From: Lachnospiraceae bacterium EP-SM-12S-S03
Lineage (GTDB): Bacteria > Bacillota > Clostridia > Lachnospirales > Lachnospiraceae
Reading direction: 5' to 3'
Assembly (NCBI GenBank): GCA_020540725.1
Contig: JAJBSL010000023.1
Span: 1 to 36,343 of the forward strand
Length of the DNA stretch: 36,343 nt
Every line of letters begins with the position of its first letter. Positions within the stretch are counted from its first letter, which is position 1. Shown here one piece after another: positions 1-36,343 of this stretch. The position numbers were made by a program, and so were the translations under genes. The notes beneath the pieces are model-generated. The model saw only the letters and a program-made list of their open reading frames with translations, had not been told where the DNA came from and made no database searches.

Positions 1-73
1 TTTCCTGGCAGGGATCGCAGAGTAAACAATGGTAACTAATTAACCTGCTGAGTTTTGCTCAGTTTGAAGCGGA

Positions 74-298
74 ATGGCGCTCCGTTCCTCTGGAACGGAT
101 GCGCAGTTCTTGCGGAATATGCACGCAATCATTTATAGTATTGCTGAAACAGCAAAGGCAAACAACTTAAAACCATATGATTATTTTGTCTATCTTCTGG
201 AGGAGATTCCAAATCATATGGATGGGGGAGATCGATCCTTCCTAGAAGATCTGTTACCATGGTCTGATAAACTACCGGAAGGAATTCGAAAACAGTGA
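74..298 (+). pseudogene. IS66-family transposase, C-terminal remnant
   Basis: Only the last part of an IS66 transposase is present. From about residue 16 the reading frame matches the IS66 C-terminal element: YSIAETAKANNLKPYDYF, then LLEEIPNH and DLLPWSDKLPE. The first 15 residues do not look like transposase, and the sequence before position 115 contains no upstream catalytic core, so the gene is truncated at its 5' side. The 3' flank has the hairpin expected after an IS66 transposase and then sequence resembling an IS66 right end. It marks the left edge of the accessory region and cannot be active alone. Confidence 0.7.
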
Positions 299-306
299 TA
301 ACCAGG

Positions 307-332
307 AACCGCCCAACATGGCGGTTCTTAAT
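307..332 (+). terminator. Hairpin after IS66 remnant
   Basis: AACCGCC and GGCGGTT form a perfect 7-bp stem around a CAACAT loop just after the transposase stop, followed by a T-rich run. It probably ends transcription of the element. The sequence that follows to about 362 resembles the right terminus of IS66 elements, from memory only. Confidence 0.5.
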
Positions 333-440
333 TTTTCAAGGTACTCGCTATTGAGCGTTTACGAAATTACCGTGGGTAACAGGTAAATTTGATGATGAGG
401 ACGAGTAATCTTTTCCTCTTGCATGGAAGATACAGTAAAC

Positions 441-501
441 AAAAAGCCCGATCAAGAGTGCAAAGCACCACAATGGTGGCAAGCTCTTGACAGGACTTTT
501 T
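441..501. terminator. Nested inverted repeat ending the restriction-modification operon
   Basis: TCAAGAG (452-458) pairs with CTCTTGA (484-490). Inside, CACCA (66-70 of the 400s) pairs with TGGTG (474-478). Outside, AAAAAG (441-446) faces CTTTTT (496-501). Read on the minus strand this follows the methyltransferase stop by about 20 bp and ends in a T-run, so it can serve as its terminator. A terminator on the plus strand is equally possible. The two-level stem is more elaborate than most clostridial terminators. Confidence 0.5.
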
Positions 502-523
502 CTTAAAAGTTTTAAATAGAATG

Positions 524-1513
524 TTATTCTAACACTTTACGAATTGCTATTGCTATTTCGTATGCTAAATTAACTGGAACAGCATTCCCTATCATTTTAT
601 ACGCATCGTTTATTCCCTTATATATAAATTTAAAATCATCTGGAAATCCTTGTATTCTTGCAATCTCCCTAACCGTCATTCTTCTATAAAGATGCTCTTT
701 CCCCTCAACAAATCTGCAATCATTTTTTCCATGCTTAATCATTTTAGGTGCTTGAGGATGCAACTGACACTGGCGCCCACTAGCTTGAACCGTATATGCT
801 TGCTCGTCCCATTCTTTAACCCTGTTTCGACTCATGAAAATGGGAGAATACGCTCCAACAAAATACTCATTATTATTCAAAGCCTCTGGATTATGCTGAT
901 TATTAGCCAAGGCTGGAATTGCTGTTTCTTGCAAATCCCAAATAATATCTCTAAGTGTTATTTTGTCATGCTCGTTTACTGTAGAGCCCTTAGGAAACTT
1001 AAATTTTATACCCAAATCTTTACGAAAGCCAATGTAAAAAACTCTTTTTCTCTCTTGTGCAACGCCATAATCTTTTGCATTAACAAGCGTTATAGTTACG
1101 TCATAGCCACTTTCCTCAAACATTTTTATTATATTTTCAACAGCCTCAGAATGTCTGTTTGCTAACATTCCCGATACATTTTCCGCCAAAAAAAATTTAG
1201 GTTGTTTATCTCGCAAAATCCGTATATAGTCAAAAAACAATTGTCCTCTATCATCTTCAATGCCACGTAAAGCTCCAGCCTCAGACCAACTCTGACAAGG
1301 TGGTCCACCTATAATCCCATCTATTTCATTCGGAAAATCTTCCTCTTTTATATTTCTAATATCACCTTCAATCAATTGTGTATATGGATGGTTTATCTTG
1401 AATGTTTCCCAAATTGTCTTATCAAACTCATTTGCAACGGCAATATTAAAACCAGCTTTTTCGAATCCTAAATCCAATCCACCACATCCACTAAATAAAC
1501 TGATTAACTTCAT
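524..1513 (-). CDS. DNA (cytosine-5-)-methyltransferase, NgoPII-like (predicted GGCC)
   Basis: This is a 329-residue C5-cytosine methyltransferase that would protect host DNA from the neighbouring nuclease. Motif [12 protein letters not shown] is at 7-17, the catalytic PPCQS loop at 71-75 with nucleophile Cys73, ENVSGM at 111-116, and a QERKRV motif near 155. The C-terminal RIQGFP and [13 protein letters not shown] motifs are intact, so all usual C5 blocks are present. From memory the whole length closely resembles M.NgoPII of Neisseria, which modifies GGCC. That specificity is inferred from family likeness. The start has an AGGAG 11 bp upstream, and the stop of the restriction gene lies 14 bp upstream, so the two are co-transcribed with the methylase second. 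Confidence 0.93.
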
Positions 1514-1527
1514 CTCTATTTCTTCTC

Positions 1528-2367
1528 CTATCTTGCAAATGTTATTAGTTTTGCTCCACGTAATTGTGCTGGATTATCTGGGTTTTTAATTTTTATCTCT
1601 TTAATATTTAATAATTCATTTGTATCTGCTAAATCGATTAGGTATTTAGTATTATTGAGTTTATTCCACTTGTCATCATTGATAATACACATGAAATTAA
1701 AGTCTTTATCCATATTTCTTTTATAAATATATTCAAATACGTTCCAAGGATTTTCAATCCCCCACATACCTCTAACTCGCATATATGTAATCCCTAACGG
1801 ATCTACTTTATTTATTCTTCCCAACTCATTTGTTTCTGCAAATTCTACTCCGTGAATAGACTCAACTCCATTTTTTATAGTTGATTTAATGCGTCTATAA
1901 CATTCATCATTTGCACAATAGTCTAGACCATATACCATACATAAATGCTTCAAATTATTATTTTTAACTACACCGACAACATAGATTATATCTTTTTCTT
2001 TCCAATTTTCTGCATTTTTACAAGCACTAGAAATCATATTACTATCGGATAATAATTTTTGTTTCGGATAGCTAGAGTTTAATGCTAATGCCGAATTAGG
2101 ACTTTCAATCTTCTTAACTTCAATCGCATCCCCATCCCAAAGCATTGCATCCGGTGGATTAGAGTTATTGCCTAAATAAGAAAACACTTCACTAATTTTT
2201 TCTAATCTTGCAGTTTCTTCCATATCAAATGTATTTGCAAATAAATCTTTCACATATTCCTCCAACGCATCTCCGGAGTTATTTGCTCGATTTCGTCCTT
2301 GATAATATTCTGTGAGATGTATCACAGGATTATTTACCAAATGTATTACTGCATCAATAATATTCAT
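1528..2367 (-). CDS. Type II restriction endonuclease, NgoPII family
   Basis: This 279-residue protein resembles R.NgoPII (Pfam RE_NgoPII) along its length. It starts with [14 protein letters not shown], carries [13 protein letters not shown] near 32-44, and has a likely PD-(D/E)XK active site in [17 protein letters not shown] near 71-87 (Asp then E-V-K). It ends with the family's [24 protein letters not shown] block. The enzyme is expected to cut unmethylated GGCC. Start choice is supported by AAGGAGAT 8 bp upstream. It is the first of the pair and its stop codon overlaps the ribosome site of the methyltransferase, which keeps the two genes coupled. It looks intact. Confidence 0.88.
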
Positions 2368-2416
2368 AGATAACTTATCTCCTTTTTATTAACTTTTTTA
2401 ATGATTATACCATATC

Positions 2417-3742
2417 TTAATGGCCATTACATACCCTAATACATATTTCCTTTAAATCACGGGATACATCCAATTCTCCTGTATATATCTTATTTTTTAA
2501 AAAAGTACATTCATATACTTCATAAATTTTTTCAAATCCTATCTGATAACTTTCATCCTCATCTGTAGCATTTCCTCCAAAGCGACAAATTAATTTTCGC
2601 AGACTAGAAATATTCCCACACAACTCTTTGAATATGTTTCCTTTACCCTCCATAAATTGACTTTTTTCTGTTTGGCTTACTATATCTAATACCAAAATTA
2701 TAGGTATGAACATTGATAAAATACAACCTTGAGCCAAAGAATCATTATAATACTGCTTAGACGTAGCCTCCACATTTTGTTGAAAAATAATTGTATCTCT
2801 CAACGACAAATTATAATATTCACTCAATTCATTCACTATTTTCTTCAAATGGTACTGTTCTTGATTTGTTTGTAATATATCATTCCTTTTCAAATATTGT
2901 GGAATTTCAGGCAGATATACATTTATATCAAAAAATTTGTTCAAATATCCTGTGGAATTAAACGAAGTCCCATAAAATTTTGAAATCGTATGTATCAGTT
3001 GCTCTTTGTTTACAGATACAACAAAAATTATGCGTTCATCATCAAAATAATGCTTTATGCGTTCTAAAAGTTCAATTGCATAATTAGGTCTGCATCTATC
3101 TAATTCATCAATAAAAACCACTAACTTTTGAGCACTTTCAACGATTATTTCATCCAAAATTTCTTTTACTGTTTGACGAATTTCTTCTGCGGTTTTTATT
3201 TCTTCTAATATATCTTTTCCTATGAGCATTTCTTTGGTTTTTTCAAAATCTCCTGATATTTGACCAAAAGGTAATGTTATGGCAAAAGGAGATAGTAACG
3301 ATAATATTTTTTCTCCTATCCCTTTATTATCCATAGTTGTAGATACATATTTCCCACATTCTTTTACTAATATATATAACAATGACATCAATGGGTCTTT
3401 ATGACAATCATATAACCACGAATTATAATATATCGGTAAAAATGTATTATTTAATTTTACACTTCCCAATTCAGAATTTAAAAAGAAAGACTCTAAATCT
3501 GTAACATCTTGTTCTAGACGTTTTTTTGTCAAATAGCTTAGTGTCATTTCAATTTGTCTTATATAGAAAGTTTTTCCCTCTCCCCACCTTGCATCCAAAC
3601 TAATAAACATATTTGTATCAATTATGTCTAACCCCTCAATAAAATCTTTTATAGAAGCTACTCTCCCATATTCATTGTTTTTTATTGCATTCAATATATT
3701 CTTATCTGTTGCATCTATATTGTACTTTTTAAATTTTTTCAT
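2417..3742 (-). CDS. KAP-family P-loop NTPase
   Basis: This 441-residue protein has the hallmarks of KAP NTPases. The Walker A variant ARWGEGKTF is at 51-59, with YYNSWLYD at 105-112 (the conserved W region after it) and an extended Walker B VVFIDELDRCRP at 208-219. A sensor-like VSVNKEQL follows, then the GYLNKFFD motif near 265-272. A hydrophobic stretch around CILSMFIPIILVLDI (340-355) could be a membrane or buried helix. GGAGAT precedes the start. It lies 49 bp upstream of the restriction gene on the same strand, so it may be part of the same transcript. KAP proteins occur in bacterial immunity islands, but a defence role here is inferred from context. Confidence 0.82.
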   Translation of the reverse strand: MKKFKKYNIDATDKNILNAIKNNEYGRVASIKDFIEGLDIIDTNMFISLDARWGEGKTFYIRQIEMTLSYLTKKRLEQDVTDLESFFLNSELGSVKLNNTFLPIYYNSWLYDCHKDPLMSLLYILVKECGKYVSTTMDNKGIGEKILSLLSPFAITLPFGQISGDFEKTKEMLIGKDILEEIKTAEEIRQTVKEILDEIIVESAQKLVVFIDELDRCRPNYAIELLERIKHYFDDERIIFVVSVNKEQLIHTISKFYGTSFNSTGYLNKFFDINVYLPEIPQYLKRNDILQTNQEQYHLKKIVNELSEYYNLSLRDTIIFQQNVEATSKQYYNDSLAQGCILSMFIPIILVLDIVSQTEKSQFMEGKGNIFKELCGNISSLRKLICRFGGNATDEDESYQIGFEKIYEVYECTFLKNKIYTGELDVSRDLKEICIRVCNGH

Positions 3743-4068
3743 TTTTTATCTCCATAATTATTAGATTTACAAATCATATCCGGACATCTTTCAAAAGTTG
3801 TAAACTTGTTGTAAAATCAGCCCTTATATATCACAATTCCTTTAAAACAAAACTTTTTAGAAGAAAAAGTAACTCCTGCCGTGGCAGATGAAAAGTATTT
3901 TAATCATGTTCTTATATCTCCTTAAATCGTCGTATTTCCTTGTATTTAAAGGCTTTTTACAACTTTCATTTTTCTTGTAGTTTCTGTATCTTCTTATAAA
4001 TTCTCATGTTTGGGCAGTCAAAAGTTGTAAAACAGATAGTATTTTATCATACAAAAACACATTATCAA
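3743..4068. other. Gene-free spacer with repeated CAAAAGTTGTAAA words
   Basis: No gene is evident in this 326-bp AT-rich stretch. Besides repeat copy 1 it holds a second direct CAAAAGTTGTAAA at 4019-4031 and an inverted version, TTTTTACAACTTTC, at 3954-3967. The same word recurs at 5348-5360. Such clustered direct and inverted words fit integrase arm sites or a regulator's operators. The promoter of the KAP gene should also lie here. Confidence 0.5.
3771..3888. repeat. Attachment-site-like repeat, copy 1
   Basis: This segment aligns with 5327-5445 at a nearly constant offset of 1556-1557 bp. Shared parts are AAATCATATC at the left, CAAAAGTTGTAAA (3792-3804), a following TTGTAA half-repeat, and AACTCCT-N-CC-N-TGGCA (3871-3886). 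Read on the minus strand, the core encodes an ILFICHGRS-like peptide, close to the VLFVCHG start of low-molecular-weight protein tyrosine phosphatases. The pattern of a core plus short arm repeats is what tyrosine recombinases leave, but no recombinase gene is present. Confidence 0.55.
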
Positions 4069-5226
4069 CTACATTATTTTTTCTAAAATCTCTGTTTCTA
4101 AACGTTCTCTAATTTGCTTAAAATCTAAATTCTTAATTTTTTCTGCCCTTACACTTGCATTTAAGTATCCACTATCCAAAAGTTCTCGATTTTTACATAT
4201 ATCGTTAATGTTCATTTGATGAATTGAAAACGGATAATCATTTTCTATAACAAAAGCCTTTACTGGATTAACTTGCATAGCATCAATAATTCCATTATCT
4301 GCAGTTCCAAAGAACGAAAGAATAACTTGTTCTGTATTTTTCATATTATCTCTTAACATAATCTGTTCTACCAACCTAATATGATAAATATCCCATGCAA
4401 CATTTAAGATATTTTTTATCACATCATTATTATTTTTTATTTTTTTAAATACTTTATGAGTTCTATTATCATCCATTATATATAAAGATAATATTACAAT
4501 TTCTTTTTCTAAATAACAATTCAAGACATCTAAACAATATTTTATAAACATATCAACTTTTTTGTTTTTTTCTGAGTTATCGTAAGTTTTTATTAAATAT
4601 GCTTTCATAATACAGCAACATACTATATTAAATTGCTCTAAATTTTTTTCTTGAGCAAGTGCCATATCATATATTTGTTTTATTCTCATATAATCATCTT
4701 CCGATAAATAAATATTTCCCATATCTTTATTAATCGTTGAAATATTATCTAACTTCACAAAAGATGTTATCATTTCTGAAAGAATCCTCAAATCAATCTT
4801 GGTTTACACTCTCTCCATAAGTGCTGTTGTCATTCCGATTTGAAATCCTGTATTTTTTAAATGACTAAGATAATTCAAAAATTCATTTTCATCAAGATTT
4901 ATTTTATGTCCCATCATTACTTTGTTTAAATATGTAAGAATATTTAAATCAAAATCTATTGTTTTACCAACACGTACTAGACTTCTTTCGAAAAGATGTT
5001 TCGAATCCAAAATCCATGTTTTCGTATAATCTCCTATTCCCCAAATCCCAAACTTTCCTATCTTCTTATTTTTTACAGAATCATCGAAATTCGAACCTTC
5101 TTCATCAAACAAAAATATTCGACAATCGCCTAATAGGAATTTATATGCCTTAAATTTTTCTATTTTTTCAATTGTATTCGAGGATTGTATAATATCCATT
5201 ATAGCCATTTTTTTATATTCGTTCAT
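4069..5226 (-). pseudogene. Unidentified gene of about 385 codons interrupted by an in-frame TAA
   Basis: Two open stretches, 4804-5226 (140 residues) and 4069-4791 (240 residues), are in the same frame, separated only by TAA at 4804-4806. The intervening sequence reads T-K-I-D-L-R and continues without a break. The second stretch has only a TTG start and no ribosome site, so the simplest reading is one gene with a nonsense codon. I do not recognise the family with certainty. FDLNILTYL (about 92-100), AWDIYHIRLVEQ and FFGTADNGIID carry acidic residues spaced as in PIN-like nucleases, which is a weak hint. The gene is very AT-rich and sits alone between the two repeat copies. Confidence 0.7.
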
Positions 5227-5326
5227 TCTTTGTATCGTTTCACCTACCTATACTAATTTCATTTCGAATTTTGTATATATAACCTGCATATAACTTTCTT
5301 TTTTATGCTGAAAACATCTCTATATT

Positions 5327-5445
5327 AAATCATATCGGAACACTTTTCAAAAGTTGTAAAATCGTTGTAATGTACTCTCCTATCGTGTGGAAAACCGCAT
5401 AAAATAAGAAGATTTAGGCAAAAGAGAAACTCCTTCCATGGCATA
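5327..5445. repeat. Attachment-site-like repeat, copy 2
   Basis: This is the partner of the copy at 3771-3888. CAAAAGTTGTAAA is at 5348-5360 and AACTCCTTCCATGGCATA at 5428-5445. On the minus strand the core reads MIRVLFVCHGRSF, resembling the start of a low-molecular-weight protein tyrosine phosphatase but diverging at once. The two copies bracket the broken 385-codon gene exactly, as expected for a passenger cassette between attL and attR. Confidence 0.55.
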
Positions 5446-5547
5446 CAAAGAGAACACGTATCATCTCTTTGCCCTGTCCAGCACTAGGATTTATAGGGGT
5501 TTGTGATATATTTTTCATTGTTTTAAGTCCTTTCGTGAGTTTTCCCA

Positions 5548-5621
5548 GTGCCCGTCTGGGAATACTTGTGATACGCAGATGTGATATGAAATGTGATATA
5601 GCACACCTCCGTATCACATCC
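5548..5621. repeat. GTGATA-rich inverted repeats in the scar
   Basis: Around CTTGTGATACGCAGATGTGATATG the word TGTGATA recurs in both orientations. GTGATACG and CGTATCAC face each other about 40 bp apart (about 5570-5617), with AATGTGATATAG between. It could be a remnant regulator or recombinase binding region. No intact gene is attached to it. Confidence 0.3.
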
Positions 5622-5628
5622 ATATTTT

Positions 5629-5852
5629 TAAGCTGTTTCTTGCTCGTTCATAGGCTCTGTATCTTCGATACAATCGAGGTCGGGAGCACCTAGCTCCGCT
5701 TTTCGGTTCAGAGGGTAAATCGAATATTGTTTGTTGTTAATAATCTTTCTGTATTCATTTGTCGTATTCTAATATCATGAAATGCAGAATTGTTTTTTCC
5801 TTTTCTCCCATTCCCAACAATAACCAGCAAGCATTCTAGAGTGTTCTGATTT
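5629..5852 (-). pseudogene. Degenerate gene debris, including a DUF2075-like tail
   Basis: On the minus strand, about 5776-5852 reads SRMLAGYCWEWEKRKKQ, which resembles the AGYCWEW signature near the C-terminus of DUF2075 (helicase/Schlafen-like) ATPases, and then hits a stop. Further downstream in another frame, about 5629-5757 stays open as IYPLNRKAELGAPDLDCIED and ends in TAA at 5629-5631. Neither piece has a start or ribosome site. This looks like the wreck of one or two genes. The DUF2075 match rests on a short motif remembered from the family, so confidence is low. Confidence 0.3.
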
Positions 5853-5943
5853 TATTTTTCTCAATGATAAGATTACGCACTTTAAAAATTCATTTTTAAA
5901 CCTTCATATACAATCATTACATTACTCCAGTTTTTCTTTAATA

Positions 5944-6446
5944 TTACTTCCCAACCTTTTTCACATACCTCAGCGCACATATTTCATCGCCTTTTGCAAT
6001 GCATTTCGGCAATTCTAGCTTACTGTCATACATTTTTCCGATACCATGATCTCCGCACATTGCCGTATCACATAAAAATGCGATTTCCTCATCTGAGCAC
6101 CCTTGCTTTTGCCAGGCCTTCACAAGCGGGCAGTAATGAAAATCCAAAGACAATTTATCATCCGTGCTTTCCACAACGTCCATTTCAAATACCCACTGTG
6201 CCGCTTTGTAAACAATGTTTTCTTTAAGCCTTTCAAACTTTTGGTCCTGCCTTTTTTGACAAGATTTTTCCCATGAATATACCCACATCTTGAAATAGCT
6301 CTCTGCGCAAATTTTGTCGGGTCAATTCCTTCTTTTTTCGCCTCATCACAAAGAAGATACAACCAAAGCGCACGGTGTTCCAACTGTTCACGGATTGCAG
6401 CAATCAGTTTATTTTTAATTTTCGGTTCATTTTTAATCTTTGACAT
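5944..6446 (-). pseudogene. L-2-amino-thiazoline-4-carboxylate hydrolase family, frameshifted
   Basis: The N-terminal part (from 6446, MSKIKNEPKIKNKL) and the C-terminal part (to 5944) lie in different frames. The C-terminal piece carries the family signature FHYCPLVKAWQKQGCSDEE, then DTAMCGDHGIG. Joining them at the A6 tract on the minus strand (6252-6257) gives one continuous protein of about 167 residues, so a one-base indel in a homopolymer is the likely cause. AGGAGG precedes the start. The family (ATC_hydrolase) opens a thiazoline ring on the way to cysteine, but many members have unknown substrates. A sequencing error is a real alternative. Confidence 0.65.
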
Positions 6447-6464
6447 ACGAATTCAACCTACCTC

Positions 6465-6884
6465 CTAAAACTCAAATAAATTAAGCCCTGTCTCTTTGTC
6501 AAATCTCCGGTCTACTTTTCCTTCAACTATCTGAATCACCATCTCACACGTAGCACTGACAAATGCCTGATTCAAATGTCCTCCAAACACTTCCCCTCTT
6601 TCATTTCCGGCGCTCATGTGCAGATGACAGTAAAATTCATCCTGCATTGTATTGATGGTTCCTGTCAAAGAGACAATTTCAAAGTTACCTTCAAATTCAT
6701 TTGCCTGATAATGTTTTTCGTCAATCAGAAATACGCCGGCAGTAAATCGGTTAACCGCTCCCAAAGCCTGCACACTTGCCAATTTAATTTCTTCTTTTAA
6801 TGCAAGTTCTTTTACCTGCGTAAGAATCTCTTCTCCTTTATCAATTCTTGCAATAATCATATTTCCAAATCTTCTGTAATCCAT
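6465..6884 (-). CDS. PPC/DUF296-domain protein
   Basis: The product of 139 residues is a single PPC (plants and prokaryotes conserved, DUF296) domain. It has the family's CHLHMSAGNERGEVFGGHL block near 92-110 with the conserved histidines, preceded by VQALGAVNRFTAGVF. Bacterial single-domain members are small trimeric proteins, often described as DNA-binding by analogy with plant AT-hook proteins, and their role is unclear. I chose ATG at 6884 because an AGGTTT/GGAGG site lies 7 bp upstream; an upstream in-frame extension to 6947 lacks a ribosome site. It is 18 bp upstream of the frameshifted hydrolase gene and probably shares its transcript. Confidence 0.8.
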   Translation of the reverse strand: MDYRRFGNMIIARIDKGEEILTQVKELALKEEIKLASVQALGAVNRFTAGVFLIDEKHYQANEFEGNFEIVSLTGTINTMQDEFYCHLHMSAGNERGEVFGGHLNQAFVSATCEMVIQIVEGKVDRRFDKETGLNLFEF

Positions 6885-7001
6885 AGCGAAACCTCCATAT
6901 AAAATTTTTCTTTTCTTAATTATAACATCACACTTGCTATTCTGCATTACACATTTTTCTAAACCTTCACAAATGGTTTCGAGTTTCTTTTCTATGCATA
7001 A

Positions 7002-7030
7002 TTGTCTTTTTAACGGAAAAATGATATGAT
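7002..7030 (+). promoter_or_regulatory. Promoter of the DtxR-family gene
   Basis: TTGTCT (7002-7007) and TATGAT (7025-7030) are separated by 17 bp, a good housekeeping sigma factor match. GAGGAGG follows before the ATG. No TTAG-N6-CTAA box is seen here, so self-regulation through that motif is not apparent. Confidence 0.6.
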
Positions 7031-7053
7031 ATAAAAACGAGGAGGAATACGCT

Positions 7054-7434
7054 ATGAGTTATATTAAACATCGTGCAGACGAATCCCTTGAAGATTATTT
7101 GGAGACGATCCTTTTACTGCAGAAGCGGATGGGACATGTCCGTTCCATAGATATCGCCACGGAAATGAACTTTTCAAAACCGAGCGTCAGCGTTGCCATG
7201 AAGAATTTGCGTGAGAAAGGATACATCAGTATGGCAGATAACGGCCACATCACATTAACTGAGGCCGGTATGCAGCGTGCAACAAATGTTTTGGAACGAC
7301 ATACAATTTTGTCAAACTGGCTGATCAGTATTGGAGTCAGTGAAGAAATCGCCAAACAAGACGCCTGCAAAGTAGAGCATGATTTAAGTGAAGAAAGCTT
7401 TGAAGCAATTAAAAAAATGACCTGTACCTCATAA
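7054..7434 (+). CDS. DtxR/MntR-family metal-dependent transcriptional regulator
   Basis: This 126-residue protein has the DtxR layout: an N-terminal winged helix (SIDIATEMNFSKPSVSVAMK at 31-50, recognition helix), a wing (GHITLTEAG), and a short dimerization and metal domain. Likely metal ligands are visible: Asp14, Glu17, His83, Cys105, Glu108 and His109. A cysteine in the C-x-x-E-H motif is as in DtxR/IdeR, whereas Bacillus MntR has Glu there, so iron is at least as likely as manganese. It lacks the SH3-like third domain, as MntR does. It diverges from the ABC operon only by a shared terminator, and boxes of DtxR type lie upstream of that operon. Confidence 0.88.
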   Translation: MSYIKHRADESLEDYLETILLLQKRMGHVRSIDIATEMNFSKPSVSVAMKNLREKGYISMADNGHITLTEAGMQRATNVLERHTILSNWLISIGVSEEIAKQDACKVEHDLSEESFEAIKKMTCTS

Positions 7435-7454
7435 TTTGAGGTATAGGTCATTTT
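7411..7454. terminator. Bidirectional terminator between dtxR-like gene and ABC operon
   Basis: AATGACCTGTACCTC (7416-7430) pairs with GAGGTATAGGTCATT (7438-7452), a 15-bp stem with one mismatch. It has T-runs on both strands. The left arm overlaps the last codons and stop of the regulator gene, and the structure can also end the convergent ABC operon. Confidence 0.8.
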
Positions 7455-7487
7455 AAATTGAATTACTCTGTATGAAAAAATAAGATT

Positions 7488-9197
7488 CTAAGAAGCTCTT
7501 TCCGTTCCCATTTCATATACTGAATCTGCCAGATTCATAGTAGACTTTCTATGAGATACAAGCAAGACAGTCTTGTCCTGGCGTGATTCCTTCAACGATT
7601 TTAGAATGATTCCTTCATTGAGAGCATCTAAATTACTTGTAGGTTCATCCAGAAGTAGAAATGGTGCATCATGCAGAAATGCTCGGGCAATTCCAATTCT
7701 CTGTCGTTCTCCTCCGGAAAGTGTATCTCCAAGTTCACCTACCGGTGTGTCATACCCTTTCGGAAGAGAAAGAATGAATTCATGAATGGATGCCTTTTTT
7801 GCAGCCTCCACAATTTCTTCTCTTGTTGCTCCTGGTTTTCCTACTGCAATATTATTAGCTATACTGTCATGGAACAGATAAGTTTCCTGCGTTACATAAG
7901 CTTCCATATTTCGTAAGTTTTTCGTGTTGATCGACCGGATATCTTTTCCTGAAATCTGTATATTTCCGCTGTCCGCGTCCCAAAACCTCATTAGAAGTTT
8001 TAAAAATGTAGATTTACCGGAACCACTGGCTCCATGAATTCCTACGATTTTCCCCTTCGGAATTTCAATAGAATAATCCTTTAATATCTGCTCAGCTTCA
8101 CTATCATTCTCTCCACTGTAAGAAAAGTTCACATATGCAGCTTTTGCCCCTTCAAATGTTATGTTTTCTTGACCATCTACTTCCACAATCTGCGGTTTTT
8201 CTTCTAGAAGTGAAAGCACACGTTCTCCGCTTGCAAGAGTTTGATTCAGATTGTTAGATAGATTGGAAAGTGCAACTACCGGACCGAAGGATCCCATCAT
8301 GGCAATGACCGAGATGACCATCTGCTGATAACTTACCTTTCCACTCTGGTAATTCCAAATCATGAAAAAGAGCATTCCGAAAGAAAAAAGAAGAATACAT
8401 AAATTGGTCATAGAACTTTGCAGGGATTCATAGCGGTTTAGTTTCTGCTGAATCTTTCCAAGTTTCTCAGAACGTTCGCTCATCCTTTTCAACCGCTCGT
8501 TTCCTTGTCCATATTGAATCGTCTCATCCAATCCTCGCATAGAATCTAAAATAAAACTATTCAGATCTCCGAACCCGTTTCGAAATTCCATTCCCGCAGA
8601 AGCTCCTCTTTTTCCATTCCAAAGAGGAAGTATTACACCGATTACCAGATAGGCAAGAAGCGCAAGCGCTCCTGCCGCCGGATACTGTATTCCAATGAAC
8701 CATACCATAAATCCGGAAGTCAGAACTGCAATCGCAATCGGTGAAATCGTATGTGCATAGAACACTTCCAGAAGTTCAATATCTGATGTGATCACAGAGA
8801 TTAAATTCCCTTTTTCTCTCCCTTCCAGCTTTGCCGGGCACAATTTCCTCAAAATCGCAAATACTTTATGCCGAATAAGCGCAAGCAGTTTGAATGCAAT
8901 AAAGTGATTACAATACTGTTCCTGATAATGAAAGATTCCTCTGAATACTGCAAGTAAAATAAGCACCGTAAGAAGATTGCCGGTAGAATCAAAAAATCCA
9001 CTCATAAATCCCGTTGCTGTCATACCTGTTACTTTTTCGAGAATTCCATATCCTGCAAAAATTGTCAGAAATATGGCGCACAGATATCCGACCACACCAA
9101 ACAAAATAGCAAGACACATAACCGGAAGCAGCGGTTTTACAAGACCAATTAACTGCCCCATAATGACAATTCCTTTTCTTCTTTCTTTCATTTTCAT
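7488..9197 (-). CDS. ABC transporter half-molecule, CydC/IrtB-like (permease + ATPase)
   Basis: About 569 residues: a six-helix membrane domain in the first ~310, then an ATPase with Walker A GASGSGKST near 385, signature LSGGERQRIGIARAF near 490, and Walker B FLLLDEPTSNLD. It pairs with the upstream gene as a heterodimer. Such pairs include CydDC (heme/thiol traffic) and IrtAB (siderophore uptake). The iron-box-like operators upstream favour an iron, heme or siderophore substrate, but this is inference. ATG at 9197 overlaps the TGA of the upstream gene (ATGA), which fits better than the GTG two codons earlier. Confidence 0.85.
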   Translation of the reverse strand: MKMKERRKGIVIMGQLIGLVKPLLPVMCLAILFGVVGYLCAIFLTIFAGYGILEKVTGMTATGFMSGFFDSTGNLLTVLILLAVFRGIFHYQEQYCNHFIAFKLLALIRHKVFAILRKLCPAKLEGREKGNLISVITSDIELLEVFYAHTISPIAIAVLTSGFMVWFIGIQYPAAGALALLAYLVIGVILPLWNGKRGASAGMEFRNGFGDLNSFILDSMRGLDETIQYGQGNERLKRMSERSEKLGKIQQKLNRYESLQSSMTNLCILLFSFGMLFFMIWNYQSGKVSYQQMVISVIAMMGSFGPVVALSNLSNNLNQTLASGERVLSLLEEKPQIVEVDGQENITFEGAKAAYVNFSYSGENDSEAEQILKDYSIEIPKGKIVGIHGASGSGKSTFLKLLMRFWDADSGNIQISGKDIRSINTKNLRNMEAYVTQETYLFHDSIANNIAVGKPGATREEIVEAAKKASIHEFILSLPKGYDTPVGELGDTLSGGERQRIGIARAFLHDAPFLLLDEPTSNLDALNEGIILKSLKESRQDKTVLLVSHRKSTMNLADSVYEMGTERAS

Positions 9198-10945
9198 GAA
9201 CACATCACCACCTTTTCTGCCTCTTTTCCGTAAGATTCTAACTCACTTTGATAAGAATAAAGTTTACTGTATGCACCATTTTGAGCCAGCAGTTCCTCGT
9301 GATTTCCAGCTTCTTTGATATTCCCGTCTTCCAGCAGATAGATTCTGTCAGATGCCACCACATTTGCCAATCTGTGTGAAATGAGAATGACGGTTTTCAT
9401 CTGCGCAAGTTCTCGTATAATTTCCATGATCATTTCTTCACTTTCCACATCTATATTGGAAGTTGCTTCATCGAAAATATATACCGGGGAGTCATGAAGA
9501 AGAGCTCTTGCAAGCGCCAGTCTCTGGCATTGTCCTCCCGAAAAATTGCTTCCTTTCTCACTTACTTTTGTTTCCAATCCTTGTTGATTTTTCAAAAATT
9601 CTTTTAGGTTCACTTTTTCAAGTTTTTCCCATAGCCCCATATCTGTTGCTTCTGGGTTTCCCATACACAGATTCTCTCGTACTGTGCCTTTAAACAGGTA
9701 ACTATTATGGCTTACTAACGTAATCTTTTTCATCAGACTTTCTTCTGTAACATCCCGTAACTCTTTTCCCTGTACCGCAACATTGCCGCCATACCCTTTA
9801 TTACGTCCCATGAGAATCCCGGCAATGGTACTTTTCCCGCATCCGGATACTCCTACAAGTGAAGTGAAACTGCCTGCAGGAAAATTCATCGAGATGCCAT
9901 TCAGGATGCTTCTGCCTTTTTCATAGGCAAAAGTTACATTTGTAAACTGTAAATCCACCGGCTCATTTTCTAAGACAATTTCCTTTTCTTTCTGCTCCGG
10001 CAAATCCAGAAGCGCAAAGATTTTATCACTTGCTGCCATTCCATTCATTGCAATATGAAAAAAGGAACCGAGAAGACGAAGCGGAATGAAAAACTCAGAT
10101 GCAAGCAGAATAATCATGAAGGCGCCTCCGAGACTTACATTCCCTTTCATATATTCCGAAAATGTAACTCCCATTCCGACTGCTGCACCGCCATATGCAA
10201 TGATGTCCATTACACTGGTAGAATTGAGCTGCATAGTCAGCACTTTCATTGTAATCTGGCGAAATCTTTGAGACTCCCGATCCATCTCCACCGCCTTTTC
10301 CTCATCTGCCTGATAAATTTTCAGTGTGGTAAGTCCTTGCAGATTTTCCAGAAAAGAATCACCCAGTTCTCCATAGATTCCCCAATATTTATGCAGTAAC
10401 TTTTTTGCAAATTTCTGAACTGCTACAATAGAAACCGGAATTAACGGCACGCAAACAAGAAGAATAATACTTGCCTTAGCATTGACCGGCAATAATATCA
10501 AAAACAGCGTGATTGGCGCAAGCAAACTGTAAAATAATTGCGATAAATATTTACCAAAATAAATTTCTAACTGCTCTACACCTTCTGCCGCCATCTGTAC
10601 CACCTGGGATGTAGTGATACTCTCCCGGTAAGAGGCTCCTAGTTTTAATAATTTCTCATATATTTTCTCACGTAAAATCCGTTTTACATCCACACTTGCC
10701 TTGAAAGATGTCAAAGATGCCTGACGGTCAAAGAAAAAGCGTAGCAGCATTGCTCCAAAGACCATTGCTCCCGAATTTATGATTTTTTCTTCTGTTAGTC
10801 CACCTCGCACCGCCATTTCAAGCAGTACAGAAATTGTATAGACCATCACTACCTGGCAGATCAGTGACAACCATTTCCAAAGCACTTGCAAAACGATATA
10901 TTTTTTTGCATGTGCTAATAGTTTGATCAATCTTGTCTTAATCAT
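9194..10945 (-). CDS. ABC transporter half-molecule, CydD/IrtA-like (permease + ATPase)
   Basis: A 583-residue fused membrane-ATPase protein. Helices occupy roughly residues 15-300. The ATPase has Walker A GVSGCGKST near 370, signature FSGGQCQRLALARAL and Walker B VYIFDEATSNID. It starts 5 bp after the YgbA-type gene, with the AGGGGG ribosome site overlapping that gene's end, and it overlaps the partner gene by 4 bp. Tight spacing argues for a heterodimer made from one mRNA. Substrate is not shown by the sequence; the regulatory context suggests an iron-related cargo. Confidence 0.85.
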   Translation of the reverse strand: MIKTRLIKLLAHAKKYIVLQVLWKWLSLICQVVMVYTISVLLEMAVRGGLTEEKIINSGAMVFGAMLLRFFFDRQASLTSFKASVDVKRILREKIYEKLLKLGASYRESITTSQVVQMAAEGVEQLEIYFGKYLSQLFYSLLAPITLFLILLPVNAKASIILLVCVPLIPVSIVAVQKFAKKLLHKYWGIYGELGDSFLENLQGLTTLKIYQADEEKAVEMDRESQRFRQITMKVLTMQLNSTSVMDIIAYGGAAVGMGVTFSEYMKGNVSLGGAFMIILLASEFFIPLRLLGSFFHIAMNGMAASDKIFALLDLPEQKEKEIVLENEPVDLQFTNVTFAYEKGRSILNGISMNFPAGSFTSLVGVSGCGKSTIAGILMGRNKGYGGNVAVQGKELRDVTEESLMKKITLVSHNSYLFKGTVRENLCMGNPEATDMGLWEKLEKVNLKEFLKNQQGLETKVSEKGSNFSGGQCQRLALARALLHDSPVYIFDEATSNIDVESEEMIMEIIRELAQMKTVILISHRLANVVASDRIYLLEDGNIKEAGNHEELLAQNGAYSKLYSYQSELESYGKEAEKVVMCS

Positions 10946-10950
10946 AGATA

Positions 10951-11331
10951 TTACTTTCCCCCTTTATCTGAAGATTTTATTCTGTATTTTTCGATTCCGG
11001 AACTTATGAGATGCCAGATTACCATTCCCGGATGCACAAGCAGCATTCTTGGACCGGAAAATCGCATGACTTCCCGAATCTTCTCCCGCATATCGGTTTT
11101 GTAACAGTGCACTTTGCAATTAGAACAAAAAGTTTTCCTTTCCATAAAAGGACAATGCTTACTTCTTGCCTGGGCATAATCACAGAGAGTTTTACACTCC
11201 TCGCAAAGTTTTTCTCCTCTTTCTCTCCCGTGTTTTTTGCTGCAATAAAGAGCGATCATTTCTTCCACAACTTTTTGTTCTTTCTTTCTCTTTCTCTCTG
11301 TTTTTTCTATTTCTGCAATCCGGTTTCCCAT
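10951..11331 (-). CDS. YgbA-type 'nitrous oxide-stimulated promoter' family protein
   Basis: A 126-residue cysteine-rich protein. After a basic helix (EIEKTERKRKKEQKVVEEM) come CSKKHG, LCEECKTLCDYA, CPFMERKTFCSNCKVHCYK and a hydrophobic MRFSGPRMLLVHP block, all typical of the YgbA_NO family (PF11756). The clustered cysteines suggest a metal or Fe-S site. In enterobacteria the homologue belongs to the nitric-oxide-responsive NsrR regulon. I place the start at ATG 11331 with AGAGGAAG upstream; a longer in-frame extension lacks a ribosome site. It overlaps the end of the DUF454 gene by 25 bp, indicating coupled translation. Confidence 0.82.
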   Translation of the reverse strand: MGNRIAEIEKTERKRKKEQKVVEEMIALYCSKKHGRERGEKLCEECKTLCDYAQARSKHCPFMERKTFCSNCKVHCYKTDMREKIREVMRFSGPRMLLVHPGMVIWHLISSGIEKYRIKSSDKGGK

Positions 11332-11717
11332 TGTTCTTCCTCTTTTTCCGTCTTGATTTTTATAAAGAAATACCAAAGATGCCATATCCATACAACTCCA
11401 AGACACACTCTTCCAATCGGTACATTTTTCATACAGAGAAAACTAATCGCCATCATCGCCGTCACCATACCGGAGATACGAAGCTTTGTTCCCATGTGCA
11501 TTGCTTTGTTTTTGACAAAACCTGCCAAATGTTTTTCATAAAGTTTTGTTCCAAGAAACCAATTATGAAGTTTTTCTGAGCTTTTCGCAAAGCAAAATAC
11601 CGTTGCCATATAAAAGGGAACTGTAGGGAGTATCGGAAGTACAACTCCCACTGTTCCTGCCGCAAGGCACAAGAATCCAAGCAAAATCCAGATAAATCGA
11701 ATTGGCGTTTTTTTCAT
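11307..11717 (-). CDS. DUF454 (YbaN-like) inner membrane protein
   Basis: This 136-residue protein has three or four predicted membrane helices (about 8-27, 30-46, 82-96, 102-118). The family pattern is GFLCLAAGTVGVVLPILPTVPFYMATVFCFAKSS followed by LHNWFL, given here as pieces of the DUF454 signature. Its biochemical role is unknown. It is the first gene of the operon with the YgbA-type protein and the ABC pair, and its promoter carries two iron-box-like sites. DUF454 genes are often found with iron or heme functions, from general familiarity. Confidence 0.82.
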   Translation of the reverse strand: MKKTPIRFIWILLGFLCLAAGTVGVVLPILPTVPFYMATVFCFAKSSEKLHNWFLGTKLYEKHLAGFVKNKAMHMGTKLRISGMVTAMMAISFLCMKNVPIGRVCLGVVWIWHLWYFFIKIKTEKEEEQWETGLQK

Positions 11718-11737
11718 ATGTTTTTACCTTCCTTTGG

Positions 11738-11765
11738 TTAGTTTATTCTAATTAGCTTTTGCTAA
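11738..11765 (-). promoter_or_regulatory. Two abutting DtxR/IdeR-type boxes before the DUF454-ABC operon
   Basis: TTAGTTTATTCTAA (11738-11751) is followed directly by TTAGCTTTTGCTAA (11752-11765). Both fit TTAG-N6-CTAA, the core of the IdeR/DtxR consensus. They lie immediately downstream of the -10 hexamer, over the transcription start, where a bound repressor would block initiation. A DtxR-family gene is 4.3 kb away. Confidence 0.65.
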
Positions 11766-11768
11766 CCG

Positions 11769-11797
11769 ATTGTAACTGATAAAAAACGAATTGTCAA
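11769..11797 (-). promoter_or_regulatory. Promoter of the DUF454-YgbA-ABC operon
   Basis: On the minus strand TTGACA (11792-11797) and TACAAT (11769-11774) are 17 bp apart, a near-consensus vegetative promoter. The two TTAG-N6-CTAA boxes begin 3 bp after the -10. Confidence 0.75.
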
Positions 11798-11976
11798 TTT
11801 CTTTTTTTATACTGTAATACATGTAACACGCCCAATACACAAAAAATAACTGCAGATAATTTATGTATTGCAACTATGATCATCTGCCCTTCCATCGGCC
11901 GTATCAAAAATCCACTGATCGCCATAATTATTATCGAAATCATAAGTAATTTGTTCACCATTTTTCTTCTAGTCAT
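11794..11976 (-). CDS. Small two-helix membrane protein with conserved-looking histidines
   Basis: The 60-residue product has two hydrophobic helices (about 7-27 and 32-54) with His38 at the start of the second and His52 near its end, then a basic tail. The layout is like DUF4405/cytochrome b561-type helices that bind heme, but this is only a resemblance. ATG at 11976 has AGGAG 8 bp upstream; the longer form from a GTG at 12009 lacks a site. It has its own promoter with two TTAG-N6-CTAA boxes, so it likely shares control with the ABC operon just downstream. Confidence 0.6.
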   Translation of the reverse strand: MTRRKMVNKLLMISIIIMAISGFLIRPMEGQMIIVAIHKLSAVIFCVLGVLHVLQYKKRN

Positions 11977-12034
11977 TTTCTTTCTCCTGTTCTTTTTTGA
12001 TTTTTTCACGTGTATTCATATTCAGAACATACGA

Positions 12035-12069
12035 TTAGTTTATCCTAACATCGTGTTAGTATAATCTAA
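12035..12069 (-). promoter_or_regulatory. Two DtxR/IdeR-type boxes before the small membrane protein
   Basis: TTAGTTTATCCTAA (12035-12048) and TTAGTATAATCTAA (12056-12069) again fit TTAG-N6-CTAA, separated by 7 bp. The first differs by one base from the first box of the ABC operon. The second overlaps the -10 hexamer, suggesting repression. Confidence 0.65.
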
Positions 12070-12087
12070 CCGTAGAGTGATTGTCAA
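12058..12087 (-). promoter_or_regulatory. Promoter of the small membrane protein gene
   Basis: On the minus strand TTGACA (12082-12087) and TATACT (12058-12063) are 18 bp apart. The -10 lies inside one TTAG-N6-CTAA box. Confidence 0.6.
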
Positions 12088-12135
12088 GAAATAACTGAAT
12101 TTTATGGTTGTGATATGCTTGATTTTCTCATTTTC

Positions 12136-14769
12136 CTACTTCAAGTTTCTTCTTCCATGACGCACATCATCCATAAGTTCTGCCATATCTTCCGAAAGAG
12201 CATCGAAAAGATACTGGCTGCTCTTCTTTGTCTTGTTCAGATGTTCTTCACGGATTTCCTGCTGTACCGCTATCACTTCTTCTTGCAAGCCTTTGGCAGA
12301 TAAACGATTCGCCCCGGCTCCCATAATGATTTTCTGTTCCATTCCATCTGATGTAGCAACCGTCACTTTATATTTTTGTGCCATTTCATGTACCGCTTTT
12401 TCAATATACTGGTCCGCCGTCTCTGCTTCTTTTGTGTACACGACATGGATATTATGGTATTTCATAACTTCGCCACCATACCCAGGTACCTTATACGCAT
12501 CAAACACAAGGATTAACGTGCATTTTCGATAACCTTGGTAATTGCACAAAATGTCCATCAGCTTATTTCTTGCTCCTTCAATATTTACTTTTGCAAGTTC
12601 CTTTAAGTCGTCCCATGCAAAAATAATATTGTAACCGTCTACAAGAAGATATTCTGTTTCAGAACTTTCCGTTTTTCTTTTTGTATTTCGGTATGTTGTA
12701 CCAAACTCTACTTTATTTTGTCTGTTAAACCGGTTCCTTTCCCGTTTGATTGGTCCGTACGTTCGTTCAAATATTTCATTTAACTCTTTTTCACTGATAA
12801 ATTCCGGCATGGAAGAAACATACATACTTTTTTCTTCTTTCTTTTTCAGTGGAGATTCTGTATGCATATGTGCATCCACCTCATCCCAACTCACATGATA
12901 CCCTGCACCATGAGAACAAAATACAGAACCTGTAGGATTTTCTAAATCTGCTTCTGCATCATATCCAATGGTTTCAATCACTTCTTCCGTATTATGGCAA
13001 GGCTCATATCCTTTCAATTGCAAAAACAAACGGCCATGTCCTTTCGTGTAAGAAACAACTTCCGTCTGATAATCTCGCATTGTCACGACCGGAGCCGTTC
13101 CTTTTAATATGGCCATCTCTCCCTCCATCTCAGGTGAAGTAAATTCTGCCTTCATTCGTTGCAAATCAGACATAGCTCGTCCCAACATCTCTGTCGGAAT
13201 TTCCAACTGATAGTCATAAACCGGTTCCAGAAGAAGACTTTTCGCTTTACGCAGCCCCTGACGGACTGCACGGTATGTTGCCTGACGGAAATCTCCACCT
13301 TCTGTATGTTTCTGATGCGCGCGACCCATGATCAACGTGATCTTCATGTCTGTGGTTTCTGCCCCGGTCAGTACACCTTTATGCTCTTTCTCTCCCAAAT
13401 GCGTCAAAATCAACCGTTGCCAATTTCGATCCAATACATCTTCGCTGCAATCTGCTGCGAACTGCATACCGCTTCCTCTTTCTCCAGGTTCTAAAAGAAG
13501 GCGTACTTCTGCATAATGCCTAAGTGGTTCAAAATGCCCGCATCCTTCTACTGCTTCCCGGATGGTTTCTTTGTATACGATGCTTCCCGTTCCAAATTCC
13601 ACATCCACATGAAAACGTTCTGCAATCTGATTTTTCAGAATCTCAATCTGTACTTCGCCCATCACCTGTGCATGAATTTCTCCGGAAACTTCATCCCAAA
13701 GAATATGCAACTGAGGTTCCTCTTCTTCCAACTGTTTCAAATTCAAGTACATCGTATGAACATCTGTCTCTTCCGGTATCTTTACCTGATACGTTAAAAC
13801 CGGTTCTAAAACCGGATGTTCCGAAGCCTTTTCAATTCCAAACCCTTCTCCTGAATAGGTACTGTCAAGTCCTGTGATTGCACAGATGCTTCCTGCACAC
13901 GCTTCCTGCTGCAGTTCAAAGCCCGCTCCCGAGTACACGCGGATCTGATCTGCCTTTTCTTCTCCCTTCAGAACAGTTTTCACCTTCAGACTTCCGCCTG
14001 TAATCTTCATATGAGTAAGACGCTGTCCTTGCTTATCTCTCGAAATCTTATAAACTTTCGCACCAAATTCTTCCGGATACTCTTTACACTCTGTATATTG
14101 ATCAAATCCATATAAAAACTCTTCCACCCCAGTCATCTTTAAAGCAGAACCGAAAAAGCATGGGAAAATCTGTCTTCTTACAATTAACGTACGTATGTCG
14201 TTCTCCGTCGGCATCTCCCCTTCAAAATAGCGTTCCAGAAGTTCTTCACTGCATACAGCAATATTTTCATAGAAAAGGTCTGTATCCTGCTCTTTTGCGA
14301 AATCTACACAACGCTCACCGAAACGTTTTTTTAATTCTGTAAGTACCGCCTCTTTCTCGGTTCCTGGCTGATCCATTTTATTGACAAATAAAAATACTGG
14401 AAGCTGATATTTTTTCAAAAGGCGCCATAACGTCTGTACATGTCCCTGTACACCGTCCGGCGCGCTGATCACAAGCACTGCATAATCCAATACTTGTAAC
14501 GTCCTCTCCATTTCTGCCGAAAAGTCTACGTGCCCTGGTGTGTCAAGAAGAGTAATATTTTTCCCATTCAGCACTATCTCTGCCTGTTTAGAAAAAATTG
14601 TAATACCTCTGGAACGCTCCAGTTCATAATTATCCAAAAAAGCATTCCCATGATCCACGCGCCCCAAAGACCGGATTTTGCCTGTTTTATATAATATACT
14701 TTCTGCGAGAGTTGTTTTGCCTGCATCTACATGGGCAAGAATTCCCGCGGTTAATCGATTACTTTTCAT
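12136..14769 (-). CDS. TetM/EF-G-like ribosomal GTPase fused to a YacP/Rae1-type NYN endoribonuclease
   Basis: This 877-residue protein has two parts. Residues 1-~650 are a translation-factor GTPase of the ribosomal-protection (TetM/TetO) type: G1 AHVDAGKTT 12-20, G2 RGIT 54-57, G3 DTPGH 76-80, G4 NKMD 130-133, followed by EF-G-like domains II-V ending in YTKGHGRLFLQLKGYEPC. Residues 707-877 are an NYN domain like Bacillus YacP/Rae1, the nuclease that cuts mRNA in the ribosomal A site. Its putative catalytic residues are in VDGYN (710-714), FDA (756-758), ETAD (783-786) and TSD (806-808), all present. The linker (~655-700) is charged. The start overlaps the upstream SatD gene by 11 bp. It is not a usual tetracycline-resistance protein, which lacks the nuclease. 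I infer a ribosome-bound mRNA cleaving factor. Confidence 0.9.
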   Translation of the reverse strand: MKSNRLTAGILAHVDAGKTTLAESILYKTGKIRSLGRVDHGNAFLDNYELERSRGITIFSKQAEIVLNGKNITLLDTPGHVDFSAEMERTLQVLDYAVLVISAPDGVQGHVQTLWRLLKKYQLPVFLFVNKMDQPGTEKEAVLTELKKRFGERCVDFAKEQDTDLFYENIAVCSEELLERYFEGEMPTENDIRTLIVRRQIFPCFFGSALKMTGVEEFLYGFDQYTECKEYPEEFGAKVYKISRDKQGQRLTHMKITGGSLKVKTVLKGEEKADQIRVYSGAGFELQQEACAGSICAITGLDSTYSGEGFGIEKASEHPVLEPVLTYQVKIPEETDVHTMYLNLKQLEEEEPQLHILWDEVSGEIHAQVMGEVQIEILKNQIAERFHVDVEFGTGSIVYKETIREAVEGCGHFEPLRHYAEVRLLLEPGERGSGMQFAADCSEDVLDRNWQRLILTHLGEKEHKGVLTGAETTDMKITLIMGRAHQKHTEGGDFRQATYRAVRQGLRKAKSLLLEPVYDYQLEIPTEMLGRAMSDLQRMKAEFTSPEMEGEMAILKGTAPVVTMRDYQTEVVSYTKGHGRLFLQLKGYEPCHNTEEVIETIGYDAEADLENPTGSVFCSHGAGYHVSWDEVDAHMHTESPLKKKEEKSMYVSSMPEFISEKELNEIFERTYGPIKRERNRFNRQNKVEFGTTYRNTKRKTESSETEYLLVDGYNIIFAWDDLKELAKVNIEGARNKLMDILCNYQGYRKCTLILVFDAYKVPGYGGEVMKYHNIHVVYTKEAETADQYIEKAVHEMAQKYKVTVATSDGMEQKIIMGAGANRLSAKGLQEEVIAVQQEIREEHLNKTKKSSQYLFDALSEDMAELMDDVRHGRRNLK

Positions 14770-15454
14770 AGTTTTTATCCCCTATTTCTGCGAATACACG
14801 GTTCAGCGTCTGAACAGCTTCTGCATATGTATAGTATTTTCCTGCTGCCAGACTTTTTTGAACTGTAGATTGTGTAATGCCAAGACGTTTTGCAACGCCA
14901 GCCTGCTTCTCTTTATATTGCATTATATTATATATGATTTCCCGTTGTCTGTCACTCCAGGAATATTCGATCGTTGTAAGCAGTGACAAGATGGTATTCA
15001 CAAGACTTAACTTTTCGTTTTCATTTCCATCCCCGGCTGCCTTGATACGCACATCTGTAATTCCTGTTTGTTTCCGGTTGTCCAAAGTTCTCAAATATTC
15101 CAACGCTTCTCTTGCTTTCTCGCATCCCGGACCTTTGGCAGTGATAGACAAATCCGACAAACTTTCTTCTTCAATCTCTCCGATTCCTACTCCGAAACGC
15201 ACCTTGAGCGGATACATCTGATTTTTAATATCCAGAAGAATCGATAGAATATCTTTACCTTGACATAAGACGCCTTGAAATTCGTTATTGATGGTTTCCA
15301 TAAATTTTGCCGACATATTTTCTCCGTACCGCCTGTTCACATTTTGCAGTACATGGTCTAGCTTCTTGATATGTTCCATCTTCCCGGCTTCTGCTTTGTC
15401 TGTTATTTCTCCTACAATCGTAATATATGGTTTTGAAAAAAAGAAGAAAAACAT
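14759..15454 (-). CDS. SatD-family protein with C-terminal helix-turn-helix
   Basis: A 231-residue SatD-family protein. The N-terminal part has a palm-like pattern: PYITIVGEITD at 9-19, NNEFQGVL at 56-63 in the place where relatives often have GDEFQ, and VRFGVGIGEI near 85-94. The C-terminal part (about 167-215) has a helix-turn-helix, GVAKRLGITQSTVQKSL. The start has GGAGG 8 bp upstream and a poly-T run encoding five Phe right after the Met. It overlaps the GTPase-NYN gene by 11 bp, so the proteins are made together. It may bind the palindrome in its own promoter. SatD was named in a streptococcal acid-tolerance operon; its biochemical role is not established to my knowledge. Confidence 0.78.
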   Translation of the reverse strand: MFFFFFSKPYITIVGEITDKAEAGKMEHIKKLDHVLQNVNRRYGENMSAKFMETINNEFQGVLCQGKDILSILLDIKNQMYPLKVRFGVGIGEIEEESLSDLSITAKGPGCEKAREALEYLRTLDNRKQTGITDVRIKAAGDGNENEKLSLVNTILSLLTTIEYSWSDRQREIIYNIMQYKEKQAGVAKRLGITQSTVQKSLAAGKYYTYAEAVQTLNRVFAEIGDKNYEK

Positions 15455-15489
15455 ACGATACCTCCTTCTATTTCTGCTAATATGTATTC

Positions 15490-15518
15490 ATTATATTCCT
15501 GATAGCAGGAATATTCAA
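15490..15518 (-). promoter_or_regulatory. satD-GTPase operon promoter with palindromic operator in the spacer
   Basis: On the minus strand TTGAAT (15513-15518) and TATAAT (15490-15495) are 17 bp apart, and TTCCTGATAGCAGGAA (15496-15511), with perfect 6-bp arms, fills the spacer. More TTCCT/AGGAA half-sites occur just upstream at about 15524-15529, 15551-15556 and 15593-15597. A repressor or DNA-distorting activator could sit between the -35 and -10. The SatD helix-turn-helix is a candidate. Confidence 0.65.
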
Positions 15519-15706
15519 CTTTTATTCCTGATTTCATCTATAAATTATAATATTCCTATTTTTATCTATAATTATTATTTATAGCTTCATATAGGAATGT
15601 TTTTGACTTTATTTTCTTTTAGGATTATGCTATCATTTATGCTAGCGAGAATTTTGCAGAATTCTATGCCCGAATATACCTATGACGATAAAGGAGTATG
15701 ATTGAT

Positions 15707-16195
15707 ATGAACTATTCAATAAGACCTGTAAAACCGGAAGATATTGAGTCGCTTACTTCGGTAGAAGCCATTTGTTTTCCGGAAGCGGAAGCTGCAACAA
15801 AAGAAGCTTTTATTGATCGTGTTGCTGCATTCCCGGAATGTTTTTTCGTTGCAGAAATAGAGGGAAAGATCATTGGATTCATCAATGGAATGGCAACTGA
15901 TTCTAAAGTGATTGAAGATATTATGTTTGAGGACAGTTCTTTGCATAAACCGGATGGTATTTACCAGAGTATCTTTGGATTAGATGTTCTTCCGGACTAT
16001 CGCTGCCACGGCATTGCTGCTGCTTTGATGCAACACATGATTGAGGATGCAAAGAAAAAAGACCGCGTGGGCCTTATTCTTACATGCAAAGATAAACTAT
16101 TGCACTACTATGCAAAATTCGGTTACGAGAACATGGGAATCTCCAATTCCGTACATGGTGGTGCCGTATGGTACGATATGATCTTAACGCTTTAA
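15707..16195 (+). CDS. GNAT N-acetyltransferase (AANAT-like)
   Basis: The 162-residue product is a GNAT-fold acetyltransferase using acetyl-CoA. It begins IRPVKPEDIESL, has GFINGMATDS in the middle, and the acetyl-CoA loop LDVLPDYRCHGIAAALM near 90-106, then LLHYYAKFGYENMG. The spacing resembles arylalkylamine/serotonin N-acetyltransferase-like members (small amines as likely substrates), but this is weak. I chose ATG 15707 because AAGGAG (15691-15696) is 10 bp upstream; the earlier ATG at 15698 is too close. Its last 12 bp overlap the 3' end of the convergent exonuclease gene. Confidence 0.82.
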   Translation: MNYSIRPVKPEDIESLTSVEAICFPEAEAATKEAFIDRVAAFPECFFVAEIEGKIIGFINGMATDSKVIEDIMFEDSSLHKPDGIYQSIFGLDVLPDYRCHGIAAALMQHMIEDAKKKDRVGLILTCKDKLLHYYAKFGYENMGISNSVHGGAVWYDMILTL

Positions 16196-16897
16196 ATTTC
16201 CATGTTTTAAAATAATCCCATCGATGATTTTCGAGGCTTCACTTCGCGTTAGATGATCGTAGTCAGCCTGCACATCCAGATTATGGCAGAGAATCAATGC
16301 TTGCAAAAAATTCTTCTGCTTTTCGGTTGCAGGCTGTACTTTTTTCGGTTTATAAAGCAATGGTTCCGGTGCAAAAGCCGCCGGATATTTTTCTTCATAA
16401 TAGTGAGCCATCATATGGTAAATTTTCGCTGTGGCAAGAGCGTCGTGATATGCTCTGTGAGCTGCTTCATTGATAATCTCATAATAGGAACAAAGAGATT
16501 CTAAACTTTTGGACTTCAGATCCTTATGAATCTTTCTTGCTATTTTCAGCGTATCCAGTCCTTCCCTTTCAAATGGGAGTCCATATTTCCCCGCATAACG
16601 TTTCATAAATTTATAATCAAACATAATGTTGTGTCCAAGCATCATATATCCATCGCAGAACTGCACAAATTCCTGTACTACGGTTTCTGTATTCCTTGCA
16701 TTTGCTACCATCTCGTTTGTAATGCCTGTAATGTATGTGATTGCCGGAGAAATAGGTTCATCTGGCCTTAAAAACTGCATAAAACGGTCTGTCACTTTTC
16801 CTTCCTGCACTTTCACGGCTCCAATTTCTATAATCTGATCATTTTCTTCACTTAGTCCTGTTGTTTCCAAGTCAAATGCTACATATGTTTTTATCAT
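16184..16897 (-). CDS. DEDDh 3'-5' exonuclease (DnaQ/PolC-epsilon-like)
   Basis: A 237-residue exonuclease-domain protein. Catalytic residues visible are Asp9 and Glu11 (FDLETTG), Asp94 (HNIMFDYKF), His147 and Asp152 (AHRAYHDALATA), giving DEDDh. The C-terminus (about 185-237) carries a short KPKKVQPATEKQKNFLQAL region that is not part of the nuclease. It probably trims DNA 3' ends in repair or proofreading. It is convergent with, and overlaps by 12 bp, the GNAT gene. Confidence 0.85.
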   Translation of the reverse strand: MIKTYVAFDLETTGLSEENDQIIEIGAVKVQEGKVTDRFMQFLRPDEPISPAITYITGITNEMVANARNTETVVQEFVQFCDGYMMLGHNIMFDYKFMKRYAGKYGLPFEREGLDTLKIARKIHKDLKSKSLESLCSYYEIINEAAHRAYHDALATAKIYHMMAHYYEEKYPAAFAPEPLLYKPKKVQPATEKQKNFLQALILCHNLDVQADYDHLTRSEASKIIDGIILKHGNLKR

Positions 16898-16936
16898 TTA
16901 TCTCACCTGTATCTTCATATTTCTTACTCAAAATGC

Positions 16937-17608
16937 TTATCCAAAAATCATCTGCAATGTTTCTTTTACTTTTGCCAGTCTTTCATCAAACTGTACATAA
17001 AAATCTTCTTCCGCCTTATATGGCTCCAGAAAAAAGCTTTGCAATAAGAACATATTGATTTTTTTCACCGTCTCATCTTCTGTTTTCAACAATTTCCCTT
17101 GGACTTCCAAAAGAAAATAATGCCAATCCGAAATGTATTTCTCGTTCTTTTTCAAGTTCGGAGTATCAATCCACTTCTTCACTTTTACCTTTGTACGGTT
17201 TTCTTTCTGGCACTCATGGATTTGAAGAAAATATTGAAATGTTCCTTTCTCATAATAACGTCCCAGAGGAAAGAGTCTGCAGATTCCCGGTCGGATGGCA
17301 TGGATCGAACATCTTCCTTCTTCATTTAAAAATGTGCAGCATTCCCTCTCTCCACTCATTTTCAAATTCGGTAAAATCAATCCGTCTACCACATTCAGCT
17401 CGATTTTATCGGCCAGAAGCCGCTCAAACGTCACCTGCATACCTGAGGTCAGACGATAAATATCAAGTGGATCCAGCACAATGGAGCTTCCCATTCCATG
17501 ACAACAGGCAGAACACCCTTCACAATCTCCGCAATCCGCCTTCACCAGATCATTTGCTGTATAAAATTTCCCGTCTGAAATATCTTCCATACGTACTTCT
17601 CGTTTCAC
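16937..17608 (-). CDS. YkgJ-family cysteine cluster protein
   Basis: A 223-residue protein with the YkgJ (PF03692) cysteine cluster: CGDCEGCSACCHGMGSSIV near 26-44, then ECCTFLNEEGRCSIHAIRPG near 90-110 and CRLFPLGRYYE. The cysteines probably bind Zn or an Fe-S cluster. Function is unknown in general. The start is uncertain: GTG at 17608 has a weak AGGG 8 bp upstream, and ATG at 17590 is the alternative. It follows the methyltransferase by 10 bp and shares its transcript. Confidence 0.8.
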   Translation of the reverse strand: MKREVRMEDISDGKFYTANDLVKADCGDCEGCSACCHGMGSSIVLDPLDIYRLTSGMQVTFERLLADKIELNVVDGLILPNLKMSGERECCTFLNEEGRCSIHAIRPGICRLFPLGRYYEKGTFQYFLQIHECQKENRTKVKVKKWIDTPNLKKNEKYISDWHYFLLEVQGKLLKTEDETVKKINMFLLQSFFLEPYKAEEDFYVQFDERLAKVKETLQMIFG

Positions 17609-17618
17609 TTTCTCTGCC

Positions 17619-18395
17619 CTACTCTTTCCTTAAAATATCCAATGTATGTGCACTTGCACCCAATAGTTCCGGTCTTTCACATGTATGAAGATGATAATCA
17701 ATAAAGGTATGGAATGTTTCTTCATCCATTGCATTCAATACCTGACGCATATAGTTTGCCGGTCCATCCGCCGCCACGATTTGAATCCTTGTAAGTCCTG
17801 CTGCTTGATTGATTGCATCAATATCCTCTAACCTTACATAATCGTACAGATCTTCCGGTTTCGGTGTCACACGGTATTCTTTGTTAATCTTTCCGTTTTG
17901 TATACTTTCAAGAATATGATTTTCTTTAAACCCGTATGTAAGAATGCTGTATTCATTCATGCAGTATGCAACAAGAATCACACCGCCCTTTTTTGTGACC
18001 CGCTTTGCTTCACAAAGCGCTTTTACTTTATCTTCTTCTGTATAAAGGTGGTACATCGGTCCAAATACAAGCGTCAGATCAAAAGACTCATCTTCAAAGC
18101 GCTTCAGATTCAATGCCGTTCCTTGATAAGCTTTGACGTTACTGCCTTTTTGCTTTAAAATCCCAAGATTATATTTTACAAGTTCCAGTGCCGTCACATC
18201 ATATCCTTCTTCTGAAAGTGCAACAGAGTATCTTCCAGTACCCGCTCCCACATCCAAGATTTTTGCCTTCGGAAATTCCTCCAGATATTTATGTATATAT
18301 TTCATAGACGTAATATATTCTACCTGCCCATGTCTTCTTGTCAGTCTCTTTTCTTCACAAAATTTATTATAATATTTTTCAAGTTCTGATTGCAT
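17619..18395 (-). CDS. Class I SAM-dependent methyltransferase
   Basis: A 258-residue Rossmann methyltransferase. Motif I is ILDVGAGTGRYSV at 46-58, followed by VTALELV (motif II acidic residue) and FDLTLVFGPMYHLY (motif IV). RVTKKGGVILVAYCM is the post-IV strand. The substrate cannot be deduced. It starts at ATG 18395 with AGGAG upstream and is first in a two-gene transcript with the YkgJ-type gene. Confidence 0.85.
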   Translation of the reverse strand: MQSELEKYYNKFCEEKRLTRRHGQVEYITSMKYIHKYLEEFPKAKILDVGAGTGRYSVALSEEGYDVTALELVKYNLGILKQKGSNVKAYQGTALNLKRFEDESFDLTLVFGPMYHLYTEEDKVKALCEAKRVTKKGGVILVAYCMNEYSILTYGFKENHILESIQNGKINKEYRVTPKPEDLYDYVRLEDIDAINQAAGLTRIQIVAADGPANYMRQVLNAMDEETFHTFIDYHLHTCERPELLGASAHTLDILRKE

Positions 18396-18421
18396 CGTTT
18401 CGCTCCTGTTATTTCATCGAT

Positions 18422-18454
18422 TATTTTTAGTATAATAGAAAATACGGGCTAAGG
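18422..18454 (-). promoter_or_regulatory. Promoter before the methyltransferase gene
   Basis: On the minus strand TTGCCT and TATACT are 17 bp apart, roughly at 18427-18455. The match at -35 is partial. Confidence 0.4.
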
Positions 18455-18458
18455 CAAG

Positions 18459-18484
18459 GAAAAACGGGGTGCTTTCGCGCCCCG
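18459..18484 (-). terminator. Terminator after the nitroreductase gene
   Basis: On the minus strand CGGGGCGC, loop GAAA, GCACCCCG, then TTTTT. The stem has one G-T pair. It ends the nitroreductase transcript just before the methyltransferase promoter. Confidence 0.75.
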
Positions 18485-18502
18485 CTCCTATACGTAATCT
18501 GA

Positions 18503-19027
18503 TTAAAATTTGTTATAGTGAACTTTATCAAATAAAAGATCTGCCTCTGTATGTGCCTCCGGTTTCCCATCAGGCTGTCCAAGTGATAAGATTGCTTCTA
18601 CTTTGTAGTTCTCCGGAACAGCGAGTGCATCCTTAATAAAATCTTCTGCTGTTCTTCCGTCGTTTGCTTCACGAAGTCTTGCCTGGATCCAGCAACTTCC
18701 AAGTCCAAGGCTGTCTGCCATAAGATGCATATTTGCCATTGCTACAGAACAATCCTCTACCCATACATCTGTCTTGTTTTCGTCTGCGATCACAACGATT
18801 GCACATTCGCATGTCTTTAACATGGCAACAGAACCTGTTCTGCAATCTGCAAGTTTTTGTAATACGTCTTTATCGTTTACAACGATAAATTCCCAAGGTC
18901 TGATATTTTTTCCTGTAGCTCCAAGAAGTCCTGCAGATAATATTTTCTTCACATCTTCTTCTGAAACAGCTTCGCCTGTGTATTTTCTCACGCTGCGGCG
19001 GTTATACATCATTTCTAATAAACTCAT
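18503..19027 (-). CDS. Nitroreductase-family FMN oxidoreductase
   Basis: A 174-residue flavin protein. NRRSVRKYTGEAVSEED at the N-terminus is the FMN phosphate-binding motif, followed by LLGATGKNIRPWEFIVV and the C-terminal LAVPENYKVEAILSLGQPDG. It should reduce nitro compounds, quinones or similar substrates with NAD(P)H; the natural substrate is unknown. I chose ATG 19027 with AGGAG 9 bp upstream over the in-frame TTG at 19036. It stands alone with its own terminator. Confidence 0.88.
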   Translation of the reverse strand: MSLLEMMYNRRSVRKYTGEAVSEEDVKKILSAGLLGATGKNIRPWEFIVVNDKDVLQKLADCRTGSVAMLKTCECAIVVIADENKTDVWVEDCSVAMANMHLMADSLGLGSCWIQARLREANDGRTAEDFIKDALAVPENYKVEAILSLGQPDGKPEAHTEADLLFDKVHYNKF

Positions 19028-19164
19028 GATCTTCAACTCCTTTTATTATTCATCTTAATCATAACGATAGCACAAACTTTCTGCTGTTTCAAGTATATTT
19101 ACCGTAGGATTCCTCTTTCATTTTTATCCATTTTAGAAAATTCTTTTTTTCTGTGCTCTATAGA

Positions 19165-19920
19165 CTATGCTGGTTCCACAATCAAATGAAATCCATCTAC
19201 ATTAACGATCACAACCGGCGTTCCCTTTTTGATGCTATCATGGGTCACGCGTACTTCCTGTATCTTACCATTGATTTCTGCCATACCCTTATAATTAATA
19301 TCTGTTGCTGCCACACCTGTTGTCCAGATATATTTTTCCGTCTTTGCCTTCTGTCTCTTCCCGATCAGATCTCGTTCCATCCAAAGAATGATGCCAAGAA
19401 GTATGGTCAACAGAAACCATTGTATGTAATTTCGGGAAACCAATGCCGTAGCAACCGCACAAATCCCATAAGAGTTCAGATTGGAGCCTCCGTTTTGATT
19501 CTTTCCATAATAAAATGGAAGATTCAAATATTTCTCCTCAGCTCCCGAAATCAAACCGAAAATCATCAGCAAATATCCGCCACAGGTAAGCATAATTTTC
19601 AGAATTGGATCTCCAAAGGCATCCCATTGTGCAAATCCCCATATAAGTACGGCACCCAGTAAGGAAAAGAGTCCGTAAATCACCATATTCCTCGTTTCTT
19701 TATTTGGATAGTATAGGTGAGCGAATTGTTCCGCTGCCTCTTCCGGATCGCCCATACTTAAGACCGCCTGTGTTTCCGCCTCTTCTTCACTCATACCTTC
19801 TTCCATATAAGCGGCTTTCTGATCATCCATATGATCCATGATCTCCGAAGCAATCTGTGCCCTTACATCATAATCTTCGATGGATTTTGTAAGAATTCTT
19901 AAATATTTATAGCGTACCAT
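19165..19920 (-). CDS. HAAS-domain membrane protein with NfeD-like C-terminal domain
   Basis: About 251 residues. The first ~75 (ASEIMDHMDDQKAAYMEEGMSEEEAETQAVLSMGDP) are a HAAS/permease-prefix domain typical of proteins partnered with PadR regulators. Then come four or so membrane helices (about 80-100, 105-125, 150-185). The last ~60 residues, GVAATDINYKGMAEINGKIQ to GTPVVIVNVDG, match the NfeD OB-fold. ATG 19920 has GGGAGG 8 bp upstream and overlaps the PadR gene by 14 bp. Fusion of a HAAS domain and an NfeD domain in one protein seems unusual. It may sense or shape the membrane, possibly linked to membrane stress, but this is speculation. Confidence 0.7.
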   Translation of the reverse strand: MVRYKYLRILTKSIEDYDVRAQIASEIMDHMDDQKAAYMEEGMSEEEAETQAVLSMGDPEEAAEQFAHLYYPNKETRNMVIYGLFSLLGAVLIWGFAQWDAFGDPILKIMLTCGGYLLMIFGLISGAEEKYLNLPFYYGKNQNGGSNLNSYGICAVATALVSRNYIQWFLLTILLGIILWMERDLIGKRQKAKTEKYIWTTGVAATDINYKGMAEINGKIQEVRVTHDSIKKGTPVVIVNVDGFHLIVEPA

Positions 19921-20248
19921 AAACAGCACCTCCCATCACTTTCATAACCGCATTGGAATATTCCAGCCATTCACTTTCTTTCTGTGCAAGCTGTTTTTTC
20001 CCTTCTTCTGTAATCTGATAATACTTTCGCGATTTCCCCTTCACCTCTTTTGTATACGATGTAAGCTGCTTGCTCATTTCCATACTGTGAAGAAGCGGAT
20101 ACATGGTTCCCGCCTTTAATTCAAACGCATTTTCAGATCGTTCTCTTAAGGTTTCGATCATCTCATATCCATACATATTCTTTTCACTTAGTAATTTCAA
20201 AAGAAGCATTGTTGTACTTCCGGATATTAAACTTTTATCTACTGCCAT
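19907..20248 (-). CDS. PadR-family transcriptional regulator
   Basis: A 113-residue winged-helix protein of the short PadR type: LLKLLSEKNMYGYEMIETLRE, AGTMYPLLHSMEM (recognition region), and the wing KSRKYYQITEEGKKQL. It overlaps the HAAS/NfeD gene, and such pairs usually have the PadR protein repress its own operon. A dyad fitting this lies directly upstream. Confidence 0.9.
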   Translation of the reverse strand: MAVDKSLISGSTTMLLLKLLSEKNMYGYEMIETLRERSENAFELKAGTMYPLLHSMEMSKQLTSYTKEVKGKSRKYYQITEEGKKQLAQKESEWLEYSNAVMKVMGGAVYGTL

Positions 20249-20264
20249 ATGTCTTCCCTCCTTA

Positions 20265-20316
20265 TATAGATAATCGATATATATTTGTTGTTTTCATTGT
20301 ATATCGATAATCTATA
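20265..20316 (-). promoter_or_regulatory. PadR operator dyad
   Basis: TATAGATAATCGATATA (20265-20281) and TATATCGATAATCTATA (20300-20316) are inverted copies with one central mismatch, 18 bp apart. They lie about 20-70 bp upstream of the padR-like start, covering the expected promoter. Autorepression by PadR is inferred. Confidence 0.7.
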
Positions 20317-20356
20317 TATGTCAAGGAGTACAGAGAAAAAAAGTTACAATTAACAA

Positions 20357-20417
20357 AAATGTTGAAATGTGTAGCTATCAATCATCATCTGATTTTTCTA
20401 CATACTTCAACATTTTT
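20357..20417. terminator. Imperfect hairpin between padR operon and lysR-like gene
   Basis: TGTTGAAATGTGTAG and CTACATACTTCAACA are complementary at 13 of 15 positions, with T-runs on both outer sides. It lies between the lysR-like stop and the padR-like promoter and probably ends the LysR transcript. Confidence 0.55.
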
Positions 20418-20429
20418 TTTAATTCTATC

Positions 20430-21332
20430 CTATTCCAAATTGTCGACTGCGTATTGTGCCTCTTCTTTTGTAAGTATTTCCTGCATAATCCGTATTTCAT
20501 TTGACACATATTTGTTTTTATGCAATACAAGATCAATATTTCTTTTTACACTTACATCTTTTACCGGTACGATTACCATTCGTCCATCACTTACTTCATC
20601 TTTTATCATTCGTTTGGAAAATATAGCAATCCCCCTTCCACGGATAACCGCATTCTTAATTGCCTCTGTATTTGTGCTGCAAAATGTTCTATTAAGCTGC
20701 AATCCATATTCTTCAAATAACTGTTCAAACTGATTTCGCTCTGCACTTCCACTCTCGCGGCTTACATAATCTTGTCCTTGCAGCATTTCCATTGTAACCA
20801 GTTTCTCTTTTGCTAGAGGATGTTCCTTGCCGCATACAAGAACCAGCTCATCCTCGCATACCGGAGTCACGATAAGATCACGATTTCTTATAATCCCTTC
20901 TACAATTCCAAGATCTACTCCATTCGTTAGAACTTCCTGCTCAATTTCCGAAGAATTCGCTACAATGACACTGATCTGACACTTTGGAATTCGTTGCTTC
21001 GCTTCATCCAGAATTCCGTCAATGAGACAAGTTCCCACTGACACACTGCACCCAATCGTAAGCATTCTTTTTTCCACCGCCTGATTCATGGATTCTTCCA
21101 TCTGCTCAAATGAATCCAGAATATGACGGGAAAAAGAGAGCATAAGCTCTCCTTCCTTTGTCAGATAGATTTTCTGGGAAAGCCGTTCAAAAAGCTTTAC
21201 ACCATAATATTTTTCAAGTTCTGAAACCGCCTGGCTGATACTCGGTTGGGAAATGTGGAGTTCTTTTGCAGCTTTACTCATCCCACCAGAATCCGCCACG
21301 GCTGTAAATATTTTTAAATGCCGTATCGTCAT
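20430..21332 (-). CDS. LysR-family transcriptional regulator
   Basis: A 300-residue LysR-type regulator. The N-terminal helix-turn-helix is GGMSKAAKELHISQPSISQA (about 16-35), followed by the linker VKLFERLSQKIYLTKEG and a periplasmic-binding-like effector domain. It is last in the chromate-transporter cluster on the minus strand, so it probably regulates that cluster. The effector is unknown. Confidence 0.9.
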   Translation of the reverse strand: MTIRHLKIFTAVADSGGMSKAAKELHISQPSISQAVSELEKYYGVKLFERLSQKIYLTKEGELMLSFSRHILDSFEQMEESMNQAVEKRMLTIGCSVSVGTCLIDGILDEAKQRIPKCQISVIVANSSEIEQEVLTNGVDLGIVEGIIRNRDLIVTPVCEDELVLVCGKEHPLAKEKLVTMEMLQGQDYVSRESGSAERNQFEQLFEEYGLQLNRTFCSTNTEAIKNAVIRGRGIAIFSKRMIKDEVSDGRMVIVPVKDVSVKRNIDLVLHKNKYVSNEIRIMQEILTKEEAQYAVDNLE

Positions 21333-21362
21333 GTTGCTTCCTCACTTATTTTACAAACCGAT

Positions 21363-21935
21363 TTAAATTGCTCCCATCAACATATAGATAGCCGTTCCTA
21401 CAACACCACTTCCGAGAATGATAGCAATCGCACTTACTTTGTATTTTCTTAAAAGATACAATGACACTGCAAATATACTAAGTTCTACAAGACGTATATT
21501 AGAAAGTACTGCATCTTTTAGTTCCGTCTGAAAAAGTGCCAACATCAGAATTGATGCCCCGGCAGAAGCAATTAGTGCCACAACCGCCGGTCTCATAGCT
21601 CCAAGAACCACCTGTACACCGCCCACTGTACGATATTTATAATAGAAATGTGCCAAAATAAGGCAGATGCAAAAAGATGGAATAATACAACCGATGGAAC
21701 AAAGAAGTACACCCGGAATTCCAGCAACCCGCATTCCAACAAAAGTTGCAGAGTTAATTGAGATTGGTCCCGGCGTCATTTCCGCTACAGTAATCAAATC
21801 CGAGAATTCTTCTAAAGTCATCAAACCATGAAGATTTACAATCTGTTCCTGAATCAACGGAATTGCCGCATACCCACCACCTACACTGAACAGGCCTACC
21901 TGAATAAAAGCAAAAAACAATTTCAACAACAACAT
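21363..21935 (-). CDS. Chromate transporter, second short CHR protein
   Basis: About 190 residues of a single CHR domain. It has GLFSVGGGYAAIPLI, LITVAEMTPGPISINSATFVG (the TPGP motif) and several membrane helices. It pairs with the upstream CHR gene, since short CHR proteins act as heteropairs. The start at 21935 overlaps the upstream stop as TAATG, with GGGGGAG 7 bp upstream; an upstream ATG at 21968 lacks a site. Members export chromate or related anions; physiological substrate here is uncertain. Confidence 0.85.
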   Translation of the reverse strand: MLLLKLFFAFIQVGLFSVGGGYAAIPLIQEQIVNLHGLMTLEEFSDLITVAEMTPGPISINSATFVGMRVAGIPGVLLCSIGCIIPSFCICLILAHFYYKYRTVGGVQVVLGAMRPAVVALIASAGASILMLALFQTELKDAVLSNIRLVELSIFAVSLYLLRKYKVSAIAIILGSGVVGTAIYMLMGAI

Positions 21936-22516
21936 TATACTACTCCCCCGCTTTTCTTTGTCCTCCATATCTGTACCACAAGATCAATGATTCCGATGGC
22001 AAGACATGTCAGAATAATGATCATGGCACTTACATCCAAAAGATAGGTTGCAACAAATGCAATCACCATCATGACAATGTATAACAATCTTCTTGTTTTC
22101 CATACATTTCCCGCAAGATTTATCACCACATCAAAAATCACTGCCGCAACCCCGGCTCTCATAACCTGTAATGCAATACTGATGTATGGATTGGCACGAA
22201 ATTGATTATAAAAAATAGAAATAATAGATATAATGATCATCGGCGGAAGAATTGTTCCGAATATTGCAGTCAAGGAACCGACAACTCCTGCTATTCTGTA
22301 TCCGATAATCACAGAAGCATTCACCGGCAAAGGTCCCGGAGCAGACTGGGTAATTGCTGTTACATCCAGCATCTCATCTTCTTCCAGCCACTGCAGTTCT
22401 TCCACATATTTTTTCTTCATTAAGGAAACGATTACGAATCCTCCACCGAACGTGCATGCACTCAGCACAAACATTGATTTGAACAATACCCATAGTTTAC
22501 TATAATCTTTTTTCAT
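21935..22516 (-). CDS. Chromate transporter, first short CHR protein
   Basis: A 193-residue single CHR domain: ACTFGGGFVIVSLMKKKYVE, ITQSAPGPLPVNASVIIGYR (the APGP motif) and following membrane helices. ATG 22516 has GGAGG just upstream; the TTG four codons earlier is part of that site. It overlaps the second CHR gene by one base (TAATG). A weak promoter (TTTACA, 17 bp, TAGACT on the minus strand) lies in 22529-22600, near a CCTATAGG palindrome that could bind the LysR protein. Confidence 0.85.
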   Translation of the reverse strand: MKKDYSKLWVLFKSMFVLSACTFGGGFVIVSLMKKKYVEELQWLEEDEMLDVTAITQSAPGPLPVNASVIIGYRIAGVVGSLTAIFGTILPPMIIISIISIFYNQFRANPYISIALQVMRAGVAAVIFDVVINLAGNVWKTRRLLYIVMMVIAFVATYLLDVSAMIIILTCLAIGIIDLVVQIWRTKKSGGVV

Positions 22517-22618
22517 TTCACCCTCCAAAGAACTAATCCTAACTCCAAACTTAGTCTAGCACAGAAGATAACATTTGTAAAATATATATGTTTTATAGAA
22601 CCTATAGGTAATCGATTA

Positions 22619-23095
22619 TTATATTTTTTGAAAAAGTTTTTTGATATCTTCGAGTTCTTGTCCGGAATAAATCTTTCCATCTATCATAAGATTGGGAGCT
22701 GTCCGACATTGTTTCAGGCAATTTCTTGTCTGTAATTTGAAATTTCCATCTCTTGACATACCATCTTTTCCGATTCCAAGTTCTTTTTTTATATTCCGCA
22801 AGATTTCCATTCCGTTTTTATTGCCACATCGTTCCCCGGTACATGCAATAATCTCGTGTACGTTTGCTGATTCTTTGATACTCGGGTACATTTTAATAAT
22901 ACAGTTCAAGAAATTTTCTGTAATTCCCGTCACTTCAACCACTCGTTTTCTCAATCCGATAGAAATACATCCTTCTACTTCCTGAAGTTCTTTCAAAAGA
23001 GCAACTACCATTTCCTGCGTTGATTTATCCTTTTGATTTCCATAATAGGAAAAGATCTCTTCTATCTGCTCTTGTTTCCTGTTTTCACTCATCAT
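22619..23095 (-). CDS. NuoE-like [2Fe-2S] thioredoxin-fold protein
   Basis: A 158-residue protein with the NuoE/24-kDa subunit fold. It has a helical N-terminus and a thioredoxin-like ferredoxin with four cysteines in the usual pairs: Cys85 and Cys90 (CTGERC), Cys126 and Cys130 (CLKQC). Unlike complex I or electron-bifurcating hydrogenase operons, it has no NuoF partner here. It sits between the FUSC and CHR genes, 8 bp after FUSC. Two ATGs (23095, 23092) follow AGGAG; either could be used. Its role as a stand-alone electron carrier is unknown. Confidence 0.78.
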   Translation of the reverse strand: MMSENRKQEQIEEIFSYYGNQKDKSTQEMVVALLKELQEVEGCISIGLRKRVVEVTGITENFLNCIIKMYPSIKESANVHEIIACTGERCGNKNGMEILRNIKKELGIGKDGMSRDGNFKLQTRNCLKQCRTAPNLMIDGKIYSGQELEDIKKLFQKI

Positions 23096-23102
23096 TTTAC
23101 TC

Positions 23103-24167
23103 CTATACTTTTGAAACGCAGTCTTGATTTTGAGATATCAATCCCACCAGTTTTCCAAACGCTCTGTCAAATACCAGTGCATAAAAAGCACCAAATGCAT
23201 TATTGAAAATTCGGAAAAAAATTGCACCTTCCACGCCTAAAAAAGTCATGGCAATGGAAATTGCCCCCCATGAGTTAAATACTGCCTGATATTTATAACT
23301 TGCTGAAAGTCCAACGCCGATTCCACCCAATACGCCGATGTAGGAATACATAGATTCCGGAAGTAAGAAGTATATAATCAGAAATGTAACTCCTCCCATA
23401 ATATTTCCAGGAATTCTTCCCTTCACTCTTCCTTTTATATCATCATGAAATGGAACGAGAACAGACATAGCTGCAATTCCAACCCACATTGTCCGCGGGA
23501 AATTCAAAAGTCCTGCAATCAATATGACTGTGGATACACCCAAAGTTACACAAACCTGCCATCTTGTTCTGGAAGAAGAAAGATCAAATTCTTCAAAAAT
23601 ATGATACAGTTTTCTTTTATACTGCTGATGTTTGTGATTTTTGTAAAATACAATCCCTGTTATGATTCCTCCCAAAAGCATTCCCGCAATACGCAGTATA
23701 TATTCTTTTCCCGACACATCATATCCGTATAGTAAAAGGTAACCTAATAGTAATGTTGATTGATTACACATCACGACATTATGACATCCCAACAACATCA
23801 AAACAAATATGCAGATTATATTTACTAATAATTCCGTAAACAAGTTACCGGCATTCGCCAACCTTGGACCAAATGTCATAATCCCCCAAATCACCACCAA
23901 TGAACTTAGCGCATGCGGTGCATGGATTCCAAAGTCCGCAAATCGAAACGTCATAACACTCAGAAGTACCACCACTCCAACAATGCTGTTATCACTTCCG
24001 AAAATCATACTGTAAAGCGTTACAAAAGCAACACAAAAAATTAGGGTTATTACAATTTTAAACAGATATACAAAAAGATGATAGGCTTTCTCTTTCTTCG
24101 TTTCTGCATTTTTAATCATCTGTTTAGATCCCGCCTGATTCAACTGTAGTTCTTGATAAAAAGTCAT
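23103..24167 (-). CDS. FUSC-family membrane protein (aromatic acid exporter-like)
   Basis: A 354-residue protein with two sets of membrane helices around a central soluble stretch, HKHQQYKRKLYHIFEEFDL. The second half has FPRTMWVGIAAMSVLVPFHD and RVKGRIPGNIMGGV, typical of FUSC/AaeB-like exporters. It has its own strong promoter and is the first gene of a likely transcript with the NuoE-like gene. Substrate is unknown. Confidence 0.8.
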   Translation of the reverse strand: MTFYQELQLNQAGSKQMIKNAETKKEKAYHLFVYLFKIVITLIFCVAFVTLYSMIFGSDNSIVGVVVLLSVMTFRFADFGIHAPHALSSLVVIWGIMTFGPRLANAGNLFTELLVNIICIFVLMLLGCHNVVMCNQSTLLLGYLLLYGYDVSGKEYILRIAGMLLGGIITGIVFYKNHKHQQYKRKLYHIFEEFDLSSSRTRWQVCVTLGVSTVILIAGLLNFPRTMWVGIAAMSVLVPFHDDIKGRVKGRIPGNIMGGVTFLIIYFLLPESMYSYIGVLGGIGVGLSASYKYQAVFNSWGAISIAMTFLGVEGAIFFRIFNNAFGAFYALVFDRAFGKLVGLISQNQDCVSKV

Positions 24168-24203
24168 TCAAATTCCTCCTGTTCTCCAACTTATCAGTGA
24201 GGC

Positions 24204-24232
24204 ATTATATCATTCTGTCCCTACCTTGTCAA
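24204..24232 (-). promoter_or_regulatory. Consensus promoter of the FUSC gene
   Basis: On the minus strand TTGACA (24227-24232) and TATAAT (24204-24209) are 17 bp apart, a perfect vegetative consensus. AGGAGG precedes the ATG. Confidence 0.8.
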
Positions 24233-24266
24233 ATCATTATTTCCTACCTCTTACTATAGACACCGA

Positions 24267-24746
24267 TTATTTATGATACGGTTCTCCATTTATGATCCGG
24301 TAACTCCGATATACCTGTTCCAGAAGAATGACACGCATCAACTGATGTGGAAATGTCATTTTAGAAAAACTAAGTGCATAGTCCGAATGATTTACCACTT
24401 CTTTCCCAAGTCCGATCGACCCTCCAATGATAAACATAATATGGCTTGTTCCCTGCACGCCCAGTTTTTCAATTTTACCCGCAAGTTCTTCTGATGTGAG
24501 CTGTGTCCCACCTATCTCCAAAGTAATCACATATGCATCGTCTTTCACATATTTTAAAATCCGTTCCGCCTCTTTGGAACGGATCTGCTCTTCCACTGTC
24601 TCACTGGCCGTATCCGGTGTTTTCTCATCAACCACTTCCACGATTTCAAGCTTGCAGTATTTACTCAAACGCTTCGTATATTCCGCAATTGCATCTTTCA
24701 AATATTTTTCTTTTATTTTCCCTACCGTAACAATTGTAATCTTCAT
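24267..24746 (-). CDS. rlmH: 23S rRNA (pseudouridine1915-N3)-methyltransferase
   Basis: The 159-residue SPOUT methyltransferase methylates pseudouridine 1915 in helix 69 of 23S rRNA. It begins [20 protein letters not shown], has the SAM knot [13 protein letters not shown], and ends with the family signature [20 protein letters not shown] followed by INGEPYHK. The length is exactly that of the family. The start at 24746 is supported by GAGGG upstream. Confidence 0.97.
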
Positions 24747-24765
24747 ATCTTTTTCCCTCAAAAAA

Positions 24766-24801
24766 ATGTCTTTGTGCGAAATTCACACAAAGACATTTTA
24801 T
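24766..24801 (-). terminator. Terminator after nfnB
   Basis: AATGTCTTTGTG and CACAAAGACATT form a 12-bp perfect stem with T7 on the minus strand. It ends the nfnAB transcript 35-70 bp after the stop. Confidence 0.88.
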
Positions 24802-24835
24802 AGCATTTTTGTATTCTAGTAAAGATATCTTCGGA

Positions 24836-26224
24836 TTATTTGTTTGACAAATACTCGTGAATACCTTTTGCACCTGCTTTACCAGCACCCATAGCAAGGA
24901 TAACTGTAGCCGCACCTGTTACAGCATCTCCACCGGCATAGACACCTTCTTTTGTTGTCTTACCTGTCTCTTCGTCTGCAACGATACATTTCCATTTATT
25001 TACTTCAAGACCTTCTGTTGTAGAAGAAATAAGTGGGTTTGGAGAAGTACCAAGTGACATGATAATTGTATCAAGGTCAATTGTGAACTCAGAGCCTTCT
25101 ACTTCAACAGGACGTCTTCTTCCTGATGCATCCGGCTCCCCGAGTTCCATCTTCACGCATACCATTCCTTTTACATATCCGTTCTCATCTACTAAAATTT
25201 CCTTCGGATTTGTAAGTAAGTCGAAGATAACACCTTCTTCTTTCGCATGGTGAACTTCTTCTACTCTAGCTGGTAATTCTTCTTCACTACGACGGTATAC
25301 GATATGAACTTCTGCGCCAAGGCGAAGAGCTGTTCTTGCAGCATCCATAGCAACGTTACCGCCACCAACTACTGCTACTTTTGTACCAGCTACGATCGGT
25401 GTATCATAAGACTCATCAAATGCTTTCATAAGGTTACTTCTTGTAAGATATTCATTTGCAGAGAATACTCCGTTTGCGTTCTCTCCAGGGATTCCCATGA
25501 ATTTCGGAAGACCTGCACCGGAACCTACGAATACAGCTTCAAAACCTTCTTCTTCGATCAATTGATCAATTGTTGTAGATTTACCGATTACAACGTTTGT
25601 CTCGAACTTAACGCCTAATTCTTTTACTTTTTCAATCTCTTTTTTCACAACAGCGTGTTTTGGTAAACGAAATTCTGGAATACCATATACCAATACACCA
25701 CCAAGCTCATGAAGAGCTTCAAATACTGTTACGTCATATCCTAATTTTGCAAGATCACCTGCACATGTAAGACCTGCCGGACCCGAACCGATTACAGCTA
25801 CTTTATGTCCGTTTTTCTCCTCTGCTCCTACTGGCTTAATATCATTCTCTAACGCATAATCAGCAACGAATCTCTCAAGTTTACCGATAGAAACCGGCTC
25901 ACCTTTGATACCACGGATACATTTACCTTCGCACTGTGATTCCTGAGGACATACACGTCCACAAATTGCAGGAAGTGCAGAAGACTCACCAATAATTTTG
26001 TAAGCTTCTTCAATATTTCCTTCTTTTACCTGCTGGATAAATCCAGGGATATTAATCGCTACAGGACATCCTTTTACACACTGTGCATTTTTACAATTAA
26101 TGCAACGTGTTGCCTCATCCATAGCTTCTTCTTTATTATAACCTAAACATACTTCATCAAAATTCTTTGCACGAACCTGTGGTTCCTGTTCTCTTACAGG
26201 TACTTTTTTTAATACATCAGCCAT
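24836..26224 (-). CDS. nfnB: NADPH:ferredoxin oxidoreductase large subunit (NfnB/GltD-like)
   Basis: A 462-residue flavoprotein. Two N-terminal [4Fe-4S] cluster motifs use Cys41/44/49/53 and Cys88/92/98/102. FAD binding is at VAVIGSGPAGLTCAGDL (about 144-160) and NAD(P) binding at VAVVGGGNVAMDAARTA (about 286-302). It ends YAGGDAVTGAATVILAMGAG. Alone such proteins are called glutamate synthase small chain, but the NfnA gene directly upstream, with TAATG overlap, indicates the electron-bifurcating complex that couples NADH, NADPH and ferredoxin. Confidence 0.9.
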   Translation of the reverse strand: MADVLKKVPVREQEPQVRAKNFDEVCLGYNKEEAMDEATRCINCKNAQCVKGCPVAINIPGFIQQVKEGNIEEAYKIIGESSALPAICGRVCPQESQCEGKCIRGIKGEPVSIGKLERFVADYALENDIKPVGAEEKNGHKVAVIGSGPAGLTCAGDLAKLGYDVTVFEALHELGGVLVYGIPEFRLPKHAVVKKEIEKVKELGVKFETNVVIGKSTTIDQLIEEEGFEAVFVGSGAGLPKFMGIPGENANGVFSANEYLTRSNLMKAFDESYDTPIVAGTKVAVVGGGNVAMDAARTALRLGAEVHIVYRRSEEELPARVEEVHHAKEEGVIFDLLTNPKEILVDENGYVKGMVCVKMELGEPDASGRRRPVEVEGSEFTIDLDTIIMSLGTSPNPLISSTTEGLEVNKWKCIVADEETGKTTKEGVYAGGDAVTGAATVILAMGAGKAGAKGIHEYLSNK

Positions 26225-27111
26225 TAGTTTTCACCTCCACAATGACCACATCCACCATGATGTGTATCACCTTCCTGTGCTTTTAACATCGCACGGCCTT
26301 CTTCTGTCTTATACATCATCTGTCTCTTCATAGCCTGATCAAAATCTACCAGGTGTCCGTCAAACTCTGGGCCGTCTACACAAGCAAATTTGATCTCATC
26401 ACCAACCTGAAGTCGACATGCGCCGCACATACCTGTTCCGTCTACCATGATTGGGTTCATACTTACAATAGTAGGAATCTCTAATTTCTTAGTAAGGAGA
26501 CATACGAATTTCATCATAATCATTGGACCGATTGCTACACATACATCGTATTTCTTGCCCTCTCCAACTAATTTTTCAATCATGCTTGTAACCATACCAG
26601 CATGTCCATAAGAGCCATCGTCTGTACAAACATAAAGATTACCTGCTACAGATCTCATCTCATCTTCAAGAATCAACATATCTTTTGTCTTGGAACCTAC
26701 GATAACATCCACATCAATACCATGCTCTTTCAGCCATTTTACCTGTGGATATACAGGCGCTGCTCCAACACCACCTGCAACAAATAGCATCTTTTTATTC
26801 TTTAATGCCTCTAAGTCCTCCTCAACGAATTCTGATGGACATCCTAAAGGACCTGTAAAGTCTCTGAAACTGTCACCTGCTTTCAAATCAGCCATCTTAA
26901 GTGTAGATGCTCCGACAATCTGAAAGACAATTGTGATTGTTCCTGCTTCTCTGTCATAATCGCAAATTGTAAGAGGGATTCTCTCTCCCTTATCGTCCAT
27001 CTTCACAATAACGAACTGTCCCGGTTGACAATGCTTTGCAACTCTTGGGGCTTCAACATCCATAAGATAAATCTTATCTGCTAATTCTTCAGCTTTTAGT
27101 ATTTTATACAT
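26224..27111 (-). CDS. nfnA: NfnA, ferredoxin:NADP+ reductase-like small subunit
   Basis: A 295-residue FAD/NAD(P) reductase of the PyrK/SudB type. FAD domain RIPLTICDYD and NAD domain LFVAGGVGAAPVYPQ are visible, and the [2Fe-2S] cluster sits in DGTGMCGACRLQVG through FACVDGP near 219-241. The C-terminus ends in HHGGCGHCGGEN, an extra cysteine/histidine tail. It is first in the nfnAB operon, with AAGGAGG upstream of ATG 27111. Confidence 0.9.
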   Translation of the reverse strand: MYKILKAEELADKIYLMDVEAPRVAKHCQPGQFVIVKMDDKGERIPLTICDYDREAGTITIVFQIVGASTLKMADLKAGDSFRDFTGPLGCPSEFVEEDLEALKNKKMLFVAGGVGAAPVYPQVKWLKEHGIDVDVIVGSKTKDMLILEDEMRSVAGNLYVCTDDGSYGHAGMVTSMIEKLVGEGKKYDVCVAIGPMIMMKFVCLLTKKLEIPTIVSMNPIMVDGTGMCGACRLQVGDEIKFACVDGPEFDGHLVDFDQAMKRQMMYKTEEGRAMLKAQEGDTHHGGCGHCGGEN

Positions 27112-27142
27112 TATGTGCCTCCTTAAATTTTATCTACTCTTT

Positions 27143-27171
27143 ATCATAAAACATTGTTACCTAAATATCAA
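27143..27171 (-). promoter_or_regulatory. Promoter of nfnAB
   Basis: On the minus strand TTGATA (27166-27171) and TATGAT (27143-27148) are 17 bp apart. A GATAAATTTATC palindrome lies at about 27172-27183, just upstream of the -35. Confidence 0.65.
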
Positions 27172-27217
27172 GATAAATTTATCAAGAATCGATAGGAACA
27201 TTTCCTTATTCTATCCG

Positions 27218-27249
27218 AAAAGGACAGATACTTCAAAAGCATCTGTCCC
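27218..27249 (-). terminator. Terminator after the iron alcohol dehydrogenase
   Basis: GGACAGAT (27222-27229) and ATCTGTCC (27241-27248) form the stem, followed by TTTTC on the minus strand. Confidence 0.75.
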
Positions 27250-27275
27250 AATTTATATTATAAGTGATAATCGGA

Positions 27276-28457
27276 TTAGAAATCAACTTCTGTTCCGTAG
27301 TAAATACATGTAAATAATCTTTCCATTGTTGCAGGATCGATTGTTCTTGGGTTGGATCCTGTGCAGGCATCTCCCACTGCATTTTCAGCAATTGTGGCTA
27401 TCTTCTCTTTGAATTCCTCTTCTTTAATACCAAATTCTTTTAATGTAGCCGGAATTCCTAAAATCACATTGAACTCATCGATTTTCTTACATAAGCTGTT
27501 GATAAGTGCTCGCTCTGAAGCTCCGTCAAGTCCTGTTCTTCTTGCAATTTCAGCATAACGTTTTGCTGCCACAGGATCTTTTGCATTGTATTTGATTACG
27601 TATGGAAGGTACATTGCATTTGCAAGACCGTGGGTAATATGTCCTGTAGAGAATGCAGCACCTGTTTTATGTGCCATAGAATGTACAATACCAAGCAAAG
27701 CATTGGAGAATGCCATACCTGCCAGACACTGTGCATCATGCATCTGTGCTCTTGCTTCCATATTTCCTTTAAATGATGCCGGCAGATAGTCAAATACCAT
27801 TTCAATTGCCTGAATTGCTAACGGATCTGTATATGCACAATTCAAAGTAGATACATATGCTTCAATTGCATGTGTCAACGCATCCATACCAGTGTATGCA
27901 ACCTGATGAGCCGGAAGTTTCTCAACTAACTCAGAATCAACAATTGCAACATCCGGTGTAATGTTAAAGTCTGCTAACGGATATTTGATTCCTTTCTCAT
28001 AATCTGTGATTACAGAGAAGGCAGTTACTTCTGTTGCTGTTCCGGATGTAGAAGGAATTGCAGCAAATTTTGCTTTCTGTCTTAATTCTGGGAAATTAAA
28101 CGGAATGCAAAGATCTTCAAATGTTGTATCCGGATACTCATAGAATGCCCACATAGCTTTTGCAGCATCAATCGGAGATCCTCCACCCATTGCAACGATC
28201 CAGTCAGGTTCAAATTTGCGCATAGCTTCTGCACCTTTCATAACTGTCTCAACTGATGGGTCAGGCTCAACACCTTCAAAAAGCTCAACTTCCATCCCTG
28301 CTTCTTTTAAGTAATTCACAGCTCTATCCAAGAATCCCTGACGTTTCATAGAACCTCCACCAACTACGAGGATTGCTTTTTTCCCTTTTAAGTTCTTCAG
28401 TTCTTCCAGACATCCTTTGCCATGGTAAATATCTCTTGGTAATGTAAATCTTGCCAT
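27276..28457 (-). CDS. Iron-containing alcohol dehydrogenase
   Basis: A 393-residue group III (iron) alcohol dehydrogenase. It has the NAD-binding GGGSPIDAAKAM near 92-103, the STSGTATEVTAFSVI block, and the metal ligands around MDALTHAIEAYVS and GIVHSMAHKTGAAF / THGLANA (Asp and three His). It would interconvert an aldehyde and alcohol with NAD(H), disposing of reducing power in fermentation. ATG 28457 has AAGGAG 9 bp upstream; the ORF could begin three codons earlier but that ATG touches the site. Its promoter carries two Rex-like operators, which fits redox control. Confidence 0.92.
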   Translation of the reverse strand: MARFTLPRDIYHGKGCLEELKNLKGKKAILVVGGGSMKRQGFLDRAVNYLKEAGMEVELFEGVEPDPSVETVMKGAEAMRKFEPDWIVAMGGGSPIDAAKAMWAFYEYPDTTFEDLCIPFNFPELRQKAKFAAIPSTSGTATEVTAFSVITDYEKGIKYPLADFNITPDVAIVDSELVEKLPAHQVAYTGMDALTHAIEAYVSTLNCAYTDPLAIQAIEMVFDYLPASFKGNMEARAQMHDAQCLAGMAFSNALLGIVHSMAHKTGAAFSTGHITHGLANAMYLPYVIKYNAKDPVAAKRYAEIARRTGLDGASERALINSLCKKIDEFNVILGIPATLKEFGIKEEEFKEKIATIAENAVGDACTGSNPRTIDPATMERLFTCIYYGTEVDF

Positions 28458-28493
28458 TTTATACATCTCCTTTGAAAATTGTTGTTTGAATTT

Positions 28494-28511
28494 TTGTTAT
28501 TTTATTAACAT
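28494..28511. promoter_or_regulatory. Second, downstream Rex-like site
   Basis: TTGTTATTTTATTAACAT matches the Rex consensus TTGTTAA-N4-TTAACAA at 12 of 14 fixed positions. It lies in the 5' leader, just downstream of the promoter. Confidence 0.5.
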
Positions 28512-28515
28512 ACTC

Positions 28516-28544
28516 ATTATACATCCGTTAAATATTTAACGCAA
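28516..28544 (-). promoter_or_regulatory. Promoter of the alcohol dehydrogenase with Rex operator
   Basis: On the minus strand TTGCGT (28539-28544) and TATAAT (28516-28521) are 17 bp apart. CGTTAAATATTTAACG (28526-28541), a perfect 16-bp palindrome with GTTAA-N4-TTAAC, overlaps the -35 and spacer. This matches the Rex redox-repressor core, so the gene should be released when NADH is high. Confidence 0.72.
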
Positions 28545-28625
28545 GATTTTTTTGCCTGGTTTTTGTACTTTTTTCCGTACAATAAGGATATGGCAAAAAA
28601 ATTCAATAAAACAGTTTACCTACGC

Positions 28626-28650
28626 AAAAAGAGGAAGATTACTCTTCCTC
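28626..28650 (-). terminator. Terminator embedding the stop codon of the zinc-ribbon gene
   Basis: On the minus strand GAGGAAG, loop AGTAAT, CTTCCTC, then TTTTT. The stop TAA (28639-28641) lies in the loop and the final Glu codons in the stem. Confidence 0.7.
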
Positions 28651-29802
28651 TTCTCCGCCATCAGATGTTTCCCCTGACGAAACTATTTTCAAATCATAAT
28701 TTCTTACTGTTGCTGCACTGATTTTCCCTGTATCATTTTCCATGAGAACTGCGCTGAATATCTTGTTGCCTTCCGGCATCGCAATCGGTCCTTCATATTC
28801 TGTCCAGTTTTCCTTTGTAGGTTCTGCTGAACCAAATACATAATAGGCCGTAAACCCTTCCGGAACCTGGATTGTGATATTCATTGCTTCTTCATAAAGT
28901 CCACTAGACGGTGATACGACAGGCGGATCAGAAATCGGCAATTCTACTGTAATCTTACGTGTCACTGTAAGGCTTGGAATTCCCTTCTTATTGACGCAGA
29001 TTGCTTTGACTACCCATTCTTTTTCATCCAATTCTATCTCTGTTCCGTACTTCGTGCCTTTTTCTACTGTTGGTTCAGATTCATCCAAAGTATAGTATAT
29101 GTCATTCCCTTCCTCAGAAGAAAGTTTCAGTTCCTGGACTTCTTCATAAGTACCATCTTCCAAAGAAAATGTCGGGACTTCCACAATATAATCGGACATC
29201 TCCGAAAGTACAGAGTCTTCCGTACAATTATCTAACATTACAGGAATCTTTTCCGTCTGCTTTGTGTCCACATAAAATTCTGCTGCTGCACGATAAATGT
29301 CCGCATTATCCGGTTGTTCTGCAATCTGTGTCACGAAAATATTTTCCGCATCTGTCAGATTGTCCTGCAGCGTGTACACTTTTGCCATTCCTTTATAAGC
29401 TTCTGCTCTTTTTTTATTTTTTTCAGATGCTTCCTGAAAATATTTATATGCCGCATTGTACCTCTTGTCTTCAATCGCATTATTGCCGCGTTGAATCAAT
29501 CCGCCATAAGAACTACGGAATGCAATCAGGCCAATTAGCATGGCACCAAGAAGTATTCCAAGTATCCAAAGCATCTTTTTCTTCTTATTTTTTCTCTTCT
29601 TTTTACGCTTTACATTTCCTGTCCCGTTTCCATTTCTGCTTTTTTGCGGGCGGTTTGCGCGTCCTTCGATTTCTCCCCTTACATGTGCAGTAAGAACCTC
29701 ATCCAACGGACTGTAATCAGGGACGATTCGCACTTCCGCCCCACAGGCATCACAATAAAGAGCCCCCTCTTTGATCTCAGCTCCACATACACTACATTTC
29801 AC
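28639..29802 (-). CDS. Zinc-ribbon, TPR and chitobiase-C-like membrane protein
   Basis: A 387-residue protein of unknown function. Domains in order: zinc ribbon CSVCGAEIKEGALYCDACG (3-21), a basic linker, one membrane helix MLWILGILLGAMLIGLIAF (about 78-96), TPR-like helices (about 105-185), and two repeats of a beta-sandwich of the CHB_HEX_C type (YYTLDESEPT and YYVFGSAEPT). The tail is acidic. The zinc ribbon is cytoplasmic, so the repeats likely face outside. The start is GTG 29802 with AGGAGG 5 bp upstream. It is 36 bp after fhs on the same strand. Confidence 0.78.
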   Translation of the reverse strand: MKCSVCGAEIKEGALYCDACGAEVRIVPDYSPLDEVLTAHVRGEIEGRANRPQKSRNGNGTGNVKRKKKRKNKKKKMLWILGILLGAMLIGLIAFRSSYGGLIQRGNNAIEDKRYNAAYKYFQEASEKNKKRAEAYKGMAKVYTLQDNLTDAENIFVTQIAEQPDNADIYRAAAEFYVDTKQTEKIPVMLDNCTEDSVLSEMSDYIVEVPTFSLEDGTYEEVQELKLSSEEGNDIYYTLDESEPTVEKGTKYGTEIELDEKEWVVKAICVNKKGIPSLTVTRKITVELPISDPPVVSPSSGLYEEAMNITIQVPEGFTAYYVFGSAEPTKENWTEYEGPIAMPEGNKIFSAVLMENDTGKISAATVRNYDLKIVSSGETSDGGEEEE

Positions 29803-29838
29803 AATAACTCCTCCTAATTCAAGACTTGCTCACGAGTC

Positions 29839-31509
29839 TTAGAACAATCCGGTAATCTGTCCCTTCTCGTTCACATCTATTCCGTTTGCAGCCGGTACTT
29901 TTGGAAGTCCCGGCATTGTCATAACTGCTCCGGTTAAGGCAACGACAAATCCTGCCCCTGCACTCACGTAGACTTCCCGAATATGTATTTTAAAGTTTGT
30001 CGGACGGCCAAGCATTGTAGCATCATCTGACAATGAATATTGATTTTTTGCCATACAAATCGGAAGTGTCTGAAATCCCATAGCTTCGATTTTGGCAAGC
30101 TGTTTTTCTGCTACAGGTGCATACTCCACACCATCGGCTCCGTAAATTTCTTTCGAAATTGTCTCAATTTTTTCTTTCAGCGAAAGTTCATCTGCATATA
30201 AAGTGTGGAAATGGCTTTCCTTTGTCTCTAACGTCTCCAATACTTTCTCCGCAAGCGCAATACCGCCTTCTCCACCTTTTGCCCACACTTCCGAAAGGGC
30301 AAATTCACATCCTCTTTCTTCACAGAACTTCTTAATATATTCATACTCAGCTTCTGTATCTGTCACGAAAGAGTTCAAGGTCACAATTACCGGCACCCCG
30401 AATTTCTGAACATTTTCAATATGTTTTTCCAAGTTGACGATCCCTTTTTTCAAAGCCTCAAGATTCTCTTCCCCAAGGTCAGCTTTCGCAACTCCACCAT
30501 TATACTTCAATGCGCGCACCGTTGCTACAAGCACAACTGCATCTGGTTTTAACTGTGCGCTTCTACATTTGATATCCATGAATTTCTCTGCACCAAGATC
30601 TGCACCAAAACCCGCTTCTGTAATGACGATGTCACAAAGTTTTAATGCTGTTTTTGTTGCTCTTACACTGTTGCATCCATGTGCAATGTTTGCGAAAGGT
30701 CCACCGTGCACGAGTGCAGGCGTATGTTCTAATGTCTGGATAAGATTCGGTTTGATCGCATCTTTCAATAATGCAGTCATAGCACCTGTTGCATTCAACT
30801 GTTCAGCAGTAACAGGCTCTCCTGCAAAATTATATGCGACCACGATTCGTCCCAATCTCTCCTTTAGGTCATTCAGATCATTGGCAAGGCAAAGAATCGC
30901 CATAATCTCAGATGCAACTGTGATCACAAAATGATCTTCCCTTACCATTCCATCCATCTTATTTCCAAGACCTACCACTACATTTCTAAGTACACGGTCA
31001 TTCATATCAAGGCAACGTTTCCACACAACCTGTCTTGGATCAATCTGCAGTGCATTTCCTTGCTGAATATGATTGTCAAGCAACGCTGCCAGCAGGTTGT
31101 TTGCCGAAGTAATCGCATGAAAATCACCTGTGAAATGCAGATTTAAGTCTTCCATCGGTACAACCTGAGCATACCCGCCTCCTGCGGCACCACCTTTGAT
31201 ACCAAAGCATGGTCCAAGAGAAGGTTCCCGAAGTGCAATGATAGCTTTCTTGTTCAGTTGTGCCATGGCCTGTCCAAGTCCTACACTTGTAGTTGTTTTG
31301 CCTTCTCCCGCCGGAGTCGGATTGATTGCCGTTACAAGAACGAGTTTCCCATCTTCATTGTCCTTCACTTTTTCCCAAAGGTCATCGGAAAGTTTTGCTT
31401 TATACTTTCCATAGAACTCCAAATCATCTTCCTGAATTCCAATACTTGCCGCCACATCTTTGATATGTGCCATCTTTGCTTCTTGTGCAATCTGAATGTC
31501 TGTCTTCAT
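29839..31509 (-). CDS. fhs: Formate-tetrahydrofolate ligase
   Basis: A 556-residue ATP-dependent enzyme that makes 10-formyl-tetrahydrofolate. It has the P-loop [17 protein letters not shown] near 65-81, [21 protein letters not shown] near 95-115 (shown in part), and the C-terminal [19 protein letters not shown]. The length is normal. It lies 21 bp after ftsK, with GGGAGG before ATG 31509. Confidence 0.97.
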
Positions 31510-31530
31510 TCTTCAAGTCCTCCCTTTCTC

Positions 31531-34116
31531 TTAGACGTACTCTTCTATGTACTGCTCAAATTCCTCCATAGACATGAGTACCTTACGTGGTTTTGTTCCC
31601 TCTTCTTCACCTACGACTCCTGCTTCCGCAAGTTGATCCATAATGCGGGCTGCACGGTTGAATCCGATTTTGAACACTCTTTGCAACATCCCGATAGATG
31701 CCTTTTCTTTTTCTATAATGAAACGACCTGCATCTACAAAATACTGGTCCCTTTCATCCCCCGTTCCCGCTCCTCCGGCTCCTGTAGAAATACCGGAAGA
31801 TGCACTGTTCACGTGGTTTGTAATCTCCTCATCATAAGAAACATTGCCATTATGATTTACAAGAAATTCTACGACTGCCTGCACTTCTTGATCTGACACA
31901 AAAGCACCTTGTACACGAACCGGTTTCTGATATCCTTGAGGATAAAAAAGCATATCACCTTTTCCCAAGAGTTTCTCAGCACCATTCATATCAATGATTG
32001 TACGAGAATCCACTCCGGAAGATACAGAAAACGCAATTCTAGAAGGCATATTCGCCTTGATCAATCCTGTAATGACATTGACAGACGGTCTCTGTGTAGC
32101 AAGTACAAGATGAATTCCTGCTGCTCTGGCAAGTTGCGCAAGCCGGCAGATTGCCGTTTCTACTTCTCCCGGAGCCACCATCATAAGGTCTGCCAACTCG
32201 TCCACAATGATCACAATCTGCGGCAGTTTCTTAGGCTTTGTATCATCATCAATATCCTTGATTCCATCTACTTTTTCATTATATCCTGCAAGATCCCGTA
32301 CATTGTATTCAGCAAACAATTGATAACGCTTCTCCATCTCTACCACAGCCCAATTCAAGGCTCCGGATGCTTTCTTCGGATCCGTCACAACCGGAATCAT
32401 CAAATGTGGGATTCCATTGTATACACTAAGCTCCACAACCTTCGGATCAATCATGATCAATTTTACATCCTCCGGATTAGCCTTGTATAAAATGCTCATA
32501 ATCAATGTATTAATACATACCGATTTACCGGATCCAGTTGCCCCGGCAATGAGCACATGCGGCATTTTCTTGATATCTGCCACCACTGCTTTCCCCGCAA
32601 TATCCTTTCCTGCCGCGAATGCAATATTAGATGGGTGATTTTTAAACTCCTCCGTCTCCAAAAGATCTCGAAGCATCACAGCAACATTCTCCTTGTTCGG
32701 AACTTCAATCCCGACTGCTGCTTTCCCCGGAATCGGAGCTTCAATACGAATATCTGCCGCTGCTAGATTTAATTTGATATCATCTGTTAATCCAACAATC
32801 TTGCTGACTTTTACACCTTGTTCCGGTTGAAGTTCAAACCGTGTAACAGACGGGCCACAACTTACATCAGTAATCGTAACGTTCACCCCAAAGTTCTTCA
32901 GTGTCTGTTGAAGCTTCATAGCCGTCTCTCTCAAATATCTTTCTGAATCTCCTCCTCCACGTTTGCCTTTTTTCAGAAGATTAAGAGGTGGAAGTTTATA
33001 TTCCGGTTTCGGTTTATTATTTTCCTTCTCTATGACAGAAGCCACATCTGCCACTTCGGCAGCCACATCTACTTTCGCCTTCTTCGTCGTCCCTTCCTGT
33101 CCGGATTCCGGAATCTCTTCCATCGGAACCGTCTCCATAGTTACGTTTCCTACAGACGCAGTCTCCATATCCCTGTCGTCTTCTTCTGTTACCTCCGGTA
33201 TCGCTCGATTAATCACGATTGGCTCCATCTCCGGTACTGCATTTTCCCCGGATACTTCTTCTTCAAACGGAAGTGGTAGTTTTTCTTCTGAACTTAGCCC
33301 CTTGATCTGTGGAATCTCCTCCGGTTGTGGCGGCAATATCTCTTTCATCTCTGCCTTTCCCTGCACCAAAGTTGTATCAAAGGAAACTCCGCTTACCTGT
33401 CGCTCTCTTCGCTTCAGTTCTCTGTTTTGTTCTCGTTCTTCTTTACGATTGACTGCTGCCTCCCGACGCCTTGCCGCGTCTTCCTTCGCCGCCTCATACG
33501 CCTTCCGGCTTCCCTTCTGTAAACCACGCAAAAATGATTTTTCTGTAATTAATACAAGACTGATAATAATAAGAGCAATCACAACAACAAACGTTCCGGG
33601 AACTCCAATTGCCGGGCAAAGCAGTTTGACAAATGTTCCACCCAGGATTCCTCCACCATTCTTCCCTGTACTTGAATCACGGTAATACGCAAATAGCGTG
33701 TGTGATTTTTCATAATTTGTTGTAATAAGTTGTATAAATGTGCAAGACATTAATGTTAAGATCACACCCGCAATGACTTTTATGTAAGCAACGGAATTGC
33801 TTTTATTGGATGTGGCAAAAGCAATTCCTATAAAAATGACAATCGGCATAATATATGCCGGTAAACCGAATATTCCAAATAAAACGGATGACACATGGTC
33901 TCCCAAAAATCCCCCTATTCCAAAATTGCTGATCAAGAGCAAAATGCACACCGCCAATGAAACCAATATTGTAATCTCCCCGCTTACAAATGACTGATCC
34001 GGCTGTTTTCCTGTGTTTTTCTTAGCAGTTGATCTCTTTGTAGTCTGTTTACCTGACTTTTTGGTCTTAGTCGATTTCGAAGTTGACTTTCTTGTATTGT
34101 TTGACTTCGACGCCAT
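31531..34116 (-). CDS. ftsK: DNA translocase FtsK/SpoIIIE
   Basis: An 861-residue septal DNA pump. After a basic N-terminus come about four membrane helices (35-180), then a charged linker rich in Glu and Arg (200-360), and the motor with Walker [10 protein letters not shown] near 523 and Walker [11 protein letters not shown] near 635. The gamma winged helix ([20 protein letters not shown]) is near 795-861 and reads KOPS-type signs. ATG 34116 has GGGAGG 8 bp upstream. Next to tepA, as in Bacillus. Confidence 0.96.
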
Positions 34117-34150
34117 AAAATCCCTCCCCAATTCTAAACATACATATAAT

Positions 34151-34179
34151 ATTATAGCATTGGAATTCTATTATGTCAT
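34151..34179 (-). promoter_or_regulatory. Promoter of ftsK
   Basis: On the minus strand ATGACA (34174-34179) and TATAAT (34151-34156) are 17 bp apart. The -35 overlaps the tepA stop codon. Confidence 0.55.
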
Positions 34180-34883
34180 TATGAATTTTCATTTCTTTCC
34201 AGTCTTCTTTCTTCGATTAATTTGTGAAGTTTGTCAAGAGCATCCTTCATTCCCCCTACCTCATCAATCAATCCTTCTCTCACTGCTTCTTCTCCTTCCA
34301 GCATGGTTCCAACATCTTTCACAAGCTGCGTCGGATCTAACATCAGTTCCTCAATCCTCTCTTGAGAAATGTGGGAATGATCCGCGATAAATTTCGTAAT
34401 ACGGTTCTGCGTCTTTTCCATATTTCGATAGCTTTGCATCACTCCGATAAACATCCCGCTTGACCGTACTGGGTGAACTACCATCGTTCCGCTTGGGACA
34501 ATAAAAGAATAATCCGCAGACACTGCAAGTGGACCGCCGATCGAATGACTTCCTCCAAGTACAAGTGAAACGCTTGGCTTACTAAGCGATGCGATCATTT
34601 CCGCAATGGCAAGCCCTGCCTCCACATCACCTCCCAATGTGTTCAAAAGAATTAAAAGCCCCTCAATTTCTTCATCATCTTCAATCTCAGCAAGTTTTGG
34701 AAGTAAATGTTCATATTTTGTCGCCTTTGTATTCGCATTGACTGCTTCATGACCTTCAATTTCTCCTATGATTGTAAGCAGGCGGATATTATGCTTTTTC
34801 TTGCTGTTTGTAAGTTCCAAACTTCCCATTTCTTTGATTTGTTCATTTTTCTCTTCATTTGGCTGCTCTTCTCTCTCGCTCAT
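34179..34883 (-). CDS. tepA: TepA/ClpP-class serine protease
   Basis: A 234-residue ClpP-fold protease. Catalytic Ser114 is in LGGSHSIGGPLAVSADY and the His137 in MVVHPVR; NTLGGDVEAGLAIAEMI precedes them. The family (translocation-enhancing protein) degrades signal peptides or other membrane-associated peptides in Bacillus, from memory. ATG 34883 has AGGAG 10 bp upstream. It is divergent from the second GNAT gene and upstream of ftsK. Confidence 0.87.
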   Translation of the reverse strand: MSEREEQPNEEKNEQIKEMGSLELTNSKKKHNIRLLTIIGEIEGHEAVNANTKATKYEHLLPKLAEIEDDEEIEGLLILLNTLGGDVEAGLAIAEMIASLSKPSVSLVLGGSHSIGGPLAVSADYSFIVPSGTMVVHPVRSSGMFIGVMQSYRNMEKTQNRITKFIADHSHISQERIEELMLDPTQLVKDVGTMLEGEEAVREGLIDEVGGMKDALDKLHKLIEERRLERNENS

Positions 34884-34928
34884 ATACAAATTTCTCCTAT
34901 ACTTTTTCCTTTAGTATCGGAATTTGCG

Positions 34929-34957
34929 TTGTACTTTATTCTGAAAACTGCTAAAAT
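34929..34957 (+). promoter_or_regulatory. Promoter of the second GNAT gene
   Basis: TTGTAC (34929-34934) and TAAAAT (34952-34957) are 17 bp apart. AAAGGGG follows before the ATG. Confidence 0.5.
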
Positions 34958-34990
34958 ATTTTCATATTTAAGGATAAAGGGGATTTCATT

Positions 34991-35494
34991 ATGATTTTCA
35001 GAAAAGCAAATAGAAATGATGCAGAACTTCTTGCCGCTTCTATGAAGAAAATCCGTTCTGATATGGACGATCCATCTATGTATGTAATAGATGAAGCAGA
35101 AGAATTAGAGAAATACATTGATGGAGAACACGGTTTTGCACTACTAGCCGAAGAAAAAAATATGTTAGCCGGATATTTTGTCTTCCGATTCCCGGATATT
35201 AACGAACCGGAGCACTTAGGTGATTATCTGAATCTGACTACTGAGGAAAAAGAGCATGTTGTGTATATGGATTCTGCCGGAGTATTCCAAAACTTCCGTG
35301 GACAGGGATTGCAAGGCAGACTTCTTCGCGCCGGAGAAGAACTGCTGAAAGACACAAAATATCAAACCGCACTTTCCACGATTTCTCCGGATAATACGGC
35401 AAGTCTGAATACGCTTCTTCGGGACGGATTTGAAATCATTACAACAACGGAAAAATACGGCGGACTAATCCGACATGTGTTGTATAAAAAATAG
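34991..35494 (+). CDS. GNAT N-acetyltransferase
   Basis: A 167-residue acetyltransferase. It begins MIFRKANRNDAELL, and has GVFQNFRGQGLQGRLLRAGEE as the acetyl-CoA loop (Q/RxxGxG/A), then TISPDNTASLNTLLRDGFEI. Substrate is unknown. It ends inside a terminator hairpin. Confidence 0.85.
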   Translation: MIFRKANRNDAELLAASMKKIRSDMDDPSMYVIDEAEELEKYIDGEHGFALLAEEKNMLAGYFVFRFPDINEPEHLGDYLNLTTEEKEHVVYMDSAGVFQNFRGQGLQGRLLRAGEELLKDTKYQTALSTISPDNTASLNTLLRDGFEIITTTEKYGGLIRHVLYKK

Positions 35495-35510
35495 GCGAAG
35501 CCTATTTTTT
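35485..35510 (+). terminator. Terminator overlapping the GNAT stop
   Basis: AAAAAATAGGC, loop GAA, GCCTATTTTTT. The TAG stop (35492-35494) is inside the left arm. Confidence 0.8.
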
Positions 35511-35578
35511 ATGTTAAGAAAACCACGCGATAATCGCGTGGTTCTATAGAAGCTTTAGCGATATATTCAGTTGTTTTA

Positions 35579-35640
35579 CTCCTAATGTGTATAATATAAA
35601 CGTGACCTGCCAGTTACGTAAATAATACACATTAGGAGGA
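35579..35640 (+). promoter_or_regulatory. IS200 leader hairpin sequestering the ribosome site
   Basis: TCCTAATGTGTAT (35580-35592) pairs with ATACACATTAGGA (35625-35637), which overlaps the AGGAGG (35634-35639) of tnpA. A smaller stem ACGTGAC/GTTACGT lies inside. It should limit translation, as known for IS200. Confidence 0.7.
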
Positions 35641-35647
35641 CAGTAAA

Positions 35648-36118
35648 ATGAATGAACAAAATACTGACATTAAAAGTTTAGCACATATGAAGTGGAACTG
35701 CAAATATCATGTGGTTTTTGCACCAAAATATAGAAGAAAGGTGTTTTTTCAAGAAAAAAGAGAGGATATTAGAGATATCATTAAAACACTATGTCAATGG
35801 AAAGGTGTAGACATAATAGAAGGAGAATTATGTCCGGATCACATTCATTTATTATTAAGTATCCCGCCCAAAATGAGTATTTCGGGTTTTATGGGATACT
35901 TAAAAGGGAAAAGTAGTCTTATGATATTTCAGAAATATGGAAATATGAAATTTGCGTACCGAAATCGCGAGTTTTGGTGTAAGGGATACTATGTAGATAC
36001 AGTAGGAAAGAATACAGCAGCAATAAAAAGTTATATGGCCAACCAGTTAAAACGAGACCAGGAAATGGATCAGTTGAGCCTATTTGACCCAAGAGACCCG
36101 TTTACGGGTGGCAAGTAA
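35648..36118 (+). CDS. tnpA: IS200-family Y1 HUH transposase
   Basis: A 156-residue single-strand transposase. The HUH motif is in CPDHIHLLLSIPP (about 59-71), and the catalytic tyrosine is in YYVDTVGKNTAAIKSYMANQ (about 117-136). It starts MKWNCKYHVVFAPKYRR at about residue 14, typical of the family. It looks intact and could be active; its translation is probably limited by the leader hairpin. Confidence 0.93.
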   Translation: MNEQNTDIKSLAHMKWNCKYHVVFAPKYRRKVFFQEKREDIRDIIKTLCQWKGVDIIEGELCPDHIHLLLSIPPKMSISGFMGYLKGKSSLMIFQKYGNMKFAYRNREFWCKGYYVDTVGKNTAAIKSYMANQLKRDQEMDQLSLFDPRDPFTGGK

Positions 36119-36222
36119 TTAATCGCATGGCTGGCAGGCCAATAAAAGACGCACTTGTGCGTGGCTAGTAGTATTAGGGCTATGCCCGAAACTGAAAAAC
36201 CACCCGCTATGCGGGTGGATAT

Positions 36223-36343
36223 TTATTCCTCACTTATTACTTCCTTTTCTCCAAGGAGTTCCTCGATGAGACTATGAAGAAAAGTCTGTAAATAAGATCT
36301 TCTATGATAATGATAGGCGAAAGGCTTGAGTAAAATCAGCTTT
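36223..36343 (-). CDS. 3' end of an unidentified gene
   Basis: An open frame of 39 codons runs from the right edge to TAA at 36223-36225. The visible end includes LKPFAYHYHRRSYLQTFLHS and LIEELLGEKEVISEE. I do not recognise it. The stop lies at the edge of the IS200 element, so the element sits just after, or slightly within, this gene's end. Confidence 0.45.
   Translation of the reverse strand, partial: KLILLKPFAYHYHRRSYLQTFLHSLIEELLGEKEVISEE

Follow-up and report, generated by a model that had tools for sequence, protein, structure and literature searches.

The Fused Gene and Its Surroundings

The window considered here (the complete stretch of 36,343 nucleotides, contig JAJBSL010000023.1 of Lachnospiraceae bacterium EP-SM-12S-S03) carries an open reading frame of 877 aa on the minus strand, with the ATG at 14769 and the stop at 12136 in the list of open reading frames. 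An earlier note, made from the sequence, described this frame as one polypeptide that joins a TetM/EF-G-like GTPase to a Rae1-type NYN endonuclease. Its coordinates were exact and the strand, which had not been given, is minus; both halves of the single frame are matched by Pfam and by the PDB (table 1). The matches to GTP_EFTU, EFG_III, EFG_IV, EFG_C and NYN_YacP are all above their cutoffs (NYN_YacP: residues 708–870, E 1.5e-53, 181.7 bits vs a cutoff of 24.6), the EF-G_D2 match at residues 236–306 stays below its cutoff (22.3 vs 27 bits), and an MMR_HSR1 match overlaps the GTPase match. PDB sequence matches are TetO, TetM and EF-G for residues about 7–591 and YacP (5mq8, 5mq9) for the NYN domain. 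The fold alignment of the predicted structure to EF-G covers residues 1–607; this comparison lists EF-G-type chains, with no separate rows for the NYN part. With motifs G1–G5 intact and domains I–V present (domain II by fold), the protein belongs to the translational GTPase superfamily.

Table 1. Features of the fused gene in the window
Feature	Position	Strand	Basis
GTPase–NYN fusion gene, 877 aa, ATG start	12136..14769	-	ORF list
Domain I, GTPase (GTP_EFTU, residues 6-226)	14092..14754	-	Pfam, E 3.7e-51
Domain I motifs: G1 AHVDAGKTT, G2 T57, G3 DTPGH, G4 NKMD, G5 SAL	14092..14754	-	
Domain II (EF-G_D2, residues 236-306)	13852..14064	-	Pfam below family cutoff; fold alignment to EF-G
Domain III (EFG_III, residues 322-393)	13591..13806	-	Pfam
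Domain IV (EFG_IV, residues 396-510)	13240..13584	-	Pfam
Domain IV loop III, residues 482-495, GRAHQKHTEGGDFR; differs from TetO and EF-G	13285..13326	-	Alignments
Domain V (EFG_C, residues 513-593)	12991..13233	-	Pfam
Post-domain-V element, residues 588-636, C591/C618/H620/H636	12862..13008	-	Conservation
Linker, residues 637-706, mostly predicted disordered	12652..12861	-	pLDDT, spacer lengths
Short helix-like motif of the linker, residues 660-676 (ELNEIFERTYG region)	12742..12792	-	Pattern and model
NYN_YacP/Rae1 nuclease domain, residues 708-870; D711, N714, D757, D786, D808	12160..12648	-	Pfam, YacP alignment, conservation

The end of an upstream SatD-family frame (Pfam PF16264; 14759–15454, minus strand) shares 11 bases with the beginning of the fusion gene, and the two genes may therefore be translated jointly in the window. 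A SatD-like neighbor was found at only one (L001) of the 100 loci in the fused set, and the non-transporter neighbors of the window recur only at that locus and in part at L002, L045 and L074. Two overlapping ABC exporter-type genes (7488–9203 and 9194–10945) lie within 7488–11717 on the minus strand, and upstream of them in the same direction are genes of the YgbA_NO (10951–11406) and DUF454 (11307–11717) families. The neighbors within 4 kb gave no hint of a pathway: the commonest neighbor cluster occurs at only 9 of 100 loci (the flanks of some loci are short).

Distribution of the Fusion and of Standalone Rae1

Precomputed Pfam annotation places an NYN domain in 119 of the 120 homologues listed (7983 were scored). 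The exception, P0008, is 664 aa long, 99% identical and ends inside the linker without the NYN domain; either the gene is cut or the prediction is truncated. A tblastn search of genome contigs returned 488 relatives, not all of which are necessarily fusions; the best 80 of the 488 were kept, and 43 of these belong to the Lachnospiraceae according to the record titles. Of the genomes behind the kept loci, 26 were examined, and each contains exactly one NYN_YacP match, in a frame of 874–960 aa. At two loci (L040, 2421–5276; L042, 5953–8884) the reading frame is split over two open reading frames, either by sequencing error or by decay.

NYN_YacP was also counted in two genome samples. The order sample consists of 146 genomes from the order of Drancourtella massiliensis (genome G004, locus L007). 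NYN_YacP is present in 123 of these and missing from 23; it lies in a frame of at least 850 aa (fused) in 48 genomes, in a frame of at most 300 aa (standalone) in 74, and in a frame of 523 aa in one (G065), which was assigned to neither class. The phylum sample of 199 genomes contains 12 fused proteins (including those of G004 and G031, which are shared with the order sample) and 96 standalone ones, and a further match in a 714-aa frame falls below the cutoff. No genome of either sample holds an intact fusion together with an intact standalone Rae1. Fragmentary second matches in G047, G076 and G140 (26, 63 and 17 model positions) were excluded as intact copies; the fragment in G140 sits at a contig end. 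In-frame stops occur inside the matched region of five fused genomes of the order sample (G161, G160, G031, G088 and G067) and of G240 in the phylum sample; the in-frame stop in G022 (L051), one of the 26 genomes above, is the gene's own last codon.

An assembly artefact or a chance frame is ruled out as the source of the fusion, because the NYN domain is found in nearly all listed homologues and because 48 independent genomes of a single order carry both parts in one long frame. The division of 146 genomes into 48 fused and 74 standalone, with an intact copy of both in none, is new in the present work. In gut bacteria of the Lachnospiraceae type, Rae1 is often no separate protein but forms the C-terminal end of a ribosome GTPase that resembles EF-G.

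Conservation of the Active Centers and of the Segment between Them

Conservation was assessed in 99 aligned fused proteins, leaving out L032 (835 aa, at a contig end) and the split frame L040. All thirteen tested residues of the G motifs (D15, G17, K18, T19, T20, T57, D76, G79, H80, N130, K131, D133 and A209) are present in 99 out of 99 fusions. The same is true for D711, N714, D757, T784, D786, E790, T806, S807 and D808 of the NYN domain, of which D711, D757, D786 and D808 are the acidic residues; the catalytic positions are those expected of NYN/PIN enzymes in general. Residue 783 is E in 82 fusions and Q in 17. The earlier note had called both sets of motifs intact, which extends to the 99 aligned fusions, and it had counted an NYN domain absent or mutated in all homologues as evidence against its reading, a pattern opposite to the one found here. 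Given this invariance, both active centers look selected for in the fusion family.

Between domain V and the nuclease lie two further conserved segments. C591, C618, H620 and H636 are retained in 96, 97, 90 and 99 of the 99 fusions and are invariant in a smaller set of 65. The post-domain-V element also occurs in unfused sister GTPases (described below); among the 13 whose end is readable, 11 have K at residue 620. The four residues form a possible metal (zinc) site in the fused proteins, partly kept in the unfused sisters. The spacer from H636 to D711 varies between 67 and 150 residues across the fusions, and the predicted structure has pLDDT values <50 at linker residues 646–659 and 671–702, with a helix at residues 660–671. 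A pattern around this helix, E[LIVM]xx[ILV][FLMI]x[RKQEHS][TS][YFLM], was composed after the sequences had been inspected and matches 84 out of 99 fusions; the conserved motif could be a docking peptide. A search of the linker and NYN domain against the PDB (E up to 10) returned, besides YacP, only five weak matches (E 0.22–1.3).

Origin of the Fusion and Loss of the Native rae1 Gene

Relatives of the GTPase were sought with the 66-residue element that follows domain V as a tag. It occurs in 61 of the 146 genomes of the order sample, in 48 fused frames and in 13 frames of 454–687 aa without an NYN domain, and in 13 of the 199 genomes of the phylum sample (12 fused, one unfused). An unfused sister GTPase of ∼650 aa exists. 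Eleven of the 13 order genomes with the unfused GTPase hold a standalone Rae1 on another contig, and G038 and G110 lack Rae1. Sister genomes with both an unfused GTPase and a free Rae1 offer natural before-and-after pairs. The unfused GTPases are 40–51% identical to the GTPase of the window, with 62% for L134, which is cut by a contig end, and most of them share its domain IV loop III (L122 and L132 depart).

Trees were built from 61 of the 99 fused NYN domains and from 36 of those 61 GTPases, with L157 left out. G110/L134 (which runs off the contig end, has 62% identity and is possibly a cut fusion) and G050/L123 (two frames) were also omitted. In the GTPase tree, a quick tree under a simple model, the 36 fused sequences form one clade (support 99) that adjoins 12 unfused sequences and is separate from EF-G. 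In the NYN tree, a branch with a support of only 72 splits the 61 fused from 20 standalone domains, with fusion as one change. A single fusion event apparently fits both trees. The nearest standalone Rae1 in the NYN tree (L105, genome G119) lies outside the ancestral cluster, beside an MntP-type gene.

Among the 20 standalone loci, 18 show the order rlmB, rae1, sigma, and in 13 of the 18 cysS and mrnC are also visible; of the other two, L103 shows only rae1 and the sigma gene and L105 is the relocated copy. The families of the cluster were named by Pfam at two example loci (L107 fully, L115 partly). The mrnC region was read in 11 fusion genomes. In nine of these (G144, G004, G001, G054, G142, G076, G157, G325 and G295) rlmB is followed by the sigma gene without rae1 between them; in G052 an unrelated 865-aa frame lies between the two genes, and in G097 rlmB is present with no sigma gene in view. 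Overall, in 10 out of 11 fusion genomes the old cysS-mrnC-rlmB-rae1-sigma cluster retains rlmB and its sigma gene but has no rae1, and the ancestral slot in G119 likewise lacks rae1. Since rae1 is missing from its cluster in these fusion genomes, the fusion stands in for the native Rae1. The empty slot and the weakly supported NYN tree together bear out the identification of the NYN domain as an orthologue of Rae1.

Changes in the Rae1 Domain after Fusion

Along its whole length the NYN domain matches the family of the Rae1/YacP of Bacillus subtilis (5mq8, 5mq9), with the acidic residues in the same places; the latter is a free protein, unlike the C-terminal domain of the GTPase described here. 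PMC11780869 names S1025 as a substrate of Rae1. When 61 fused NYN domains were set against 20 standalone ones, the core columns proved conserved in either group, and the mean net charge shifted from −0.8 in standalone to −6.0 in fused domains. R822 is basic in 20/20 standalone vs 37/61 fused domains (2 changes on the tree) and R870 in 19/20 vs 30/61 (13 changes). In the order sample, the NYN match ends before model position 160 in 30 out of 48 fused vs 0 out of 74 standalone proteins, the latter judged by eye. Early ends are also seen among standalone matches of the phylum sample (G319 at 159, G286 at 158, and at 135–141 in five that are weak and divergent).

In the alignment with YacP, R870 falls on chain position 165, adjoining R166. 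In a passage of a study of B. subtilis, the rae1 mutations R166P and a deletion of nucleotides 469–473 are described as suppressors of efp and interpreted as loss-of-function changes (PMC6613710). In many fused lineages Rae1 has partly decayed at its C-terminal end, but not in its catalytic core; put simply, a surface that free Rae1 needs would become dispensable once the GTPase carries it. The protein of the window keeps R822, R870 and the full tail, and the C-terminal loss is therefore a trend of the clade rather than a feature of this particular protein.

Relation to Tetracycline Resistance Proteins and EF-G

The fusion shares the domain order I–V with Tet(M)/Tet(O), and these are its best sequence matches in the PDB (TetO) and in NCBIfam (tet_protect, NF012153). 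The NCBIfam match reaches 426.3 bits vs a cutoff of 775, and the match to the EF-G equivalog TIGR00484 likewise falls short (318.6 vs 659.4 bits). In a search of 12 genomes, five with the fusion among them, no protein passed the tet_protect cutoff; those five also have EF-G-like proteins. According to a passage of Atkinson 2015 (PMC4342817), the domain IV tip loops of Tet proteins dislodge tetracycline. The corresponding loop of the fusion is AHQKHTEGGDFR vs YYSPVSTPADFR of TetO, and loop III reads GRAHxKHTEGGDFR, nearly invariant in 99 fusions. Sequences of EF-G carry SYHDVDSSEMAF or SYHPVDSSEMAF in loop III; the fusion lacks the SYHDVDSSEMAF pattern and has a shorter G-domain insert than EF-G. 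The fusion further differs from Tet(M)/Tet(O) in the post-domain-V element, in the extra NYN domain and in replacing a native gene instead of being acquired. An acquired resistance gene is accordingly not favored, and the judgement of the earlier note that this is not a simple tetracycline resistance protein agrees with the score and with loop III. One homologue (P0037) is named as a member of the TetM/TetW/TetO/TetS family by a public source; because the domain IV tip is unlike TetO and EF-G and the score is short of the NCBI cutoff, the naming as "tetracycline resistance" is probably a misannotation. Separately, a 659-aa Tet-like GTPase in G193 (L135; 602 bits, below the tet_protect cutoff, loop III GQHHVWHTHPLDFA) perhaps represents a further uncharacterized Tet-like group.

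The earlier note had held that no fusion of this kind has been characterized. This stands insofar as no functional study of the fusion was found in the open-licence literature, but the architecture is already in print: a section of Atkinson 2015 (PMC4342817) describes clostridial proteins that combine Tet with a YacP-like NYN domain in ten species and suggests an antibiotic resistance mechanism, and the protein of the window fits that description.

Possible Function of the Fused Protein

Domain IV of EF-G and of TetM occupies the ribosomal A site. Rae1 of B. subtilis is presented in passages of two studies as an endonuclease that can cut mRNA in the A site, and such cutting as a means of making room for tmRNA-SmpB (PMC12320835, PMC6613710). 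The statement of the earlier note that TetM-type proteins dock near the site of Rae1 has two sides: because domain IV fills the A site, the GTPase and the NYN domain are probably not there together but would act in turn, which makes docking of both at once less likely than a sequential hand-over. With somewhat better than even confidence, the fusion is read here as a chromosomal translation factor that replaces free Rae1 and serves on stalled ribosomes as an A-site mRNA endonuclease targeted by its GTPase. The EF-G/Tet-like module (domains I–V) would recognize ribosomes whose A site is vacant or stalled and bring the flexibly tethered NYN endonuclease to them; domain IV would probe or clear the A site before the NYN domain cuts the mRNA there, and the cut would feed mRNA decay and rescue of the tmRNA type. 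That the protein binds ribosomes, cleaves mRNA, is gated by GTP and acts in this order is inferred; the fusion suggests a GTP-controlled cutting of messages on stalled ribosomes. More tentatively, and with clear doubt, the protein might perform GTPase-proofread mRNA surveillance, in which domain IV tests A-site vacancy on the stalled ribosome, GTP hydrolysis withdraws domain IV and the tethered Rae1 cuts the A-site codon; the selection of ribosomes would have passed from a surface of Rae1 to the GTPase, as a one-chain functional analogue of the Hbs1/Dom34-plus-nuclease logic.

Several observations count against the GTPase-targeted endonuclease. Domain IV would keep the nuclease step out of the A site while the GTPase step takes place there, Rae1 of B. 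subtilis works without a fused GTPase, the NYN domain of the window retains R822, R870 and the tail, and the neighboring genes hold no hint of a pathway. Relaxed constraint by itself, with no targeting handed over, could account for the C-terminal loss (R822 has only 2 changes), and some standalone matches in the phylum sample end early as well. A plain tether is a serious rival, if an unlikely one: an EF-G-like GTPase and a Bacillus-like Rae1 would have independent activities on one chain, with co-expression and local concentration as the only gain and no GTP gating. The long, variable linker, mostly predicted to be disordered, and the 11 order genomes with an unfused GTPase and a separate Rae1 would suit such an arrangement; against it stand the single fused clade, the lack of an intact second NYN domain in the sampled fusion genomes, the linker motif, and the relaxation of C-terminal Rae1 features, which fusions show and the standalone proteins in the order sample do not.

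Protection of the ribosome from tetracycline or other antibiotics using the RNase activity, as proposed in the section of Atkinson 2015 on these proteins (PMC4342817), is improbable. It draws on the tet_protect and TetO matches and on the name given to P0037, and it has to contend with the score far below the cutoff, with the lack of any protein above that cutoff in the 12 genomes searched, with a loop III other than YYSPVSTPADFR, and with a single copy per genome in place of the native Rae1. Very improbable is a nuclease for rRNA or tRNA processing that the GTPase loads on the ribosome, a role suggested earlier for NYN domains and cited in PMC4342817: the ancestral gene does follow mrnC (RNase III domain) and rlmB (SpoU rRNA methylase), but the available passages on B. 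subtilis Rae1 describe an A-site mRNA cutter (PMC12320835, PMC6613710).

If the GTPase of the fused protein controls its nuclease, the fusion would be a GTP-dependent on-ribosome mRNA endonuclease that is common in gut Lachnospiraceae, and it would show how Rae1-type enzymes choose ribosomes. The finding could also help to put right automatic annotation that labels chromosomal genes of this kind as tetracycline resistance, as seen for one homologue.
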